Part shown: positions 1 through 64,000 of the stretch, piece by piece
How positions within the stretch are numbered: position 1 is the stretch's first letter
How the letters are laid out: each line of letters opens with the position of its first letter
Source: an uncultured Nitrosospira sp.
GTDB taxonomy: Bacteria > Nitrospirota > Nitrospiria > Nitrospirales > Nitrospiraceae
Reading direction: 5' to 3'
NCBI GenBank assembly: GCA_900696515.1
Contig: CAADGK010000039.1
Span: 62,001 to 126,000 of the forward strand
Length of the DNA stretch: 64,000 nucleotides
Notes under the pieces: generated by a model
Seen by the model: the letters and a program-made list of their open reading frames with translations, nothing else
Database searches by the model: none
Told to the model about the DNA's origin: nothing
Made by a program: the position numbers and the translations under genes

Positions 1-378
1 ATGGACTTCGGTATCGCCAAGATGGCGACATCTTCAAAGACCAAAACGAATATCGTGCTGGGCACGCCGACCTACATGTCCCCGGAACAGATCGCAGGAA
101 AGAAGGTGGATGGGCGTTCTGATATGTTCTCGCTCGCCGTCGTTCTGTTTGAGCTGCTGACAGGCCGGCCTCCGTTCCTGGCAGACAACGTGTCCGCTCT
201 CCTGTTTACCATCGCCCAGACGCCCCATCCCAGCCTGAAAGCGCTCAGGTCTGATGCGCCGCCCGCAGTCAAAGCCATCATCGATTGCGCCTTGCAGAAA
301 GACCCGGCCCAACGGTACCGTCGCGCCAACGAGTTTGCCGCTGCGTTACGCTCCAGTATCGATGGGTTGGCCGCATAG
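1..378 (+). CDS. Serine/threonine protein kinase, C-terminal part (cut by window edge)
   Basis: The visible 125 residues begin at the kinase DFG motif (MDFGIAKM), so the first ATG here is internal and the gene starts upstream of the window. After DFG come an activation segment, the P+1 motif GTPTYMSPEQ, the subdomain IX stretch DGRSDMFSLAVVLFELLTGRPPF, and a final helical segment with the conserved Arg (QKDPAQRYRRANEFAAAL). This is the C-lobe of a bacterial Hanks-type (PknB-like) kinase, which phosphorylates Ser/Thr on cytoplasmic targets. There is no transmembrane or PASTA extension after the kinase domain, so any sensor module must lie in the missing N-terminal part. Targets cannot be inferred. 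Confidence 0.9.
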   Translation: MDFGIAKMATSSKTKTNIVLGTPTYMSPEQIAGKKVDGRSDMFSLAVVLFELLTGRPPFLADNVSALLFTIAQTPHPSLKALRSDAPPAVKAIIDCALQKDPAQRYRRANEFAAALRSSIDGLAA

Positions 379-449
379 CGGTGAGACCTCTGACAACTCG
401 ATATCCAGAAGGTCGCCGATTGGACAGAATAACTCGTAGGCGGGATACT

Positions 450-1061
450 TCAGTTCCTAAAGTTCAGTCTCCCCTTCGGCAGGCTTTGATAACAGATCTC
501 CGTGAGGTCCTGTTCATGTTCTTGTAAGCACGCGAGAATACGTCCCTCCCCGGGCTCCACCGCCGGACACACCCGTTTGACATCCGATGCACAGGCCAGC
601 CGGTATCCATCGACGGCTTTCCATCGCATCACGCGCTGCCGGGCGATGCCCTGACAGGGCGGATCCAACCCTCGCATGCCCTGCATCATGCAACGCGCTC
701 TCGCATGCCCTGTGAGTGTATCCGGGCAAACCTCCTGGATTTGTGCATCGCACCGCACTTCCGCAATTTGCCTCGCATGGCTGTCCGGCGGCGCACCCGC
801 TCTCCCACTGACCGCGCCACGTGGCAATCCTCCGGTGTCAGTCGGGCCATGGATGGCCTGGTCAGACACGCCCGGGATCGTCAAATCGAGCTCATGCGCA
901 TTGGACGTTTCAACGGGTGACGATACGGACCGAACCGACAGGAGTTCCTCCTTCGAAGGGAAATTCGTCCAGACGATCGCCCAGACGAGGACCAGTCCGC
1001 CTCCCGTGACGAGGCTTGCTGTGGCCTTTGCAGAGTGCTCCATCGGTTTTGGCTGCTTCAT
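450..1061 (-). CDS. Membrane-anchored cysteine-rich repeat protein
   Basis: About 203 residues from the ATG at 1061 (MKQPKPMEHSAK), chosen because it gives a short basic N-terminus before one hydrophobic segment (SLVTGGGLVLVWAIVW) that should act as a signal anchor. An upstream in-frame start at 1097 exists but adds an unusual leader. A polar linker follows. The C-terminal 100 residues carry about two Cys-rich repeats, with spaced cysteines in contexts such as CDAQIQEVC and CASDVKRVC, a PGEGRI turn and CLQEHEQDL. These match the GLG1-type cysteine-rich repeat, whose bacterial function is poorly known. The cysteines should form disulfides in the periplasm. It lies convergent to the kinase gene. 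The family call is moderately sure. Confidence 0.72.
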   Translation of the reverse strand: MKQPKPMEHSAKATASLVTGGGLVLVWAIVWTNFPSKEELLSVRSVSSPVETSNAHELDLTIPGVSDQAIHGPTDTGGLPRGAVSGRAGAPPDSHARQIAEVRCDAQIQEVCPDTLTGHARARCMMQGMRGLDPPCQGIARQRVMRWKAVDGYRLACASDVKRVCPAVEPGEGRILACLQEHEQDLTEICYQSLPKGRLNFRN

Positions 1062-1191
1062 CGAGGTGAGAATAAAATAAAGTCGAGGGAAAATCACCGA
1101 AACAGGCGTTTTTCACAAGACCCTCGCCGGTGACGACACAACATCACGAAAATGAATTTCAGAAGGGAGGGCTGGAAGAGAAGGGGCGGCG

Positions 1192-2205
1192 CTAGTTCTC
1201 GGGAGCTTCTACGATATGATTTTCGAACCTGGTGCAGCCTTCGGCCAAAAGACGGTTGGTCAACATCTCGCCCGGCCATTCAATCGGCAGATCCGCCGTG
1301 AACACCCAGACGTCCGGCGAAGTCCAGACCGGCCCATGTTCATCGGGAAGTTCCGGGTCGAATAGGTCGGTCCACACCGGCATATAGACCCCATTCCCAC
1401 ATTGCGTATGAAGATGCACAATGGTGCGAGACCTGACGAGCGGGTCCAACTCTCGCCACACCGCGGCGGTCTCATCCGCCAGATGATGCAGCCGTACGGC
1501 ATTTTGTGCGTCGAACATCGCATAGGCGGCGTACACCGGCGCTTCGATCATGTCCGGTGCGCAGGCCAGCTCCGGACATTGCTTGACGAGTCCTTCAAGA
1601 ATCTCACGGCGTTGGTGATCTTCCCAGGAATCAGGCAAGCCCGGATCAGGCGCCCCCATCAGCTCAAACAGGAGAAACGCGGTGTTTTCAACAGGCGGAA
1701 GCAACCGGGCTGCGACGGACTGTACGCGTCGTGAATCGGAGACGGTCACCAGATGGTCATGGAACAGTTGGAGATTCAACATCTCCAGGGTCGCATCGGT
1801 GAGCAATCGCGACTCAACACGGACCACCGTTCCTGGGGGAAGCTGCAGATGCTTGTGCAGTAAGTCAGCGGTTGCAATCGGATCGATCTTCAACTTGAGC
1901 GGGGCGGTCAAATTCGCCTGGAGCGGAAGCGCCAGCGCTGCGATCGTGGCATACGTCGGCTTTTCATCATGCGGCCCGTCCAACAGCAGGGTGCAACTCG
2001 CCTCGGCCACCAGATCAAACAACCATTCGGCCATTTCTTCATCGAGCGCGGCCAGGACGGTCAGCAGATCATGCTCGCGCCCCTGTTCGAGAAAAGCCTG
2101 CAGGGTATCGATCGCATCATCGGCGTCTCCATGCTCATGACGTCGGGCATTGATAAGATGAATAAGGTCACGGGTGAGTGGATCCGGACGAGACCAGGCT
2201 AGCAT
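1192..2205 (-). CDS. Conserved hypothetical protein, 337 aa
   Basis: A complete 337-residue reading frame with codon use like its neighbours. There is no signal peptide or membrane segment, so it is probably cytoplasmic. The N-terminal half is helical and acidic (ALDEEMAEWLFDLVAEAS); the C-terminal half is mixed and Trp-rich (VWTDLFDPELPDEHGPVW, SPDVWVFTADLPIEWP). I recognise no catalytic motif and do not assign a family. It lies on the opposite strand to the kinase and the same strand as yjbQ, about 130 bp away from it, so co-transcription with yjbQ is possible but not shown. Confidence 0.75.
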   Translation of the reverse strand: MLAWSRPDPLTRDLIHLINARRHEHGDADDAIDTLQAFLEQGREHDLLTVLAALDEEMAEWLFDLVAEASCTLLLDGPHDEKPTYATIAALALPLQANLTAPLKLKIDPIATADLLHKHLQLPPGTVVRVESRLLTDATLEMLNLQLFHDHLVTVSDSRRVQSVAARLLPPVENTAFLLFELMGAPDPGLPDSWEDHQRREILEGLVKQCPELACAPDMIEAPVYAAYAMFDAQNAVRLHHLADETAAVWRELDPLVRSRTIVHLHTQCGNGVYMPVWTDLFDPELPDEHGPVWTSPDVWVFTADLPIEWPGEMLTNRLLAEGCTRFENHIVEAPEN

Positions 2206-2337
2206 TGGTGTTCCTTACGGTGCGAGCCACGATCGATGGCCCGACGACCTAGACTGCATGTTGCCAAACTTTTGTACCCCGCGCAAGCGTGAACCGCATT
2301 GCCGGCATGACAGTAGCCTTCACGCGCATCGGCCCGC

Positions 2338-2751
2338 TTACTCCCCGATGATTTTGACGAGTACGCGCTTACGCCGGCGACCGTCGAACTCTCCGTAAAA
2401 GACTTGCTCCCATGGGCCGAAATCGAGCCGGCCCTCGGTAATGGCGACCACGACTTCTCGTCCCATCACCTGCCGTTTGAGGTGAGCATCGCCGTTGTCT
2501 TCACCGGTTTCGTTGTGCCGATAGCGCGCCTCCTGCGGAGCGAGTCGTTCGAGAAAGTCGTCATAGTCCCGCAAAAGGCCCGGCTCGTCATCATTGATAT
2601 ACACACTCGCCGTAATGTGCATGGCATTGACCAACACCAGTCCTTCCCGTACCCCGCTCTTGCGGATCAAGGCCTCAATCTGCGGTGTGATGTTGATGTA
2701 ATCTCGCCTGGTCTTGGTCTCAAACCAGAGTTCTTCTCGATAGGATTTCAT
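2338..2751 (-). CDS. yjbQ: YjbQ / UPF0047 family protein
   Basis: About 137 residues starting at the ATG at 2751 ([12 protein letters not shown]); the longer frame adds 14 residues that the family lacks. Family features visible are [18 protein letters not shown] near the start, the strongly conserved [38 protein letters not shown] with conserved His/Asn/Asp residues, and the C-terminal [18 protein letters not shown]. Members form small trimeric beta-barrel proteins and are annotated as secondary thiamine-phosphate synthases on the basis of weak complementation; the physiological role is unsettled. The gene is divergent from nrdJ with about 120 bp between the starts. Confidence 0.93.
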
Positions 2752-2871
2752 CATGATCGACCGCCGCATTCTGCCTTCCGGTGTGCGGGACATGCAAGAG
2801 GCTTTGCCGGTTCAACCTCCCGCGCAATGTGCCCTCTTGAGGGAACGCGCTATAATTGAAGCGATCTCCTC

Positions 2872-4617
2872 ATGGATATCAAGAACCACGCACCGCGACT
2901 GTCTCCCAATGCACTGACGGTCCTCCGTCGGCGTTACCTGGCCAAGAACGAACGCGGTGTCGTCGTCGAGTCTCCCTCCGAGATGTTTCACCGTGTCGCC
3001 GATGATATAGCCTCACTTGAACCACCCGCACATAGACGCCGTCTGGCCTGCCGATTCTATGAAGCCATGGCGTCCCTGACGTTTCTTCCCAATTCACCGA
3101 CCCTCATGAATGCCGGACGTCCCCTCCAGCAGCTCTCGGCTTGCTTCGTCTTACCGGTAGACGACTCCCTGGAGTCGATCTTCGACGCCGTGAAACATCA
3201 AGCTCTCATTCAGCAGTCCGGCGGAGGAACCGGCTTTTCATTCAGTCACATTCGACCTCACGCCGACCGTGTCGCCACCACCAACGGACTCGCATCAGGG
3301 CCCATCTCCTTCATGCGTCTGTTCAACCTCTCGACCGATGTCATCAAACAGGGTGGCACCAGGCGGGGCGCCAATATGGGCATCTTGCGGGTCGACCATC
3401 CCGACATTCTCGAGTTCATCGCGTTGAAACTCCAGCCGCAGGAAATGACGAACTTCAATCTCTCGGTGGGACTCACCGATCGATTTATGAAGGCCGTCAC
3501 ACACAACCGATCGTATGCACTCATGAACCCACGGAGCGCCACACCGGTCCGACGTCTCCCCGCCAAAATGGTCTTTGATCGGCTGGTCGAAGCCGCCTGG
3601 CAATCAGGCGAGCCCGGTGTCCTCTTTCTGGATACCATCAATCACGCGAATCCCACGCCTCATCTCGGTACGATCGAAGCCACGAACCCTTGCGGCGAAC
3701 AACCGCTCTTGGCCTATGAGTCATGCACGCTCGGATCGATCAATGTCGCCCGATGTCTGACCACACATCGAGGCACACGCCGCATCGACTACGAACAACT
3801 CGGATACATTATTCCGCTGGCGGTCCGCTTTCTCGACAATGTGCTCGATCGAACCCGTTACCCCTTGGCATCCATCGAGGCGCGGACGAAACGTACCAGA
3901 AAAATCGGGCTCGGCATCATGGGATTTGCCGACCTTCTCATTCGGCTCGGGATTCCATACGATTCCGACGACGCGCTGCACGTCGCCGATCAACTGATGG
4001 GATTTGTTCGGCAACGGGCCCACGAAGCGTCGCAGCAGCTGGCACAGGAGCGAGGCCCCTTCCCAGCCTATACGGGCAGTCGGCTGGAAGCCGAAGGCCT
4101 CCCCCGACGGAACGCGACGGTCACGACGATTGCTCCGACCGGGACCATCAGTATTCTCGCCGATTGTTCGGCCGGGATTGAACCCCTCTACGGCGTCAGT
4201 GTCGCCCATACGATCATGGATGACATCCGGCTCCAACGCCTTCACCCGGAATTCCTGCGACGAGCTCGAGCCAGGAGCCTCCCCCTGTGCGAGTTACGTG
4301 AAGAAATCGGTCGGCATGAATCGATTCAACATCTGTCACAGATCCCGGATGATCTTCGCCGGCTGTTTGTGACCGCCCACGATATCACTCCGGCCCATCA
4401 TGTCCGCATGCAGGCCGTCTTTCAACGACACAGCGACAGCGGGGTATCCAAAACGATCAACCTCCCCTCCTCCGCGACGACGGGGGATGTGGCCGCCGCG
4501 CTCTCGCTCGCCCATGAACTGGGCTGCAAAGGTGTGACGGTGTATCGAGCCGGGAGCCGGGAACATCAGGTGCTCTCCTGCTCCCAGGCGGCCGTTCTGT
4601 TAACAGGATCCTGCTGA
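2872..4617 (+). CDS. nrdJ: Adenosylcobalamin-dependent (class II) ribonucleotide reductase
   Basis: Reduces ribonucleotides to deoxyribonucleotides using coenzyme B12 to generate the thiyl radical. The 581 residues show the barrel signature in order: FLPNSPTLMNAG near 70, QLSACFVLPV with the first redox Cys, QSGGGTGFSFSHIRP, KQGGTRRGANMGIL, TNPCGEQPLL with the loop Cys, and TIAPTGTISILADCSAGIEP near 425. The protein ends GVTVYRAGSREHQVL followed by a short tail with two Cys (CSQ and the terminal GSC). It is compact: no N-terminal ATP-cone and no long C-terminal zinc domain, as in the shorter NrdJ forms. A consensus -10 (TATAAT, 2851-2856) sits very close to the ATG. A BtuF-like gene lies 3.4 kb downstream. 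Confidence 0.95.
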   Translation: MDIKNHAPRLSPNALTVLRRRYLAKNERGVVVESPSEMFHRVADDIASLEPPAHRRRLACRFYEAMASLTFLPNSPTLMNAGRPLQQLSACFVLPVDDSLESIFDAVKHQALIQQSGGGTGFSFSHIRPHADRVATTNGLASGPISFMRLFNLSTDVIKQGGTRRGANMGILRVDHPDILEFIALKLQPQEMTNFNLSVGLTDRFMKAVTHNRSYALMNPRSATPVRRLPAKMVFDRLVEAAWQSGEPGVLFLDTINHANPTPHLGTIEATNPCGEQPLLAYESCTLGSINVARCLTTHRGTRRIDYEQLGYIIPLAVRFLDNVLDRTRYPLASIEARTKRTRKIGLGIMGFADLLIRLGIPYDSDDALHVADQLMGFVRQRAHEASQQLAQERGPFPAYTGSRLEAEGLPRRNATVTTIAPTGTISILADCSAGIEPLYGVSVAHTIMDDIRLQRLHPEFLRRARARSLPLCELREEIGRHESIQHLSQIPDDLRRLFVTAHDITPAHHVRMQAVFQRHSDSGVSKTINLPSSATTGDVAAALSLAHELGCKGVTVYRAGSREHQVLSCSQAAVLLTGSC

Positions 4618-4631
4618 ATCTTCACGCAAAA

Positions 4632-4660
4632 TTGACAGTCTACGCGCTTGATGATAAGTA
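4632..4660 (+). promoter_or_regulatory. Possible sigma-70 promoter for the SH3-like protein
   Basis: A perfect -35 TTGACA (4632-4637) is followed after 17 bp by TAAGTA (4655-4660), preceded by TGA, which resembles an extended -10. The -10 match is poor, so this is a suggestion only. It lies between nrdJ and the gene starting at 4705. Confidence 0.3.
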
Positions 4661-4704
4661 CTTTTCAAGAGGTTACGATACCGTCTGCTAGAGGGAGGTG
4701 CTCG

Positions 4705-5496
4705 ATGTTTGCTACTGCTGGAGGTCGGTCGTTCGCCGGCAATCCTCTCACCTGGAGCCTGTTCTTCGCCCGTCAACCCGAACCGGACTTGGAATTCACC
4801 GAGGAGGAATTGGAGCAGACGACGACCGTTCGATCACCGTCCCCCGTGAAACCCCCCAAGCAATCAAACAATCGCCCGCTCATCGTGGTTCTGTTGGTAC
4901 TCGTGCTCGGTGGCGGCGCTTATCTTGCCATGGAACCGGACATGATCATGGAGTATCTTGGTCCGCTCCTTGGCGATGCCCCGGCCCAGCAACCGCAACC
5001 ATCGGTCGCTCGGAAGCCGACGGCTCCAACTCCGGTCTCTGTTCCTCCGACGACACCGCCCAAAGCCGTGGCACCGCCGCCGGTCCCCGCGGTTGCGCCG
5101 ATTGAGACACCGCAAGCAGCCACACCCGCTCCGGCGGCAGTTCCCACGCCACCGGCGGCTCCACCAATGCCGACGGCTTCAGTTCCGGCACCGGCACCGC
5201 CGACTCCGGTTTCAACTCCAGCGCCGACTTCATCCGCTCCGGTTGTCGCAACCCCGGCCCCGCTCTTTGGTGAAGGGCAACGGGTCAGCGTCGTGCCGAA
5301 TCCAGCCGCTCCCGGTCAAAAGGTGCAACTCAGTCAGGATGCGGAAGGGACAAAGCCTGGACCGGCCATTCCCCCGGGAACCCTCTTCACGATTCTCGAC
5401 GGCGATTTACAGGGCAATGGCTGGGTCTACTCCGTTCGCTCCGACTTCGGCACCAAGGGATGGTTGGCCGAGAAGCAGCTCAAGCTGAAACCCTGA
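4705..5496 (+). CDS. Membrane-anchored Pro/Ala-rich protein with C-terminal SH3-like domain
   Basis: 263 residues from the ATG at 4705, which has a good ribosome binding site (GGGAGGTG); in-frame ATGs at 4648 and 4651 lack one. The N-terminal 60 residues are cytoplasmic and acidic (EFTEEELEQ). One transmembrane helix follows (LIVVLLVLVLGGGAYLAM), then a roughly 120-residue Pro/Ala/Thr linker that should span the periplasm. A C-terminal domain of about 70 residues (GEGQRVSVVPNP to GWLAEKQLKLKP) looks like a bacterial SH3 fold, often used for binding peptidoglycan. The architecture suggests a cytoplasm-to-wall connector; no function is proven. Confidence 0.8.
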   Translation: MFATAGGRSFAGNPLTWSLFFARQPEPDLEFTEEELEQTTTVRSPSPVKPPKQSNNRPLIVVLLVLVLGGGAYLAMEPDMIMEYLGPLLGDAPAQQPQPSVARKPTAPTPVSVPPTTPPKAVAPPPVPAVAPIETPQAATPAPAAVPTPPAAPPMPTASVPAPAPPTPVSTPAPTSSAPVVATPAPLFGEGQRVSVVPNPAAPGQKVQLSQDAEGTKPGPAIPPGTLFTILDGDLQGNGWVYSVRSDFGTKGWLAEKQLKLKP

Positions 5497-5516
5497 TCAT
5501 CCACGGTTCATCCTCC

Positions 5517-5552
5517 GCGAGAGGGTAGGTAATCCTACCACTACCCTCTCGC
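5517..5552. terminator. Hairpin 20 bp after the SH3-protein gene
   Basis: Left arm GCGAGAGGGTA (5517-5527) and right arm TACCCTCTCGC (5542-5552) are perfect complements, and the loop holds a further GGTA/TACC pair. No T-run follows, so it is either a weak terminator or a transcript-stabilising or regulatory structure. A TATAAT at 5558-5563, just beyond it, may be the -10 of the downstream HAD gene. Confidence 0.5.
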
Positions 5553-5611
5553 TGTGCTATAATGCCGCCCGTCCACATTCGTAGGTACGACATCAGAACT
5601 GGTAGGACTCC

Positions 5612-6292
5612 ATGCGCGCTGTGATCTTTGACTTCGACGGTGTGATCGCCGACACTGAACCCCTGCACTTTGAAGGCCTCCGCCGGACACTGGCCGATAT
5701 CCAAATCACCTTGACCGAGAATGACTATTACACTGACTATCTTGGGTTTGATGATCGCGGATGCATCCTAGAAGCACTTCGAGTCAATCACCATCCGATT
5801 TCGAGCTCGCTGGTCGAAACCTTGATGGCTAGAAAAGCCATCGCCTATATGGCCTCGATCAAGGAGCACCTTGTGATTTTCCCCGGCGTGAGCGCGTTCA
5901 TCGAAGAGGCCGCAGCCACCTATCCTCTTGCCATTGCTTCCGGCGCCCTCCGACCGGAAATTGAGCTGGTACTGGAACAGATCGGCCTTCGCAACGCATT
6001 TGATCACATCACGAGCGCCGAGGAGGTGACGAATGGCAAACCCCATCCGGAACCGTTTCTTCAAGCCCTGGCCGGATTGAATCGCCGTCAGACGACCGCC
6101 ATCTCACCCGGCTCATGTCTGGTCATCGAAGATTCCCGTCCGGGCATCCGGGCTGCCAAAGCGGCGGGCATGAAAGTGTTGGCTATAACCAACACCCATA
6201 CTGCGCAAGATCTGCATGAAGCCGATGCCGTCAGTATGAGCCTCAGCGAGACGCGCCTGGACGAGGTGCGTGCACGCTTGTGGCCGGCCTAG
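5612..6292 (+). CDS. HAD-superfamily hydrolase (beta-phosphoglucomutase-like)
   Basis: 226 residues with all HAD motifs: motif I DFDGVIADTEPLHFEG at the N-terminus (nucleophile Asp and acid/base Asp), a helical cap over roughly residues 15-85, motif II as the IASG stretch near 110, motif III Lys in VTNGKPHPEPFLQAL, and motif IV VIEDSRPGIRAAKAAGMKVLAI. The cap type and DGVIADTEP fit the phosphatase/phosphoglucomutase subgroup. The substrate cannot be read from sequence. It is cytoplasmic. The next gene starts 13 bp downstream, so the two are probably co-transcribed. Confidence 0.9.
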   Translation: MRAVIFDFDGVIADTEPLHFEGLRRTLADIQITLTENDYYTDYLGFDDRGCILEALRVNHHPISSSLVETLMARKAIAYMASIKEHLVIFPGVSAFIEEAAATYPLAIASGALRPEIELVLEQIGLRNAFDHITSAEEVTNGKPHPEPFLQALAGLNRRQTTAISPGSCLVIEDSRPGIRAAKAAGMKVLAITNTHTAQDLHEADAVSMSLSETRLDEVRARLWPA

Positions 6293-6305
6293 GCTGAACA
6301 CGACC

Positions 6306-7247
6306 ATGAAAATCTGCTCGCTCATCCCAGGTGCAACAGAGGTGATTGCCGCACTCGGCTTAGAGGATCAGCTTGTCGGCATCAGCCACGAATGTGACTT
6401 TCCCCCTTCGATTCGCCGAGTTCCCGTCATGATTGAACCATTGGTCGAGGCGGAACACACCACAAGCAGCGGAATTGACCAACGAGTGAAAGAACTGATC
6501 GAAACCGGACAACAGCTCTATCGACTCAAGGACGATGCCTTTCGTCACGCTCGACCCGATCTCATCCTGGCACAAGATCTCTGTCACGTCTGCTCAGTGA
6601 CTCCGGACCAACTCACCAGGGCCATGCACTCGCTTCCGCACCGACCCGAGCTGCTGATTCTCAGTCCAACGACCCTGCGGGATATGATTCATGACATCGA
6701 GCGGATAGCCAGCGCCGTTGGTGCTGTTTCAAAGGGAAACGCCCTTGCAGCCGATCTCCGCGGTCGATTGGAGAGAATCCGCCTCCGGACGGAGCAGGTG
6801 GCCGTCCGCCCGCGGGTGGTGTGCCTTGAATGGCTCGATCCTCTGTATGTCGCCGGCCATTGGGTTCCTGAAATGGTAGACTTAGCGGGAGGCCACAACG
6901 TCCTGGGATCTAAAGACCAGCCATCGTATCAGACGACATGGGACGAGGTCGATGCAGCCCAGCCCGACGTCATCATCGTCATGCCCTGTGGCTACTCAGT
7001 TGATCGGACCCTCAACGAACTGCGGCAGGTCGAGTCTCTTCAAGCCCTATGGCAACGGGCACAGACGTCCTGGTCGAACATCTATCTCGTCGATGCCGGC
7101 GCCTATTTCAGCCGGCCCGGCCCCAGGCTCATCGACGGAGTGGAGATCCTGGCCGCCATTTTCCATCCGGCTCAAGATCACCCGCTCGATCGCTCTCAGG
7201 CGATCAAACTTGAAACATCCGTACTCGCTGGAGACAGTGCGCCATGA
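6306..7247 (+). CDS. BtuF-like cobalamin/metallophore-binding protein without signal peptide
   Basis: 313 residues from the ATG at 6306 (MKICSLIPGATEVIAALG); the longer frame starts inside the HAD gene. This opening is typical of BtuF-type class III substrate-binding folds. Further family features are GISHECDFPP, the ARPDLILAQDLCHVCSV stretch, and the second lobe with ARPDVI-like AAQPDVIIVMPCGYSVDRT and AYFSRPGPRLIDGVEILA. There is no signal peptide or lipobox, so it is predicted cytoplasmic, unlike the transport BtuF. Several Cys (CDF, CHVC) could bind a ligand or metal. The gene overlaps hpnD by 4 bp (ATGA), so translation is coupled. Confidence 0.82.
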   Translation: MKICSLIPGATEVIAALGLEDQLVGISHECDFPPSIRRVPVMIEPLVEAEHTTSSGIDQRVKELIETGQQLYRLKDDAFRHARPDLILAQDLCHVCSVTPDQLTRAMHSLPHRPELLILSPTTLRDMIHDIERIASAVGAVSKGNALAADLRGRLERIRLRTEQVAVRPRVVCLEWLDPLYVAGHWVPEMVDLAGGHNVLGSKDQPSYQTTWDEVDAAQPDVIIVMPCGYSVDRTLNELRQVESLQALWQRAQTSWSNIYLVDAGAYFSRPGPRLIDGVEILAAIFHPAQDHPLDRSQAIKLETSVLAGDSAP

Positions 7248-8104
7248 AGGCCTCGGACGCTCAAGCCTACTGCACGGCCTATACCAAGAAAAGCGGCAGC
7301 AACTTCTACTATTCGTTCTTGTTTCTACCAAAAGCCAAACGCGATGCCATGTACACCGTTTATGCCTTCTGCAAGGCGGTGGATAGCGCCGTCGATGAAC
7401 CGGCCGCCGGCAGCAATCCCAAGGACGAGCTGAAGCACTGGCGCGACGAACTGGATGCCGTGTATTCCGGAACCCCGACGACTCCCATCATGGTGAGTCT
7501 CGCGCACCATGTGAAAGCGCTGAGTATTCCGAAGGCCTACTTTGAGGAACTGATCAAGGGCGTCGAGATGGATCTCTTCAATAACCGCTATGTCACGTTT
7601 GATGAGCTGTCGTTATATTGCTACCGTGTGGCATCCGTTGTCGGGCTCATCTGTCTCCACGTCTTTGGAGTCACATCCGCACGCGCACAAGACTATGCGG
7701 TCGCCCTCGGCATGGCCTTTCAGCTGACGAACATACTACGTGATGTGGGAGTTGATGCCGCGCAGGGACGCATCTATCTCCCGTTGGACGACCTGCGAAA
7801 ATGGAACTATGCGGAGAAATCGATGCTCAACCGGAGCTATTCTCCAGAATTCCGTGTCTTGATGGAATATGAGGCCTCCCAAGCCCATCACTACTATAAG
7901 CGAGCCGAAGCGGCCCTCGCTGGGCTCTCCTCTAGTGAGCGCCGTGCCCTCACGGTGGCGGAAATCATGCGTGGAATCTATGGCCGGATTCTTGAGCGGA
8001 TTGAGCGGTCGAACTATCAGGTGTTCGGGCCACGGATCAGCCTCACCACCACTCAACGGGTGATGATCGCCCTGGGGGTGTGGCTCCGCTCACGATTCTC
8101 GTGA
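7244..8104 (+). CDS. hpnD: Presqualene diphosphate synthase HpnD (squalene/phytoene synthase family)
   Basis: Condenses two farnesyl diphosphates to presqualene diphosphate in hopanoid synthesis. The 286 residues show the first Asp-rich motif (YAFCKAVDSAVDE, near 45), FEELIKGVEMDLFNNRY, the second Asp-rich motif AFQLTNILRDVGVDAAQGRIYLP (near 165), and the C-terminal AEIMRGIYGRILERIE. The adjacent hpnE supports HpnD rather than a phytoene synthase. HpnC, the usual third partner making squalene, is not in this window. Its end overlaps the hpnE start by 25 bp. Confidence 0.93.
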   Translation: MKASDAQAYCTAYTKKSGSNFYYSFLFLPKAKRDAMYTVYAFCKAVDSAVDEPAAGSNPKDELKHWRDELDAVYSGTPTTPIMVSLAHHVKALSIPKAYFEELIKGVEMDLFNNRYVTFDELSLYCYRVASVVGLICLHVFGVTSARAQDYAVALGMAFQLTNILRDVGVDAAQGRIYLPLDDLRKWNYAEKSMLNRSYSPEFRVLMEYEASQAHHYYKRAEAALAGLSSSERRALTVAEIMRGIYGRILERIERSNYQVFGPRISLTTTQRVMIALGVWLRSRFS

Positions 8105-9414
8105 CCCCCCCGTCCTCCCAAACTGTGGTGATTGTAGGTGCCGGCCTGGCCGGTCTGGCAACTGCCTATCAGCTCAGGCGCCAAGACTACCAGGTCACCC
8201 TGCTCGAGTACGCCGACTGGGTCGATGGATTCCGAACCAATGCAGCCGATCCCGTAGGGATCACCCTTGGGTGCCACCGCGAGACCAAGCGGATACTGCA
8301 GGAAATTCCCCAATCTCAAGACACGGACTCCGACCAGACCATTCCACTCGAATTTCGACTCCCCACCGGGCAGACCGTGCCCTACCAGTCCGCCCGCTTG
8401 CCCGGCGCCTTGCAATGGATGATGAGCTTCTTCAATTTCCAGGGCCTCTCCTGGCAAGACCGTTGGAGATTGTTCTCCCATGTGGAACAGATTTGGGAGC
8501 AGGCTGAAAGCCTTCCGTCCGATTTGGAGAATCGCACCGCGGATGAGTGGCTTAGGGCTACGGGCCAAAGTCCGGAAGCCAGAGAACGGATTTGGGCCCC
8601 ACTCGCTCAGTGGTTGACCGGGAACGCACTGGCCCGTCTATCCGCCGCGACGTTCGTTCATCTACTTTCAACCGTGTTCCTCCATGATGCGTCAGACAGC
8701 AGGCTTACGTACCATTTCGGAACGATTGCGCAGCGATTTCTCATCCCCCTGAAGGAGAGTCTCCATCGGAACCATGTCCGGTTCATCCCTCTGGCACAGC
8801 CGCCACAGATCCGTTTCGGGCAAGCTGGCATACAGGACATTCGATTCCCAGACGGGACCCCCTTGCAGGCCGGCTGGTACATCAGCGCACTCTCTTATCA
8901 GGACCTTCTCCGCTTGCTTCCCGAACGGTTTCTTACCCGCTATGCCTACTTTGCCCACCTCACGGAACTCCAAAGCCTTCGTGAGATTGCGATCCGGCTG
9001 ACCGTTCACACAGCCAACCACCCACCCCGGCTGCTTCTGTTAAACGGACGGCCGTTCCATTGCATCACGAGAGCTCGTGCCGGCTCACATGACATCGTTC
9101 GACTGTCGGGCAGTGAAACTTCGCTGACGGAATTAGGCGAGGGGCAGGTGATGAACGCCGTACAAACCCAGATGGGTGCGGTGTTTCCTGACCTTCCCTT
9201 GACCGACATCACGTCTCGGCAGGTCTCCCGTGAACATCACGCCGCACTGCTCCTTGCGCCGGGAGCTGCTCGACTCCGGCCGCTTCAACAAAGCCCAGTC
9301 GGGAATCTGCTGGTCGCCGGAGCCTGGACCGACACGAACTGGCCTCCTAACGTTGAGAGCGCCTTTGTCAGCGCCCGTCGCTGCGCCGAGATCATCACTG
9401 GCCGGCCGTCTTGA
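8080..9414 (+). CDS. hpnE: Hydroxysqualene dehydroxylase HpnE (FAD-dependent)
   Basis: FAD/NAD(P)-binding amine-oxidase-like protein that reduces hydroxysqualene to squalene in the HpnCDE pathway. The GTG start at 8080 gives 444 residues; a GTG at 8101, just before the Rossmann strand, is an alternative. The dinucleotide fold is VVIVGAGLAGLATAYQLRRQ, with a Glu (LLEYA) at the end of strand 2. The C-terminal FAD motif is GNLLVAGAWTDTNWPPNVES, followed by ESAFVSARRCAEII. The 25-bp overlap with hpnD indicates co-translation. A run of seven C lies at 8105-8111, right after the overlap. Confidence 0.92.
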   Translation: MAPLTILVTPPSSQTVVIVGAGLAGLATAYQLRRQDYQVTLLEYADWVDGFRTNAADPVGITLGCHRETKRILQEIPQSQDTDSDQTIPLEFRLPTGQTVPYQSARLPGALQWMMSFFNFQGLSWQDRWRLFSHVEQIWEQAESLPSDLENRTADEWLRATGQSPEARERIWAPLAQWLTGNALARLSAATFVHLLSTVFLHDASDSRLTYHFGTIAQRFLIPLKESLHRNHVRFIPLAQPPQIRFGQAGIQDIRFPDGTPLQAGWYISALSYQDLLRLLPERFLTRYAYFAHLTELQSLREIAIRLTVHTANHPPRLLLLNGRPFHCITRARAGSHDIVRLSGSETSLTELGEGQVMNAVQTQMGAVFPDLPLTDITSRQVSREHHAALLLAPGAARLRPLQQSPVGNLLVAGAWTDTNWPPNVESAFVSARRCAEIITGRPS

Positions 9415-9445
9415 CCCGTGAACGTCCGGGTGGTACGAGTATCCG

Positions 9446-9754
9446 ATGGTGCCTTGCATCAAGCTCATAGGACTCCTGCTTACGATAACAGCCGTAGGCT
9501 GTGCGCGAAGTCCCTACGAACACGGAGGTTATCCCCCCGGATTCAGTCGATATGATGTGGAACGGGACTATGCGGAGTGCGAGTACAAGGCCAGATTGGC
9601 CAACGAGCAGCACTTCTACAGCTCCAGTTCACCCTTTCCGTTTGGTTCAGGACCTCAGAGTCCCGCCGACCATGCCCGTGCGTTGCATGGTTTGACTTCC
9701 ATCAATGCGATGCGAGACACCTGTCTCACGGCAAAGGGCTATCGCCTCCAATAA
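9446..9754 (+). CDS. Small lipoprotein, unknown function
   Basis: 102 residues with a type II signal peptide: basic-poor n-region, hydrophobic LIGLLLTITAVG and a lipobox ending in Cys19 (AVGC). The mature part is Tyr/Ser/Pro-rich with three further Cys (ECEYKARL, DTCLTAKGYRL), likely periplasmic and disulfide bonded. DVERDYAECEYKA and a C-terminal CxxxKGY are common in small bacterial lipoproteins whose role is unknown. It starts 31 bp after hpnE, so it may share its transcript. Confidence 0.75.
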   Translation: MVPCIKLIGLLLTITAVGCARSPYEHGGYPPGFSRYDVERDYAECEYKARLANEQHFYSSSSPFPFGSGPQSPADHARALHGLTSINAMRDTCLTAKGYRLQ

Positions 9755-9822
9755 TCGTCGGTGTCATTCTTTTTTCAGCGTTGACTTCACCCCAGTCCCC
9801 TCTCTATAAAATGTCTTCCACC

Positions 9823-9857
9823 TTTTCACATTTCACGTTTTACTTTTTACATATTTA
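9823..9857. repeat. 7-bp-period intergenic array (single arm)
   Basis: Four consecutive heptamers of the form NTTTCAC/NTTTTAC (9823-9850) and a decayed fifth lie just upstream of the uracil-DNA glycosylase start. They are A/T-rich compared with the flanks. They have the same period as the arrays at 12510, 14007, 30112 and 41147, but no inverted partner is obvious here. Confidence 0.6.
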
Positions 9858-9866
9858 GTCGATGCC

Positions 9867-10523
9867 ATGACACCCACCCCTCTCGAAGAACTCGCCAAGT
9901 CGCTCGTGAACTGTGATCGATGCAAACTAGCCACGCTTGGCCGCAGCCAAGTCGTTTTTGGCGTCGGAAATCCTCACGCCAGCATCATGTTCGTCGGAGA
10001 AGCACCAGGGTTCAACGAAGATCAGAAGGGCGAGCCGTTCGTTGGAGCAGCCGGGAAACTCTTAAATGATCTCCTGGCCTCCGCTGGTCTGTCGCGTGAT
10101 CAGATCTACATTGCAAACGTCATCAAGTGCCGGCCACCGAACAATCGCGATCCGGAACCAGACGAAGTGGAAACCTGTAAGCCGTTCCTGATGCAGCAAA
10201 TTCAACTCATCAAACCGAAGCTGGTCTGCACGCTGGGCAACTGGGCCACACAGACCCTCTTGGAGCGGAAGGTCGGCATTACCAAAGTAAAGGCTCAGGC
10301 CTTTTACATGAAGGATTTTGTGCTCTTCCCGCTGCTCCATCCCGCTGCAGCCCTGCACCAAGGCAACCTGCTTCCCACCTTGAAGGAAGATTTTAAGAAG
10401 CTGAAAGAATTTCTCAACAAGAACACCAAACCAGCCGAACCAACCAGTTCAGCCCCGACCCCAACCGCACCAGTTCTGAATATCGAGTCACCCCAGCCGG
10501 CGCAGATGGATTTATTCGGGTAA
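9867..10523 (+). CDS. Uracil-DNA glycosylase, family 4 (iron-sulfur)
   Basis: Excises uracil from DNA after cytosine deamination, starting base excision repair. The 218 residues carry the family 4 signature: CDRCKL near residue 17 (first two cluster Cys), the motif A stretch FVGEAPGFNEDQKGEPFVG near 48, NVIKCRPPNNRDPEPDE with the third Cys near 90, and ETCKPF with the fourth. Motif B is the LLHPAAALHQ segment near 155. The last 40 residues are a Pro/Thr-rich tail ending QMDLFG, which resembles the sliding-clamp binding peptide QxxLFx; that reading is inference. Confidence 0.94.
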   Translation: MTPTPLEELAKSLVNCDRCKLATLGRSQVVFGVGNPHASIMFVGEAPGFNEDQKGEPFVGAAGKLLNDLLASAGLSRDQIYIANVIKCRPPNNRDPEPDEVETCKPFLMQQIQLIKPKLVCTLGNWATQTLLERKVGITKVKAQAFYMKDFVLFPLLHPAAALHQGNLLPTLKEDFKKLKEFLNKNTKPAEPTSSAPTPTAPVLNIESPQPAQMDLFG

Positions 10524-10674
10524 TTGGACTGCGTGCTTCCGTAAGAGGTTGGAGCCCCTAGCTTCGTCGTCGGATGACTGTGCAACTCTTTCCGCTCTGG
10601 ATTTAATCCGAACGGAACTTCTGGCAACACTCGCCAAAGTCTAGACGCAAGGGAACAATGTCACCTCGTGAAGC

Positions 10675-11136
10675 TCACGAAGCTTTTGATTTGATAGTCG
10701 ATGAAGGTTCTGAACTGGCAGGCTGACTGTCTTCCGTTTCTTCCGAAGGCTTTTCTTCTTCCGGCACATCGAACCATTGCACCAGCATCTCTTCCCACCA
10801 GGTTTCAGTCACATCCTCGCCTGGATCAGTTCCCAGGAAAGCGACGTCCTCGTTCTTGATGCCGGTACCGACGAGCTGTGGTTGGAACTTCGCGCGGTTA
10901 ATGACTTCTTTCGTGGCATAGCCGCCGATGATCCAGGAGTCTGGATCAGCCCGGCGGGATTTGTAGGCTTTCAGGCCAAGCTTGAGATACATAAAGATCT
11001 GCTGCTGGACCGGATCCGTCACGCCGGACTGCGGCAAGCTCAAAGTCTTCTCGATACGCTTTCGCCAATGCCGATCGTCATAGCGCGACGTGATCAGCTG
11101 CAACATCTTCTTTCCCAGTTCGGTATCAAGTGGCAT
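10675..11136 (-). CDS. Hypothetical protein, 153 aa
   Basis: Starts at the ATG at 11136 (MPLDTELGKKML), 16 bp after the YbhB-like gene ends; a longer frame would overlap that gene. It is cytoplasmic, without signal or membrane segment. The N-terminal 100 residues are folded-looking and basic (DDRHWRKRIEKTL, LKLGLKAYKSRRADPDSW). The last 35 residues are a low-complexity acidic/Ser tail (EEEKPSEETEDSQPASS). No family recognised. The spacing suggests an operon with the YbhB-like and dienelactone-hydrolase genes. Confidence 0.65.
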   Translation of the reverse strand: MPLDTELGKKMLQLITSRYDDRHWRKRIEKTLSLPQSGVTDPVQQQIFMYLKLGLKAYKSRRADPDSWIIGGYATKEVINRAKFQPQLVGTGIKNEDVAFLGTDPGEDVTETWWEEMLVQWFDVPEEEKPSEETEDSQPASSEPSSTIKSKAS

Positions 11137-11152
11137 GGTGTGTCTTCTGTGA

Positions 11153-11713
11153 TTACTTGCGGCTATACAGGCCGGTGAACGAGGCTTTGGCCAAAGCATT
11201 CTGGTTGAGATAGAACCCGACCATCGCCGCTGGCGTGGCCGGCTTCAAGGACAAGTGTTCCACCTTTAACGCATAGATCGTAAAGACATACCGATGCGGT
11301 TTGTGGCCGGCAGGTGGACAGGGTCCTCCGTACCCGGGCTCGCCAAAATCCGTCATGCTTTGCACACTGCCTTGTGGCGCACTAGGCCCACCAGGTCTTC
11401 CAGCATCCGCAGCCAGAGCCGAAATGTCCTCAGGAATATTGAAGATGACCCAATGCCACCAGCCGCTGCCTGTCGGCGCATCCGGATCATAGACCGTCAC
11501 CGCAAAGCTCTTGGTCCCTTTTGGGGCGTTCGCCCAGCGCAACTCAGGAGACACATTGTTCCCCGTGCATCCGAATCCATCGAACACATGGGCTTTGCTG
11601 ATGGTACTGGCTGGTTTGATGGTCGGACTGGTGAACCGAAATTCCGCGGCCGTGCTGATTCCTGGAACCAGGATGACCGCCACGAGTACGCGACTCCAGA
11701 TTGATCTCATCAT
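11153..11713 (-). CDS. YbhB/YbcL family (PEBP-like) exported protein
   Basis: 186 residues from the ATG at 11713, which gives a clean signal peptide (MMRSIWSRVLVAVILVPG then STAAEF). The mature protein has the bacterial PEBP/Raf-kinase-inhibitor-like fold: FTSPTIKPASTI, CTGNNVSPELRWANAP near 50, the ligand-pocket motifs YDPDAPTGSGWWHWVIFNIP and GGPCPPAGHKPHRYVFTIYAL. Members bind anionic or phospholipid-like ligands, but their bacterial role is unclear. The signal peptide places it in the periplasm. It lies in a minus-strand run with dienelactone hydrolase upstream. Confidence 0.92.
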   Translation of the reverse strand: MMRSIWSRVLVAVILVPGISTAAEFRFTSPTIKPASTISKAHVFDGFGCTGNNVSPELRWANAPKGTKSFAVTVYDPDAPTGSGWWHWVIFNIPEDISALAADAGRPGGPSAPQGSVQSMTDFGEPGYGGPCPPAGHKPHRYVFTIYALKVEHLSLKPATPAAMVGFYLNQNALAKASFTGLYSRK

Positions 11714-11779
11714 GTATCCCCTCTCCATCCGACAGAATGCTCTAGACACGACATCCCGCCATCCATACTCAACGAACAA

Positions 11780-12484
11780 TTAGCCGAGATGTTGCTTGAA
11801 GAAGCCCTTGGCCCGAACCCACGCGTCCTTTGCCGCTTCCGGCCGATACACCGATGGATCCGTGTCTCGGAAAAACGCATGAGGCGCACCGGGATAGGTC
11901 TTGATCTCTCCGGCTTTGTTGTACTTCTTCAACCCCGCCGCCAATCGCTGGACGTCCGCTTTCGTGATCCAACCGTCGTCCTCACCATAGAGGTACAGTA
12001 CCGGGCAGGCCAGATTCTGAATGGGTGTATCGGGATTCGGCACTTGGCCATAGAACGGCACGGCTGCTTTGATCTCGGCATTCACACAAGGCAGCATGAG
12101 GGCATAGGAACCACCCATGCAAAACCCCGTGATGCCAATCCTCGTCGCATCAACCTCCGGAACCGACTTGAGATAGGCTACCGTGGCATTCAGATCGGCG
12201 AGTCCATCCCCTTGTTTCAAGGTGTTCATAAGCCTACCGGCCTCACCGGCATCCGTGGTCAACGCATGCCCAAGGCGTGAATAGAGATCCGGAGCCATCG
12301 CCACGTAGCCTTCCGCCGCATAACGCCTCGCGATATCTTTTATGTGATCGGTGAGCCCCCACCATTCTTGGACAATGAGAACAGCCGGACGCTTGTCCTT
12401 CGTCTGCGGAGCCGCCATGAAGGCCTTCATGCCCACGATTCCGCTCTGATACTGAACGGTTGTTTCTCGAATCGATGCAGCCAT
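11780..12484 (-). CDS. Dienelactone hydrolase family protein
   Basis: 234-residue alpha/beta hydrolase. Visible are the early strand PAVLIVQEWWGLTDHIKDIARR (oxyanion side Glu), the nucleophile elbow GFCMGGSYAL with Cys instead of Ser near residue 117, the acid Asp in LYGEDDGWI near 167, and the catalytic His in YPGAPHAFF near 200. This Cys-Asp-His triad is the dienelactone-hydrolase type. The physiological substrate is unknown; most paralogs are not in chloroaromatic pathways. There is no signal peptide. The 5' side is separated from pmbA by a heptamer array (12510-12587). Confidence 0.93.
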   Translation of the reverse strand: MAASIRETTVQYQSGIVGMKAFMAAPQTKDKRPAVLIVQEWWGLTDHIKDIARRYAAEGYVAMAPDLYSRLGHALTTDAGEAGRLMNTLKQGDGLADLNATVAYLKSVPEVDATRIGITGFCMGGSYALMLPCVNAEIKAAVPFYGQVPNPDTPIQNLACPVLYLYGEDDGWITKADVQRLAAGLKKYNKAGEIKTYPGAPHAFFRDTDPSVYRPEAAKDAWVRAKGFFKQHLG

Positions 12485-12509
12485 GAGTCACCTCCCGCAC
12501 CAGAGTGCG

Positions 12510-12587
12510 AATTTGGAGTGGTAAGTTTTGAGTGGTGAATTGAGGACTGCTGAACTAACAACTCAAAATTCAAAACTCAAAACTGCA
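12510..12587. repeat. Inverted pair of 7-bp-period arrays
   Basis: The left arm (12510-12544) reads in heptamers around AGTGGTA/AGTTTTG/AATTGAG. The right arm (12553-12587) reads AACTAAC, AACTCAA, AATTCAA in steps of seven. The 18 bases at 12524-12541 pair with 12567-12584 at 16 of 18 positions, so a long hairpin is possible in either strand. It lies between the dienelactone hydrolase start and the pmbA stop. It lacks the GC stem and T-run of a normal terminator. Confidence 0.75.
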
Positions 12588-12603
12588 ATGAGTCGCACGG
12601 CGA

Positions 12604-13989
12604 CTAATTGCCCGCCACCATCATCTCGGCGATCTTGACTGTCGGGCTTGCAATACGTCCACGGAACACGAGGTCATTCCCGATCACGTCGATGTCTTTC
12701 AGCATGTGCTTCAAATTTCCGGCAATGGTAATTTCTTCAACCGGGTAAGCCAGCTCTCCGTTCTCGATCCAGAAGCCGCAGGCTCCTCGCGAGTAATCTC
12801 CCGTCACCATATTAATGCCGAACCCGATCAACTCCGTCACAAAGAGGCCCTCTTTAATCGACCCAACAATCTCCTGCTGACTCTTCACTCCAGGGACCAG
12901 GTAAAAGTTGGTGGGACCAACGGAAGGACTCTCCCCCACGCTCCGTGAGGCGTTGCCTGTCGACGGCAACCCCAACTTTTTCCCCGAATAGGTATCGAGC
13001 AAATAGCTCTTTAACACCCCTCGCTCGACGATGGTATTTTTTCGTGTCGCCAGCCCCTCACCGTCAAACGGACGTGACCCAAGGCCGCCGACCATGCGGC
13101 CGTCATCATAGATGGTGATCAAATCGGAAGCGACAGTCTGTCCCAGCTGATCGAGGAGAAATGATGCACGTTTATAGAGTCCGTAGCCGGAGACCGCGCC
13201 GCACAAATTCGCCAGAAGGCTCCCGGCCGTCTCTTGATCGAACACCACCGGCACACGTTTCGTCGCCACCTTGCGCGCGCCCAATCGGCGAATCGCACGA
13301 CGCGCAGCTTCCTGTCCGATCGATTCCGCAGACGCCAATCGAGCAAACTTTCGCTGAACTTGATACCAGGCATCCCGCTGCATGCCACCGGTCGAAGACT
13401 CCGTCGCAATCGGGGACACGGACAGGGAAAAATTGGAGCTTTTATACGAGCCCACGAATCCATGACTATTGGCCAACACCACTCGCCCAGATGAGGAGTC
13501 GAATTCCGCACCTTCTGAATTGGTCACTCGTGAATCGGCCGCGAATGCAGCCGCCTCTCCGCGCTTGGCCCAATCAATCTGTGTATCCGTGTCGAGCACC
13601 GTGTCATCATACAGATCAAGATCAGGCTGCTCCGTGGCCATGTGACCGGCATCCGGCAATCCCGACACGTCATCCTCGACTACCGCACCGGCCAAGGTGC
13701 AGGTGTCGGCCACAAGCCGATCAAGAGAGGCTCGTGAGAAATCGGATGTGGACGTTGTGGCAGACCGCTTCCCGATGAAGACGCGTAAGCCGAGACGCTT
13801 CTCTCTCGCCTTGGTCAATCGGTCAACCATTCCGACTCGTACCTGAACCGAAAAGGTCTCCCCGTCGGCAACGACGATATCCGCTTCCGTCGCCCCGCAA
13901 GTTTTCGCTTGAGCCAACACATCGGCCGCCAACTGGGCATATCCGTTCGCGGTCATGGTCGGTTCCGTTTTTTGTTGTGCTTGAAGCAC
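12604..13989 (-). CDS. pmbA: PmbA/TldE family protein, partner of TldD
   Basis: 461 residues from a GTG at 13989 with a good GGGAG site; an ATG at 13956 (MTANGYAQL) is the alternative and lacks one. The protein shows the TldD/PmbA fold: N-terminal RVGMVDRLTKAREKRLGLRVF, central ARRAIRRLGARKVATKRVPVVFDQE, and the C-terminal GNASRSVGESPSVGPTNFYL and TGDYSRGACGFWIENGELAYPVEEITIAGN. It lacks the HExxxH metal motif, as TldE should. In E. coli, TldD and TldE form a heterodimeric metalloprotease that cleaves unfolded peptides. The neighbour tldD encodes the catalytic partner. Heptamer arrays flank this gene on both sides. Confidence 0.94.
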   Translation of the reverse strand: MLQAQQKTEPTMTANGYAQLAADVLAQAKTCGATEADIVVADGETFSVQVRVGMVDRLTKAREKRLGLRVFIGKRSATTSTSDFSRASLDRLVADTCTLAGAVVEDDVSGLPDAGHMATEQPDLDLYDDTVLDTDTQIDWAKRGEAAAFAADSRVTNSEGAEFDSSSGRVVLANSHGFVGSYKSSNFSLSVSPIATESSTGGMQRDAWYQVQRKFARLASAESIGQEAARRAIRRLGARKVATKRVPVVFDQETAGSLLANLCGAVSGYGLYKRASFLLDQLGQTVASDLITIYDDGRMVGGLGSRPFDGEGLATRKNTIVERGVLKSYLLDTYSGKKLGLPSTGNASRSVGESPSVGPTNFYLVPGVKSQQEIVGSIKEGLFVTELIGFGINMVTGDYSRGACGFWIENGELAYPVEEITIAGNLKHMLKDIDVIGNDLVFRGRIASPTVKIAEMMVAGN

Positions 13990-14006
13990 GTGCTCCCTTT
14001 CTCAGC

Positions 14007-14089
14007 CATTGGTCATCGATCAATGGTCATCGGGGATGGACTCCCCCTTCGTTTAGTCCGGCATTGACCAATGACTGATGACGATTGAC
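14007..14089. repeat. Inverted pair of 7-bp-period arrays between tldD and pmbA
   Basis: The left arm (14007-14034) has four heptamers of the type CATTGGT/CATCGAT. The right arm (14062-14089) has four heptamers ending in TGAC. Aligning the left arm with the reverse complement of the right gives about 19 of 26 matches, including the exact pair CATTGGTCA (14007-14015) and TGACCAATG (14065-14073). The spacer is 27 bp. The array fills almost the whole gap between the two genes. Confidence 0.78.
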
Positions 14090-14093
14090 GCTC

Positions 14094-15524
14094 TTAACGT
14101 TGTGTTCCGCCGACTGTAATTTCGTCCACCTTGATAGTCGGTAAGCCGACCCCGACCGGCACCGATTGGCCATCCTTCCCGCACGTACCAATGCCGTTAT
14201 CGAGCTTGAGATCATGCCCGACCATCGATACCTTCGTAAGAATCTCCGGCCCGTTCCCAATCAACGTGGCACCCTTCACCGGCTTGGTAATCTGGCCATC
14301 CTCGATGAGATAGGCTTCGCTGGCTGAAAACACGAATTTTCCGTTCGTAATATCGACCTGTCCTCCGCCGAAGGAGACGGCGTAGAGACCTTTTTTAACG
14401 GATCGAATGATGTCTTGAGGATCAGAGTCACCGGCCAACATGAACGTGTTCGTCATGCGCGGGAGCACCACGCTTTGATAATTTTCGCGTCGGCCATTCC
14501 CCGTCAGGGGGATCCCCATGAGACGTGCATTGAGCTTATCCGTAATATAGCCGCGGAGGATGCCTTTCTCGATGAGCGTCGTACAGCCGGTCGGCGTGCC
14601 TTCATCATCCATATTCAAGGAACCACGACGAAACGGAAGTGTGCCGTCATCCACGATCGTACAGACATCCGACGCGACACGTTTGCCGATCAGGCTTGAG
14701 AATGCCGATGTCTTCTTTCGATTGAAGTCGGCCTCAAGCCCATGCCCGATCGCTTCATGAAGCAGGATCCCGGGCCACCCACCGGCCAATACCACCGGCA
14801 TGACTCCAGCCGGGGCATCGACGGCGGATAAATTGAGAATCGCTTCCCGGGCCGCTTCCCGGGCATAGCGTAAATGCCGACCGTCTTCGCGATAATACGC
14901 GAAGGCGACTCGGCCGCCGCCGCCGAAACTGCCTACCTGGCGATTGTCTCGATCTTCAGCGATACAGGTAATCTGCAGACGTGACAGCGGCTGGATATCA
15001 CTCACCAGTGTGCCGTCGGAGGTCGCCACCACCACGACTTTGTATTCCGTATTAAACGAAGCCATCACGTTCTTGATGCGGGGATCATACCGCCTGGCTT
15101 CAGCATCGATTTCGTTCAAGAGCGCTACGCGCTCGGCTGTCGCCACCTCCGCCTTCGCCCGCTCGATCGGATAAAGATCACGGGTCGGGCGTTGCTGTGT
15201 AGGAACCGGAACCGTGGAATGCCCTTTGGGGGAATTGGCGATGTACCGGGCGGTATCGGCGGCGATTTCAAGATCCCGCTTCGTCAACTCATCCGAATAG
15301 GCAAACCCCGTCTTTTCCCCTGCGGTGGCTCGAACCCCAACCCCTTGCGACACACTCTTGGCCGCCCGTTTGACGATGCCCTCTTCCATCGAGACTGATT
15401 CTGACGTGCGGGATTCAAAATAGAGATCCGCGTACTCAACGTCTCGGACCTTCACCCGATCGAGTGCCTGTTGCGCCTCGATCTCCGTGACACCGAACGT
15501 CGTCAGTTGAACCGGCTCCGGCAT
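14094..15524 (-). CDS. tldD: Metalloprotease TldD
   Basis: Catalytic subunit of the TldD/TldE protease. Of 476 residues, the zinc motif HEAIGH (His256, Glu257, His261) lies in GILLHEAIGHGLEAD, followed by KKTSAFSSLIGKRVASD and the conserved DDGTLPFRRGSLNMDDEGTP. C-terminal features are LTGNGRRENYQSVVLPRMTNT, FGGGQVDITNGKFVFS and GNGPEIL. The N-terminal third has the RTSESVSMEEGIVKRA strand region typical of the family. It is cytoplasmic. The gene is upstream of pmbA on the minus strand with about 100 bp between, mostly repeat, and divergent from uppS. Confidence 0.96.
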   Translation of the reverse strand: MPEPVQLTTFGVTEIEAQQALDRVKVRDVEYADLYFESRTSESVSMEEGIVKRAAKSVSQGVGVRATAGEKTGFAYSDELTKRDLEIAADTARYIANSPKGHSTVPVPTQQRPTRDLYPIERAKAEVATAERVALLNEIDAEARRYDPRIKNVMASFNTEYKVVVVATSDGTLVSDIQPLSRLQITCIAEDRDNRQVGSFGGGGRVAFAYYREDGRHLRYAREAAREAILNLSAVDAPAGVMPVVLAGGWPGILLHEAIGHGLEADFNRKKTSAFSSLIGKRVASDVCTIVDDGTLPFRRGSLNMDDEGTPTGCTTLIEKGILRGYITDKLNARLMGIPLTGNGRRENYQSVVLPRMTNTFMLAGDSDPQDIIRSVKKGLYAVSFGGGQVDITNGKFVFSASEAYLIEDGQITKPVKGATLIGNGPEILTKVSMVGHDLKLDNGIGTCGKDGQSVPVGVGLPTIKVDEITVGGTQR

Positions 15525-15697
15525 ACAGACCTCTTTGCTCTTTCGTCGGGGTTGACTGGATCGCGAGTATAGCCCATTCGTTTCGAACCGCGCAATGAAA
15601 CAATCAGTGAAATCTCGTATTTCTTAGTATTTTCCAGGACATCGTTTGACATTCTAGACTCCCATCAGTAGACTCTGCACACGATTCCGCCCTCGAC

Positions 15698-16516
15698 ATG
15701 ACGGCCACCTTACGCACGCTCAGGACACCTATGACTCGCAGTTCCGCCGGAGACCTCGACCACCTGTCGGAGAGCGAATTGAGTGCCAAACTGGAGACGG
15801 AACTCCTGCCCAAACATGTGGCCGTCATTATGGACGGTAATGGGCGTTGGGCGGAATTGCGCGGTCTCCCTCGCATCTCCGGCCACCGTGAAGGCATCAA
15901 CTCCGTGCGGGAGATGATCACACTCTGCTTGGAGCTCGGCATCCACGCCCTGACCATCTACGCCTTTTCCCAGGAAAATTGGAACCGGCCCACCCAAGAA
16001 ATTAGCGCCTTGATGGGACTCTTGGAACATTACCTCTCTACGGAACGAGCAAGTCTCATCGAGCAAGGCGTCCGCTTTCGCGCCGTCGGGCGCCACGAAC
16101 TGCTGCCGCCCTCCGCCCAACACTGGGTTCGCACGACCGAGAAAGAAACGGCCCACCTCGAGAAATTGATCCTGACCGTCGCCCTCAGTTATGGAGGACG
16201 CGCGGAAATCGTCGATGCGGTAAAGGCGGTGGTGCGGGACGTGCAAGCCGGGACCATTCAGGCCGAGCTGATCGACGAACCCACGGTCCAGCGGCATCTC
16301 TCGACCTATCCTCTCCCCGACCCGGATCTTCTGATTCGGACGAGCGGAGAATCCAGGATCAGCAACTTCCTCCTATGGCAACTCGCCTACACCGAGCTCT
16401 GTTTTACCCCGACCCTGTGGCCTGATTTTCGGAAACGAGAGTTTCTCCTCGCACTGATCGAGTATCAACGCCGGGAGCGTCGATTCGGCAGAGTGCTCAG
16501 TACTGTGCCCTCATAA
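15698..16516 (+). CDS. uppS: Isoprenyl transferase (undecaprenyl diphosphate synthase)
   Basis: Makes C55 undecaprenyl diphosphate, the lipid carrier for peptidoglycan, by cis-condensation of isopentenyl diphosphate. Key motifs are HVAVIMDGNGRWAELRG (P-loop-like Asp) near residue 40, SGHREGINSVREMI, LTIYAFSQENWNRP, and the C-terminal DLLIRTSGESRISNFLLWQLAYTELCF with ligand-binding Arg and Ser residues, then WPDF. Total length is 272. The first 30 residues are extra to the family, so the ATG at 15731 is an equally likely start. The downstream genes cdsA, dxr, rseP and proS form the usual conserved block. Confidence 0.95.
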   Translation: MTATLRTLRTPMTRSSAGDLDHLSESELSAKLETELLPKHVAVIMDGNGRWAELRGLPRISGHREGINSVREMITLCLELGIHALTIYAFSQENWNRPTQEISALMGLLEHYLSTERASLIEQGVRFRAVGRHELLPPSAQHWVRTTEKETAHLEKLILTVALSYGGRAEIVDAVKAVVRDVQAGTIQAELIDEPTVQRHLSTYPLPDPDLLIRTSGESRISNFLLWQLAYTELCFTPTLWPDFRKREFLLALIEYQRRERRFGRVLSTVPS

Positions 16517-16526
16517 ATAAATCCTT

Positions 16527-17417
16527 GTGGGATACCCGCTCGCTACAGATGCCATCCTTCACCATTCGAGATTTGTGACCACTTCACCTGCACGACCACG
16601 ACAATTTGATCTCCGGCGTCTCTATACCGCCGTAGTACTGATTCCCGCCGTCTACATCATCATTGTCCACCTGGCCCCATGGGCCCTCACCCTCCTCCTG
16701 ATCGCCGTCGGGTCGATCGCGCTGCTTGAACTGTATCGTCTGAGTTTCCAGTCACGGTTGAATCATGTGCTCGTCGGCGTCGGGTCGGCTCTCTTCGTCC
16801 TGACCATTGCCCGATCACACCTGTCACTTCCTCTCCCAGAGCTGCTTCTCGGGGGTGCACTCGCGTTGGTCCTGGCCGCTATGGCTGTTGGCATATCGTC
16901 GGCGTACCGGTGGAAGGACCCGCTCCTCGCCCTATTCGGTATTCTGTACGTAGGCCTCCCCTTGAGCACGGTCGTATCGGCTCGGTCCTTACCCTCGGGA
17001 GCATTCCTGGTCTTGTTCCTGGCGGTCGTCACCTGGGCATCGGACTCCGGGGCCTACTATGCCGGCACCTTGTGGGGCAAACACCCGCTCATGCCTTCCA
17101 TCAGCCCAAAGAAAACGTATGAAGGCCTACTCGGTGGGCTTATTGGAGCCATTGCGGCCGCCCTCCTGGCACAGATGTGGTTTGCTTCAGAACTCTCATG
17201 GACTGACGCCGTGGCACTTGGTATTCTCCTGACTCTTACAGGCCTGGTCGGCGACCTTTTTGAATCGGCGATCAAGCGCCGGGCAGGCGTCAAAGACTCG
17301 GGAGGAATTCTACCGGGGCATGGCGGGATGCTCGACCGGATCGATAGTCTCTTGTTCACAGCTCCCACTTTTTACTACTATGTCGCGTACGTTCGAGGCT
17401 TGTTGCCGCCTCTATAG
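16527..17417 (+). CDS. cdsA: Phosphatidate cytidylyltransferase
   Basis: Integral membrane enzyme converting phosphatidic acid and CTP to CDP-diacylglycerol for phospholipid synthesis. The GTG start at 16527 gives 296 residues; a GTG at 16575 (VTTSPARP) just before the conserved core is a good alternative. There are about seven to eight hydrophobic helices. The CDP-alcohol signature is seen as SPKKTYEGLLGGLIGA near 195 and GDLFESAIKRRAGVKDSGGILPGHGGMLDRIDSL near 240 with conserved Asp residues. The gap to uppS is 10 bp. Confidence 0.95.
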   Translation: MGYPLATDAILHHSRFVTTSPARPRQFDLRRLYTAVVLIPAVYIIIVHLAPWALTLLLIAVGSIALLELYRLSFQSRLNHVLVGVGSALFVLTIARSHLSLPLPELLLGGALALVLAAMAVGISSAYRWKDPLLALFGILYVGLPLSTVVSARSLPSGAFLVLFLAVVTWASDSGAYYAGTLWGKHPLMPSISPKKTYEGLLGGLIGAIAAALLAQMWFASELSWTDAVALGILLTLTGLVGDLFESAIKRRAGVKDSGGILPGHGGMLDRIDSLLFTAPTFYYYVAYVRGLLPPL

Positions 17418-17447
17418 CCCTCTACTCAGAAATGGAGAGGAGATGCC

Positions 17448-18611
17448 ATGAAGTCAATTATCATCCTGGGATCCACCGGGTCGATCGGCACCAACACCTT
17501 GGATATTGTGCAACGGTTTCCCGATGAATTCCGAGTGGTCGGATTGACGGCCGGCAACAATATCGAACGGTTAGAGGAACAGATTCACCGGTTCAGACCC
17601 AAGGCTGTCGCCGTCTCGACCGAATCCTCCGCCGCACTTCTTCGAGCCCGATGCGCGTCCCTTCCCGTGGAAATATTGTCCGGCGAAGAAGGAATTGCCT
17701 CCGTCGCCTCTGAACTCGACGCCGAATTGGTGATTTCCGCCATCGTCGGCGCCGCCGGCCTCCTCCCGACCCTCTCGGCCATTCGCAGTGGAAAGCACAT
17801 CGCCCTGGCGAATAAGGAACCAATGGTCATGGCCGGTCAGTTGATGCAGGAGGAGGCTCGAAAATACGGAGTGCGGATTTTCCCCGTCGACAGCGAACAT
17901 AGCGCCATTTTCCAGTCGCTGGAAGGACACCGGATCGAAGACGTCCGGCGATTGATTCTGACAGCCTCGGGAGGCGCGCTCTGGACCCTCTCCCAAGAAG
18001 ATCTCCAGCACGTCACACCGGAGAGAGCCCTCCAGCATCCGAACTGGAAGATGGGCGCCAAGATCACCATTGATTCCGCGACACTGATGAATAAGGGTTT
18101 GGAAGTCGTCGAGGCCCGCTGGCTATTTGATATTCCTGAGTCCCGTATCGACGTCATGGTGCATCGAGAAAGCATTATTCACTCGCTGGTCGAATATCAC
18201 GACCGCTCGATGATCGCTCAGTTGGGGCTTCCGGACATGCGAACCCCCATTTCGTACGCCATGCGATATCCCGGCCGGATGGCTCTCGATTTGCCTTCTC
18301 TGGATCTGACCGAGATCGGACGGCTCTCTTTCTGTAAGCCGGATCATGATCGCTTCCCCTGCCTCAATCTGGGGTACGAGTCGCTTCGAATCGGCGGGAC
18401 TATGCCGGCCGTGATGAATGCCGCCAACGAAATCGCCGTGGACGCCTTTCTCAATCACGGCCTTCGGTTTGTCGAGATTGCACCGGTCATCCGCAGTACC
18501 ATGGATGCGCATACCCGGCAGGAGATCTCTTCCCTCGATGACACTTTGGAAGCAGACCGTTGGGCCCGGGAAAAAGCCGAGTCCTTGGTGCATGCGTTGC
18601 CTCGCTCATGA
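17448..18611 (+). CDS. dxr: 1-deoxy-D-xylulose 5-phosphate reductoisomerase
   Basis: Second step of the MEP isoprenoid pathway: converts DXP to MEP with NADPH and a divalent metal. The NADPH site is IILGSTGSIGTNTLDIV at residues 3-20. The metal and substrate regions are NKEPMVMAG near 122, PVDSEHSAIFQSLEG near 147, LTASGGALW near 175, and WKMGAKITIDSATLMNKGLEVVEA near 205. HRESIIHSLVEYHDRS and PDMRTPISYAM complete the family pattern. Length 387 is normal. A GGAGAGGAG ribosome site precedes the ATG. With uppS in the same run it links precursor supply to carrier-lipid synthesis. Confidence 0.97.
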   Translation: MKSIIILGSTGSIGTNTLDIVQRFPDEFRVVGLTAGNNIERLEEQIHRFRPKAVAVSTESSAALLRARCASLPVEILSGEEGIASVASELDAELVISAIVGAAGLLPTLSAIRSGKHIALANKEPMVMAGQLMQEEARKYGVRIFPVDSEHSAIFQSLEGHRIEDVRRLILTASGGALWTLSQEDLQHVTPERALQHPNWKMGAKITIDSATLMNKGLEVVEARWLFDIPESRIDVMVHRESIIHSLVEYHDRSMIAQLGLPDMRTPISYAMRYPGRMALDLPSLDLTEIGRLSFCKPDHDRFPCLNLGYESLRIGGTMPAVMNAANEIAVDAFLNHGLRFVEIAPVIRSTMDAHTRQEISSLDDTLEADRWAREKAESLVHALPRS

Positions 18612-18672
18612 TCGTTTGCATTTCACGCCGCGAATGTTAGAGTAAGAGACTGAACCGAGACAGGGAGTTTCC

Positions 18673-20064
18673 ATGACGTCTGTACTTTCCTGGTCGCCCG
18701 ATACTGTGTGGATGCTGCTCCAGAAGGCCTGGTGGTTTCTTGTAGTCCTTGGCGTCCTGGTCGCCTTCCATGAGCTCGGCCATTTTCTGGCCGCACGATG
18801 GGTGGGAGTGAAGGTCCTCAAGTTTTCCATCGGCTTCGGCCCCAAACTGTTCGGCAGGCAGGTCGGCGAAACCGAGTACCTTGTTTCTGCCGTCCCGCTT
18901 GGCGGCTATGTCAAATTGTTCGGAGAAGACGAGGCGGAGGCCACGACCTCTGATGACCGCAGACGATCATTCGCTCATCAGGGACTCTGGGGAAAAGTCC
19001 TGATCGTTGCAGCCGGTCCTGGATTTAACTTCATTCTTGCTTACCTGATCTTTGCCGGGTGGCTGTCGACCGGTACGCCCTTGTTTGTCCCGACCTTTCG
19101 TGACCTGAGTGCCGACATCGAAGCGCTGGTTCCCGACTCCCCCGCGGCGAAGGCAGGGATGGAGATAGGCGACCGGGTCGTCAAGATGAACGGGAAGGAC
19201 ATTTCGACCAAGACCGAGCTCTTGGATCTCGTCGCGAAAAGCAAGGGACAACCCGTCCTACTCGAAGTCCGCCGCGAGGGGCAATTAAAAACCATCACCG
19301 TGACCCCCGTCAAGATCACCGGAGACGGCGCGCACGACGACGAACCGCTGTACACCATCGGTGTAGAAGAAACGCCTCCGCTGGTCACCTCGGTGATGCA
19401 TGGATCACCTGCCGCAGCGGCCGGAGTCCTGCCCGGGGATCGCGTCGCCGCGATCGACGGGCATACCATCTATACCTGGGCACAAATGACGACGCAGGTC
19501 AGAGAACATCCGCTCACACCGCTCAGTTTTGAGGTCCTTCGGGAAGGAACCAGGACAACGCTGACCGTCACGCCCACTGGTGAAAAGGTCACCATCAACG
19601 GGCAAACCGCCGAAGTCGGTAAGATCGGCATCTCAGGCCCCGGCCGCTCGCTGATGCACTCCAACAACCCCGCGGAAGCCGTCTACCATGGTCTGGAAGC
19701 GACGTGGGGATGGACCGAACTGACCGCGGTTGGACTCTACAAAATGGTAGTCGGCGACATTTCGAGCAAGAACATCGGCGGGCCGCTGACCATTGCCAAT
19801 ATTTCCGGGGAAGCCGCATCTCAGGGTGCCTCCAGCGTGGTCTTCTTGATCGCCATCCTGAGTATCAACCTCGGTGTGCTCAACCTGCTCCCGATTCCCA
19901 TTCTCGACGGAGGGCACTTGCTCTTTTTCTTGATTGAAGGCATCCTGCGTAAGCCGCTCGGCGAACGGCAACGGGAGGTCGCCCAGCAGGTCGGATTGGT
20001 ACTCTTGGTCGGTGTGATGATTTTTGCCTTCTGGAACGATCTTGAACGCATCTTCTCCCGCTAG
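18673..20064 (+). CDS. rseP: RIP metalloprotease RseP (site-2 protease)
   Basis: Intramembrane zinc protease that cleaves membrane-tethered anti-sigma factors and remnant signal peptides. The HExxH motif HELGH is at residues 33-37 in the first helix (VAFHELGHFLAARWVG). Two periplasmic PDZ domains follow (roughly 125-205 and 215-300; PDSPAAKAGMEIGDRVVKMNG and HGSPAAAAGVLPGDRVAAIDG). The last helices hold the LDG metal ligand motif in NLLPIPILDGGHLLFFLIEG. Length 463 matches the two-PDZ RseP type. Confidence 0.96.
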   Translation: MTSVLSWSPDTVWMLLQKAWWFLVVLGVLVAFHELGHFLAARWVGVKVLKFSIGFGPKLFGRQVGETEYLVSAVPLGGYVKLFGEDEAEATTSDDRRRSFAHQGLWGKVLIVAAGPGFNFILAYLIFAGWLSTGTPLFVPTFRDLSADIEALVPDSPAAKAGMEIGDRVVKMNGKDISTKTELLDLVAKSKGQPVLLEVRREGQLKTITVTPVKITGDGAHDDEPLYTIGVEETPPLVTSVMHGSPAAAAGVLPGDRVAAIDGHTIYTWAQMTTQVREHPLTPLSFEVLREGTRTTLTVTPTGEKVTINGQTAEVGKIGISGPGRSLMHSNNPAEAVYHGLEATWGWTELTAVGLYKMVVGDISSKNIGGPLTIANISGEAASQGASSVVFLIAILSINLGVLNLLPIPILDGGHLLFFLIEGILRKPLGERQREVAQQVGLVLLVGVMIFAFWNDLERIFSR

Positions 20065-20118
20065 GCGGAATGCTCAAACTTTCCACTGATCAACTCACAC
20101 GCGAATAGTTACGACACG

Positions 20119-21837
20119 ATGAAGACGTCTCAACTGCTCATCCCCACCTTGCGGGACGATCCCGGTGAAGCGGAAACCGTCAGCCATCGGCTGATGTTGC
20201 GCGCCGGCATGATTCGGAAGGTGGCGGCAGGCATCTATACCTATCTCCCGCTCGGTCTGCGCGTGATCCGAAAAATCGAACAGATCGTCCGGGAGGAAAT
20301 GAATCGCGCCGGCGCGCAGGAACTTCTGATGCCGATCGCATCACCGGCCGAGCTCTGGAAAGAGACGGCTCGTTGGGACTACTACGGTAAGGAACTGCTC
20401 CGTTTCAAAGACCGTCATGAACGAGATTTTTGCCTAGGCCCGACGCACGAAGAAGTCATTACCGATCTCTTCAGACGGGAAGTCCGTTCCTATCGCCAAC
20501 TCCCGCTGAACTTGTATCAAATTCAAACAAAATTTCGAGATGAGATCCGCCCCCGCTTCGGGCTTATGCGAGGCCGTGAATTCATCATGAAGGATGCCTA
20601 TAGCTTTGACATCGATGACGCCGGCGCCAAGACCAGCTATCAGAAGATGTACGACGCCTACACTCGAATCTTCACGCGATGCGGACTGACGTTTCGGGCG
20701 GTCGAGGCCGACACTGGCCTTATCGGCGGGGATGTCTCACACGAGTTCATGGTGTTGGCGGAAACCGGCGAAGCCACGGTGGCGTACAGCGACCAAGGCT
20801 CCTACGCCGCCAACCTTGAGCGGGCCGAGGTACTTCCTCCTTCCGAGGTCGATACGTCTCCTCTGCAACCCATGACTCCCATCGCAACCCCACGGCATCG
20901 GACGGTAGATGACGTCACGACCTTTCTCAAGATTCCCCCTCGTCGGCTGGTTAAAACTCTTTTATACCAGGCTGGAACCGACACCATTGCCGTATTGATC
21001 CGAGGGGATCACGAGGTGAACGAGGTCAAATTGGCACGGCTCCTCCAAGTCACCGAGGTGGCACTGGCCGATCCGGAGACGGTCCAACGCGTGACAGGAT
21101 GCCCGCCAGGCTTTGCCGGACCAGTCGGCCTGAGGCAGGTCCGAATCTTGGCTGATTACGCCATCAAGGGGATGAGAAACATCGTCATCGGTGCCAACAA
21201 AGCCGATACTCACTTTCAGGACGCCAACCTTGATCGAGATTTTCAAGTCGAACAATTTGCCGACCTTCGCAACGCCCAATCGGGAGATCCGGCTCCTCGA
21301 GGAACCGGTGTGTTGACGCTCGCCAAGGGAATCGAGGTCGGGCAGGTCTTCTTGCTCGGCACAAAGTACAGCCGTAAGATGACCGCCACGATCCTAGACG
21401 ACCAGGGAAAGGAGCGCCTGGCCATCATGGGTTGCTACGGCATCGGTGTCGGACGGACAGCCGCCGCAGCGATCGAGCAGAACCATGATGAGAAGGGCAT
21501 CATCTGGCCCTATCCCATCGCGCCCGTGCATGTGCATCTCTTGACCGTCAGCCAATCGGATCGGACGACTGACACCGCCTCTCGCCTCTATGCCGACCTG
21601 ATGGCTGCCGGATTCGACGTCTTGTGGGACGATCGGGCCGATCGAGCCGGGGTCAAATTCAACGATGCCGACCTGATCGGGGCACCGTTCCAACTCATCG
21701 TCGGCGACAAAGGACTTGCCGATGGTATCGTGGAAATGAAGGTACGAAGAACTGGGGCTAAGTCTCGTATCGTGCCAAGTGAACTCGTCGCCCATCTCAA
21801 AACGCTTGCCCTTGAAATGAGTTCCTCCGCAGGGTAA
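20119..21837 (+). CDS. proS: Prolyl-tRNA synthetase (bacterial type with editing domain)
   Basis: Charges tRNA-Pro. Class II signatures: motif 1 region RKVAAGIYTYLPLGLRVIRKIE near 35, motif 2 FRDEIRPRFGLMRGREFIMKDAYSFD near 140, and motif 3 GCYGIGVGRTAAAAIEQNHDEKG near 440. The insertion editing domain (about residues 225-405, including VADPETV-like stretch and GTGVLTLAKGIEVGQVFLLGTKYS) is present, followed by the C-terminal anticodon-binding domain. Length 572 is typical of the bacterial ProS type. It ends the uppS block, as in many bacteria. Confidence 0.97.
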   Translation: MKTSQLLIPTLRDDPGEAETVSHRLMLRAGMIRKVAAGIYTYLPLGLRVIRKIEQIVREEMNRAGAQELLMPIASPAELWKETARWDYYGKELLRFKDRHERDFCLGPTHEEVITDLFRREVRSYRQLPLNLYQIQTKFRDEIRPRFGLMRGREFIMKDAYSFDIDDAGAKTSYQKMYDAYTRIFTRCGLTFRAVEADTGLIGGDVSHEFMVLAETGEATVAYSDQGSYAANLERAEVLPPSEVDTSPLQPMTPIATPRHRTVDDVTTFLKIPPRRLVKTLLYQAGTDTIAVLIRGDHEVNEVKLARLLQVTEVALADPETVQRVTGCPPGFAGPVGLRQVRILADYAIKGMRNIVIGANKADTHFQDANLDRDFQVEQFADLRNAQSGDPAPRGTGVLTLAKGIEVGQVFLLGTKYSRKMTATILDDQGKERLAIMGCYGIGVGRTAAAAIEQNHDEKGIIWPYPIAPVHVHLLTVSQSDRTTDTASRLYADLMAAGFDVLWDDRADRAGVKFNDADLIGAPFQLIVGDKGLADGIVEMKVRRTGAKSRIVPSELVAHLKTLALEMSSSAG

Positions 21838-22142
21838 ACGGTCCCCCGTTCCGCAACTCACCTTGTGGGCACTGACCGCACCTCACCGACAGAAATCGCC
21901 TTATCCCTTGCGTTCTCGTCTTGTTCGTCTAGACTGAGCTTATACGGACAGCGGCGGATAAGGAGTGCGACGAAACCTTACCCTATCCTCTCCGTACGTT
22001 GATGTTCGAGCGACAGGGACCGAGGCTGGTGAGCTTGTTCAGCGTCTTGTGACCGCCGAACTCTGTGACCAAATCATGAGCCGCCACCGCTTCGTCCAAG
22101 GCGGATCCCGACGCCCTCAGGTCCGGTTCCCAATCAGGTCGG
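21838..22142. other. Intergenic region, no gene seen
   Basis: About 305 bp between proS and the GspE-like gene. No reading frame with convincing codon use, no strong terminator hairpin and no RNA gene are visible. A CCTTATCC near 21899 and a GGATAAGG near 21955 are complementary but far apart. Confidence 0.5.
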
Positions 22143-24461
22143 ATGCACACCACAGCAATGACACCGAATGTTCAGGACCTTCAACACAAGATTGATCATG
22201 CGGAACATCTAAAACGCATCACCGCACAAATTCACGCAGCCAGCCATCTCGACCATATCCTCCTCGATCTTCACAAAGACATCCTCAGCGTCTTCGACGC
22301 CCAAGATCTGACGCTCTTCGCCTTCGACTCGGAGAAAAAAGAAATCTTTTCAAAGGTTCCCCATATCGACGGGGCCGAAGAGGTCCGTATTCCCATTACC
22401 GAGCAGAGTTTGGCCGGTTTCTGCGCGAAATACCTTCGCCCCGTCAACATCACCGATGCGTACAATCTCGCCGAACTGCGAGCGATCCATCCCGCATTGC
22501 TCCACGACACATCCTACGACAAACGCACCGGCTTCAAGACCAAGCAGGTGCTTACCTACCCGGTCGTCGCGGACAATAAGTACCTCATGGGTGTACTCCA
22601 GCTGCTCAACAAAAAGAGCGGGAGTCGTTTCACGAGAAAGGACGAAGAATCCGTCGACGAAATCGCCAAGGCTCTGGGCATTGCCTTTTTCAACCTCAAG
22701 AAAACATCCAAAAAGAACCCCACGAAGTTTGACCTCTTGCTCGGCAGCAACCGCCTCACGCAGAACGAATTGGAGCAGGCGATCGCCGATTCCCGCAAGG
22801 GCATGAGCGACCTTGAAACCATTCTGCTCGAAAAACACAAGGTTCCAAAACTCGATCTCGGCAAGTCTCTCGCGCAGTTCTATAAGTGTCCGTACATTGA
22901 GTATAGCGAGCGAACGATCGTTGATGCCGAACTGTTGAAAAATCTCAACGTCGACTATCTCAAAAAAAACCACTGGATGCCGCTGAAGCGGGACCGCACC
23001 GCCATCGAGATCCTGACCGATGATCCGGGTGATCTGGACCGCGTCCAAGATATCAAGCGGACGTTCCCGGGCCTCAATATTCGCTTCGCCATCAGCCTTC
23101 GCCGAGACATCGCGCAATTTCTCACGTCGGCAACTGGGCAGAGTGACAACGGCGGGCGAAAGCTTGATGAGAATGTGTCGGATATTCTCGGCGAACTGGT
23201 CACCGAGGCCCAGGCCGAGGCCATGGAGGAATCTGCCGGAGCCGGCGGTCTCGACGAAAACGACAGCGCCATCGTCCGTCTGGCCAACCAGATCATTGCG
23301 GATGCCTATCGCCAGAATGCCTCGGACATTCATATCGAACCCTACGGAGAGAAGCGTGAAACATTGGTCCGCTTCCGGGTCGACGGCGAATGCTTCGAAT
23401 ACATGAAAATCCCGCAGAGCTATCGGAGGGCCATCGTCTCTCGCATCAAGATCATGGCCAGCCTGGATATCGCTGAGCGACGCAAACCTCAAGACGGCAA
23501 GATCAAGTTCAAACTGTCCGAGACAAAGGAGATCGAACTCCGCGTGGCCACCCTCCCTACGGCCGGCTACAACGAGGATGTGGTCATGCGTATTCTCGCA
23601 GCAAGCGAACCGTTGCCGCTGGATAAGATGGGGTTCTCGGATCGGAACCTCAGAGTTTTGAAAGAGATTTCCGAGAAGCCTTACGGCATCATTTTGTGCG
23701 TCGGTCCGACCGGTTCAGGAAAAACGACCACGCTCCACTCAGTCCTTGGCAACATCAATACCCCGGACATCAAAATCTGGACGGCCGAAGACCCGGTTGA
23801 AATTACCCAATACGGTCTTCGACAAGTGCAAGTGCAACCAAAGATCGGCTTCACCTTCGCGAGTGCCATGCGGGCATTTCTTCGTGCCGACCCTGATGTG
23901 ATTATGGTAGGCGAAATGCGGGACAAAGAAACAGCCGATACGGGAATCGAAGCATCGCTCACCGGCCATCTCGTCCTGAGCACCTTGCATACCAACAGTG
24001 CGGTGGAAACCGTCACCCGCCTGCTCGATATGGGCTGCGATCCTTTCAGCTTTGCCGACGCCATGTTGGGTGTGTTGGCACAGCGGTTGGCTCGCCGGAT
24101 CTGCAAGGACTGCAAGGAACAGTATGTGGGAACCAAAGAAGAGTACGAAGAGCTTCGACAGGGATACGGGGCCGACTATTGGGATCAATTGGACATCAAG
24201 CAAGACAATACATTCAGGCTGACTCGCGGGAAAGGCTGTGAGACCTGTAATCGATCCGGCTTCAAGGGACGCGTGGCTCTCCATGAACTGCTCCTCGGTA
24301 CCGACCGCATGAAACGAATGGTGCAACAAAAGTCGCGCACCGAGGACATGCTGAAAGCCGCGATCGAGGATGGAATGACAACGCTCGTTCAAGACGGGAT
24401 CCAAAAAGTCCTGCAGGGCCACACCACCTACAAGGAAGTGAAAGCCGTCGCCATCAAATAG
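22143..24461 (+). CDS. GspE/PilB-type secretion ATPase with N-terminal GAF domain
   Basis: 772 residues in four parts. Residues 15-185 look like a GAF sensor (LDLHKDILSVFDAQDLTLFAF, then AGFCAKYLRPVNITDAYN, and VADNKYLMGVLQLLNKKSG). A MshEN/T2SSE_N type domain follows (about 200-330; KVPKLDLGKSLAQFYKCPYIEY). The ATPase core has Walker A GPTGSGKTTTLHSVL near 521, the Asp box, Walker B DPDVIMVGEMRD near 580 and the His box near 605. Two CxxC pairs (CKDCK, CETCN) form the zinc-binding insert near 655-700. Such ATPases power pilus extension or type II secretion. No other pilus gene lies here, so the partner is unknown; the GAF domain suggests ligand control. The start with weak AGGTCGG at 22143 was kept; 22158 is possible. 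Confidence 0.9.
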   Translation: MHTTAMTPNVQDLQHKIDHAEHLKRITAQIHAASHLDHILLDLHKDILSVFDAQDLTLFAFDSEKKEIFSKVPHIDGAEEVRIPITEQSLAGFCAKYLRPVNITDAYNLAELRAIHPALLHDTSYDKRTGFKTKQVLTYPVVADNKYLMGVLQLLNKKSGSRFTRKDEESVDEIAKALGIAFFNLKKTSKKNPTKFDLLLGSNRLTQNELEQAIADSRKGMSDLETILLEKHKVPKLDLGKSLAQFYKCPYIEYSERTIVDAELLKNLNVDYLKKNHWMPLKRDRTAIEILTDDPGDLDRVQDIKRTFPGLNIRFAISLRRDIAQFLTSATGQSDNGGRKLDENVSDILGELVTEAQAEAMEESAGAGGLDENDSAIVRLANQIIADAYRQNASDIHIEPYGEKRETLVRFRVDGECFEYMKIPQSYRRAIVSRIKIMASLDIAERRKPQDGKIKFKLSETKEIELRVATLPTAGYNEDVVMRILAASEPLPLDKMGFSDRNLRVLKEISEKPYGIILCVGPTGSGKTTTLHSVLGNINTPDIKIWTAEDPVEITQYGLRQVQVQPKIGFTFASAMRAFLRADPDVIMVGEMRDKETADTGIEASLTGHLVLSTLHTNSAVETVTRLLDMGCDPFSFADAMLGVLAQRLARRICKDCKEQYVGTKEEYEELRQGYGADYWDQLDIKQDNTFRLTRGKGCETCNRSGFKGRVALHELLLGTDRMKRMVQQKSRTEDMLKAAIEDGMTTLVQDGIQKVLQGHTTYKEVKAVAIK

Positions 24462-24559
24462 CTGTTCAATCCACAGACACCTGCTTTACCGATTCCAGCC
24501 CTTCAGTTCCTACGCGCAACCAGATAGAATAAGCCCATTCTTACGGAGGTGTCTCTACT

Positions 24560-25792
24560 ATGCGAGCGTCTATATTCTTGCTTGCCTCACTCCTGTTGCT
24601 CGGTGGGTGCGAATCGGCAGATCGTGTGTTGACCAACACTGAACGAGTGCTGGGCAGTCGTACCGGACGGACGGTTCTCGATATTGCGACGGGTAAAGAC
24701 CCTAAACAAATCCTTAAAGAGCGCGTCGATGCCTACCAGCGCGACCCCGAGGCGGTACTCAGAGATCTCCGGACGATTCAGCGGGACTTCAACACACTGA
24801 TGACGGCACTCACAGGCAACGTGCGAAAAACATGGGGCGAGAAGGAAGTCAAGGTTCCGGAACAGAAGAAGTACGTCAAATATACACAGAACTATATGAG
24901 CCGGACCATCGTCGACTTCGACAATGGGACCATCTTGGTGGAAACCCTGGACGACAAGGCCCCGAAGGAGAGCTTGAAGAACGCAATCGTCACGACCCTG
25001 CTCACACCCGACGATCCGCGCTCCGTCGACCTGTTTTCCGACAAGCCAGTGACCCTGACCAGCGAGCATTCCCCCTATTTGCTCGGGTTGGTACTGGATC
25101 AGGCGGGACAGCCGATCCGCACCCCGGCTCAAGCGGAAACGTTTGCGGCATCCAGTCTCGAAAACGCCAAGGCAAGGCCGGTAGACCAGAACGGCGCGAC
25201 AAAACAAGCGCTGATTGCGGAAATCAAGATGGTGGCGAACTTCTCGAACAAACAAGCGGATAAATACCGGGCAGCGGTCACCAGATATGCCGAACAATTC
25301 AAAATCAGCCCAAGCCTCATTTTCGCCGTGATTCGGACTGAGAGCAACTTCAACCCGTTTGCCGTGAGTTCCGCCCCCGCCTTCGGTTTGATGCAGCTCG
25401 TTCCAACGAGCGGAGGCCGGGATGCGTACCGAAAAGCGAAGGGGAAAGACACGATTCCATCGCGCGAGTATCTGTTCGACCCGGAGAACAACATCGAACT
25501 CGGCAGCGCCTATCTGAACGTCCTGTCATACAATCTGCTGGAGCAGGTCGATAATGAAGTCTCACGGGAATATTGTGTCATCTCGGCCTATAACACGGGA
25601 ACGGGAAACGTCTTCAAGGCGTTTGCCGCCAACTCCACTTCCGCCGTTAATCAGATCAACAGCCTTGAACCGCCGGCCGTCTACGACCGGTTACGCACCA
25701 ATCTCCCGTATCAGGAAACAAGGGATTATCTGGTGAAAGTCGTGGGATTTCGCAAGCAGTTTGTCGCACCGGTAGAAAGCCCAGGGCGTTGA
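24560..25792 (+). CDS. mltC: Membrane-bound lytic murein transglycosylase C-like
   Basis: 410-residue lipoprotein: signal SIFLLASLLLLGG with lipobox LGGC (Cys17). The N-terminal domain (about 40-210) resembles the MltC N-terminal DUF3393 domain, including KKYVKYTQNYMSRTIVDFDNGTILVETLD. The C-terminal SLT domain (about 240-400) has the catalytic Glu in IFAVIRTESNFNPFAVS, then APAFGLMQLVP, and ISAYNTGTGNVFKAF. It cleaves glycan strands of peptidoglycan, producing anhydromuropeptides, at the outer membrane. A GGAGGT site precedes the ATG. It follows the GspE-like gene by 100 bp, which could reflect a need to open the wall for an envelope machine, but this is only suggestive. Confidence 0.95.
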   Translation: MRASIFLLASLLLLGGCESADRVLTNTERVLGSRTGRTVLDIATGKDPKQILKERVDAYQRDPEAVLRDLRTIQRDFNTLMTALTGNVRKTWGEKEVKVPEQKKYVKYTQNYMSRTIVDFDNGTILVETLDDKAPKESLKNAIVTTLLTPDDPRSVDLFSDKPVTLTSEHSPYLLGLVLDQAGQPIRTPAQAETFAASSLENAKARPVDQNGATKQALIAEIKMVANFSNKQADKYRAAVTRYAEQFKISPSLIFAVIRTESNFNPFAVSSAPAFGLMQLVPTSGGRDAYRKAKGKDTIPSREYLFDPENNIELGSAYLNVLSYNLLEQVDNEVSREYCVISAYNTGTGNVFKAFAANSTSAVNQINSLEPPAVYDRLRTNLPYQETRDYLVKVVGFRKQFVAPVESPGR

Positions 25793-25843
25793 CCGCCTAA
25801 CAGCAGTCGACGCGCACACGGATCGGACTCGCAAGCAGAGGTA

Positions 25844-26248
25844 TCAGGCGGTCAGTCTGGCCACGGACTTCGTCTGATGGGTCATGAAAGCTTGGAGGTG
25901 CTGATTGTCATGCGGAGATAACCCCTCAAACTCGACCCCGTAAATCTGTTCCTTGCCCCATCGAACGGTTGCGGTTTCAATGACCATCGATGCCGGCTGA
26001 GTCGGCAATCGCAACTGCATGGCAATGCGATCACCGGGTGTAATCACCGCTTCCGTCATGACCCGCACCCCTTTTTCCGACACGTCATAGACAATCCCTA
26101 CACCTTGTTCGACCACCTCTTTTCTCAATCGCCCCACACGAGCAAACGAACAGGGGAAGGGAGCCGACACGCGGACACGAGGATATCGACGTAACTGCGG
26201 AACACTCCGCCCGCCGGTTGAATTGAAGCCTGAATCATCCATGATCAT
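25844..26248 (-). CDS. PilZ domain protein (second of a pair)
   Basis: About 134 residues, essentially a single PilZ domain. The c-di-GMP binding signature is present: RRYPRVRV (RxxxR) near residue 20 and YDVSEKGVRVMT (D/NxSxxG) near 62, with a C-terminal VEFEGLSPHDNQ. The start overlaps the stop of the upstream PilZ gene as ATGA and has its own AGGAGG site; an ATG six bases downstream is equally possible. PilZ proteins read c-di-GMP and control motility, exopolysaccharide or secretion through partner proteins. No partner is encoded adjacent. Confidence 0.9.
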   Translation of the reverse strand: MIMDDSGFNSTGGRSVPQLRRYPRVRVSAPFPCSFARVGRLRKEVVEQGVGIVYDVSEKGVRVMTEAVITPGDRIAMQLRLPTQPASMVIETATVRWGKEQIYGVEFEGLSPHDNQHLQAFMTHQTKSVARLTA

Positions 26249-26622
26249 TTCTCCTCCTCTGTGGCATTCATGTACTCGGCCAACTGCCGTGACACTGACT
26301 CAGACACCATCCTGAATGCGAGCCCATGGAATTGATGATTCCTCCAACACACGGTAGCCACTGCCACTTCTGCCGGAGGAGCGCTCTTGGTCAATCGGAG
26401 CGTCAGAGAGACGTGATCACCAGGCTCGATCGGGGCATCCGTGCTCACACACACGCCACCGGTCGATAGGTCATGGACCAAACCGACATCATGCACGGAT
26501 TTCCGAAACCACCAGCCTGTGCTCACCGAGGTAAGGGAACAACTGAAGGGCGTAAGAATCCGAACCCGAGGGTTTCGCCGAGGCTGCTTGGAGGTTACAT
26601 TCGATTGCCGGATCGTTTGCAT
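26245..26622 (-). CDS. PilZ domain protein (first of a pair)
   Basis: About 125 residues from the ATG at 26622, placed directly after a strong AGGTGG site; the longer frame to 26643 starts inside the hairpin and is less likely. The c-di-GMP motifs are RRNPRVRIL (RxxxR) near 14 and VHDLSTGGVCVST (DxSxxG) near 55, then the beta-barrel with SLTLRLTKSAP and HGLAFRMVSES. It is close in plan to the following PilZ gene, which it overlaps by 4 bp, so the two look like a tandem duplication that has diverged. Expression is likely governed by the inverted repeat at 26626-26660. Confidence 0.88.
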   Translation of the reverse strand: MQTIRQSNVTSKQPRRNPRVRILTPFSCSLTSVSTGWWFRKSVHDVGLVHDLSTGGVCVSTDAPIEPGDHVSLTLRLTKSAPPAEVAVATVCWRNHQFHGLAFRMVSESVSRQLAEYMNATEEEK

Positions 26623-26625
26623 TAT

Positions 26626-26660
26626 CCACCTCGTGAGACACACTTTAGCTCACGAGGTGG
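26626..26660 (-). promoter_or_regulatory. Perfect 12-bp inverted repeat covering the pilZ ribosome binding site
   Basis: CCACCTCGTGAG (26626-26637) and CTCACGAGGTGG (26649-26660) are exact complements around an 11-nt loop. Read on the minus strand, the 3' arm ends in GAGGTGG, the Shine-Dalgarno of the first PilZ gene, four bases before its ATG. In mRNA this stem would hide the ribosome site. It could instead be a dimeric operator in DNA. Confidence 0.8.
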
Positions 26661-26683
26661 ATTCTGCGAACTATTTTCCAACT

Positions 26684-27967
26684 TTATGGGCGTAATGCCG
26701 TTGTCGTCCCGTGCACCGGATTGGAATGGGGCCTTCGAGGTCTGCGGAAGGATCGCGGTTGGTCCGGTCTTCCCTGGCTCACAGCGGAACGACCAGTCCG
26801 ATGAGTGTCTTGATGTTCGCGCGGACTCGCATGTCCAGGAGTCCCACTTCCCGGAACGATCGGCACAGCCTGTCCCAGAAGACGCTCGATCGCGCGGAGT
26901 TGTTGCGTATCCTCGCTGGTCACAAAGCTCGTGGCACGACCGGTCGTTTTCATCCGAGCCGTACGGCCAATGCGGTGCACGTAATCTTCAGGAACATTCG
27001 GCAGGTCGAAATTAATCACATGACCGATATTGGCCACGTCAATCCCGCGAGCCGCAATATCCGTCGCCACCAACACGCGGAAGGCTCCCCGTCGAAACCC
27101 TTCCAGCGCCGCACGTCTCTGCGACAAACTTCGGTCGCCGTGTAACACGGCTACGCGATGGCCCGCACGATCCAGCATGCGCCCTACCCGGTCGGCACGG
27201 TGCTTCGTTCTGGTAAAGACCAGCGCGGTATCTTTATCCGCCCCTAAGAGCGACAAGAGAAGATCGGGTTTGTCGGCATGTGATGTATGATGCACCGCTT
27301 GAGTCACTCCGTCAGCAGTCGTCGCCGACGGTGCCACCATGATGCGGACGGGGTTGTTGACGCTGGCTTGAACCAGCCGGGCAAGATCCGCTGGGAGCGT
27401 GGCAGAAAAGAGCAAGGTCTGTCGCTCCTCCGGCAATGCATCAAGGATCTGATTGATTTGCGGTGCAAAACCCATATCCAACATCCGGTCTGCCTCATCC
27501 AACACAAGCATCATGATGGACGACAATAAAATCGTGCCGTTCCACATATGATCCAGAAGTCGACCCGGCGTCGCCACCAGGATGTCTGGGTGCTGCCGCA
27601 GGCCTCGCACTTGGGCTTGCATATCCGCGCCTCCCACGATGACGGTCGCGGAGATGCGCCGACTCTTCCCAAGCTTCTCAATCGTGGTCAACGTCTGCAA
27701 GGCAAGCTCACGCGTCGGCGCGAGGATCAATGCTTTCGGCTGCCCTTTCGGTAAGGTGGAGAGCCGTTCAATCATCGGAATGACAAACGCCGCCGTTTTT
27801 CCCGTACCGGTCTGGGCGCATCCGATCACATCTCGTCCCGCCAGAGCAGGAGGAATGGCTTGCTCTTGAATTGGAGTCGGCGAAGCAAACTTGGCATCAG
27901 CCAAGTCGCGTAAAATGGCCTCGGATAAACCGAGGGCGTGAAAATTGCGTGAAACAGACGTATCCAC
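26684..27967 (-). CDS. DEAD-box ATP-dependent RNA helicase (RhlE type)
   Basis: 427 residues with the motifs in order: Q motif FASPTPIQEQAIPPAL near 30, motif I AQTGTGKTAAF near 55, Ia PTRELALQ, Ib TPGRLLDH, motif II VLDEADRMLDMGF near 160, motif III SATLP, motif IV TRTKHRAD, motif V ATDIAARGIDV near 305 and motif VI HRIGRTARMKTTG near 335. After the core is a basic, Pro/Arg/Ser-rich tail of about 50 residues (RRPRRPHSNPVHG), common for RNA contact. It unwinds RNA duplexes in ribosome assembly, mRNA decay or cold adaptation. The gene starts divergently from an APC permease. Confidence 0.94.
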   Translation of the reverse strand: MDTSVSRNFHALGLSEAILRDLADAKFASPTPIQEQAIPPALAGRDVIGCAQTGTGKTAAFVIPMIERLSTLPKGQPKALILAPTRELALQTLTTIEKLGKSRRISATVIVGGADMQAQVRGLRQHPDILVATPGRLLDHMWNGTILLSSIMMLVLDEADRMLDMGFAPQINQILDALPEERQTLLFSATLPADLARLVQASVNNPVRIMVAPSATTADGVTQAVHHTSHADKPDLLLSLLGADKDTALVFTRTKHRADRVGRMLDRAGHRVAVLHGDRSLSQRRAALEGFRRGAFRVLVATDIAARGIDVANIGHVINFDLPNVPEDYVHRIGRTARMKTTGRATSFVTSEDTQQLRAIERLLGQAVPIVPGSGTPGHASPREHQDTHRTGRSAVSQGRPDQPRSFRRPRRPHSNPVHGTTTALRP

Positions 27968-28288
27968 TAAACTATCCTTTCAGTTTGATCGCATTATGAC
28001 GGGATCAGAGAACCGAGGGGAGAAACAACCGGGCGGGTGCCGCTCCAAACTGGACCTGGTCGCGATGCGATCGCGAAGTCCGTTATGGTTGAAGCATTTC
28101 TCTCGCCGGACTAGCACAAGAGGAATGTAGGGTTACCATACTCTATTCGTCTTTGCGCGTCAACTCATCCAAGGTTTGCTGTAGGGCTCGCGCACCAGAG
28201 ACGGCAATCAACTGCGATGGGTCTTTTGCCCTATACCAAGACCATCTTAACATTCACCCGCGTTCGGGGATTGTGAGATAATCTTTCC
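27968..28288. other. Divergent intergenic region
   Basis: About 320 bp between the helicase start (minus) and the permease start (plus). It must hold both promoters, and probably a long 5' leader for the helicase. No reading frame, repeat or clear terminator is seen. A GATAAT (28277-28282) lies too close to the permease ATG to be a safe -10. Confidence 0.45.
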
Positions 28289-30103
28289 ATGTTTCTGAAA
28301 CGCTGGCTGGTCGGAGACCCCCTTAAGACCGCTCAAGCAAGGCACGAACGACTTTCTAAAACGATCGCTCTTGCCATCTTCTCGTCGAACGCGATTTCGT
28401 CCGTTGCCTATGCAACGGAAGAGATTCTTCTGGTGCTCATACTCGCAGGAGCTGCTGCGGTCACCTGGTCGATCCCCGTCAGTCTCGCAATTCTATTCCT
28501 CGTACTGGTCCTCACCATCTCCTATCGCCAAATCATCTATGAATATCCGGAGGGAGGCGGAGCCTACGTTGTCGCACGGACAAATCTGGGAGACCGGCCG
28601 GCTCTCGTGGCGGCTGCGGCACTGATGATCGACTATGTCTTGACCGTAGCGGTCAGCGTGGCCGCCGGTATTGCCGCCCTGACATCCGCCGTTCCAAGTC
28701 TATTCGTTCACCGCGAAGCCCTGGGACTGGTCGCCATTTTATTCATAATCGTGATGAATCTCCGCGGGGTTCGCGAATCCGGCAAGTTTTTCGCCATCCC
28801 AACCTATTTTGCCATCGGAGCCCTGGGCCTTCTCGTCGTCGTGGGAACAGTTCGGTCTGTATTCAACCAGGGAGCTCCCTCTATCCCGGCAGACCCTGTC
28901 GAAGCGGAAACGCTTACTCTATTTTTAGTACTCCGCGCCTTTGCAGCAGGCTGCTCGGCGGTCACCGGCATGGAAGTTATTTCAAACGGAGTCAAAGCCT
29001 TTCGCCCACCAGAATCGAAGAATGCCGCGACCACCATGATCTGGATGTCGACGATCCTGGCTTCTCTGTTTATGGGCATTAGTTGGATGGCCTCACATTA
29101 CGGCATCCTGGCAAAAGTAGATGAAACCGTGATCTCCCAACTGGCTCGCTTGACCTTCGGCACCGGCCCCATCTATTACGCCATACAGATCGGTACCATG
29201 GCCCTGTTGGTGTTGGCGGCAAACAGCGCCTTCGCAGGATTTCCCCATCTGGCATCGATCCTAGCTCGCGACAAATTCATGCCCCATCAGATGGCCACGT
29301 TCGGCGATCGCCTGGTCTTTTCGAACGGCATCATCATCCTGGGGTTCTTCGCCTGCCTCTTGCTCGTCGTGTTCGAAGGCGATACGCACGCACTAATTCC
29401 GTTGTATGCCATCGGCGTGTTCCTGTCATTTACGCTTTCTCAAGCCGGGATGGTGAAACAATGGCTCGTCAAGAAAGGGACCCATTGGCAGACGAAATTG
29501 ATCGTCAACGGGGTCGGCGCAGTCACCACCGGTATTGCAACGATCATTATCGCCAGCACCAAGTTCATGCAGGGTGCCTGGATTGTCTTCCTGCTCATCA
29601 CGGTCCTCCTTCTCATGTTTCAGGGGATTCGCTCGCACTATAAGGCCGTCAGCGAGCAGATTGCTCTGGACCGCCGCGGCGAACGACCACCGCTCCCTCG
29701 CCGCAATATCGTCATTATTCCCGTCAGCGGGATGAATCGTGCCGTCGTTCGCGCACTGGACTATGCTCGGAGTCGCCCAGGCGAGATTCGCGCGGTGTTC
29801 ATCGACGTGGATCCTGAAGAGAGCGCCAAGGTCAAGATCCAATGGGCTCAATGGGGAGGCGGTGTGAATTTAATCGCGCTGTCGTCACCCTATCGCTCAG
29901 TCCTAGGGTCGCTACTCGACTACGTCGAGGAAGTGCTCGAGAAAGATCAGAACACCTGGGTGACCGTCGTGATCCCAGAGATCCTGCCGGCACGGTGGTG
30001 GCAGAACATTCTCCATAATCAACGGGCGTTCATGCTCAAAGCCTCCCTGCTGTTCAAGGAACGCGTGATCCTCATCGATGTCCCCTATCATTTGACGCGA
30101 TGA
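28289..30103 (+). CDS. APC-superfamily permease with C-terminal cytosolic domain
   Basis: 604 residues. About twelve transmembrane helices span residues 30-450, starting with SNAISSVAYATEEILLVLIL, a variant of the APC consensus in helix 1, and SYRQIIYEYPEGGGAYVVAR in helix 2/loop, which is characteristic of amino-acid/polyamine/organocation transporters. The last 130 residues (RRNIVIIPVSGMNRAVVRALDYARS) form a soluble alpha/beta domain resembling a universal-stress fold, found in some APC members as a regulatory module. The transported solute cannot be read from sequence. The stop overlaps the next ORF by 4 bp. Confidence 0.92.
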   Translation: MFLKRWLVGDPLKTAQARHERLSKTIALAIFSSNAISSVAYATEEILLVLILAGAAAVTWSIPVSLAILFLVLVLTISYRQIIYEYPEGGGAYVVARTNLGDRPALVAAAALMIDYVLTVAVSVAAGIAALTSAVPSLFVHREALGLVAILFIIVMNLRGVRESGKFFAIPTYFAIGALGLLVVVGTVRSVFNQGAPSIPADPVEAETLTLFLVLRAFAAGCSAVTGMEVISNGVKAFRPPESKNAATTMIWMSTILASLFMGISWMASHYGILAKVDETVISQLARLTFGTGPIYYAIQIGTMALLVLAANSAFAGFPHLASILARDKFMPHQMATFGDRLVFSNGIIILGFFACLLLVVFEGDTHALIPLYAIGVFLSFTLSQAGMVKQWLVKKGTHWQTKLIVNGVGAVTTGIATIIIASTKFMQGAWIVFLLITVLLLMFQGIRSHYKAVSEQIALDRRGERPPLPRRNIVIIPVSGMNRAVVRALDYARSRPGEIRAVFIDVDPEESAKVKIQWAQWGGGVNLIALSSPYRSVLGSLLDYVEEVLEKDQNTWVTVVIPEILPARWWQNILHNQRAFMLKASLLFKERVILIDVPYHLTR

Positions 30104-31185
30104 CAATGCGTCGTGAAGCGTGGCTCGTGAAACGTGAAAAATCTATAAGCCGTCACCGTTCTCCCCTACATGCCAACTTTCTAACTTTCACACTTCTCAT
30201 ATATGTTCTAACCGACCCCTCGTTCGCCTTTACCATCACAGAACCGCACCAAGGATCCACACTGAAGGCCGGGAGCACGATCACAGCTCGCGTGGATTTG
30301 GGCAAGGACTCCGGCATCGTCAAGGTCCGGTACTACTGGTACGGCGAGCAGGATGAAGTCCTGGTTGAACAGGATGACTCAACCGCCACAGGCACCATCG
30401 TGGCACCAGTGGCCATGATTGGGTCCGTGGAACAAGAACCTGCATTTGGCGGTCTGCTCTACGTTCCACACGACACCATTGGGCCGATGCGTCTCCTGGC
30501 CGTAGCTGAAATCTCTCGCGGACGATTGGGAACCAGATCCGTGTTCGATGAAGTGATTGTGAGCGTGACCCCTCCCACTGCCCTCACCGCGATCGACTTT
30601 GAAACAGAGAAGCCGTTGCAATTGGGACGCGCCGGACAATCGTCGGCCTTTGGCCATGTGGACTCAATGGGAAAAGTATTTGAGCTTCCCGTCGTCGGTG
30701 ACTTTGCGGACGGAATCACCCGGCGCATCGGCAGCCCAGCCAGCGGGACCAGTTATGAGTCCTCAAGTCCAGAAGTCATCAAAGTCTTGCCCGGAGGCCT
30801 GCTTCGGATCGTCGGCAATGGCAAAGCGACCATTATCGTCGCCAATCGTGGCAAACAAGCCCCACTCGATATCGATGTCAATGTGAACGATGAGCCGAAT
30901 CAACCGCCGATTGCCGATGCTGGAACAAACAAATCCGTCAAGTCCGGCTCTCGGGTCAAACTGAGCGGCCTGAAAAGCCGAGACCCGGAAGGCGAAGCGC
31001 TTTACTATAGCTGGAGCCAGATACGCGGCAGCAAGGTACCGCTGCTCGACGCCAACAACTCGGAAGCCTCTTTCCTTGCACCAGCCGTCTCGGAGGCTCG
31101 AACATATCGGTTTAAATTACGCGTGACGGACAAGAAGGGAGCCGACAGTGTGCCGGCATTGGTGGATGTGACGGTAGAGCCGTAG
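30100..31185 (+). CDS. Exported PKD/Ig-like domain protein
   Basis: 361 residues as drawn from the ATG overlapping the permease stop. The N-terminal 27 residues are encoded by a 7-bp repeat array, so a GTG at 30127 (reading MKREKSISRH) may be the real start; both lead into a hydrophobic signal (LTFTLLIYVLTDPSFAF). The mature part is beta-rich: an Ig-like first domain (HQGSTLKAGSTITARVDLG), a middle domain, and a C-terminal PKD domain (about 270-360; PPIADAGTNKSVKSGSRVKL, GLKSRDPEGEALYYSW). It is probably periplasmic or surface exposed; ligand unknown. Coupling with the permease is suggested by the overlap. Confidence 0.82.
   Translation: MTMRREAWLVKREKSISRHRSPLHANFLTFTLLIYVLTDPSFAFTITEPHQGSTLKAGSTITARVDLGKDSGIVKVRYYWYGEQDEVLVEQDDSTATGTIVAPVAMIGSVEQEPAFGGLLYVPHDTIGPMRLLAVAEISRGRLGTRSVFDEVIVSVTPPTALTAIDFETEKPLQLGRAGQSSAFGHVDSMGKVFELPVVGDFADGITRRIGSPASGTSYESSSPEVIKVLPGGLLRIVGNGKATIIVANRGKQAPLDIDVNVNDEPNQPPIADAGTNKSVKSGSRVKLSGLKSRDPEGEALYYSWSQIRGSKVPLLDANNSEASFLAPAVSEARTYRFKLRVTDKKGADSVPALVDVTVEP
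30112..30201. repeat. 7-bp-period array inside a coding start region
   Basis: Four heptamers CGTGAAG/CGTGGCT/CGTGAAA run from 30112 to 30139. A looser, oppositely oriented A/C/T-rich array follows at 30174-30201 (CAACTTT, CTAACTT). The arrangement matches the inverted pairs at 12510, 14007 and 41147 but is more decayed, and here it overlaps the start and signal peptide region of the PKD protein. Confidence 0.55.
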
Positions 31186-31333
31186 AGGATTCTCAGTTTG
31201 GTTAGGCCTATTACTTCCTGAATACTTGATTCCGGATCCACTGTGTCAGCATATCATTTTTGACTTCGCCTACAGCCACCTGAAGATGGCCCGGACCAGC
31301 TATTCACAGATTGTCACGGAACGGGATATCTCC

Positions 31334-31888
31334 CTACTGATCCGCAGTACTCCCTCCTCGCACACACCAGACTTTGAAAGCAGAGGTTTTACCGGTGATA
31401 TGAACATGACCGTTGCTCAAATGGAGATGCCAGGCCTTTGAGGATTCCCCATCCGCAGATGCAGACCAATAGAACCCTGACGGGTTGTTGAGAAACGGAT
31501 GGCCGGAAGGAAGCATAGCATCAGAGTCCTGAACAGATGGGTCAAGCAGGCTGGTCAGTTCCACAATCGACGGTAACCGCCACCCTCTCTGGCCACCAAT
31601 CGTCTTATTTAGACAAGCAGACTTAGCCGCTTTCCAATCAGTGCGTGTCTTAGCAGGAGACCGCTCCCAGAGCAGGCCCGTATCCTGATCCAACACCGCC
31701 TCATTGTCGAAGTTCGCCAGCACAATGAACCGTGCCTCTGTCGGCAGGGTTCGGTTCCACGAAACAACATACGGAGATGACCGATCCGACGCGGATTGGG
31801 CCTGCCCCACATCGACCAGCCCAACATAGAAGGCAAGGGCGCTGGTGAAGATTGCTCCCTTGATAATTCGGCTACGCTTCGGTTCCAC
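31334..31888 (-). CDS. DUF1566 (Lcl) domain exported protein
   Basis: 184 residues from a GTG at 31888, chosen for its GGGGAGAGG ribosome site and the resulting signal peptide (RSRIIKGAIFTSALAFYVG, cleavage near GQAQS). The mature protein carries the DUF1566/Lcl pattern: VLDQDTGLLWERSP near 70, WKAAKSACLNKTIGGQRGWRLPS near 90, ELTSLLDPS, a Trp-Ser motif (GFYWSAS), and the C-terminal FKVWCVRGG. Members are secreted or outer-surface proteins of unknown function. A longer frame to 31984 would extend into the preceding intergenic DNA. Confidence 0.85.
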   Translation of the reverse strand: MEPKRSRIIKGAIFTSALAFYVGLVDVGQAQSASDRSSPYVVSWNRTLPTEARFIVLANFDNEAVLDQDTGLLWERSPAKTRTDWKAAKSACLNKTIGGQRGWRLPSIVELTSLLDPSVQDSDAMLPSGHPFLNNPSGFYWSASADGESSKAWHLHLSNGHVHITGKTSAFKVWCVRGGSTADQ

Positions 31889-32017
31889 TGTGCCTCTCCC
31901 CTCTGGACGATCGAGAGACCGGCCACACAAGTACGCTTGCATCAAGCCCTTTGCCGAGGTTCGCTCGAGAACAAACCAGGTCACAAATGGATGAGAGGTC
32001 GGAGTGAGATCGTGCCG

Positions 32018-32614
32018 TTACGCCCCCTGCTTCGCCTTCCCCCGCGCGACCAGGGCAACCACCTGTAACAACTTTTCAACGCGGGCCTTGTATTGATTCA
32101 TGAATTGAGCGGTCCACATCGTGTGGTATTCGATGGCCGCACTTTTTTTCATCCCCGCATCTTTTTCACCGACCGGAGAGGAGTAGTGCGCAATCAGGCG
32201 ATCCAGTTCCTCTTCGCCAAAGTTTCTCGAATAGGCCTGCTTAAGATGATCGTGGAGGGTTTCCACTCTCCCCATCGACTGCCTGATGTCTTTCAAAAAC
32301 GCGTCGAGCAGCCGTTCTATTTCCTTCTTGGTATCGCCAGACACATTGGGGTAGCTGGCCGCAATGGACTTTCTGATCTGTTGCTCGTACTCACTGACAT
32401 ATTTTTGCGTGAGACTCTCGTACTCTGACTCAAGCTCCGAAACTCGGATCAGCGTCAACAACTTCTCAATCTTGATGGACTTGGAATTCTCGATCGTGGC
32501 CGCATCTGCGGCAGTCGCCCCGACAATCATTGTCAGGCTACAGACACACCCGAGTAGAGCAACCTGTGGAAGACTGCCGTGCTGTCTTTTCTCCCAGTCG
32601 CGCATAGCTCTCAC
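32018..32614 (-). CDS. DUF2059-type exported protein
   Basis: 198 residues with a signal peptide (LPQVALLGCVCSLTMIVGA, cleavage near ADAAT). The mature protein is all-helical with KIEKLLTLIRVSELESEYESL and the DUF2059-like core FGEEELDRLIAHYSSPVGEKDAGMKK, where a helix ends in a conserved Tyr-Ser-Ser-Pro-x-Gly. Function of the domain is unknown. It is probably periplasmic. The gene lies 56 bp before the HExxH gene end on the same strand. Confidence 0.78.
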   Translation of the reverse strand: MRAMRDWEKRQHGSLPQVALLGCVCSLTMIVGATAADAATIENSKSIKIEKLLTLIRVSELESEYESLTQKYVSEYEQQIRKSIAASYPNVSGDTKKEIERLLDAFLKDIRQSMGRVETLHDHLKQAYSRNFGEEELDRLIAHYSSPVGEKDAGMKKSAAIEYHTMWTAQFMNQYKARVEKLLQVVALVARGKAKQGA

Positions 32615-32669
32615 CTCTTGCGACCGAGTCTACTCCGATTGAACTGATCGTCAAGAAATAGAGAACCTT

Positions 32670-34241
32670 CTACGATCCGGATTGACTCACGCGAATCGGT
32701 CCATAGGTGCGGCGAGCTCGTTGAAGTTCGCTGATATGCCTGCGCAACGCAGGACCAAACGAAGACCGTTCCACGTCATGACGAAACCGCGTGCTGATTC
32801 GTTCGACTTGCGCAATCGCCGCATCCAATTCCCGCACGAGGTGTCGGCCGGCGTTGGTGAGCCATCCCAAATGCTTATCGGCATGCTGCAGATCCAGGAG
32901 AGCATAGCGAACCGATTCCACTTCTTCCAAACAGCGGAAGCGCGCCCGTTGCAAGTCTCGCCGGGAAAGCCCGGCTTGCTTCCATCTCACTGATCCGGTA
33001 CGTCCCGATCCCCATGAAACAAGATGCTGGAATAACAGGGCGCCCATCGTGAATGTGAACGTCGCGTGAAGAATGCCCCGCAACGGTCTGAGCGTTCTTC
33101 TCCAGGGAGAGTAGAAAATCTGCTGATTGTGGTCTCCCTGGTACATGACGTGCTTGCGCAGCAGGAGATTCAAGTGGTGATGGCTGTTCTCATGGATTAA
33201 ATCGTCGATCAGATCGAGATTGTCGCGATCGAAACAATTGATAAAGGACAGACCCGGTCGATGGCGATAGCTGAAGCTCACCACGCTTTTTGCGTGAAGC
33301 GGGATAACGCGATTGGTCAGCAATGCCAGCACGCCGTGACCATCCGGCCAGGCGAGCCTGGTCGTCTCCCACGCGCAAGCGATGCGTTCGACCTGCCGCC
33401 GATCCGTAGACCTCACGCGTCTCGGTTGACGATCCTTCCCATAGACCAACGTCGGCCCAACGGTGACGGATGCATGATTGCGCTGGATGGCGACCACCGG
33501 ATCATGGGAACCCCAATGCCATTTTGCCAATCCCGCACCAACAGACCAGACCGGTGATATCCTCTTGCCGACCTTCACCGTTATGCCGCGAGAATCCACT
33601 TGAAAGACCACGGCTCCAGACGTCTGAGACAAGATCTTTTGCACATCAGGCGGAGCCTGACACCAGGCTCCAACCGCCCCGGTGGAGATGGTTCCTGGAA
33701 GTTCCGCCTTCTCAAAATTATCCGTAAGATTTCCCGGCACGCCCCACCGCTTCAACTTCTGCCGCCGCACCCATGTGACGGACAACCCCGGATCAAACCA
33801 GAGAGACTCTTGGGTCAACTCCTGCGTCAGTCGAGAACACAGAGCCAGTAATCGCTTTTCCAATCCAGAAGCACGTGGTTGTCCCGTCGGAAACAGATCG
33901 TCCATGTACCCATGCTCAAAAAACTTCTCTCGGCATTCGTCAAAAAACTGCGCGGCAAACTCGCTCCGACTCTCCTCTCTTATCAGTTGCCGATACACAT
34001 CGAGAAGATAGACAAGGTCGTTCAGCGTCTCGATCCAGCCGATCACTTTCCAGGTAGAATAGGACTCCGGCGGGAAGGCCGACCGAAGATGGGCAAAGAA
34101 ACTGCTTGGAAGCTCCAGTGCTCCGGACAGGTCACTGTAGTCAGCCTGTAGCTCTCGACAGAGGTCAGCATGGAGTCGACGCATCGAGCGACGAAATTCA
34201 TGTTGTATTTTGGTGAGAGGCTGCAGATCAAGCAGATGCAT
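32670..34241 (-). CDS. HExxH-motif putative peptide-modifying protein
   Basis: 523 residues from the ATG at 34241 (MHLLDLQPL). The metal motif is HENSH (His350, Glu351, His354), in LIDDLIHENSHHHLNLLL, followed 20 residues later by FYSPWRRTLRPLRGILHATF. This pairing of HExxH with a Pro-Trp-Arg segment and a Gly-x-Leu-His resembles the HExxH-type putative peptide-modification family, some members of which are alpha-ketoglutarate-dependent peptide beta-hydroxylases in RiPP pathways. The N-terminal 300 residues are unassigned. No precursor peptide, leader-binding domain or transporter is seen beside it. A plain metalloprotease is the alternative. Confidence 0.75.
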   Translation of the reverse strand: MHLLDLQPLTKIQHEFRRSMRRLHADLCRELQADYSDLSGALELPSSFFAHLRSAFPPESYSTWKVIGWIETLNDLVYLLDVYRQLIREESRSEFAAQFFDECREKFFEHGYMDDLFPTGQPRASGLEKRLLALCSRLTQELTQESLWFDPGLSVTWVRRQKLKRWGVPGNLTDNFEKAELPGTISTGAVGAWCQAPPDVQKILSQTSGAVVFQVDSRGITVKVGKRISPVWSVGAGLAKWHWGSHDPVVAIQRNHASVTVGPTLVYGKDRQPRRVRSTDRRQVERIACAWETTRLAWPDGHGVLALLTNRVIPLHAKSVVSFSYRHRPGLSFINCFDRDNLDLIDDLIHENSHHHLNLLLRKHVMYQGDHNQQIFYSPWRRTLRPLRGILHATFTFTMGALLFQHLVSWGSGRTGSVRWKQAGLSRRDLQRARFRCLEEVESVRYALLDLQHADKHLGWLTNAGRHLVRELDAAIAQVERISTRFRHDVERSSFGPALRRHISELQRARRTYGPIRVSQSGS

Positions 34242-34437
34242 AGTGTGACGGTTGCGCACGATGTTGGCAGGACTCTAGCGCAGCGGGGAAGTGGGTGCAA
34301 GCGTGAAGCCAAGCAGCACACGCCATCGTGTGTGCCTGGATATTCCTCCCCAGGGCGCTCTAACATGTAGCCCGCCACTCAGCATGGCGAAACATAGACA
34401 GCGGTCCAGCCCTGTGGGGAAATAGAGGCAGCCTCTC

Positions 34438-35868
34438 ATGATACTAAACCGAACAGATCTGGCCCTGCTTCTTGCGGAAATTACCCCGCTGCTACGTGGC
34501 GGCTGGATCCAGAAGATTCATCAACCACAAGCCCGGACTATCGTCTTTGACATTCGTGTACCAGGTGAAACCCATCGACTGCTAATCTCGTGCGAACCGG
34601 ACAGCGCGAGACTCCACCTCACCACCGGTTCTCATCTCAATCCGTCGACACCTCCCTCTTTCTGCCAGTTTCTCCGAGCCCACTTCCAAGGGGCTAGACT
34701 CGACGGAATCCATCAGATCGAGAATGACCGCATCGTCGAACTACAGATTACCAGTCGGGATGGACCTCGCACGATCATGTGTGAATTGACTGGGCCCAAG
34801 GCTAATCTCCTGGTCCTCGATGCCGAACGCCGAGTCTTGCGAGATTGCACTCACCACTGCACGAATGTTGGACAACCCTATGCACCACCACCCCAAGGCA
34901 ACCACGCGCAGAAACCGGCACCCAGCCGTTTCGGAGGTGAAGCCAGAGGCACACACCCTATTTCTGAGTCCATCGATGCCTATTACCGGGAGCAGGAGTC
35001 CTTACAGACCGTCAACCGGGTTAAAGAAGAACGTCTGCGCTTTCTCAAGAAAACGCTCAAGAAAGAGCAACGGTTGATCGAAGCCTGGGGGAACGACCTC
35101 ATAAAAGCAGCCATCTACCAGGACTATGCGCGATATGGAGAATTGGTCAAGTCCAATCTCGGGACCATCACGAAAGGAACTGATCACATCGAGGTCACGG
35201 ACTATTTTGATGACCAGCTCCCCACCATCACGATTCCCCTTGACCCGATGAAATCCCCCCAAGGCAATATGGACGACTACTTTCGAAAGCATCGAAAATA
35301 TCTGGCTGCTGAACGTGAGCTCACGCCTCGCATTGAACAAGCCGATCTCGGTCTTGCGCGGCTGCGCCAGGAGATTCAGGAAATTGAGCAAGGAACCTGG
35401 ACTCCGCCTGCAGCACCTTCTCCCCGGCTACGTGTCGGCACCAGTGCGAGGGCTCATGCCATTGCTCAGCCACGAGGACCGTTTCGTCGATTTATCTCGA
35501 CTGACGGGCTGCCGATCTTCGTCGGACGCAATGCTCGCGAGAACGATGAACTCACATTCGGTCTGGCCAAAAGCGATGACCTCTGGCTGCATGCTCGTGG
35601 AACGCCCGGATCACACGTCGTCGTTCGCTTAGAAAAAGGGACAGATCCTCCTCTGGAAACGCTTCGTGATGCAGCAACTCTGGCCCTGCTCTATAGCGAT
35701 CTAAAAAAAAGCGGCAAAGGCGATGTCATCTACACCAGAAGGAAGTGGGTGAAGAAAGCCAAGGGACAAGCCCCTGGCGCGGTGATCGTCACCCAAGAGA
35801 AATCAGTACATATCAGTCTAGATAAGAACAGACTGGACGCGCTCAAGAACCGGACTCGTCACGATTGA
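34438..35868 (+). CDS. NFACT family protein (RqcH-like)
   Basis: 476 residues. The N-terminal NFACT-N domain starts MILNRTDLALLLAEITPLLRGGWIQKIHQP; a coiled-coil middle (about 185-330; VKEERLRFLKKTLKKEQRL) follows; the C-terminal NFACT-R (DUF814) domain has GLPIFVGRNARENDELTFG, DDLWLHARGTPGSHVVVR and GDVIYTRRKWVKKAKGQAPGAV. RqcH in bacteria binds stalled 50S subunits and adds alanine tails for quality control. The usual DUF814 signature DLWLHA and PGSH are intact. It is shorter than Bacillus RqcH by about 90 residues, mainly in the middle. An eight-A run occurs at the start of the AAG-rich stretch near 35703. Confidence 0.88.
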   Translation: MILNRTDLALLLAEITPLLRGGWIQKIHQPQARTIVFDIRVPGETHRLLISCEPDSARLHLTTGSHLNPSTPPSFCQFLRAHFQGARLDGIHQIENDRIVELQITSRDGPRTIMCELTGPKANLLVLDAERRVLRDCTHHCTNVGQPYAPPPQGNHAQKPAPSRFGGEARGTHPISESIDAYYREQESLQTVNRVKEERLRFLKKTLKKEQRLIEAWGNDLIKAAIYQDYARYGELVKSNLGTITKGTDHIEVTDYFDDQLPTITIPLDPMKSPQGNMDDYFRKHRKYLAAERELTPRIEQADLGLARLRQEIQEIEQGTWTPPAAPSPRLRVGTSARAHAIAQPRGPFRRFISTDGLPIFVGRNARENDELTFGLAKSDDLWLHARGTPGSHVVVRLEKGTDPPLETLRDAATLALLYSDLKKSGKGDVIYTRRKWVKKAKGQAPGAVIVTQEKSVHISLDKNRLDALKNRTRHD

Positions 35869-36024
35869 ACCGTGTCGTCCCCTCCCTTGACAGCTCGTTT
35901 GAGAGAGATACCGATCACATTGAACCTTGGCCTCGCCCGATGTGCTGTCCAGACTGAAACAGCGGATTCGCTCGCCCTATCGCACAGACGGGACTATGAT
36001 GGCCTGAATCGGGAGAGGACGAGT

Positions 36025-36516
36025 ATGACAGCTGGACAAACACAACCACCGACGATTCTCATCGTCGACGACGAACCGTCGATCACCAAACTGTGCAGAA
36101 CACTGCTCGAAGCAGCGGGATATGCCGTGCTTGAGGCTGACGGCAGCTCGGAGGCACTCAAGATCTGCACACTGCACAAAGGCCCGATCGATCTGCTGCT
36201 GACGGACCTGGTGTTACCTCCACCGGGCTTTCAACTCGCCTCAACCTCCAACCAATTCCCCCATGTCCATGGGCATGAACTGGCAGTCCGGGCAACCATG
36301 ATCAGAAGCGAGCTTCGCATTATTCTCATGTCGGGCAATCCTGATAAGGACCTGACAAGCCATGGAATCAAGCGGGGGACACTCCCGTTTCTGGCAAAAC
36401 CGTTTGAACGGGACCGCCTGATTGCCCTGGTGAAGAATGTGCTCGCGCAACCGGCCATGCCCCTTGGAGTGGAACCACCTGCCCGCGCCGCAAATGATGC
36501 CGAGTGGTTCGGTTGA
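36025..36516 (+). CDS. Stand-alone response regulator
   Basis: 163 residues from the ATG at 36025 with GGGAGAGG upstream; the longer frame adds 51 non-family residues. It is one receiver domain: acidic pair in ILIVDDEPS near 14, phospho-acceptor Asp in DLLLTDLVLPPPG near 62, Ser in IILMSGNPD near 105, and Lys in PFLAKPFERDRL near 125. An insertion of about 20 residues follows the phospho-acceptor (FQLASTSNQFPHVHGHELA), longer than in CheY. No output domain follows, so it acts by phosphotransfer or protein binding. No histidine kinase lies in the window. Confidence 0.92.
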   Translation: MTAGQTQPPTILIVDDEPSITKLCRTLLEAAGYAVLEADGSSEALKICTLHKGPIDLLLTDLVLPPPGFQLASTSNQFPHVHGHELAVRATMIRSELRIILMSGNPDKDLTSHGIKRGTLPFLAKPFERDRLIALVKNVLAQPAMPLGVEPPARAANDAEWFG

Positions 36517-36620
36517 ACCCGGTGCAGGCTAAGAATAAGACTTCCGCTCAGGTTTAACAGCGTACATCGAATTCCCTCTCACTGCACCCTAGCCTCAACC
36601 TTAACCTCATCCGTGCCTTT

Positions 36621-37283
36621 TTAGGCATGCTCCGTCATAAACCATCCGGCAATCGATAATCGCCGATGCTGCCCAGCCGTGGCGTCTACTCGACAGACTC
36701 GATGAAATCGAGGGACGGTAAACATCACCAACGATCCCGGACGCGGCTCGATACAATGTGTCGGAACAAGGTCAGGCTGGGCAGTCTGCTCCCCTGTTCG
36801 CCTCGCATAGATGATTAATTCTCCTCCCCAATCCGGCTGCCATTCCTCATGAAAATAGGTGACCAAGGCGATCCGGCGTTGCAGAGTCCGATGCCCAGCG
36901 ATAGGTCGGCCCTGGTCCGTATCATCATGAGTGAGAAGGCAATCGCCCACTGAGTAGGAATAGTAGCTGAATCCAAGATGCCGGCCGATGATACCGGGAA
37001 AGGACTCGACGTAGTCTTGGATGAACGGAAACTGAACACGCGCCAGGAACCGCTGACCTTCCGAAGGACCGATCTCTGCTTTCGCCCAGTTTCCCGAGTG
37101 CGGAAAATCCTCTCGGACAAAAGGAAGATCCGAGAGACTTTTCCAGGCCGCCTGATTCATCCGGTCACGAAAGAATCGCCGCTCATCCGCGGACCAGAAG
37201 TTTTCAACGACCAATACCGGGCTCCTCTGAAATGAAAAAGTATTGATATCATCGGACGTAATTGCTGATGGCATCCCATTCAT
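36621..37283 (-). CDS. 2-oxoglutarate/Fe(II) oxygenase (prolyl-hydroxylase-like)
   Basis: 220 residues with the double-stranded beta-helix core. Iron ligands: His and Asp in the HxD motif of CLLTHDDTDQ near 115, and a distal His in TVPRFHRVCRV near 195. The 2OG-binding Arg is in QHRRLSIAGWF. LVTYFHEEWQPDWGGELIIY is the typical WxxxxGG/LxxY segment of prolyl-4-hydroxylase-like proteins. The substrate, protein or small molecule, is not known. It lies downstream of the RRM gene but a terminator separates the two. Confidence 0.88.
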   Translation of the reverse strand: MNGMPSAITSDDINTFSFQRSPVLVVENFWSADERRFFRDRMNQAAWKSLSDLPFVREDFPHSGNWAKAEIGPSEGQRFLARVQFPFIQDYVESFPGIIGRHLGFSYYSYSVGDCLLTHDDTDQGRPIAGHRTLQRRIALVTYFHEEWQPDWGGELIIYARRTGEQTAQPDLVPTHCIEPRPGSLVMFTVPRFHRVCRVDATAGQHRRLSIAGWFMTEHA

Positions 37284-37344
37284 GATCCCACACAGACCTT
37301 GCTGATATTAGAACCCCGAGTGACCTATGCCAGTGACAAAAAAA

Positions 37345-37375
37345 GAGGGGCTGCCATCATGTATGGCAGCCCCTC
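37345..37375 (-). terminator. Intrinsic terminator of the RRM gene
   Basis: A perfect 13-bp GC-rich stem (37345-37357 with 37363-37375) and 5-nt loop lie 25 bp after the RRM stop. Read on the minus strand, a run of seven T follows (complement of the A-run before 37345), as in a Rho-independent terminator. Confidence 0.9.
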
Positions 37376-37400
37376 CGTTCACAGATCTGGAACCGATTAC

Positions 37401-37739
37401 TTACCAGCGATCGCGCTTTCCACCGCCTCCACTGCGACCACCGCCTCCACCGAATCCACCACGCCCGCCGCCGCCACCACCGGTCCGCGGCTCCTGGGGA
37501 CGTGCTTCATTGACTGTAAGAGTCCGGCCACCCATTTCTGACCCGTTGAGTGCCGTGATGGCAGCTTGAGCTTCGGCATCAGACGACATTTCCACGAAGC
37601 CGAATCCCCGGGATTGCCCGGTGAACTTATCCGTAATGATGCGCGCCGAGGCGACTGCACCATGCGCCGCGAATAAGTCACTCAATTGCTGCTCGGTCGC
37701 CGAATAGGGCAACCCACCGACATAAATCTTCGAACCCAT
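37401..37739 (-). CDS. RNA-binding protein with one RRM and a Gly-rich tail
   Basis: 112 residues from the ATG at 37739, chosen for the strong AAAGGAGG site. RNP2 is KIYVGGLPY at the N-terminus and RNP1 is RGFGFVEM near 45, both intact with Tyr and Phe stacking residues. After the domain (about 80 residues) comes a short Gly/Arg tail (GGGGGRSGGGG) like cyanobacterial and proteobacterial Rbp proteins. It probably binds mRNA, for example as a cold-inducible chaperone. It ends at the terminator 37345-37375. It is monocistronic by appearance. Confidence 0.95.
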   Translation of the reverse strand: MGSKIYVGGLPYSATEQQLSDLFAAHGAVASARIITDKFTGQSRGFGFVEMSSDAEAQAAITALNGSEMGGRTLTVNEARPQEPRTGGGGGGRGGFGGGGGRSGGGGKRDRW

Positions 37740-37964
37740 TGGGGTTCCTCCTTTAGGATAATGACATTGTCTTGAGCACGAGGAACGGGGAAGGAGCGGG
37801 CCGAAGACGCAATCGATGCAGCGGCTTAGGTCTGACTTCCGACAAGATTCCCGGACAAGGCAACATCGACATTGTGGGCCTTCTCTGATAGTCACTCAGT
37901 ATCGCGAGGCCCAGGTCGATACGAGTCAGAGCTACAGTAGCATAGAGCTTTGCCAATTACAACC

Positions 37965-38756
37965 TTACTCCCCAACTCGCACCAGAAGCCCTTGATCTTT
38001 GCAATAGGCCATCGTCCGGTAAAACCAGCCGACCACACCAATCACCAGCACCCCGTTGAGCCCAACCGCCCAGGCCAGATCGCCGAGGGGGGCCTGTCCC
38101 GTCGTGAGCACAGCCCGCATCCCCTCGAAAATATGTGCTGCTGGGTTCACCCACGCAATCCCCTGAAGCCAGGCCGGCAAGACCTCCAGCGGATAGAAGA
38201 CGCAAGAGATGGGTTGAAACAGAAAGACCATGCTCCAGGCCAGGACCTCTGCCTCCTGCCCAAATCGCATAATGAGCGACGTGGTAAACACGCCGATGAT
38301 CCACCCGGTCACAACAAGGTTCAGAATGAAAGGTCCGAGCCACAAGCCGATCATTAATACGTTATACGAATAAAAAACAAGGGCGCAGACCGCCATGACG
38401 ATCGAAACCGCCGTGACCTTCATGATGCTCATCGCTATCGTCGCCACAAGAAATTCGCTCGGCTTCAGCGGGCTCGCAAACAAATTCATGAGATTGCGCG
38501 CCCAGAGCTCTTCGAGAAATGTGATCGTAATGCCCTGCTGCGCACGGAACAGGATGTCCCAGAGGATGAGCGCCCCCAAGAAGAAGGTCACGAACCCGGG
38601 AAGCTGTGGTTGGTACCGTGCAAGGTACAACGTGATGAATCCCCAAATCACGAGATCGAGAAACGGCCAGTAGAAAATCTCCATGATCCTCGGCAAACTT
38701 CTTCGATAGAGATACAGATGCCTGAAAATCAGCGCCGTGACACGATGGAGTTTCAT
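37965..38756 (-). CDS. ABC-2 type transporter permease
   Basis: 263 residues and about six transmembrane helices (FVTFFLGALILWDILFR, VTAVSIVMAVCALVFYSY, MIGLWLGPFILNLVVTGWI, LAWSMVFLFQPISCVFYPL). The ABC-2 pattern FQPISCVFYPLEVLPAWLQGIAWVNPAAHIFEGMR near 185 is clear. It overlaps the end of the small His/Cys-tailed protein by 4 bp, which itself overlaps the ATP-binding gene. The three therefore look like one transporter operon. The exported substrate is unknown; ABC-2 pairs move lipids, polysaccharide or drugs. Confidence 0.92.
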   Translation of the reverse strand: MKLHRVTALIFRHLYLYRRSLPRIMEIFYWPFLDLVIWGFITLYLARYQPQLPGFVTFFLGALILWDILFRAQQGITITFLEELWARNLMNLFASPLKPSEFLVATIAMSIMKVTAVSIVMAVCALVFYSYNVLMIGLWLGPFILNLVVTGWIIGVFTTSLIMRFGQEAEVLAWSMVFLFQPISCVFYPLEVLPAWLQGIAWVNPAAHIFEGMRAVLTTGQAPLGDLAWAVGLNGVLVIGVVGWFYRTMAYCKDQGLLVRVGE

Positions 38757-39166
38757 CCGCAGGTCTCATGCTTATGCTCATGGTGGCAGCCACCACATCC
38801 TTGCTGTTGTGCATGAAGCAGCTCTGCCATCAACTGTTTGACCCCGGCAACCATATGAGTTCCCGCCCGTCGTCCGTCAGGCATCCGCCGCAACCAGAGC
38901 GCCGATAACAGGGTCGGCATCCCTATAAGACCGATCCCGAACATCAGTGTGATACGCGTCGCCCCCCCCATCCACCAGAGCAACGCACTGACTAATGAGA
39001 GTGGAACCGCGCCGGCGACCAGGCTTTTCAGAACGATCGGCCATCCGCAAGTGCCTCGAGCTCGTCCCACCAGACTAATCCCAAGCCAAAACAATCCCCA
39101 GGCCGTACTCACGACCAAGCCTCCCGTGACAAACCCTAAGACGAAATCGATGAGAGGGTGCATCAT
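38753..39166 (-). CDS. Small membrane protein with His/Cys-rich C-terminus
   Basis: 137 residues. Two or three transmembrane helices (FVLGFVTGGLVVSTAWGLFW, SLVAGAVPLSLVSALLWWM, LMFGIGLIGMPTLLSALWL) are followed by a cytosolic or periplasmic helix and a terminal CGGCHHEHKHETCG, which has three Cys and four His and could bind a metal. I know no family. It overlaps both the ATPase upstream (ATGATG) and the permease downstream (4 bp), so it is translationally coupled to the transporter. A run of eight G on the coding strand lies at 38962-38969. Confidence 0.8.
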   Translation of the reverse strand: MMHPLIDFVLGFVTGGLVVSTAWGLFWLGISLVGRARGTCGWPIVLKSLVAGAVPLSLVSALLWWMGGATRITLMFGIGLIGMPTLLSALWLRRMPDGRRAGTHMVAGVKQLMAELLHAQQQGCGGCHHEHKHETCG

Positions 39167-39921
39167 GACGACATCGAAACCGTTGATTCCCGTGCCAGCT
39201 TCAAAAAGACCTCCTCGAGATCCGTTTGGCCGAACCGATCCACGATCGCCTGCGCCGTCCCTTCGGCCACCAGCCGTCCACGCTGGAGAAACACAATGCG
39301 ATCCGACATTTCCTCCATCTCCCGCATATTATGAGACGTATACAGAATGCTCAGGCCCGACGATCGCTGCTCATCTTTTAACAACCCCCTGATCTTGTTC
39401 GCCACATCGGGATCTAAACTCGCCGTCGGTTCATCGAGAAAGAGGATACGCGGCTCCGTGAGAATGGCCTTGGCCAACGCCAGCCTGGTCATCTGTCCGG
39501 ATGACAACTTCCGAGTCACTTTCCGTCGAAACTCCTCCATCTCGAGTTTTCTGACCACACGGTCGATCCGCTGCGCGAGATCGGAGAGTCCGTACAATCT
39601 CGCCACCACCCAAAGATTTTCCTCGACCGTCAGCGCTTGCGGCATCGAGATATAGGTGGACGAAAAGTTGACTTGCTGCAGAATCTCCTCCCGGTGCGTC
39701 GACAGATCCAGACCGAACACCTCGATCATGCCCGATGTCGGTGTGACTAATCCCAGCAACATCTGAATCGTGGTTGTCTTGCCGGCTCCATTGGGTCCCA
39801 ACAATCCCAGGATTTCTCCAGGCCGAATCTCGAACGACACGCCATCCACCGCCGTAAAGTCGCCGAAGCGCTTCGTCAGTTGTGAGACCTTCAAAACAGG
39901 ATTCACCATAAAACTCATCAC
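39163..39921 (-). CDS. ABC transporter ATP-binding protein
   Basis: 252 residues. Walker A GLLGPNGAGKTTTIQMLLG near 40, Q-loop, signature KLSSGQMTRLALAKAIL near 140 (SSGQM variant), Walker B RILFLDEPTASLDPD near 160, and the switch His in YTSHNMREMEE near 195. It energises the ABC-2 permease encoded two genes on. MMSF or an ATG at 39909 can be the start. It begins only 10 bp after the cytochrome-gene stop on the same strand, so the six-haem cytochrome and the transporter are probably co-transcribed. Confidence 0.95.
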   Translation of the reverse strand: MMSFMVNPVLKVSQLTKRFGDFTAVDGVSFEIRPGEILGLLGPNGAGKTTTIQMLLGLVTPTSGMIEVFGLDLSTHREEILQQVNFSSTYISMPQALTVEENLWVVARLYGLSDLAQRIDRVVRKLEMEEFRRKVTRKLSSGQMTRLALAKAILTEPRILFLDEPTASLDPDVANKIRGLLKDEQRSSGLSILYTSHNMREMEEMSDRIVFLQRGRLVAEGTAQAIVDRFGQTDLEEVFLKLARESTVSMSS

Positions 39922-39931
39922 GCCCGTACAG

Positions 39932-40642
39932 TCAGTTGAACATCAAGGCACCGCTGATCTTGTCTGGGAGATGGCACGTGTCACAGCGTCTGTCCAACGC
40001 GTTCCCTCCATACTGAGTCTTTCCGTCATGGCAGCGAAAACAATCGTTGAGGGCTCTGGTGTGAAGGACGGATCCTTCCGGATGGGATGGATACCAGGGT
40101 TTGCTGTCGGCAGACACATGGCCCCGTGGGATCACGATGGGGTAGCCTTTGATCGGTTCATCATGCACGACACCGGCATGACAGGTCGTACAGCCTTCGC
40201 TCTGTCCGCGAACCGTGAATGCCTCCATATGTCCGCGATGACTCATGACCAGCCCTACCTCCTTCACCGGTAACGGGAGATCGCGGGAGGCAATTTCCGA
40301 GACGCGAAGGATGTGTCGATGACAACTCAGACAGACTCCGGAATCCACCGTCGCTTTCAGATTATGCGCCTCCGTTGGAGTTCCCAGGAGGGTGATGGCG
40401 ACATCTTTCGCGCCAGCCCAGACCTTGTCGATCACCCAACCATGAAGACCGGGTCGGACATGGCACGCGACACAGCCGACATCTTTATGGGAGGACTTGG
40501 CCCAACTCTGGTAGGAAGGAACAATGGTGTGGCATCCGGCACAAAACTCGGGTTGATTGGTCAATGGAATCGCAATCCCCGCCAGAGCGACCGCTCCGAC
40601 TATGACGGCCAATGCAATCGTGGTCCTAGACGTCCAGCTCAT
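39932..40642 (-). CDS. Membrane-anchored six-haem c-type cytochrome (NapC/NirT-like)
   Basis: 236 residues: an N-terminal signal anchor (TIALAVIVGAVALAGIAI) and six CxxCH haem motifs, CAGCH near 34, CVACH near 57, CLSCH near 104, CTTCH near 150, CFRCH near 200 and CDTCH near 220. The first two with FCAGCHTIVPSYQSWAKSSH match the NapC/NirT type that takes electrons from quinol to periplasmic partners. Six haems rather than four, and extra His residues for axial ligation, set it apart from plain NapC. It overlaps mobB by 17 bp, hence is tied to the molybdenum-cofactor genes. The partner enzyme is not in view. Confidence 0.93.
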   Translation of the reverse strand: MSWTSRTTIALAVIVGAVALAGIAIPLTNQPEFCAGCHTIVPSYQSWAKSSHKDVGCVACHVRPGLHGWVIDKVWAGAKDVAITLLGTPTEAHNLKATVDSGVCLSCHRHILRVSEIASRDLPLPVKEVGLVMSHRGHMEAFTVRGQSEGCTTCHAGVVHDEPIKGYPIVIPRGHVSADSKPWYPSHPEGSVLHTRALNDCFRCHDGKTQYGGNALDRRCDTCHLPDKISGALMFN

Positions 40643-41144
40643 GCGCCCGGCGCCGAAGGGGAAACTGCTGAATCAAGAGCGCGGCCACACCAGCGACATC
40701 GTCCAGATGCAACACAGGCACCGGCAGATCGATCGCCTTGTCGGACACGACGGCGAGAAGACCGTCGGACGAATAGGAAACTTCGCCCAACTGATCGCGC
40801 ACCACGACGATCTTGGGATAGCCCTCACTCTTCCACCCCTCGGCGATGATGAGATCGTACGAGCGATCCAAGAAACGGTCTCGGACCTCTTCGACCTTGA
40901 GCTGTTCGGATACATCGGCAAAAAGCGCCAGGCTCCCCTTCGATACGACGATCACACTGCTGGCACCGGCGCGTTTATGACGCCAACTATCCTTGCCCTC
41001 CGTATCAAGATCGAATCCGTGCCCCGCATGTTTGACGGTCGCCACTCGGTAGCAGGCCTTCACAAGCTCGGGGATGACACGCTCAATGAGCGTGGTCTTC
41101 CCGCTATTCGATCGACCAATAAAAGACACGATCGGAATGGACAT
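40626..41144 (-). CDS. mobB: Molybdopterin-guanine dinucleotide biosynthesis protein MobB
   Basis: 172 residues from the ATG at 41144 (MSIPIVSFIGRSNSGKTTL); the longer frame to 41159 adds five residues encoded by a heptamer repeat. The P-loop GRSNSGKTTL, VATVKHAGHGFDLDTEGKDSWRHKRAGASSV and LIIAEGWKSEGYPKI are MobB landmarks. MobB is a GTP-binding helper that improves MGD cofactor attachment through MobA. MGD is used by DMSO-reductase-family enzymes, consistent with nitrite oxidoreductase in Nitrospira, but no such enzyme is seen here. Confidence 0.95.
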   Translation of the reverse strand: MSIPIVSFIGRSNSGKTTLIERVIPELVKACYRVATVKHAGHGFDLDTEGKDSWRHKRAGASSVIVVSKGSLALFADVSEQLKVEEVRDRFLDRSYDLIIAEGWKSEGYPKIVVVRDQLGEVSYSSDGLLAVVSDKAIDLPVPVLHLDDVAGVAALLIQQFPLRRRAHELDV

Positions 41145-41146
41145 AT

Positions 41147-41225
41147 AGTCATTGGTCATCGATCACTCATCACTGGCAACGAAGAAACTCTCTACTCCAT
41201 TGACCAGTAACCAGTGACCAGTGCC
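41147..41225. repeat. Inverted pair of 7-bp-period arrays between mobB and moeA
   Basis: The left arm (41147-41174) has heptamers AGTCATT, GGTCATC, GATCACT and CATCACT. The right arm (41198-41225) has four heptamers of form CANTNAC/CAGTGCC. The arms are inverted around about 23 bp. An 18-nt stretch pairs at 13 of 18 positions, with the others mostly transition differences. The array sits just before the mobB start codon and is the third such composite in the window. Confidence 0.78.
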
Positions 41226-41236
41226 TCCTTGTTTCC

Positions 41237-42535
41237 CTAACAACAGGAGAGTCGTTGTTCACAGGAATCTTGACGCTCCGTGGTGGTCGGCCACGCTTCC
41301 CCGCTCAATAGTTGAACCGTGACTTCGTCGCCAGGATTCAGCCGATCGATTTCAAGCGGCACATCGATGAGACAGTTGGCTTTGACCATTGAGGTAAGAA
41401 TACCGGAGCCTTGGTCGCCGGTCGTCCGAACTTTGAAGGCACCCTCTTCTCGTGTCAGAATCCCTCGCAGGAAATGCCGCCGGTCAGTGCGTTTTGAAAA
41501 AGTCTCCTGAAAGATGGCCTGCAGCACCGGCCGTCCATAGGTCCGGCAGCCGCTCATCTTCTGCAGTGCCGGCCGTACGAGCTGCTCGAACGTCACCATG
41601 GAGGACACGGGATTACCGGGAAGTCCGAAAGCCAATTTGCCTTGAATCAAACCAAATGCCAAAGGCTGCCCGGGTCTGATCGCAAGTTTCCAAAAATTCA
41701 TCTCGGCCCCGAGCTCGCGGAAGACCGCTTTGGTGAAATCATAGTCACCCATCGACACTCCGCCGGACAGGACCAGGATATCGGCATTCAACCCCTGCGA
41801 AATCTTTTCCTTGAGGGCGGTCGGTGTGTCGCGGGCAATGCCGAGCAAGAGCGGAACCCCTCCGGCTTCCTGCACGGCCGCGGCTATCCCATAGCTATTC
41901 GAGTTGATGATCTTCTCGTCACTGAACCGTTCATCCAAATCGGCCAATTCATCGCCGGTCGACAGAATCGCCACGCGAGGTCGCTGATAAGCAAACACCA
42001 AAGACTTGGCAAGAATCGCGAGCATCCCCGCTTCACCGGGACGAATTCTCGTCCCCTGCGCGATCATGCAGTCGCCTTTTTTGACGTCCTCACCTTGCGG
42101 TCTGATATTGGCACCCTTCGGTTCAGGCTTTAACACGCGTACGGACGTCGGTGTGGGTTCGGTGTCTTCGACTTTGAGCACCGTATCCGCTCCTCGGGGC
42201 ATCGGCGCGCCGGTCATGATCCGGATCGCCTGACCAGGGCCGACCGTCTTCGTCGGCATCGTCCCGGCGGGAACATCTTCGATAATCGAGAGGGTCACCG
42301 GCTTCTGAATGGCATGCTCCTGCTTGATATCTTCCCATCTCACCGCAAACCCATCCATGGCTGAATTGTCCCACGGAGGATTGTCTCGCTCCGCAACGAT
42401 GTGTTCACCCAGCACACGACCCAAGGCATCCAGGATCGAGACCTTTTCAACTCCCAACACTGGCGTTGCATCCAACACAATCCGTTGCGCCTCATGCAGT
42501 TGGGTCAATCCGTTCATGGCATCGGCGGCTTTCAC
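41237..42535 (-). CDS. moeA: Molybdopterin molybdotransferase MoeA
   Basis: Inserts molybdate into adenylylated molybdopterin. The 432 residues show DNPPWDNSAMDGFAVRWED near 65, the GQAIRIMTGAPMPRGADTVLKVED stretch near 105, PQGEDVKKGDCM near 150, VAILSTGDELAD near 195, NSNSYGIAA, and LSGGVSMGDYDFTKAVF near 260, then GLPGNPVSSMVTFEQLVRP near 310. The C-terminal domain IV ends in an odd Cys-rich tail (QDSCEQRLSCC). It overlaps mrp by 4 bp, so the two genes are coupled. Confidence 0.96.
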   Translation of the reverse strand: MKAADAMNGLTQLHEAQRIVLDATPVLGVEKVSILDALGRVLGEHIVAERDNPPWDNSAMDGFAVRWEDIKQEHAIQKPVTLSIIEDVPAGTMPTKTVGPGQAIRIMTGAPMPRGADTVLKVEDTEPTPTSVRVLKPEPKGANIRPQGEDVKKGDCMIAQGTRIRPGEAGMLAILAKSLVFAYQRPRVAILSTGDELADLDERFSDEKIINSNSYGIAAAVQEAGGVPLLLGIARDTPTALKEKISQGLNADILVLSGGVSMGDYDFTKAVFRELGAEMNFWKLAIRPGQPLAFGLIQGKLAFGLPGNPVSSMVTFEQLVRPALQKMSGCRTYGRPVLQAIFQETFSKRTDRRHFLRGILTREEGAFKVRTTGDQGSGILTSMVKANCLIDVPLEIDRLNPGDEVTVQLLSGEAWPTTTERQDSCEQRLSCC

Positions 42536-43500
42536 TGGCTGATTCCTCTCATTGGCCCGGCGGTCGGCTTTCCCGCTTTCAGGAGCGATGCCCCTTTCTT
42601 ACAGAATGTTTCAACCTGATTGGCAATCTGGTGATAGGCCTCCGCCGTGGGCGTATCAGAGTTAAAGAGTGCGAACGGTTCTCCGGCATCCGATTGCGTG
42701 ACTACGTCCGGATCGAGCGGAATGCGCCCCAGGAACGGAACCCCCATGTCGCTCGCGGAAGCTTCCCCGCCGCCCTTGCGGAACACATCAATCTGCGTAT
42801 GGCAATGGGGACACTCAAGCCCGCTCATGTTTTCCACGATGCCGATGATCGGCACCTCACTGTCCTTACAAAACGTCACTGATTTGCGCGAGTCGAGCAG
42901 CGCCACTTCCTGAGGAGTCGTGACGATGACAGCGCCGCTGACTTGGCCGAGCAGATCGATCGTGGTGACTGATTCGTTGCCGGTTCCAGGAGGAAGATCG
43001 ATCAGGAGGAAATTCAGATCTTGCCAATCGACTCCCCCCAGGAGCTGATTGATGAATTCATACTTATAGGCGTCTCGCCAGATAATGGGATCATCCGAGT
43101 TTTGCAGCAGAAACGACATAGAGGCAATCTTCAAATTATACGCCTGGAAGGGAATAATCCCGCCGGAGGTGCTGATCTTGAGCTTCTGCCCTTCGGCCCC
43201 GACCATCTTGGGAATATTGGGACCATGGATGTCCATATCGCAGATGCCGACATGCCATCCCTTGAGAGCCAGACTCACCGCGATATTCGTGGTACAGGTA
43301 CTCTTCCCCACGCCACCCTTGTTGCTCATGATGAGGACCTTGTACTCAATCCGCTCCATCCGCTTGGCCACCAGCCAGCGGCTGTGCCCTTCCTTATCCT
43401 TTTGACACTGTTCTGTTTCATCACAGATGGCACAGGCCCACATGTAGGTACATGCATCTCCGCTTCCGCTGCTATTGATCACATTGAGTTCACGAGCCAT
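42532..43500 (-). CDS. Mrp/NBP35-type Fe-S cluster carrier ATPase
   Basis: 322 residues from the ATG at 43500. P-loop with deviant Walker A SNKGGVGKSTCTTNIAV near residue 58, DMDIHGPNIPKMVGAEGQ, then LLIDLPPGTGNES and VTTPQEVALLDSRKS. The N-terminus holds CAICDETEQC and the C-terminal part a CPHCHTQIDVF, together resembling Nbp35/Mrp cysteine pairs used to hold a transferable Fe-S cluster. Such proteins help mature Fe-S enzymes, fitting the neighbouring Mo-enzyme maturation genes. The longer upstream ORF to 43728 reads into tatC and is not coding here. Confidence 0.93.
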   Translation of the reverse strand: MARELNVINSSGSGDACTYMWACAICDETEQCQKDKEGHSRWLVAKRMERIEYKVLIMSNKGGVGKSTCTTNIAVSLALKGWHVGICDMDIHGPNIPKMVGAEGQKLKISTSGGIIPFQAYNLKIASMSFLLQNSDDPIIWRDAYKYEFINQLLGGVDWQDLNFLLIDLPPGTGNESVTTIDLLGQVSGAVIVTTPQEVALLDSRKSVTFCKDSEVPIIGIVENMSGLECPHCHTQIDVFRKGGGEASASDMGVPFLGRIPLDPDVVTQSDAGEPFALFNSDTPTAEAYHQIANQVETFCKKGASLLKAGKPTAGPMRGISQ

Positions 43501-43538
43501 GAATAGTCTTTCTACTAAACGGTTTATTCCAAATCCTG

Positions 43539-44489
43539 CTAACGCGGCCGTCCCCCCGGAACTCCCACATAGTCCTCGCCCGTAGAAGCCTTCGGCATCG
43601 CCACCCCGGCGGCACTTCCGCCAACTCCCGACCCCGCCATCGCCGTCGTTGGAACAGACGGTTGGCCGGACTCGGCATCGGCAGCTGGTTTTTTTCCAAA
43701 GACTTTCGCGCCAAAAATCCCGACCCAATAGAGCAGAAACATGGGACCGGCCATCAGCGTTTGATTGAATGGGTCAGGCGTAGGAGTCAGGATGGCGGCA
43801 ATCACGAACGACCCCAACAACGCCCACTTCCAATATTGAATCAGAAACGGCGCATCCACCCACCCGAGCTTCGCCATAAGCGTCAGGGCCAACGGCACTT
43901 CGAAAATCAGCCCGAACACCATCAAAAACCAGAGGGCGAACCCGACATATTGCGCAATAGAAATCTGCGGTGCAAATCCTGCGTTGACGCCGTATGAAAT
44001 CAAAAAATTTAACGCGAACGGCAGAACGAAAAAAAATGAAAAGCCCGCCCCTGCATAAAAGGCCGCCGCGCTGACACACACAAACGGGCCCACAAACCGC
44101 CGTTCTTGGGCGTGCAGTCCAGGAACCACGAACCGCCAGATCTCATACAGCAGATACGGCATGGCGAGCACGATGGCACACAAGCCCGCCACCTTGACGT
44201 TCTGCCAGAGTGCTTCCGCCGGGGCAAGAAACACAAACGGCACCGTCGGGAGATCGGTCGGTTCCCATGTCAACTGACTGGGAACGAACATATTCTGCAG
44301 CGGAACGCGCAACCATTTGACGAGTGCGTCGGCATACAAGAAGGTCCCCATGAAGACGACCGCCAGGGCGATCACCGCACGAGTCAGCCGGACCTGGAAC
44401 TCCACCAGGTGTTCCATGACCGGCATTTTCTTATCTTCCAGCGGCTTAAAAACCGAGTCCTGCAGCCACTGGTTCAGTTTGTTCAACAC
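43539..44489 (-). CDS. tatC: Sec-independent protein translocase TatC
   Basis: 316 residues and six transmembrane helices. Family features are MPVMEHLVEFQVRLTRAVIAL (the usual HLxELRxR region, here HLVEFQVRL), the segment with Pro and Tyr in YEIWRFVVPGLHAQERRFVGP near 135, and GLIFEVPLALTLMAKLGWVD near 195. TatC with TatA forms the pore receptor for folded, cofactor-bearing proteins. The C-terminal 60 residues are a Gly/Ala/Pro/Ser-rich cytoplasmic tail (AMAGSGVGGSAAGVAMP) not seen in E. coli TatC. TatA/B are not in the window. It starts 99 bp after the protease gene. Confidence 0.94.
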   Translation of the reverse strand: MLNKLNQWLQDSVFKPLEDKKMPVMEHLVEFQVRLTRAVIALAVVFMGTFLYADALVKWLRVPLQNMFVPSQLTWEPTDLPTVPFVFLAPAEALWQNVKVAGLCAIVLAMPYLLYEIWRFVVPGLHAQERRFVGPFVCVSAAAFYAGAGFSFFFVLPFALNFLISYGVNAGFAPQISIAQYVGFALWFLMVFGLIFEVPLALTLMAKLGWVDAPFLIQYWKWALLGSFVIAAILTPTPDPFNQTLMAGPMFLLYWVGIFGAKVFGKKPAADAESGQPSVPTTAMAGSGVGGSAAGVAMPKASTGEDYVGVPGGRPR

Positions 44490-44588
44490 GGAGCCTCGTA
44501 CAAACTGGAATCTGTCGATCCGGCGATCTGCCGATCTGGTCTCCGGTCACCAACAGATCGACGGATCAACAAATATCCCTATTACTTC

Positions 44589-46091
44589 TTACTTCGGATT
44601 GATCGCCACGAAGAGGCTGTTCCCCTGACGATTGACCAGCAAGACCGCGAGCTCGTCTTTCTTAATTTTTTCGGCGGCTTTTTGGTACTCGCTGAGCGTC
44701 TTGATAGGTTCATGGTTGATTTCTTGGATGACATCGCCGCGCTGCAAGCCGGCTGCTTCCGCCTGTCCACCCGGCTCCACCGAGATGATCACCACGCCGG
44801 CCGTCTTGGAAGGAATGTTTAATTGGCTCATCAACGCATTGTCCAACGCCTGGACGCGAAGCGATGCCAGCACATTGTCCGGTGGCTTGATCTGCTCTCC
44901 CGCTTCCTTCGGTGGCCCCGGCTCCTTCTTGGCCAAGACTTCATCCGATGGACGCTCAGCCACCTTCACGGCAATGACCTGCTCCTTCCCTTCACGGACG
45001 ACCTTCACCTGGGCATCTTTACCAACGACCGTTCTTGCGACCAGGTTGCGCAGCTGACTGACCGTCTGTACTTCCTTCCCGTTGAACGCCACCACCACGT
45101 CACCCCGCTTGATTCCGGCGGCATGCGAGGGACCATTTTCATTGACGTCGCTGATCAACACGCCTTTTCGCTGATCCGGAAGCTTGAAGGATTTTGCCAA
45201 GGCCGGCGTGATTTCCTGAATGGCCACGCCCATCCACCCGCGCACGACCTTCCCGGTTTTTTGGAGGCTATCGACGATATCCAGCGCGATGCTGCTGGGA
45301 ATCGCAAACCCAATGCCCTCCGATCCGCCGGTCCTCGAGAAAATCGCGGTGTTGATCCCGATCAGATCCCCATTCATATTGACGAGCGCCCCACCCGAAT
45401 TTCCAGGGTTGATGGCCGCATCGGTCTGGATAAAGTCTTCATAGTCGGCAATTCCCACATTGCCGCGCCCCAAAGCACTGATAATGCCGAGCGTCACGGT
45501 CGAGCTCAAGCCGAACGGACTTCCGACGGCCAACACGAGATCCCCGACCTGGAGCTTCTCATACTCCGCCCACTTGAGTGACGGCAGGTCCTTGGCATCG
45601 ATCTTGACCACCGCCAAGTCAGTCTTCGGATCAGTCCCGACGATCTTGGCGGAAAACTCCCGCCGGTCGCTCAGCGTCACAGTAATCTGGGTCGCCCCTT
45701 CCACAACGTGATTATTGGTCACGATATACCCGTTGGCATCGAGAATGACTCCCGAGCCGGCACTCTGATCAGGTTTGCCATGCGGACCGGGAGGGCCATG
45801 TGGAGCCGGCGGAATCGGTGACTCACCGCCGGGCTCATCCCCGGGAGGCGGCGTCCCGAATGGGTTCGGCGGAACCCCTCCTCGTCTCCGACTCCCTTCC
45901 CCTCCACCGGTGACGGCAATGTTCACGACGGCAGGCATCGTCTTTTTCACAATTTCCGAGAACCCCTGGGCCCATGCCGGAGGAACTCCGGAAGCCGAGA
46001 CAGGTGACACGCATCCACTGCCGATCAGAGCAGAGACGGCCAATCCACAAGCCATGAGCATGTTCGTCGTTTTCTGAGTCCACATGAACAT
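44589..46091 (-). CDS. degQ: Do-family (DegQ/HtrA) periplasmic serine protease
   Basis: 500 residues: signal peptide ACGLAVSALIGSGC with a lipobox-like Cys, then a Gly/Pro-rich LA loop (PFGTPPPGDEPGGE). The catalytic triad is His in YIVTNNHVVEG, Asp in GTDPKTDLAVVKID and Ser in INPGNSGGALVN. Two PDZ domains follow (about 285-375 and 410-495; DVNENGPSHAAGIKRGDVVVAFNG and VEPGGQAEAAGLQRGDVIQEINH). The protein degrades or refolds misfolded exported proteins. The first Met choice is uncertain; M12 is possible. Downstream is tatC. Confidence 0.95.
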   Translation of the reverse strand: MFMWTQKTTNMLMACGLAVSALIGSGCVSPVSASGVPPAWAQGFSEIVKKTMPAVVNIAVTGGGEGSRRRGGVPPNPFGTPPPGDEPGGESPIPPAPHGPPGPHGKPDQSAGSGVILDANGYIVTNNHVVEGATQITVTLSDRREFSAKIVGTDPKTDLAVVKIDAKDLPSLKWAEYEKLQVGDLVLAVGSPFGLSSTVTLGIISALGRGNVGIADYEDFIQTDAAINPGNSGGALVNMNGDLIGINTAIFSRTGGSEGIGFAIPSSIALDIVDSLQKTGKVVRGWMGVAIQEITPALAKSFKLPDQRKGVLISDVNENGPSHAAGIKRGDVVVAFNGKEVQTVSQLRNLVARTVVGKDAQVKVVREGKEQVIAVKVAERPSDEVLAKKEPGPPKEAGEQIKPPDNVLASLRVQALDNALMSQLNIPSKTAGVVIISVEPGGQAEAAGLQRGDVIQEINHEPIKTLSEYQKAAEKIKKDELAVLLVNRQGNSLFVAINPK

Positions 46092-46404
46092 ATCTGAATT
46101 CCTCCAGGATGTGACTCTTGCTTCAGAGTCCTATTGGAAATGGGCCCCTATACCAGCCGAACGATCCATTTTACACTACTCGTTCGACCGGCATCAAAGA
46201 AGAAAAGGTCCGGTGACGGGCGCTGAACTTGATCCGCACCACTCAGCAAACACCTGACACGTCATTACCGTACCAGACCGTCGGTGTTGTACACCAGGCC
46301 TCCGTGCATAGCCCCGTTGCATTCATATGAGGTTTCCAGTACCGTGACAAACGGTCAGCCCTGTCATGCAAGCAGAAGAGGAAGAAGCGCGGGCAAGAGC
46401 CCAT
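46092..46404. other. Divergent intergenic region
   Basis: About 310 bp between the Do-family protease and the pseudocaspase gene. It should hold two promoters. No convincing RNA, repeat or small gene is seen; overlapping frames here have no family-like content. The first 39 bp before 46405 can be read as an N-terminal extension of the next gene. Confidence 0.4.
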
Positions 46405-48261
46405 ATGAATCGATTCTGCGATATACGTATTCTGACAGACTCGTGGATCGGCGCTGCACTCCTCGTCCTCGCCGGCTGTGCGACCCATCTTGAGTTTCCC
46501 CCGTTGGGAACCCCTCTGCCCGCCAGTGCCAAACTGGAGACGTCCTCGACCCTGAAAGACCTCACGCTTCGCTATACGAATACATGCGGTCACCTTCAGG
46601 AAGTTCCGTTAGGGGAGCGTTTGCAGGAAGCGTTACAGCAGGGCCTTCACCGAACCTTTGAGCGTATGGTTGTAGACGGAGGAGAAACAGCCGGCCCACC
46701 GGATCATGTCGTTCAGGTCGACCTGATTGACTCGTCATTCGACCTCAACAAAGAGGCGCTCTACGACCGCGCCCCGGCCGTTATCCATCTCAACGCAATC
46801 GCGCGAGTCTATGACCGCAAGAGAACGTTGCTCCGACAGACGGACATCGCGGTGTCCCGCCAGGAGCGTCTCCGGCTCGAACAGGTCTCAAAGAACTGCG
46901 ATTATCTCATTGATCCGTTCATCCAGGACACCTCGATCGACTTTGCAACCAGAGTTGTCCTCACGGCGAAGCAGGCTGCAGGAAGCTATACCGATCTCAG
47001 CGCAACCGAGCCGATTACTCCATCAGCGGGAATCCTCCCTGCGCCCCCCGCCTTGAATCCCGCACGTCCCGACCAACTAAGCAACCCTGCGGCTTCAACC
47101 ACCCTCCGGTTCAAGGCGCTCTTACTCGATGAAAACAATGACCTCTTGCTCGAAGGTGGTGAACATGTTCGCATCCGCGTCGACGTCGTGAACACAGGAT
47201 CAACCCCGGTCGAGAACGCCTCGGCCTCGTTGACCGGAACGCGACTCGCCCTCGAACATTTTCCCACGACCGTCTTGAGAATCCCCCCGCTGCAACCGGG
47301 CCAAACCAGATCGTTGGAATTTGTCGCCACCCTGCCCCTGCTCGCACAGCCGGAACCAGCCGAAATCCGGGTGATCGTGGAAGAACGCAGCGGTGTCTCG
47401 GCCCCATTGCAAACGCTGTCCTTCACAATCGCTCCTACGGGAACGAAAGGTGACGATATCGATCAGGTGTCGCCCCAAGCGTCAACCATTCAGCACCCGG
47501 AGACCTCCGTTATTGCTATCGGCGTCAGCTCTACCCTCACGCAGCAGATTCCGTCACGCAAGCATGCGTCACATGATGCAGAAACGGTCGCCAAGTATTT
47601 CCAAACGCTCGGAGGCGTACCTTCTTCCAATATCGCACTATTGATGGACCGCAAGGCCACCTCTGCACAGATCGAGAAAACCCTGCGCGAATGGCTCCCA
47701 GCTCGATCGACGAGGGACGGGACCGTCATCATCTATTTTTCTGGCCACGCCATGGTCTCCCCGAGGGGAGAAATCATGCTCGTCCCCTACGACGGGACGA
47801 AAACCCCGACCAGCCTCTACCGGCTGAGCGCCCTGGAATCAGTCCTCTCGAAGCTGAATCCCAAGCAGGCCATCGTGATCTTTGACGGAAGGACCTCCCC
47901 TGTTATCGACCAGATCAAGACGCCCATCATCCCCCGATGGGATCTGGATGGGGAGAACACGATTCGCTTGATTGCCGTCGAGGGTCTTGCAGCCGGAATC
48001 GAAGACGACGGCCATCGTCACGGACTCTTTACCTATTATCTGCTGCGAGGTCTGCGTGGGGAGGCGGACACGAACCGAGACGGGAAGATCACCCTCGGCG
48101 AGGTAAGTGGATTCGTGCGGCAGAAAGTCGCTTGGGCCTCAAAATCCCAGTTTGGTACGGCCCAGCGCCCGCAATTGATCCCACTGCTGAAACCGGATGA
48201 CAAAGTCGCTGACCTGATTCTCACCACACTGCCCTCCCTCGCCGCGTCGGAAAGGCCTTAA
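46405..48261 (+). CDS. Lipoprotein with C-terminal caspase-like domain lacking the catalytic Cys
   Basis: 618 residues from the ATG at 46405, which gives a lipoprotein signal (SWIGAALLVLAGC; an ATG at 46366 adds an acidic leader). Residues 30-205 form an unassigned envelope domain; 210-340 look like a beta-sandwich with an Ala-rich linker. The C-terminal 230 residues are a peptidase C14 (caspase) fold: IGVSSTLTQ, HASHDAETVAKYFQTLGG, and the catalytic-type His in IIYFSGHAMVSP (His448). Where VIFDACxS is expected it reads AIVIFDGRTSP (Asp494-Gly-Arg), and the whole domain contains no Cys. An EF-hand-like DTNRDGKITLGE follows. It is likely a pseudo-enzyme binding or scaffolding protein at the outer membrane. 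Confidence 0.87.
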   Translation: MNRFCDIRILTDSWIGAALLVLAGCATHLEFPPLGTPLPASAKLETSSTLKDLTLRYTNTCGHLQEVPLGERLQEALQQGLHRTFERMVVDGGETAGPPDHVVQVDLIDSSFDLNKEALYDRAPAVIHLNAIARVYDRKRTLLRQTDIAVSRQERLRLEQVSKNCDYLIDPFIQDTSIDFATRVVLTAKQAAGSYTDLSATEPITPSAGILPAPPALNPARPDQLSNPAASTTLRFKALLLDENNDLLLEGGEHVRIRVDVVNTGSTPVENASASLTGTRLALEHFPTTVLRIPPLQPGQTRSLEFVATLPLLAQPEPAEIRVIVEERSGVSAPLQTLSFTIAPTGTKGDDIDQVSPQASTIQHPETSVIAIGVSSTLTQQIPSRKHASHDAETVAKYFQTLGGVPSSNIALLMDRKATSAQIEKTLREWLPARSTRDGTVIIYFSGHAMVSPRGEIMLVPYDGTKTPTSLYRLSALESVLSKLNPKQAIVIFDGRTSPVIDQIKTPIIPRWDLDGENTIRLIAVEGLAAGIEDDGHRHGLFTYYLLRGLRGEADTNRDGKITLGEVSGFVRQKVAWASKSQFGTAQRPQLIPLLKPDDKVADLILTTLPSLAASERP

Positions 48262-48943
48262 CTCGCGAGAGTCATGGCGGTTTGATGATCGAGAACCGCA
48301 CCAAGCCTAACAGCCTTGCCCGCCCCTTCAACTGAATTGCGGCTAGAAACGGTATCCGTGCCCTTCATATGCATTCATCACGCCACTGAGACCATGCAAA
48401 GGGACGCTTTCGTTTTTGGACCGGAGGCTGTTGCCTACCCTCTCGCATAAAGTCGTCCGTAAACATGGTGAGGCTGTCGGTGAGCGGCTGCCGTGTCTGT
48501 TTCTTCGGACGAATCACAAGCGTATTGCCTCAGCGCTAAATCTCGACCTCGGCACTTTCCAACTGAAACTCGCGGGGGATTCGGACAGCCCGGCTGTTGC
48601 CGCTCATAAACAGCGTCGTGTTCTTCTTCATCGCCACCATCATCCTCTCGCTGTGTATATACGTCATGATGTACAGCGACCCATCCGCTGTCAATGACCG
48701 TCACGGAATGGAAAGACGAATTGGACAAGACGCTGGAAGACTGTTCAGATACCAAAACCCGACTCTTTCATGCACTTCTCGCGCAAGGAAGAGGATCCTA
48801 TACTGAACGCGACGAAACAAAGGCGCGTGACGGAAGTGCATATAGCAAGACCAATTTCCGCATACAGAGTGCACATTCTATCAAGGACTCACAGCCGACT
48901 CTCGCTGATTTCTTGAGTTGTGATCGTTGCCTCTGAACGCCAC
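48262..48943. other. Intergenic region with possible small genes
   Basis: About 680 bp with no clear gene. Two short plus-strand frames were examined. One (48597-48806, TTG start) has a single strong transmembrane helix (VVFFFIATIILSLCIYVMM); the other (48694-48936) is charged (TVTEWKDELDKTLEDC). They overlap in different frames and could be one gene with a shift, or nothing. No ribosome site of note supports either. Confidence 0.25.
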
Positions 48944-49600
48944 TTAGAAATGCACGGACAACCCACCGACTCCATGAAGACTGTTCAATGGGAACTCCCT
49001 CCTAACGGTGCCAAAACCGGGTTCCTTAGATTCCAGCCTATGAGAAGCATGGGTAAATTTCCCTTCAAAAAATACAGCAAGATGTTTGAATAGAAACACT
49101 TTCACTCCGCCTAATCCCTGGAACGCCGCATCAGTGTCATCTGTACTCTCAAACCCGTTAGAGCGCACGTGTTGCATACCCCCGCCAAGACCGATGTAGG
49201 GAAACCATCTCCCATTCGGCAGATCCGCGCTCACTCCCATCGGAACCCTGGCCAGAACATTGATGCCGAAGTAGCCCGCTCTGAGCGATGGGTGAGGATC
49301 ATAATATGTGATCTCCCCCTCCGTCCCAATATCGATTCCCCATGTTTTCCGGTATTCGGTAAACCACACACCAACTTTCCCACCAAAGGATGGAGAATCT
49401 TCGAGATCGATATTTTGATATGTGAAACTGCCAAAAGATCCCCCAACAGTCACATCCGTCTTAAAGGGAAAGGAGTACCCGCCAAACCCTGATAGGTACA
49501 GATCAAGTGGTTTGACATAAATCTCTTCTTGCGCCCCCGCAATCTCAGAAACACACAACATGCCCATCACCAGCACGACACTCCACACAGTCGAGTTCAT
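48944..49600 (-). CDS. Outer membrane beta-barrel protein
   Basis: 218 residues. A signal peptide (VWSVVLVMGMLCVSEIAG, cleavage near GAQEE) is followed by alternating hydrophobic/polar strands such as LYLSGFGGYSFPF, GVWFTEYRKTWGIDIG and WFPYIGLGGGMQHV, and a C-terminal Phe (GGLSVHF) as in outer-membrane barrels recognised by BamA. Eight to ten strands are likely (OmpA-like or OMP_b-brl type). Function unknown. A promoter must lie in the following 540-bp gap. Confidence 0.85.
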   Translation of the reverse strand: MNSTVWSVVLVMGMLCVSEIAGAQEEIYVKPLDLYLSGFGGYSFPFKTDVTVGGSFGSFTYQNIDLEDSPSFGGKVGVWFTEYRKTWGIDIGTEGEITYYDPHPSLRAGYFGINVLARVPMGVSADLPNGRWFPYIGLGGGMQHVRSNGFESTDDTDAAFQGLGGVKVFLFKHLAVFFEGKFTHASHRLESKEPGFGTVRREFPLNSLHGVGGLSVHF

Positions 49601-50139
49601 TCATCCCTCCTCCGAAGGTGGATCATTGCTGTTATCGTTATCCATGTCAGCGATATAAACAGATCCATGTAAGACAGGCATGTATTACGGAAAACTTCAA
49701 ACCCCAGAGTGCCATTGATTTCCTGAAACTCTCATACTAATCGTTGATCGATCGCCGAGAGCAGGAGATCATTGCGTCCATCAGAAGGGTGGTCCGCATT
49801 GAGTGATGGTGTGCGCCTATTGCTACGCCAGAATATGGAATAAAATCCATTGCGCTGAAGGTGGGAGGCAATAGGTTGGCTGATGACCGGATTACTGCTA
49901 CGGAGGGGTAGGCAACATCTAGGGTCGGATCTTCACGCATGCATAGTGAGGAGATACAGATTGAGCTTTGCCGTCTGACATCCTCACGTCAGGCGTAGCG
50001 TCTACCGAAGACGGTCTGTCATTCGGTCTTACCATCCCTTCGTGACAACAAAAGGGGGTGGGGAGTTGCCTCCCCACCCCCTTTTGATCGGTTTAAAGGA
50101 AAGCAGAGACGAATGATCGCCTCTGCTCACGCGGTGCTT
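49601..50139. other. Intergenic region upstream of the OMP gene
   Basis: About 540 bp, lower in coding signal than its flanks. It contains the OMP gene's promoter on one side and, at the other end, the strong terminator at 50050-50085. No tRNA or repeat array is seen. Short frames within it have no support. Confidence 0.4.
50050..50085 (-). terminator. Strong intrinsic terminator (perfect 16-bp stem)
   Basis: A perfect 16-bp stem (50050-50065 with 50070-50085) encloses a 4-nt loop; each outer end is AAAA/TTTT, so it can terminate from both directions. It lies 55 bp after the stop of the five-repeat secreted protein. Confidence 0.93.
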
Positions 50140-51978
50140 CTATTGACCGGCTACTTGCAGTTGAATGCTCCCTGTTTCCGCCAGCGCAGGGTTGATGGTG
50201 ATCGTGTACGTATCCGTCGTAGCCAGCGTCACCGTATTGAGGTTAAAACTGGACGCGGAGCTCGTCGCCCCTGCTTGCAAGACCCCGCTCGGCGTGTAGA
50301 GGTTCACTGCCACGCTGTCAAACTTATTATTGGTCGCCTTGATCGTGATCTGTTGATTGGCCGTACCGCTAAACGTATAGCGACCGCTCTGACCAGCCCG
50401 GCTGATCATGATCGGTCTCGGCGCGGCATTGATCTTGAGCGAATCCGACACCTCTGTCGAGAGTGTCAGCGTCATATTGCCGGTATAAGGCCCTCCCGGA
50501 CGAACAAGCACGGTATAGGCACCGGTAGCCGGCAGGGGATTTGAAATTTCAAGCGCGCCGCCTGCCGTCCCTACGGTCGTGGAAGCCAGCTGGATGCCAT
50601 TCTGGTCCAGAAGCGAAATACTGCTGGACGTGAGCCCAACAGCCGTGAGTCCAAGGCTTACCCATTGTCCTGCATTGCCGTTAAACGTATAGCGTGCGGT
50701 CTTGCCTGGTTTGTTCAAGCTCACGGTCACCGGCGCTCCGTCAAGCGCGAGCGTGCCCGAGACAGGTGACGACAACGCAAGGGTCATGCTGCCGGTGTTA
50801 TTACCGACCGGATCCACGACGATCGTGTAGGCTCCTGTTTCCGGTAATGCCATGGCTGGGTCGAGGCTGCCGCCGCTGGAACCGATCGTGGTGGATGCCA
50901 CTTTGCTGCCATCCGGTTTCAACAGTGATATCGTACTCGAGGCGATCGAGACGCCGGTAAGGCCGAGATTGACCCATTGGCCCGCCGACGCATTAAAGGT
51001 ATACAAAGCGCGTTGACCCGGCACGGTCAATGTCGGAGTGACCGTCATCTGATCGATCATGATGTTGCCCAGGAGATCCGGAGCATTGTAGAGCGCGAGC
51101 TTTACGGTTCCGGTATAGCTCAACTCCGGATCGATCAGGACCACATAGGTCCCGGAGGCCGGAAGAACTTGCGCATCAACCACCGCTCCCGCGTGGGCGA
51201 ATGAGGTAGGCTGTCCCAGGGGACTGCCATCCGGCTTGAGAATCGACACATACCCGCTTCTGATCGTCACATCACTCAACTGTAAGCTGACCGTCTGGCC
51301 GCTGTTGCCGGAGAAGGTATACCGCGCGTTTTGCCCGGCACGGCCGATGGCAACCGGTACCGCCGAACCCTGGGGCACGATCGTACCCTCCAGTTCATTT
51401 GAAACGGTGATCGTGAAGCTCCCAGTATAGGTGCTGAGGGGATCGAAGAAAATCGTATAGGTTCCCGTTGCCGGCAATTCCACAAGGTCCACGCTGCTGC
51501 CGTTCATCTCGCTTGAGGAGATGGTTGCTCCTGAGTCAGCGGTAAATTGATACGCAGTCGCGGAGGTCTGAACCTGCGTCTGAGAAGATAGCGGTCGAGT
51601 ACCCATCGTCGCATAGTAGTTCTTCACGGCGGTCGGTTGTCTGGCAATCAGACTTCCATCCGGCCCGTAGACCGACACCTGAAACTGTGTGAGGCTGACC
51701 GAACTAAAACCGAGATTGATGCGCTGCCCGGCCGTGCCCTGAAAGGTCATCGCGCCATTCTTGTTCGGAGTGGCAATCTTGACCGTCACCGGCTCCCCTC
51801 CGACAGCAACGCGTCCATTGTATTCCAGGTCTGCCGCTACGACACCCGGCGGGAGGGAACCCTCTCCTGCATAACTGGCTTCTGTGGCCACACTGAACGT
51901 GATCCCTGCCGATACAAGCGCGAGCGATGCTGCTACGACTGCTACTCGGCACTTCACCCAAGGACATAGGCTGCGCAT
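50140..51978 (-). CDS. Secreted protein with five beta-sandwich (PPC-like) repeats
   Basis: 612 residues from the ATG at 51978, chosen for AGGAGGGCGACT upstream; the longer frame adds 29 residues. A signal peptide (VAVVAASLALVSAGITF) is followed by about five repeats of roughly 100-110 residues. Each has a core like GRAGQNARYTFSGNSGQ, a SILKPDGS-type strand and an ending like LPATGTYTIFFDP, then YTGSFTITVS. This is the bacterial pre-peptidase (PPC)-like fold. There is no peptidase domain or sorting tail. Likely it is a surface or matrix component. Confidence 0.88.
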   Translation of the reverse strand: MRSLCPWVKCRVAVVAASLALVSAGITFSVATEASYAGEGSLPPGVVAADLEYNGRVAVGGEPVTVKIATPNKNGAMTFQGTAGQRINLGFSSVSLTQFQVSVYGPDGSLIARQPTAVKNYYATMGTRPLSSQTQVQTSATAYQFTADSGATISSSEMNGSSVDLVELPATGTYTIFFDPLSTYTGSFTITVSNELEGTIVPQGSAVPVAIGRAGQNARYTFSGNSGQTVSLQLSDVTIRSGYVSILKPDGSPLGQPTSFAHAGAVVDAQVLPASGTYVVLIDPELSYTGTVKLALYNAPDLLGNIMIDQMTVTPTLTVPGQRALYTFNASAGQWVNLGLTGVSIASSTISLLKPDGSKVASTTIGSSGGSLDPAMALPETGAYTIVVDPVGNNTGSMTLALSSPVSGTLALDGAPVTVSLNKPGKTARYTFNGNAGQWVSLGLTAVGLTSSSISLLDQNGIQLASTTVGTAGGALEISNPLPATGAYTVLVRPGGPYTGNMTLTLSTEVSDSLKINAAPRPIMISRAGQSGRYTFSGTANQQITIKATNNKFDSVAVNLYTPSGVLQAGATSSASSFNLNTVTLATTDTYTITINPALAETGSIQLQVAGQ

Positions 51979-52367
51979 AGTCGCCCTCCTAAATTGTTCA
52001 AAATAAGAACGTCGATGGTTCGCTGTATTAGTCACTTCAATATGATCTCTTCTGGCGATTCTCACTCGTCCGGCGGACTGTACCCTTTTTTGTATGCAAG
52101 GTGCAATCCCCCCAAGCCTTCCAATGCCAATATTCCCCTACCCCCAAACGAGGGGATAGCGACACAGACCGTCCAGAATCTGGATTGTAGTAATCGCTGA
52201 CGTGACGAGGGGGAGAAGGATGACCTAAGTTGTGAAGTGCCAGGAAGAGCACGGGACCCTCGTGCCTGCTGTAGCCTGGCTCATAAAAAAAGGGTGAGGA
52301 GTTTCCTCCCCACCCTCAATTTTTATCAGCTTTCTTATGAACTTACGATGCTCTTCCGAGCGATTGG
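51979..52367. other. Promoter region of the five-repeat protein and end of the cytochrome gene
   Basis: About 390 bp between the five-repeat gene start and the cytochrome c gene stop. It holds the five-repeat gene's promoter and the terminator at 52292-52315. No gene is supported. Confidence 0.45.
52292..52315 (-). terminator. Intrinsic terminator of the monohaem cytochrome gene
   Basis: Stem GGGTGAGGAG (52292-52301) with CTCCCCACCC (52306-52315), one G-T pair, four-nt loop. On the minus strand it is followed by a run of about seven T (complement of the A-run before 52292). It lies 53 bp downstream of the stop. Confidence 0.85.
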
Positions 52368-52814
52368 TTACTCGCCCTTGCAGAAGCTCCGCTCATAATT
52401 GATGATGTGCCAGGCTTCTTCTTCGGTGATCGCAGCCGGGACCAAGGACACCATTCCGGTTCCTGGGCTGCCGTTCTTGATGACCCACATAAGCTCGCCA
52501 TCTTTCCGCTTCTTGTGGAACTTGCAATTGGTGAAATCGCGTGGGCTCGGATTGAGGATCTTGCCCGCTTCGCCCTGTCCATCGCCGGCCTTGCCATGGC
52601 AATTGAAGCAGGTGCCTTTCCCTTCATACAGCGCTTTGCCTTTGGCGATGCTTTCTGGCGAGGTTGCGACGGGATTCTTCATGGCCTTTGCATCCGCCAT
52701 CTGATCCGGCGGAACGCGGGGCTTGGTTGGATCCTTTTCTTCTGCTCCGACCACCGAGACGGAAAGAAACATCACTGCTGCAGCAACTCCCAAAAACTTG
52801 GACAGATACCCCAT
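52368..52814 (-). CDS. Monohaem c-type cytochrome
   Basis: 148 residues from the ATG at 52814, where AAGGAGGACAT gives a strong ribosome site. A signal peptide (FLGVAAAVMFLSVSVVGA) and one CxxCH motif (CFNCHGKAGDGQG) near residue 69 fit a class I cytochrome c. The distal ligand is probably the Met in GTGMVSLVP near 120. The C-terminus ends in CKGE, with an unpaired Cys. It is likely a soluble periplasmic electron carrier. It has its own terminator. Confidence 0.94.
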   Translation of the reverse strand: MGYLSKFLGVAAAVMFLSVSVVGAEEKDPTKPRVPPDQMADAKAMKNPVATSPESIAKGKALYEGKGTCFNCHGKAGDGQGEAGKILNPSPRDFTNCKFHKKRKDGELMWVIKNGSPGTGMVSLVPAAITEEEAWHIINYERSFCKGE

Positions 52815-53188
52815 CACATGTCCTCCTTGATGTGTTAGACCCACCCAGCCTGGAACATCAGGCCGCCGACTCATCTGCTCTTCACTCAACGGCCAGTTAA
52901 ACGTTCGAACTATACCAACCAGTCTAAATTTCTGTCAAGAAAACATCCCTCGACATCACCCCTGATATTTTCTGTTCCCATATCGAGGACGTACAAACCC
53001 CATGCCAATTCCTAGAAACAGCAACCTTCGCAAATCTCGTCGTTTATCTGGCTTATCGGGGTCACCCTTCTCTGTATCAATCTATTCGTGACACCTTTGC
53101 GCCCCACCAAGGCCATCCATGCCTCATTGAGGTTCGTGAGATTCTCCTCGTACCGGTTGCGTGAAAAAATACGCCCAGTAGGATAGAC
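52815..53188. other. Intergenic region between rodZ and cytochrome c
   Basis: About 370 bp. It should carry the promoter of the cytochrome gene and the end of the rodZ transcript. No hairpin terminator, repeat or coding frame is clear. Confidence 0.4.
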
Positions 53189-54121
53189 TTATCGCTTCAA
53201 CACAATATCGCGGGCGACTTTGCCGCTTGGGCCGAAGGGTTTCTGCGGTTTGCCGTTGAGCTCAGCTTTCACGCCACCGGCGTTCCCGAGGGTGAGAATG
53301 AATTGATCCTGCCCGGTCCAATGTCCCTTTTCACCGGGCCGAAGCAATGACTCCTGAGGGCTCCCATTATCGATCTGGACAACGACCCAGCTCAACTCGG
53401 TTGCTTCCAGGTCCAAGACCAGTTGCCCATCTCCATGGTTCTCCATCGCGCTCAGACCAATCCCCGCCAAAGGACCATCACTGCCGGGAGAAGCAAGCGC
53501 CCCTACCGACGCTGCATCCGATTCAACTCGTGAAGCCACGACCTCAACCACAGCCGGCTCTTGGCGATGCGGAGTCTCTACAGTCGCTTTGGAGGGAGCA
53601 ACAGTCGGTGATTCAACCGGTTTTGCCGACTCGGCCGTACGCTCCGGCTCACGCGGAACGGATTCCGCCACATCCTTATTCGGCGAAGCCGTCCGCTTCG
53701 TCGCAGAAGCTTGTTCCGGCGCACCACGGCGAAAGACAGTGGACTGCTCTCGGCTCAAGAGGAATACCAAGGTGAGGACCGCGACACCAATGGCAATCGC
53801 CACCGCCTTCCGATTGGCTTGCCTCTTACGGTCCTCCTCAACCTGTCGAACCTTGAGTCGTTCCCGTTCATCTTGCTTCTCATAGAAAGAACCGGCCGAT
53901 TGAATAAACCGATGAATCGCATCTTCTTCATCCAACCCGAGCGACCTCGCATAGGACCGGACGAACCCCCGTGCGAACACCTGGTCCGGCAGTTTCGCAA
54001 AATTGCCGTCCTCGAGCGCCTTGACGAAATCCGTGCGAATACGGGTTTTCGACGCCACCTCATCGATGGTCAATCCCTTGGTTTCACGGACCTGCCGAAA
54101 GAATTCGCCGACCGACTCCAT
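53189..54121 (-). CDS. rodZ: RodZ-like protein (HTH, membrane anchor, DUF4115)
   Basis: 310 residues: N-terminal HTH_25 domain (about 1-75; FFRQVRETKGLTIDEVASKTRIR and PDQVFARGFVRSYARSLGLD), a basic juxtamembrane region, one transmembrane helix (AVAIAIGVAVLTLVFLLS near 112-130), a Ser/Pro/Thr-rich linker, and a C-terminal DUF4115 domain (LDLEATELSWVVVQID near 235). RodZ links MreB filaments to the envelope to control rod shape. It is the last of a minus-strand run starting with tolB, following the TPR lipoprotein gene by 7 bp. Confidence 0.93.
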   Translation of the reverse strand: MESVGEFFRQVRETKGLTIDEVASKTRIRTDFVKALEDGNFAKLPDQVFARGFVRSYARSLGLDEEDAIHRFIQSAGSFYEKQDERERLKVRQVEEDRKRQANRKAVAIAIGVAVLTLVFLLSREQSTVFRRGAPEQASATKRTASPNKDVAESVPREPERTAESAKPVESPTVAPSKATVETPHRQEPAVVEVVASRVESDAASVGALASPGSDGPLAGIGLSAMENHGDGQLVLDLEATELSWVVVQIDNGSPQESLLRPGEKGHWTGQDQFILTLGNAGGVKAELNGKPQKPFGPSGKVARDIVLKR

Positions 54122-54128
54122 AGGTCTC

Positions 54129-54812
54129 CTACTTCAATCGCATTAAGAGATCCGACGCCGCTGTCGCCAACTCGCCCCCCTTGTCCAATGTCGCCACTTT
54201 CTTCAGCACTTCGCGCGCACGCGTCGCATAGCCCAGCTGATAGTAGATACGACCGAGCTCAAGATGCGTCATCGCCGGCGGAACGCTCGGTGGACTGGCA
54301 GAAGCGGCGTCTTCGAACGCCTCCATCGCTCCCTGGAGATTACCTTGATGCGCCAAGGCACGACCGAGATGGAAACGAGCCAAATCCGGCGTCAGATACA
54401 GGGGATTGGCCAGCGCCGACCGGTAGCTTTGCACCGCCGCCTCCCACCGATCCTGATTGGCCAGGACCTGCCCCAAATACGTATGGGCCTCGGAGTAGTT
54501 GTCATCGATCTTCAGCGCGGCACGAAATTGCTCTTCCGCATGGGATAATTTGCCTTGGAGCGCGTAGACATGTCCCAGCGCATACCGTGCTTCCTTGTTG
54601 TTCGGATTCAATTGAACGGCCTTCTGAAACGACACGAAGGCCTTCTGTCGATCCCCCGGAAGATCAGCTACACCTTCTTGATAGTGCCCCTGCGATTTTT
54701 GCACGACCTCTTTCTCCGTCGTACAACCGGTCACGAGGGCGAGGAGTCCAACACCCATCAGCGCGCCGTAGGCTCGACGTCCCTCAATACGGCGGATGTT
54801 CGACACCGTCAT
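54129..54812 (-). CDS. TPR-repeat lipoprotein (PilF/PilW-like)
   Basis: 227 residues with a lipoprotein signal (GALMGVGLLALVTGC; Cys at position 29 or so), then five or six TPR units such as NNKEARYALGHVYALQGKLSHAEEQF and DNYSEAHTYLGQVLANQDRWEAAV. Such outer-membrane TPR lipoproteins assist pilotin and pilus assembly (PilF) or peptidoglycan machinery; the sequence cannot decide. The start overlaps the PfkB gene stop by 4 bp, so translation is coupled. Confidence 0.88.
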   Translation of the reverse strand: MTVSNIRRIEGRRAYGALMGVGLLALVTGCTTEKEVVQKSQGHYQEGVADLPGDRQKAFVSFQKAVQLNPNNKEARYALGHVYALQGKLSHAEEQFRAALKIDDNYSEAHTYLGQVLANQDRWEAAVQSYRSALANPLYLTPDLARFHLGRALAHQGNLQGAMEAFEDAASASPPSVPPAMTHLELGRIYYQLGYATRAREVLKKVATLDKGGELATAASDLLMRLK

Positions 54813-55720
54813 ATATCCTCAAAATGCGTGAGTCGCTTGAATTCCGAGAACCGTGCCTGAATCTCTTTGTAATCCAGGATTCGCAATCGGTCAAGACTAA
54901 AGGCTTCTACTGTAAATGACGCCATGACGCTTCCGAAGATGATCGCCTGCTTCATGGCCTCAGGAGAACGGTTTCCGGTCGCGGCGAGATAGCCCAAAAA
55001 CCCGCCCGCAAAGGTGTCGCCGGCGCCCGTCGGATCACGCACGTCTTCAAGCGGAAACGCCGGCACGCCGAATACCTGCTTTTCATTGAACATCAGCGCG
55101 CCGTATTCTCCCCGCTTCACGATGAGATGTTTAGGTCCTCGTGACAGCACCAACTTCGCGACTTTCACGAGATTGGAGTCCTGCCCCAAGGCACGCGCTT
55201 CGCCGTCGTTGATGATCAAGACATCGACCTTCTCCAGAACCTTCCACAAGGCCTCCCGCTGACCGTTGATCCAGAAATTCATCGTGTCACACGCAACGAG
55301 TGCGGGACGTGTGACCTTCTGCAACACATCAAGCTGAAGCTCCGGGTGAATGTTCCCCAGAAACAAGACGTCCGGCGCGCGATAGGCTTCCGGAATGAGG
55401 GGGCGAAAGGTTTCGAACACGTTGAGTTGTGTGTCCAAGGTGTGCGCCTCGTTCAACTGATGCGTATACTCCCCTTTCCAGCGGAATGTCGCGCCCGGGC
55501 GCCGCTCCAATCCGGTCACATCAATTCCGCGGCTCTTTAGAAACGCCACGTGCTGTTGGGGAAAGTCTTCCCCGACCACCGCAATGAGCGCCACCGATGT
55601 AAAGAAACTCGCCGCAGTGGAGAAGTACGTGGCCGACCCTCCAAGAATCTCCGTCCCTTCACCGAAGGGCGTTTTCACCGTATCTAACGCAACCGATCCA
55701 ACCGCCAACAGTTTCCCCAT
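54809..55720 (-). CDS. PfkB-family carbohydrate kinase
   Basis: 303 residues with the ribokinase fold. PfkB motif 1 is weak at GGSATYFSTAASFF near 26 and motif 2 is strong at VRDPTGAGDTFAGGFLGYLA near 230, including the catalytic Asp and GAGD anion hole. The middle has DVLFLGNIHPELQLDV and LVACDTMNFWI. The substrate, sugar or nucleoside, is not determined; the next gene mtnP suggests purine or methylthio-sugar recycling. The gap to mtnP is 3 bp, so the two are in one operon. Confidence 0.92.
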   Translation of the reverse strand: MGKLLAVGSVALDTVKTPFGEGTEILGGSATYFSTAASFFTSVALIAVVGEDFPQQHVAFLKSRGIDVTGLERRPGATFRWKGEYTHQLNEAHTLDTQLNVFETFRPLIPEAYRAPDVLFLGNIHPELQLDVLQKVTRPALVACDTMNFWINGQREALWKVLEKVDVLIINDGEARALGQDSNLVKVAKLVLSRGPKHLIVKRGEYGALMFNEKQVFGVPAFPLEDVRDPTGAGDTFAGGFLGYLAATGNRSPEAMKQAIIFGSVMASFTVEAFSLDRLRILDYKEIQARFSEFKRLTHFEDI

Positions 55721-55723
55721 TGC

Positions 55724-56623
55724 CTAACGCGCTCCTTTCTGTGGTGTCAGGGCACGATCGATCAGCACCGAGAGCTTCTTCCGCACCGCTGTCGGGATCC
55801 GTTTCGGTGCGGTCAAGATCGCATGGTCCAAGGCTCGGTGACAGGCACAGTCAATCGGCTTTGCGAACGTCGGCATCACTGCACGGAGAACCTGCTTCGC
55901 CAAGGCGACATTGCGGCGGAGCGTGTCCAACACAGCCTCCACGGTGACCGCCTCTTCCGTCTCATGCCAACAGTCATAGTCCGTCACCAAGGCCAATGTC
56001 GCATAACACAGTTCCGCCTCACGGGCCAGCTTGGCTTCCGGCATATTGGTCATCCCAATCACATCAACGCCCCATTGCCGGTAGAGCCGTGATTCTGCCT
56101 TGGTCGAAAACTGGGGCCCCTCCATGCACACATAGGTACCGCGCGGGTGTAGCGTGGCTCCGACTCGCTCACCGCCGGAGCGCAAGGCCTGGGCCAGCTC
56201 CTCACAAATCGGTTCACTGAACGCAACATGCGCGACGAGACCTTGTTCGAAAAATGTCGAAACACGGCGCTTCGTGAGATCGATGAATTGATCAGGCACG
56301 ACAACGTGCCCTGGATGAATCGACTCCTTCATGCTGCCGACGGCACTGACCGAAATGACATGCGACACCCCGAGGGACTTGAGCGCAAAAATATTGGCGC
56401 GATAATTGATTTCACTCGGATTAAGCAAATGTCCCTGTCCATGGCGCGACAGAAACGCCACCCGAACGCCCTCGAGCATACCCACCCTGATGGCATCGGA
56501 AGGAGCTCCGAAGGGCGTACGCACCCGGATCAGGCGGGTGCCCGTCAGTCCTTCAATCTCATAGAGTCCACTTCCTCCGATCACCCCGACCGCCACCCGT
56601 TCACGCTGTTTCTTGCTTGGCAT
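55724..56623 (-). CDS. mtnP: S-methyl-5'-thioadenosine phosphorylase
   Basis: Cleaves methylthioadenosine to adenine and methylthioribose 1-phosphate, salvaging waste of polyamine synthesis and other S-adenosylmethionine reactions. The 299 residues show GVIGGSGLYEIEG at the start, TPFGAPSDAIRVG, FLSRHGQGHLLNPSEINYRANIFALK near 60, SVGSMK-like SAVGSMKESIHPG, CMEGPQFSTKAESRLYRQWGVDVIGMTNMPEAKLAREAELCYA near 175, and DCWHE. The GMTNMPEA signature separates MTAP from other nucleoside phosphorylases. It follows miaA by 31 bp. Confidence 0.95.
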   Translation of the reverse strand: MPSKKQRERVAVGVIGGSGLYEIEGLTGTRLIRVRTPFGAPSDAIRVGMLEGVRVAFLSRHGQGHLLNPSEINYRANIFALKSLGVSHVISVSAVGSMKESIHPGHVVVPDQFIDLTKRRVSTFFEQGLVAHVAFSEPICEELAQALRSGGERVGATLHPRGTYVCMEGPQFSTKAESRLYRQWGVDVIGMTNMPEAKLAREAELCYATLALVTDYDCWHETEEAVTVEAVLDTLRRNVALAKQVLRAVMPTFAKPIDCACHRALDHAILTAPKRIPTAVRKKLSVLIDRALTPQKGAR

Positions 56624-56654
56624 ACCAATCCTTTTCTTATTGTGTCCGTCCTAC

Positions 56655-57635
56655 TCACGAACGCTGTAATGCCCCATGATCGTGGAGAAATTGTTCGATA
56701 CGGATGATGACTCGCCTCCCCACCTGTTCAAGCGACTCACCTTCATCAATCAGGAACCACTCGACACCGCACTCCTTTCGAAACCAGGTCATCTGCCGTT
56801 TCGCAAACCGCCTGGTATCGCGCTTGAACTGGCGCACCATCTCCGCGTCGTCACATTCATTCGCCAAATAGGCGCCAATGTGACGATACCCAAGCCCCTT
56901 CATCGATCCAAGCTCGCGCCCATATCCTCGATCAAGCAGCGACCGCGTCTCTTCTACCATTCCATGGGCCAGCTGCCAATCGATTCGTTCATCGATTCTT
57001 CGATCGAGCGTCTCTTTGGTCCGCTGCAGTCCTATCAACAGCGACAGAAATGGGGCGTCCTGAAACCGGTGTTCCGCTTGCATCGCAGACATCAAACGCC
57101 CTGACAGTCGATACACCTCCAGTGCCCGCATCACTTTCGACTCATCGTTCGGGTGCAACCGAGCTGCGGCGGCAGGATCGACTCGCAGCAACTCGGCATA
57201 GAGGCCGTCTCGCCCTGTTTGCTCCCTCAACTGCTTGAGATTCGCCCGTACGGTGGGGTCGGCCTGTGGCGCAGGACACAGCCCTCTGACCAACGTCCTG
57301 ATGTAGAGACCGGTCCCGCCAACGACGAAGGGTAGTTTATTGGCGGCGTATAACCGCTCGATGTGCTCCAGTGCGGCACGCCGATACCATCCGGTGTTGA
57401 ATACTTCTTCCGGATTCACCAGATCCAGCAACTGATGCGGCACCGCCTGCCGATCCTCGGCAGTCGGCTTGTCCGTGCCAATGTCCATCCCACGATATAC
57501 CTGACGCGAATCCGCCGTCAGAATCTCGGTGTCAAAATGCTTGGCCACCTGTATCGCGACTCGGCTTTTTCCAACCGCAGTCGGCCCCAGCAGGACGACC
57601 AAGGGCCGGTGACGACGTGCAATCTCTACATCCAT
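56655..57635 (-). CDS. miaA: tRNA dimethylallyltransferase MiaA
   Basis: Adds a dimethylallyl group to A37 of tRNAs reading UNN codons. The 326 residues have the P-loop LLGPTAVGKSRVAIQVAK near 15, DSRQVYRGMDIGTDKPT near 40, VGGTGLYIRTLVRG near 100, the MRALEVYRLSGR region near 165 and GLGYRHIGAYL near 245, then KRDTRRFAKRQMTWFR near 270. Length is typical. It sits downstream of mutL with about 80 bp between, a common mutL-miaA arrangement in Gram-negatives. Confidence 0.96.
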   Translation of the reverse strand: MDVEIARRHRPLVVLLGPTAVGKSRVAIQVAKHFDTEILTADSRQVYRGMDIGTDKPTAEDRQAVPHQLLDLVNPEEVFNTGWYRRAALEHIERLYAANKLPFVVGGTGLYIRTLVRGLCPAPQADPTVRANLKQLREQTGRDGLYAELLRVDPAAAARLHPNDESKVMRALEVYRLSGRLMSAMQAEHRFQDAPFLSLLIGLQRTKETLDRRIDERIDWQLAHGMVEETRSLLDRGYGRELGSMKGLGYRHIGAYLANECDDAEMVRQFKRDTRRFAKRQMTWFRKECGVEWFLIDEGESLEQVGRRVIIRIEQFLHDHGALQRS

Positions 57636-57718
57636 GGTCAGATCACTGCCGCCCGGGAGGGACTAGGTCAGCTCCACGGAGTCCACGGGACATGGGGGAC
57701 AGCCTCATCCCGTATGAC

Positions 57719-59500
57719 CTACCAACCGGCTCGCCCGAACATCTTTTCAAGATCATCGGTACTGAGTCGAAAAGAGGTGCGTCTTCCGTGAGGACACGTG
57801 GTGATCTCACCCTCCGACCGCCACTCCTCGACCAGTATTTTTATTTCATCCGGTTTCATGGAGCGCCCGGCCCGGACTGCACCGTGACAGGCCAACGACG
57901 CCAACACCGACCGTATTCGTACATCGAGAGCGGGAACCCGCTCCCATTGAGCTAAATCTTCAAGAAGGTCTTCCAGAAACACCTTGGGATCGACTGAACC
58001 AAGTCCGACCGGGGTCGACCGGAGTAAAACGGTGGTTGCGCCGAACGGCTCGATCTCTAAACCCAACTTCTCGAGATCACTTTGATAGCGCCGGATCAGA
58101 GCCGCATGATCCGGAGGTAGGTCCAGGGGATCTGGCAAGAGCAGCGGCTGGGCCTGCAGACTGTGCGCCGTCCATGCCCGATACAGTCGCTCAAACAGTA
58201 CCCGTTCATGAGCCGTATGTTGATCGACCACCATCAAATCCCCGCCCACTTGAGCGATGAGAAAGGTCCGATTGATCTGTCCCAACGCCACCACTTCTCC
58301 GGCAGGCACCCGGACATACGACTCTGCCGCTTCACTGACAAACGCCAGCTGTATCCCGGAACCTGGCTCTGAAAGGGGTGTCGCTTCTGGCGATAGCGGA
58401 GAGGTGGCCATCCGCGAAGGAGCCGGCCACGACACAGTAACTGAGGGAGTAGCTCGGTCTGGTTTCTCGGAGGTCCCGGACTCCGGTATGCTCCCTTCAC
58501 CGGTCAGCCGTTGACGAACCGCCCGTCGAACAAGCTGATGGATATACTCATTGTCTGAAAAACGCACTTCTCGTTTCGTCGGATGCACGTTGACATCCAC
58601 CCGCTCCGGATCCACATCCAGGAACAGGACGAATCGTGGATGGCACCCCCGGGGGAGAAATGAGCCATACCCCTCTCCAACGGCATGGGACACCGTCAGG
58701 CTTCGGACCGGGCGACGATTCACAAACAGCTCTTGCGGGATCCGTGAGGGCTTGGCGTGGACTGCATCGATAACATACCCCGTCAGACGGACGCCCGGCA
58801 GCTCGCTGTTGAGCGGAAGACCGTGCTCGAGAAACGCGCGTGGATAGACCTGGGCGATCCGCTCCCGTTCTGATCGTACGGATGGATAATTCAACAGTTC
58901 CTGGGCATGCTGGATGAAACGAAACTGGATGGCCGGCCAGGCCAACGCCGCCTGTTGCACCACTCGGATGATATGCGTGCATTCCGTCGGGGCGGACTTC
59001 AGGAATTTCTTGCGGGCCGGTTGATGCTCGAAAAGCCCCGTCACCTCGATCCTGGTCCCAACGACGGGAGGAGCGTCGGTCATGTTCCCAATGACCCCTC
59101 CCGCAACCTCCAACTTCGTACCCACCTCGTCTGCACCGGTCGCGGTCAGCAACCGGACGTGGGACACCGCGGCGATGCTTGGCAACGCTTCGCCCCGAAA
59201 CCCCATTGTCCGAACGGACCAGAGATCAGCATCCGATCGGAGCTTACTCGTGGCATGGCGCTGAAACGCACAGAGCGCGTCCGGACGACTCATCCCCTCT
59301 CCGTCATCGGTCACCCGAATCAACGAGAGGCCTCCGTCCTTCACCTCGATGGAGATGGACCGACTTCCTGCATCAATACTGTTTTCGAGAAGCTCCTTCA
59401 CCACCGCTGCCGGACGCTCAACGACTTCCCCGGCTGCAATGCGGGCAATCACGTCTTCCGGCAACAGACGGATCTTGGTGCTGTCGTCTGTCTTCAGCAC
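57719..59500 (-). CDS. mutL: DNA mismatch repair protein MutL
   Basis: 593 residues from the GTG at 59500 with CAGGAG upstream; the longer frame to 59629 runs into the cpoB gene. The GHKL ATPase part has IARIAAGEVVERPAAVVKELLENSIDAG, DDGEGM, ATSKL, and TMGFRGEALPSIAAV near 95. The C-terminal endonuclease motif DQHTAHERVLFE matches DQHAxxExxxxE (with Thr for Ala), so this MutL likely nicks DNA as in organisms without MutH. ACHGAVRAGRSM and CPHGRRTSF provide the other metal ligands near the end. Confidence 0.95.
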   Translation of the reverse strand: MLKTDDSTKIRLLPEDVIARIAAGEVVERPAAVVKELLENSIDAGSRSISIEVKDGGLSLIRVTDDGEGMSRPDALCAFQRHATSKLRSDADLWSVRTMGFRGEALPSIAAVSHVRLLTATGADEVGTKLEVAGGVIGNMTDAPPVVGTRIEVTGLFEHQPARKKFLKSAPTECTHIIRVVQQAALAWPAIQFRFIQHAQELLNYPSVRSERERIAQVYPRAFLEHGLPLNSELPGVRLTGYVIDAVHAKPSRIPQELFVNRRPVRSLTVSHAVGEGYGSFLPRGCHPRFVLFLDVDPERVDVNVHPTKREVRFSDNEYIHQLVRRAVRQRLTGEGSIPESGTSEKPDRATPSVTVSWPAPSRMATSPLSPEATPLSEPGSGIQLAFVSEAAESYVRVPAGEVVALGQINRTFLIAQVGGDLMVVDQHTAHERVLFERLYRAWTAHSLQAQPLLLPDPLDLPPDHAALIRRYQSDLEKLGLEIEPFGATTVLLRSTPVGLGSVDPKVFLEDLLEDLAQWERVPALDVRIRSVLASLACHGAVRAGRSMKPDEIKILVEEWRSEGEITTCPHGRRTSFRLSTDDLEKMFGRAGW

Positions 59501-59564
59501 GGCACCAGGCTCCTGAGGAACGATGGGAAGGAAAAGAAAGCAGGATGTCGAACGGCAAGAACGC

Positions 59565-60335
59565 TCATCGGAACTCGGCCAATTTGTGCTTGGCCAACTT
59601 GGACTCATCCGACGAGGGGAACTCCTCAAGCACCCGTTTCAGATTCTTTCTCGACCTCACCAGATCGCCGGTCTCGGCCGTCGCTAGCCCAATTTTGTAG
59701 AGCGCCGCCGGCATTTTTTCATTTCCGGGATACTCTGCCACAAGGTAATCAAAGGTCTGGATGGCTCGCCCGTAATCTTTCAAGTTGTAGTAAGACTCTC
59801 CCAGCCAATATTGGGCATTGGGGGTCAGCGACGTCCCGGGAAAATCTTTGATGAACCGCTGAAATCCGGCGATGGACAGCTCATATTTGCCGTTCAGATA
59901 ATCGTTGTAGGCCAAGTTAAACGCCGAGGTCGGCGTGAGGCCCGATGCCGTCACCACAGCCTCGACCGGTGGCGTCGACTTCACCGCCTTCGCAGCGCGC
60001 AATTCCGATGAAGCGTCCGATTTGGCCGATGCCTGACTGACCGTTTCTTCCAACTTTGCGAGGCGGCTTTCCAACTTTTGGACACGGCTGGTCACGTCAT
60101 CAACACGTGACTTGGCCGAATCGGGTTCTTTTCCATCCTTACTCCGCTCAATCGCTTCCAACCGGCGGACCACGGCGTCCACCCGTTGGTGATCCTGGTC
60201 CTGCGTTTTGGAGATCGTGGAAAGCTGGTCCCGGGTCTGCATGAAGTCCGCATGCTTGGCACACCCGCTAAAAACCACCCCCCACCACAGGCACCCTGCG
60301 AGAATCACCGCGGACATGACGCTACCGGCTCGCAT
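59565..60335 (-). CDS. cpoB: Tol-Pal system protein CpoB/YbgF (intact copy)
   Basis: 256 residues. A signal peptide ends in a lipobox-like FSGC (VILAGCLWWGVVFSGC). A coiled-coil segment (about 30-105; SRVDDVTSRVQKLESRLAKLEE) drives trimer formation, and three TPR units follow (AFNLAYNDYLNGKYELSIAGFQ, NAQYWLGESYYNLKDYGRAIQTF). CpoB coordinates peptidoglycan synthesis with outer-membrane constriction through TolA and PBP1B. It lies 3 bp after the disrupted paralog and shares its last domain plan. Confidence 0.92.
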   Translation of the reverse strand: MRAGSVMSAVILAGCLWWGVVFSGCAKHADFMQTRDQLSTISKTQDQDHQRVDAVVRRLEAIERSKDGKEPDSAKSRVDDVTSRVQKLESRLAKLEETVSQASAKSDASSELRAAKAVKSTPPVEAVVTASGLTPTSAFNLAYNDYLNGKYELSIAGFQRFIKDFPGTSLTPNAQYWLGESYYNLKDYGRAIQTFDYLVAEYPGNEKMPAALYKIGLATAETGDLVRSRKNLKRVLEEFPSSDESKLAKHKLAEFR

Positions 60336-60338
60336 GCT

Positions 60339-60929
60339 TTACCGCCCCTCCTTGAGTTGAGCCAACTTGTCGGACGCTTTCCCCGCCTCAACGCTTCGGG
60401 GGTAGAGCGTGACAACCTGTTTGAAAGCCGACGAGGCTCGCTTCTTATCCTTCATGGCGAGATAGGCGTACCCTTTCTTCAAAAGGGCCGACGGCACTTT
60501 CTCACTGCTCGGATAGTCGACCTCTACCTTATCGTACGCATCGATCGCTTTCTGAAAATCTTTTTTCCCAAAATAGGATTCCCCCAACCAAAATCGCGCG
60601 TTCGGCGAAAGGTTTGAATTGGGAAACTCGTCGAGAAATCCGGAAAATCCCTGCCTGGCTCCTTCCAAATCCCCTTCACGGAATAAGGCCAATAACCGCT
60701 CATAGCGAACCCGATCGGGGGAGTCGACGGTCCCCTGAACGGAATCCGGTTTGGATGACTCTTGAGGAGGAACGATCGTCGTCGCATTGCCGGAGGTGTC
60801 CTGAACGGAGGAAACTTTTAGTCCTTCCCCCCCCCCCCTCGGAAGGGGACTCACTCGACCCCAGCGACGAATGCGGGGACGCTTTGGGCGCCGGCTGCGC
60901 TGACACAGGCTTATGCGACACCTGCTCAA
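60339..60929 (-). pseudogene. CpoB/YbgF-like protein, 3' part (after the frameshift)
   Basis: The downstream portion of a gene that begins at 61731. In this frame the TPR domain runs from about codon 75 (RYERLLALFREGDLEGARQGF, NARFWLGESYFGKKDFQKAIDAY) to the stop. The first 35 codons of the frame, before the G-tract, are not authentic. With 11 instead of 12 G in the run at 60827-60838 both parts join as one 463-residue protein with a coiled-coil N-terminus. As sequenced, translation of the TPR part would need slippage. Confidence 0.85.
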
Positions 60930-61731
60930 TCGTCTTCACCAGGGCATCAATACGGTTGTCTTGTTCGTCCAGACGAGCCGTGACCCGTTTCCCTACGGTT
61001 TCCAATGCCTTGGTGATGGAGGCCACACTCCGATTCACATCCTCCGCATGCGTCGACGTAATTTTTGAATCCGCTTCGATTTTTCCCGCAAGGTTCTTCG
61101 AGAGATGCTCTCCTTCAGCGACACGATCATTCAAACCGGTGAGCGCGTCCCGAAACCCGGTCAACGCCTGATTAAACTGCGAAAACTTTTGGGAGATCTG
61201 CTCCAACCTGTTCTGATGATCCGTCAACTCCTTTTGGTGCCCGTCCAGCTTCATATCGACGCGCTTTGCCAACCCCTCATTCGTGCGCTGCACGACGTCA
61301 ATGACTTCTTTCTTGAGCGCCTCCATCGCCTTTGACAGATCGTCCAGACGCGCGGACACCTTCGCATCTTGAGTGTCAATGCTCTTCTGCATCCACAGAT
61401 AGCGGGTGCTGCCGTCGGTCTCCAGCTTCGCCGCGAGCTGCTCCAGTTTCTTGGTCTGCTGTTCCGCCTGTGCCGACCGATATTTGAGATCTTCCTGTCT
61501 GGCCTGAAGATCTTTCGCGAGATGCAACGTCTTCTCCAGCTCCCCTCGCAACTGGGGTATCTCATATTCCCGCAACGTCGTAATTTCTTGAGTCTGCTTG
61601 GCGCTGGTCTGCTTAAAATCCTTTTCAGTTTTCTTCAAGTCCGACTGCTGTGCGACACAGCCTGGCATGAAGAAAACGCCTACAGCCAAACTCAGTAGCA
61701 TGCCATGCGTGACTCGCAGTTGAGAGTTCAT
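60700..61731 (-). pseudogene. CpoB/YbgF-like lipoprotein, 5' part (before the frameshift)
   Basis: Residues 1-300 are authentic: lipoprotein signal (MLLSLAVGVFFMPGC), then a long coiled-coil (RGELEKTLHLAKDLQARQ to QKFSQFNQALTGFRDALTGL). The frame runs through the G-run at 60827-60838 and ends in a short non-homologous tail (GRTKSFLRSGHLRQ). Pal and tolB precede it on the same strand, so it belongs to the Tol-Pal cluster. Could be a sequencing artefact, a phase-variable gene or a real loss of the TPR domain. Confidence 0.85.
60827..60838 (-). repeat. Homopolymer run of 12 C (12 G on the coding strand)
   Basis: Twelve C in a row inside the first cpoB-like gene. This length joins the wrong frames; one base fewer restores a single 463-codon gene, and one base more brings a stop two codons later. 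Confidence 0.9.
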
Positions 61732-61795
61732 GCCCCGCGCTCCGGTGGACCGATTTCTACAAGGGTGTCCGTGAATGAACGACAGGCCTCACACC

Positions 61796-62518
61796 CTACT
61801 TTCCGGCCTTGACCACGAGATGCCCCCGCCGATTCATCGAGTAGCAGTGCTCCGCGTGTTCCGTGCAAAACGGCCGTTCCTTTCCATAGGAAACGACCGA
61901 GAGGTGCTGGGGAGGCACGCCCAACTCAACAAGATAGTTTCGAACGGCTTTCGCCCGCTTCTCTCCCAGCACCAAGTTATAGGCCGAGGTGCCTCGCTCG
62001 TCACAATGTCCTTCGACCTTCAGTTGCGCTTGCGGATTGGACTTGATCCACTCCGCATCGCTGCTGAGTGCGTGGCGCCCTTCATCGGTAATCGAAAAAC
62101 TATCATAGGCAAAAAACACATCCCGCAAGCCGGCTGCAGCCGACGCCGTCTGTTCCGCGCGTATTTCAGCAAGTTGCCGCGCGGCAGCCCCAGGGTCAGA
62201 CTTGGCCATCAGCCGGTTGCCGTTTGCACTCCCCATGCCGCTTCCGTTATGACCGCCGCTCCCCATGTCACTCCCCAGCCGTTCTTCTGATGGGTTCCGA
62301 TCCAATCCGCTGAGACCGTTCGCATCATCTCTCCCGGACAACGACGTATCGGGAAAACTTGAACTGCCCCCCCCCTTCGCCCCTCCGCTCCGTGCCATCT
62401 CTTCTTGTAACGCACGAGCATCTCCTCCCGACTGAACCGCTTTCTTTGAGCAAGCCGGACTCACCAAGAGGAGCATACCAAGAATCATTGGCCAGGAGGC
62501 GACTGCTAACGTTTTCAT
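61796..62518 (-). CDS. pal: Peptidoglycan-associated lipoprotein Pal
   Basis: 240 residues. Lipobox VSPAC (Cys23) follows a hydrophobic signal (WPMILGMLLLVSPAC). The N-terminal 115 residues are a Gly/Ser/Asp-rich linker, longer than in E. coli Pal. The OmpA-like domain (about 125-240) has the peptidoglycan-binding FAYDSFSITDEGR, VEGHCDERGTSAYNLVLGEKRAKAVRNYL and LSVVSYGKERPFCTEH. It anchors the outer membrane to peptidoglycan and pairs with TolB. A run of nine G on the coding strand lies at 62367-62375 in the linker (AKGGGSS). It starts 80 bp after tolB. Confidence 0.95.
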   Translation of the reverse strand: MKTLAVASWPMILGMLLLVSPACSKKAVQSGGDARALQEEMARSGGAKGGGSSSFPDTSLSGRDDANGLSGLDRNPSEERLGSDMGSGGHNGSGMGSANGNRLMAKSDPGAAARQLAEIRAEQTASAAAGLRDVFFAYDSFSITDEGRHALSSDAEWIKSNPQAQLKVEGHCDERGTSAYNLVLGEKRAKAVRNYLVELGVPPQHLSVVSYGKERPFCTEHAEHCYSMNRRGHLVVKAGK

Positions 62519-62598
62519 CGGATCGATTCCCTTCTCGTCAGACGTTCTTTCTCTTCATACCGTGGAGGACGATTCTGGTCAATGCCTTTGCACAAAAA

Positions 62599-63939
62599 TC
62601 ACGAAGCCGGAGACCACGTCGGCGCGCTATTGTGAGTCCCCGTAAAGGTAATTCGTTCCAAGTCTTTCCCGTCCGTATTGATCATGTAAATATGACTCTT
62701 CCCGTCCGCCGTTGAACTAAACACAATATGACGTCCGTCCGGAGACCAGGAAGGGGAATCGTCCACCCCAGGCCCGGTCGTCAGTTGCACTCGCTTCTGC
62801 CCATCGGGAGTGATCAAACAGAGCTTATACTCTTTCCTTGGAGTCCGACACACATACGCGATCCAATTCCCCCGTGGAGACCAGGCGGGAGCGGCATTGT
62901 AGTCTCCCTCAAACGTCAATCGGCGCACATTGGATCCGTCCGAACTGATGAGGAACACCTGAGGTCCTCCGTTTCGGTCTGAGGTAAAGGCCAACTCTCG
63001 GCCGGACGGCGCCCAGGACGGGGACAGATCTCCGCCGGCATTCGTCGTCAGCCGTTGCACCGCTTTCGTGTGGGTGTCCATGCGATAGAGCTCCGCGTTC
63101 CCCTCATAACTCGACGAATACGCGAGAAAATTCCCATCCGGGGAGAGGGCCGGCGTGATGTTCAATCCGCCCTGTGAGACCAACGTCCAGCGTTTTCCAG
63201 TGGCAAGCTCATAAAGATCGATATCCTGTGCGTTCCGATTGCGGTACGTCGTAAACACCAGAAACCGGCGATCGGGAGACCATCGCGGCATCAAATTCAA
63301 AAACCCGTCCGCCGTCAGCTGTCGCGGGTCATAGCCGTCATAGTCCATGATAAACAATTCACGCGCCGAGCCCAGCTCGGAAACATAGGCGATCTTCGTC
63401 CGGGCGATCCCCGGTTCCCCGGTATAACGAAACACCAACTCATCCGCAAACCGATGGGCCATCAGCCGGACCACCGAGGTGGAGCCCACGTAGCGTTTCC
63501 CTCCGACAACCTCATTGTTCCCCGCGTCATAGACGTAGCCGTCCATGTTCACATCGGAATCTTTAGTCCCGCTCTTGATTCCGGCTCGTCCCCACACCAC
63601 GACCGATACGCCATTCTCAACCGCATGCTTGAACGACGGATCCGGCTCAGCCCCGAGCTGCCCTGCCTTAATGCCGAGACCATTCACATCAACGAGGGCG
63701 AATACCAAGGAGCGACGAACATCCGCCTTGAGCACCTCCTCAATACGACTTCCGAGCTTCACACGCCCTTCCGGCGACTCTGCACCGCCCAGATTTTCAA
63801 TTCCGGCAATCGCCAGCGGAATCTTTTGAAAATCCGATCTTGTCGCCTCGAGAAACACGTCGGCCGCGCCGGATTCAATGATCCACACGAGGCCGACCAT
63901 GGCACACAAACCGCTAATCACGAGCGTACGCAGCGTCAT
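62599..63939 (-). CDS. tolB: Tol-Pal system protein TolB
   Basis: 446 residues. Signal peptide (LVISGLCAMVGLVWIIESGA) then an N-terminal alpha/beta domain (FLEATRSDFQKIPLAIAGIENLG) and a six-bladed WD-like propeller with repeated W-S-P-D motifs (MPRWSPDRRFLVFTTYRN, SWAPSGRELAFTSDRN, AWSPRGNWIAYVCR, SWSPDGRHIVFSSTADG). TolB is the periplasmic partner of Pal and TolA in outer-membrane constriction. The ATG at 63939 lies right after the end of the preceding gene. Confidence 0.96.
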   Translation of the reverse strand: MTLRTLVISGLCAMVGLVWIIESGAADVFLEATRSDFQKIPLAIAGIENLGGAESPEGRVKLGSRIEEVLKADVRRSLVFALVDVNGLGIKAGQLGAEPDPSFKHAVENGVSVVVWGRAGIKSGTKDSDVNMDGYVYDAGNNEVVGGKRYVGSTSVVRLMAHRFADELVFRYTGEPGIARTKIAYVSELGSARELFIMDYDGYDPRQLTADGFLNLMPRWSPDRRFLVFTTYRNRNAQDIDLYELATGKRWTLVSQGGLNITPALSPDGNFLAYSSSYEGNAELYRMDTHTKAVQRLTTNAGGDLSPSWAPSGRELAFTSDRNGGPQVFLISSDGSNVRRLTFEGDYNAAPAWSPRGNWIAYVCRTPRKEYKLCLITPDGQKRVQLTTGPGVDDSPSWSPDGRHIVFSSTADGKSHIYMINTDGKDLERITFTGTHNSAPTWSPAS

Positions 63940-63942
63940 AAT

Positions 63943-64000
63943 TTATCCTTGAGGCTCGCCAACGGTAAAAGTGAAGTGGGCATCAAAATACGAATCGGAA
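63943..64000 (-). CDS. TolA/TonB-like protein, C-terminal end (cut by window edge)
   Basis: Only 18 residues and the stop are visible (SDSYFDAHFTFTVGEPQG), running into the window edge. A final FxxxFTFTVGE strand is usual for TolA/TonB C-terminal domains, and the position directly before tolB fits tolA. The stop TAA is three bases before the tolB ATG. Confidence 0.55.
   Translation of the reverse strand, partial: SDSYFDAHFTFTVGEPQG

Follow-up and report, generated by a model that had tools for sequence, protein, structure and literature searches.

Facing heptamer arrays as a multi-word family of stop-proximal intergenic elements in a Nitrospira genome, with counterparts in other bacterial phyla

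Introduction

Between tldD and pmbA of an uncultured Nitrosospira sp. (GTDB family Nitrospiraceae; assembly GCA_900696515.1) two short arrays with a 7-bp step face each other, which raises the question of whether this arrangement belongs to a family of repeats, and what such a family might do. The window analysed here is the whole 64,000-nt stretch of contig CAADGK010000039.1 (positions 62,001 to 126,000), and positions below refer to it. A first-pass annotation had proposed an unnamed intergenic family in which the period and the inverted plan are conserved rather than one sequence. For nif of Anabaena azollae, the title of a 1995 paper by Jackman and Mulligan speaks of 'highly variable but structured intergenic regions'.

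Results

Three elements in the window

All three facing-array elements of the first-pass annotation are present in the window, each between genes on the minus strand; the gene names (tldD, pmbA, moeA, mobB and the dienelactone hydrolase gene, DLH) were taken from that annotation and from sequence motifs. The tldD-pmbA element spans 14002-14090, with the pmbA start at about 13989 and the tldD stop at 14094, both on the minus strand. Its left arm (14002..14033; CATTGGT CATCGAT CAATGGT CATCG) is of the GTCANNN type, its loop (14034..14061) is unique within the genome sample and mostly kept in the relatives G006 and G011, and its right arm (14062..14090; CATTGAC CAATGAC TGATGAC GATTGAC G) lies 3 nt from the tldD stop codon. 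The best ungapped arms, 14007-14029 and 14065-14087, are 78% complementary with 35 nt in between. The period of 7 is real, although to call the step strict was slightly too strong, the left arm of this element repeating best at a distance of 14 (12 nt, 92%). The second element (12509-12584) lies between pmbA and DLH (DLH start at 12484 and pmbA stop at 12604, both on the minus strand), with a left arm of TGAGTTT type (12509..12541) and a right arm reading AACTAAC AACTCAA AATTCAA AACTCAA AACT (12553..12584). The third (41148-41223), between moeA and mobB, has a left arm with a GTCANNN word that overlaps the mobB start region on the minus strand (41148..41180), and a right arm 13 nt behind the moeA stop codon (41197..41223; CCATTGA CCAGTAA CCAGTGA CCAGTG). 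Each element had been thought to use its own heptamers, but those at 14007 and 41147 belong to one word family (GTCANNN / NNNTGAC), and the element at 12510 alone differs (TGAGTTT / AAACTCA).

A lone period-7 array of TTTCACA occurs at 9824..9855 in the 9755-9866 gap, where no facing partner was found, and a search with the Rfam 15 covariance models at the gathering score gave no match within the window. An imperfect 9/18/27-bp tandem repeat (TCCACCGCC) at 37419-37478 probably lies inside a coding region. In the moeA-mobB gap of the window (41148-41240, minus strand) and of relatives, a conserved AAGGAG stands, read in sense orientation, directly before the upstream arm, and the far arm stops 3-4 nt short of the likely mobB ATG. 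The folded hairpin might here place this Shine-Dalgarno-like site beside the start codon (hairpin-bridged initiation). Such a layout is not general, a Shine-Dalgarno-like site being located downstream instead in 10 of 21 elements.

Enrichment over chance

All rates were obtained from a sample of 864 kb (the window together with 800 kb taken from long contigs of the genome), in which genes were called with a simple purpose-made codon model, giving 535 intergenic regions. A genome scan no better than shuffled intergenic DNA had been named beforehand as the result that would refute the proposed family. The scan returned 37 intergenic period-7 segments, where first-order shuffles of these regions averaged 1.4, so that the proposal stands. 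Among periods 4-25, strong intergenic enrichment was confined to 7 and its multiple 14, and the density of period-7 segments was 28.8 per 100 kb in intergenic versus 2.2 per 100 kb in coding DNA. When two arrays sharing one word were scored as a pair, out of 42, scores of at least 33 were reached by 27 facing and 6 same-direction pairs and by none in shuffles; periods 6 and 8 gave next to no pairs by this scoring. At a score of at least 35, facing pairs in the whole 864 kb numbered 0, 0, 23, 1 and 0 for periods 5, 6, 7, 8 and 9, respectively. The zero-false-positive score (at least 34) retained 30 elements in the 864 kb, which extrapolates to roughly 160 in the whole genome of 4.585 Mb. The pattern GTCANNNGTCA-N16-46-TGACNNNTGAC had 20 matches in this genome, overlaps among them, and its reversed control none. 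No facing pair at period 7 was detected in 200 kb of E. coli K-12. Two further complete Nitrospira genomes contained just 2 elements each in 200 kb, implying that element density varies widely.

Anatomy and words

Each element is a pair of facing arrays, every arm holding 3-5 heptamers (about 30 nt), with a loop between them that is particular to its locus; the median loop length is 25 nt in this genome and 9 nt for the cross-phylum elements. A single word serves both arms, 4-5 of its letters being fixed and 2-3 free. Within the GTCA family of this genome, conservation is 92-94% at the four core letters and 48-76% at the remaining three. We counted 20 canonical words among the 30 elements, so the 7-bp pitch and the inverted plan stay constant while the words change. 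The similarity between units (of 7) is 4.96 for adjacent and 5.01 for non-adjacent units within an arm and 4.98 between arms, as if every unit, whichever its arm, had been drawn independently from a single word profile.

No loop was common to different loci among 45 elements of this genome (G000) and 26 of G006, where only orthologous loops match, which rejects whole-element copying and with it membership of a MITE family, whose copies are alike throughout, interior included. A longer dispersed repeat in the same genome has facing GTTTCAG heptamers, a conserved short loop (GTTGTCCGGAAAC) and common flanks (L057, about 11900; L074, about 7130-7200 and about 17020-17110; L084, about 19857-19927); it looks like a MITE-like family that absorbed or grew from a heptamer element.

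Placement by genes and stop codons

The 28 classified elements comprise 23 in co-directional, 4 in convergent and 1 in divergent gaps, against a background of 299 : 65 : 70. By itself the co-directional excess is modest; the shortage of elements in divergent gaps is more evident. Arrays of this genome tend to begin no more than a few nt from a stop codon. Of the 131 array edges in the cross-phylum set, 67 fall between -5 and +15 nt relative to the stop of a long ORF, compared with about 11% of random points, and several arrays begin with the G of a TAG stop. The gene for the ATP synthase gamma subunit, atpG (its identity read from the downstream beta-subunit start, with letters translated by eye), has an element on both sides, in the order atpA, element, atpG, element, atpD. 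The 10 nt after the arm contain 2.8 T on average, with six or more T in 1 of 21 elements. Given their presence in co-directional gaps and inside the ATP-synthase operon, the elements are not simple terminators, and the transcription-ending role suggested in the first-pass annotation is not upheld; the mRNA-stabilising role suggested beside it is possible.

Folding and constraint

The suggested capacity to form hairpins is borne out by folding: the median z-scores were -2.9/-3.3 in this genome and -6.3/-6.4 in the cross-phylum set, versus -0.1 for control gaps, and loops alone gave z values of about 0. Divergence of the arms amounts to 0.28-0.78 of fourfold-site divergence in the adjacent gene, and in the four alignments with the greatest divergence the arms differ less than the loops (e.g. 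0.14 vs 0.35; 0.19 vs 0.53). This slower change may be taken as moderate evidence of constraint, aligning repeats favouring low values. The free letters do not pair in register across the arms (difference of -0.06 ± 0.05 of 7 in this genome and +0.06 ± 0.03 in the cross-phylum set), compensatory changes are few (2, 0, 5 and 0, against 94-166 kept pairs) and no preference for folding of the sense strand was detected (7 of 21 elements in this genome; 26 of 55 across phyla), although an RNA function might predict one. Together with the equal likeness of units, these results speak against an RNA-only view and show that constraint sits at the level of the word, on every unit of both arms, and is not classical base-pair covariation. 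RNA-level selection through covariation or sense-strand G-U pairs thus found no support.

Turnover between related species

In the pmbA-DLH gap, the genome studied here and species whose PmbA is 95-97% identical to its own carry three words, each in both arms: TGAGTTT in this genome, AGTGCTG in G048 and G039, and GCTATAG in G006, G043 and G011. The AtpG proteins of G000 and G011 are 100% identical and the atpA-atpG elements of these genomes are different (ATCAGC vs ACGAACG words). A third allele (CTCAGTC) recurs, loop included, in G039, G048 and G053 and in species further removed; in a few others the gap is short and free of any element. In atpG-atpD as in atpA-atpG, the words that differ between species are matched in both arms. 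When G000 and G006 were aligned (flanks 77-96% identical), about half of the sites were kept and half replaced from the stop codon onward. Because alternative alleles are common to distant species, the exchange of old alleles by recombination or lineage sorting is likelier than the making of new words; en-bloc word switching as a fresh event is weakened, atpA-atpG alleles with homologous loops being present in more distant species. Among 91 indels longer than 3 nt between alleles at least 85% identical, 21 measure exactly 7 nt, the commonest length, and 27 are multiples of 7. To this extent the idea that the arrays are seeds for slippage holds, although neighbouring units are not more alike than others. 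A chimera test at pmbA-DLH gave arm pairs from the same species a score of 33.9 and cross-species pairs 32.1 of 42, a weak test because most species share one word in this gap.

Range across genomes and phyla

Of 39 relatives, 19 contained GTCANNNGTCA-N16-46-TGACNNNTGAC, and all of these belong to the same genus; 16 relatives placed in different families of the order had no match, and the control stood at 0 throughout. Across the phylum the pattern was present in 45 of 198 genomes. The reversed control outnumbered it in a few Nitrospirota genomes, which indicates that other words are in use there. This reversed control (CAGTNNNCAGT...ACTGNNNACTG) is strongly enriched in Anaerolineae CHL1 (G269; 152 matches) and, within the Nitrospirota, has 16 matches each in G099 and G202 and 9 in G130; it is another word family of the same facing plan.

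A stricter GTCANNN pattern gave at least 59 loci in the whole collection, against about 0.45 expected by chance, as estimated from uniform base composition. These loci include Verrucomicrobiota, Acidobacteriota, Planctomycetota, Cyanobacteriota, Bacteroidota, Chloroflexota, Nitrospinota, Nitrospirota, Campylobacterota, Desulfuromonadales, Armatimonadota, Gemmatimonadota, Actinomycetota and Alphaproteobacteria, as well as single MAG contigs labelled Parcubacteria and Euryarchaeota, which may be mis-binned. Whole-genome counts, in which overlapping windows of one element are scored separately, reached 108 in Nostoc, 38 in Leptolyngbyaceae and Anaerolineae, 33 in Blastocatellia, 27 in Mucilaginibacter, 23 in Nitrospinae, 19 in Akkermansiaceae and 15 in an alphaproteobacterium. 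The 403 kb around the loci, with the matched element excluded, contained 35 segments at period 7, 24 at period 14 and 11 at period 8, with many other words (e.g. GGTGTTG, TAGTTGC, AAAATCC). Nostoc NMS4 has both the GTCATTG word and the facing plan. The facing heptamer plan, partly with the same word, is thus present in bacteria of about ten or more phyla and looks like a general genome feature.

Nostoc NMS4 (L209-L214, L296-L303) and Anaerolineae CHL1 (L215-L220, L304-L309) carry about 13 facing period-7 pairs per 100 kb. Same-direction pairs are also many in these genomes (25 and 14, respectively), and their load of heptamer pairs is several-fold above that of the Nitrospira genome studied here.

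Discussion

Relation to known repeats

As multicopy, non-coding, tandem degenerate 7-bp units, the elements parallel the cyanobacterial STRR heptamers, as had been proposed, and resemble the STRR hairpins of hupS-hupL and hoxW in their 7-bp units, their location in co-directional gaps and their variability between relatives (PMC2670836). They differ from these in the many words within one genome, the systematically facing arrays and the measured stop proximity; word replacement at orthologous gaps and the cross-phylum recurrence of one word are also shown here. Two facing arrays of one word, close together, are found here as in Xanthomonas, which has 70-75 facing pairs per genome, mostly in co-directional gaps and nearer the upstream stop (PMC4692102). 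The Xanthomonas GGGAATC and Nostoc GGGGA(C/T)T heptamers also have fixed and free positions (GGGANTN; PMC4692102). Those repeats, however, are a single G-rich word read as a G-quadruplex, whereas here the words depend on the locus and mostly lack a G-run (GGGA/GGGGA), as in GTCANNN, TGAGTNN, GCNNATG and TTCAGGT, with a few words of GTGAGGG type carrying one. The heptanucleotide elements of Geobacter metallireducens (GGGACCG; MTYCTGA, drawn as looped strands; PMC2700814) are likewise intergenic, multicopy sets of four or five tandem heptamers, but they are read as regulator sites, have one BLAST-aligned consensus per family and occur also inside genes. The TAACTGA repeats of Beggiatoaceae (PMC4679880) are intergenic heptamers common to distant phyla too; they form direct arrays toward start codons, with one inverted case and one word.

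REP/BIME sequences and their RAYT transposases (PMC3733652, PMC12306157) offer a further likeness, being dispersed, stop-proximal hairpins of paired units. REP/BIME units have a conserved stem, a GTAG/CGTC tag and no 7-bp repetition, whereas the heptamer elements lack a tag, a shared loop and a linked transposase, and none of the three Y1_Tnp genes in the genome is flanked by heptamer arrays, so that membership is rejected. One Y1 transposase of RAYT size (162 aa; G000 C39:42768-43130, L272), about 19 kb outside the window, has palindromes of its own (gtagcaagctac; flanks ccccgcagcaagctgcgggg / ccccgtagcaagctacgggg) and represents a separate REP/RAYT system in the same genome.

Facing pairs (Xanthomonas), hairpins (cyanobacteria) and heptamer elements (Geobacter, Beggiatoaceae) were therefore already known; new here are multi-word, facing, stop-proximal, allele-swapped elements spread over many phyla. 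Neither a description in Nitrospirota nor GTCATTGGTCATTG was found in the literature searched, an absence that weighs little, most subscription papers lying outside its coverage.

Possible function and alternatives

The reading that we favour, with confidence no better than evenly balanced as to function, is that these are dispersed, transcribed, stop-proximal intercistronic hairpins of the STRR-hairpin kind, which act on the upstream gene by adjusting its termination and mRNA stability. Transcribed as part of the operon, each element would form an imperfect hairpin immediately after the stop codon. There it could delay or alter ribosome release at termination and protect the end of the upstream mRNA against 3'-to-5' decay, and in this way determine the proportions of neighbouring gene products, an effect described for stop-proximal REPs. 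The sequence of the elements would be free to change while both arms keep one word, whole alternative alleles, element-free ones included, would pass between species, and units would be gained or lost seven bases at a time. REPs less than 16 nt from a stop codon lower translation of the upstream gene (PMC12306157), and for the 7-bp-repeat hairpins between hupS and hupL transcript stabilisation or translational coupling has been proposed (PMC2670836). By analogy, the elements would be tolerated at these places and probably serve to tune expression between cistrons.

A hairpin function does not explain why the pitch is 7 bp, why the words match and why the units are independent; these features point to a process at the DNA level that builds or homogenises the arrays. 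Such a process could by itself account for the elements as repeats without host function, their 7-nt units being added or copied in place on both sides by an enzyme or repair process, tolerated only behind stops and spread by recombination of the flanking genes. We regard this as possible, though tentative: it fits units drawn independently from one profile, the lack of folding bias in the sense strand, loops unique to each locus and hence no whole-element copying, the recurrence of the single word GTCATTG in many phyla and the patchy presence among relatives, but it sits badly with arms whose rate of change is below that of fourfold sites and, for the most part, below that of loops, a target duplication could not be shown, and there is no candidate enzyme, the Y1 transposases of the genome being without flanking heptamer arrays. 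A more specific and rather doubtful conjecture is that a single, undescribed process operating across phyla (an enzyme or a repair pathway), which moves in 7-nt steps and draws on a restricted set of words, writes units on both flanks behind stop codons with 4-5 letters faithful and 2-3 free, the hairpins being a by-product. Plain microsatellite replication slippage with a coincidental facing arrangement would explain the 7-nt indels between alleles, but as a sole cause it is contradicted by adjacent units that are no more alike than others, by facing pairs that far outnumber same-direction ones and by the one word common to both arms, which leaves it scarcely credible.

The sharp core of the GTCA family in this genome and the fixed pitch, as of multimeric sites, would suit binding sites of a protein that reads the heptamer core on DNA or RNA, and TAACTGA arrays have been proposed as sites of translational regulators (PMC4679880). 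We nevertheless find such sites unlikely, since the many words per genome and the different words at one gene pair between species would need one protein per word or a protein blind to sequence. Six-frame stop cassettes, in which a pitch coprime to 3 lets facing, stop-bearing words close all frames of both strands, have in their favour that all three frames are closed in 65-79% of elements versus 24-33% in shuffles, and that a stop triplet on either strand is contained in 100% (this genome) and 92% (cross-phylum) of words versus 64-67% in letter shuffles. The effect, however, is not significant per word family (0.76 vs 0.59 ± 0.14), the far arm holds stops more often in co-directional gaps (13 vs 7), Xanthomonas GGGAATC has no stop and pitches of 5, 8 or 10 would serve equally well, so that we consider this improbable. 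Rho-independent terminators would be expected as inverted repeats behind stop codons, and the elements are such repeats, but a GC-rich stem with a T tract at a transcript end was not found; the paucity of T after the arm, a single weak consensus match at 14007 on the strand opposite to the genes and the location in co-directional gaps make this reading very improbable, and for the elements inside the ATP-synthase operon it is contradicted.

Earlier heptamer reports were piecemeal (Calothrix, Nostoc, Xanthomonas, Beggiatoa, Geobacter), each being explained by its own word. The many words per genome, the constant pitch and facing plan, the swapped but matched words and the presence of one word in about ten or more phyla argue for one general cause. 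Two questions are thereby made testable: where the pitch of 7 originates, and what effect a stop-proximal hairpin with a free word has on essential operons such as that of ATP synthase.

Follow-up and report, generated by a model that had tools for sequence, protein, structure and literature searches.

Homopolymers usually vary in length in Neisseria once they reach 8 nucleotides (PMC5084427). From a large survey of frame transitions in prokaryotes it is expected that most isolated frameshifts validated by homology result from sequencing errors, the others being recent indels (PMC3711429). In transcripts of E. coli and Buchnera, where homopolymers reach at most 11 nt, insertions were found only in A/T runs (PMC5574713). 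With regard to the protein family, a lipoprotein ancestry of CpoB is described outside Proteobacteria (PMC12204202), and the lipobox-like ends of the cpoB-like genes presented here agree with it.

The window, i.e. the whole 64-kb stretch of DNA analysed here, comes from a Nitrospira draft genome of 4.585 Mb in 144 contigs. Positions 60827-60838 are occupied by exactly 12 C on the plus strand, that is, 12 G on the coding minus strand. This run (60838-60827 in the direction of coding) links an ORF for a lipoprotein-like coiled-coil protein of 343 aa to an out-of-frame ORF for a TPR domain (Table 1). The frame opened by the ATG at 61731 ends with the stop at 60700, and its 343 aa include a 45-residue out-of-frame tail. 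When tract lengths were compared by translation, the TPR frame (stop at 60339) was open only at 8, 11 or 14 G. A frameshift at the tract between the coiled-coil and TPR halves, and a protein of 463 residues at 11 G, had been claimed in a sequence-only reading of this DNA; the reading of frames confirmed both, with a single protein of 463 aa at 11 G and with 8 and 14 G also read through. An internal restart yielding a separate TPR protein was rejected, as a restart scan gave no suitable start and the first ATG is residue 124 of this part. If the 12-G form is real, the cells carrying it would secrete a 343-aa coiled-coil fragment devoid of the TPR domain.

Table 1. Features of the broken gene and its surroundings (positions in the window)
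Feature	Position	Strand	Basis or comparison
Broken gene, N-terminal part, encoding a signal peptide that ends in a lipobox-like MPGC, followed by a long coiled coil and a Gly/Ser linker	60839..61731	-	closest 29 relatives 70-87% identical
12-G homopolymer in the linker between coiled coil and TPR	60827..60838	-	shifts the gene frame by one base; missing from 49 orthologues
Out-of-frame tail after the 12-G tract, up to the stop codon	60700..60826	-	frame reading
Broken gene, C-terminal part, encoding a TPR domain of YbgF/CpoB type out of frame	60339..60827	-	TIGR02795; PDB 2xev YbgF, 6g5s CpoB
Second, shorter cpoB/YbgF-like lipoprotein gene, intact	59565..60335	-	kept in 30/30 loci
pal, intact	61796..62518	-	TIGR02802 128.3 bits, cut-off 125.35
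9-G run in pal, in frame; part of the glycine/serine linker after the lipobox	62367..62375	-	sequence
tolB, intact; tolA, tolR and tolQ come next past the window edge	62599..63939	-	tolB by model

The TPR part scores 111.6 bits against TIGR02795 (tol_pal_ybgF), above the cut-off of 90.1, and also matches the solved structures of YbgF (2xev) and CpoB (6g5s). The full-length model of E. coli-type CpoB (NF008068) gave 62.3 bits against a cut-off of 383. On the minus strand, genes follow in the order tolQ, tolR, tolA, tolB, pal, the broken gene, the shorter cpoB-like gene and mutL, where tolB and pal were assigned by model, and tolQ, tolR and tolA from their position and size and from the appearance of their sequences. 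The broken gene is therefore placed by this order in the tol-pal operon, all its neighbours being intact, and its earlier designation as a Tol-Pal cpoB paralog holds with regard to a CpoB/YbgF-type TPR domain (TIGR02795) encoded in that operon. As judged from sequence, its normal product is a conserved lipoprotein-like protein of the Nitrospira tol-pal operon, predicted to combine a long coiled coil with a CpoB/YbgF TPR domain. In pal, the linker run of 9 G is represented by shorter runs in relatives, and in two of them 8 G are found nearby.

The downstream cpoB-like gene shares about 39% identity with the broken gene over the TPR part and is without the long coiled coil. In each of the 30 loci examined the two genes are direct neighbours, and they give the impression of old paralogues, each with a role of its own. 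Because both are conserved and diverged, a simple backup by the neighbour is unlikely. Consequently, of the proposal that an intact neighbour copy secures the basic function, the intactness stands, but the backup is disfavoured by the low TPR identity and by the presence of both genes in every locus. As a general feature, Nitrospira tol-pal operons retain two adjacent, diverged YbgF/CpoB-like lipoprotein genes (59565-61731, minus strand, in the window), one of which has a coiled coil of unusual length.

Counting the source genome of the window, 79 genomes of the genus were compared, and 76 of them contain DNA matching the broken gene. From other species, 49 distinct orthologous sequences were collected, the window's own being excluded; the loci L077 and L005 share an identical sequence of the gene. 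Coiled coil and TPR domain are encoded in a single frame in 49/49 orthologues, so the position of the tract, at the frame change between two halves of a conserved gene, is not due to chance. In these orthologues, G/C runs around the linker are at most 7 long, and usually 3-5. Close relatives have GAAGGAGGGGAT at the linker site; compared with them, 8 G would give the same protein length, and 11 G a protein longer by one codon (glycine). We infer from this comparison that the G-run probably arose recently and in this lineage only, within a linker tolerant to change.

The tract is the longest homopolymer of the window, and when the window was shuffled 400 times with its dinucleotides preserved, just 1% of the shuffles contained a G/C run of at least 12. 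In the whole genome, twelve G/C runs of at least 9 were detected (ten of 9, one of 10 and one of 12), so that the tract is the longest G-run in the source genome and the only run above 10. For one genome, a lone 12-mer is no more than mildly unusual.

Purifying selection still acts on the out-of-frame TPR part, as estimated from substitution ratios. Its omega is 0.05-0.15 in comparisons with relatives, overlapping with the values among intact relatives (median 0.077, range 0.042-0.135), while the coiled-coil part has a dN/dS of 0.08-0.13, against a slightly lower median of 0.067 in relatives. Apart from the tract, the gene has no other stop or shift of frame. Since omega is close to that of intact relatives and no other lesion is present, the gene was working until recently, or still is. 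An old pseudogene is ruled out on the same grounds, although a very recent loss would stay invisible.

The quality of the assembly was assessed by comparing the window with the syntenic 64 kb of a relative (G005). No real gene other than the broken one was split in this comparison, the weaker candidates being antisense or upstream stop-to-stop stretches. Elsewhere in the genome, the tracts of 9 G that fall in readable coding sequence are in frame, among them those in pal, in a gene for an ABC transporter and in one for a large membrane protein. A noisy long-read assembly is ruled out by the intact neighbours and by the lack of any other gene split against G005, and a two-colour poly-G artefact at a contig end by the location of the tract, 70 kb inside a contig of 193 kb. 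Thus, the assembly is not generally poor or indel-ridden, yet a slippage error is likeliest at its longest G-run. Among assemblies of relatives, a pure run of 53 G (G016:C1:163729-163781, L060) is most likely a sequencing or assembly artefact, and a run of 17 G beside an ambiguous base (G008:C8:218033-218049, L139) is probably a gap artefact.

The combined evidence points, with good probability, to a conserved gene carrying a lineage-specific G-run that is off by one base through recent slippage or a length error, and neither to a selected switch nor to an old pseudogene. This explanation spans two histories because the present data do not separate an in-cell from an in-vitro indel. The likelihoods attached below to error, recent indel, phase variation and recoding are judgements and not computed values. 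That only the length is wrong, the organism having an intact gene with a true tract of 11 G or some other in-frame length, appears to us quite plausible, if somewhat short of probable. The frameshift is isolated in a gene intact in all 49 relatives, its coding sequence is free of decay, it lies at the longest G-run of a draft in 144 contigs, and singletons of this kind are expected to be mostly errors (PMC3711429). Against this, the assembly is clean elsewhere, about 64 kb containing no second split gene, readable coding runs of 9 G are in frame, and a tract 70 kb inside its contig is no end artefact. Assembly error, brought forward earlier as the main alternative to phase variation, keeps its standing, but the rest of the window has no excess of frame breaks that would speak for it. 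A real +1 allele produced by recent slippage, or a minor one turned consensus, neutral or mildly harmful and not an evolved switch, is a serious though tentative candidate. In-cell slippage is nearly as natural as error, because homopolymers of at least 8 are commonly length-variable in Neisseria (PMC5084427), and a lineage-specific tract within an undecayed coding sequence is in line with it. The genome contains mutL and a full-length mutS; on these grounds a loss of mismatch repair was rejected, and slippage would be expected to be lower. Given the purifying selection on the gene, a population with the off form in majority is less expected.

Evolved phase variation, in which reversible slippage of the G-run toggles the TPR half and mixes envelope phenotypes in the population, is unlikely. 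An intragenic, frame-swapping tract of 12 G in a gene for an envelope protein, together with a second run, of 9 G, in pal of the same operon, would suit such a switch, and the frame reading agrees with a long simple repeat whose change by one unit alters expression (8, 11 and 14 G are read through, 12 is not). On the other hand, contingency genes would be expected to keep their repeat at the locus in relatives, while here the tract is conserved in none of the 49 relatives of other species, in which no G/C run around the linker exceeds 7; they would also be expected to come as a set of loci, while this genome has only one run above 10 and, among its twelve runs of at least 9, the readable coding ones are in frame. 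In addition, the protein is periplasmic or lipoprotein-like and no obvious surface antigen, and mismatch repair genes are present. When 20 long G-tracts from six other genomes of the genus were inspected by eye, no clearly split gene was seen, and a literature search retrieved no report of phase variation in Nitrospira. The claim of phase variation is thus not supported as far as an evolved switch is concerned. Also unlikely is the specific version in which a free-living nitrifier lineage would use slippage at a newly arisen G-run to toggle between a full-length and a TPR-less form of a coiled-coil/TPR lipoprotein associated with Tol-Pal, with mixed envelope and division phenotypes. Should the tract turn out to differ in length among cells of the population, this would represent a rare slippage control of a cell-division or envelope factor in an environmental nitrifier. 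Recoding, in which full-length protein would be made from the 12-G gene through slippage of RNA polymerase or a +1 shift of the ribosome at the run, is very improbable. A long run is slippery in principle, and reading resumes exactly in the TPR frame; nevertheless, the site is unconserved, with all 49 orthologues in one frame, a frameshift-stimulating RNA structure was not found beyond chance (z +1.09), and G-rich sequence was not slippery for RNA polymerase in E. coli and Buchnera, in runs of at most 11 nt (PMC5574713).

For the explanation by recent slippage or length error, the following course can be suggested. Poorly conserved glycine codons of the linker (GAA GGA GGG GAN in relatives) would have been converted into a pure G-run by A-to-G changes; where close relatives have GAA GGA GGG GAT, such changes would give GAG GGG GGG GAA in the window, with 8 G in frame. 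The run would then have been lengthened through slippage, and the assembled length of 12 exceeds the readable 11 by a single base. This additional base may be a recent slippage mutation in the sequenced cells, or a slippage or consensus error in library preparation, sequencing or assembly. More generally, a homopolymer frameshift in a single draft genome should not be taken for phase variation if relatives are without the tract.

Compared with CpoB/YbgF, the gene has in common a C-terminal TPR domain above the TIGR02795 cut-off, an N-terminal coiled coil and a place adjoining pal and tolB. It differs in its length of about 460 aa (about 260 aa in all in CpoB/YbgF), with a coiled-coil region of roughly 250-280 residues, in failing the full-length E. 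coli CpoB model, in a lipobox-like signal and in having a second YbgF-like gene next to it. With poly-G contingency genes of Neisseria and Campylobacter it shares a long intragenic G-run in which one base gained or lost toggles the frame, whereas here the tract is unconserved, no genome-wide set exists, the product is not obviously surface-exposed, and the run is read from one assembled length. No difference is detectable from the GeneTack 'singleton' class (PMC3711429), which the locus resembles in its occurrence in a single genome, in the support by homology for an undivided gene and in the homopolymer at the break.
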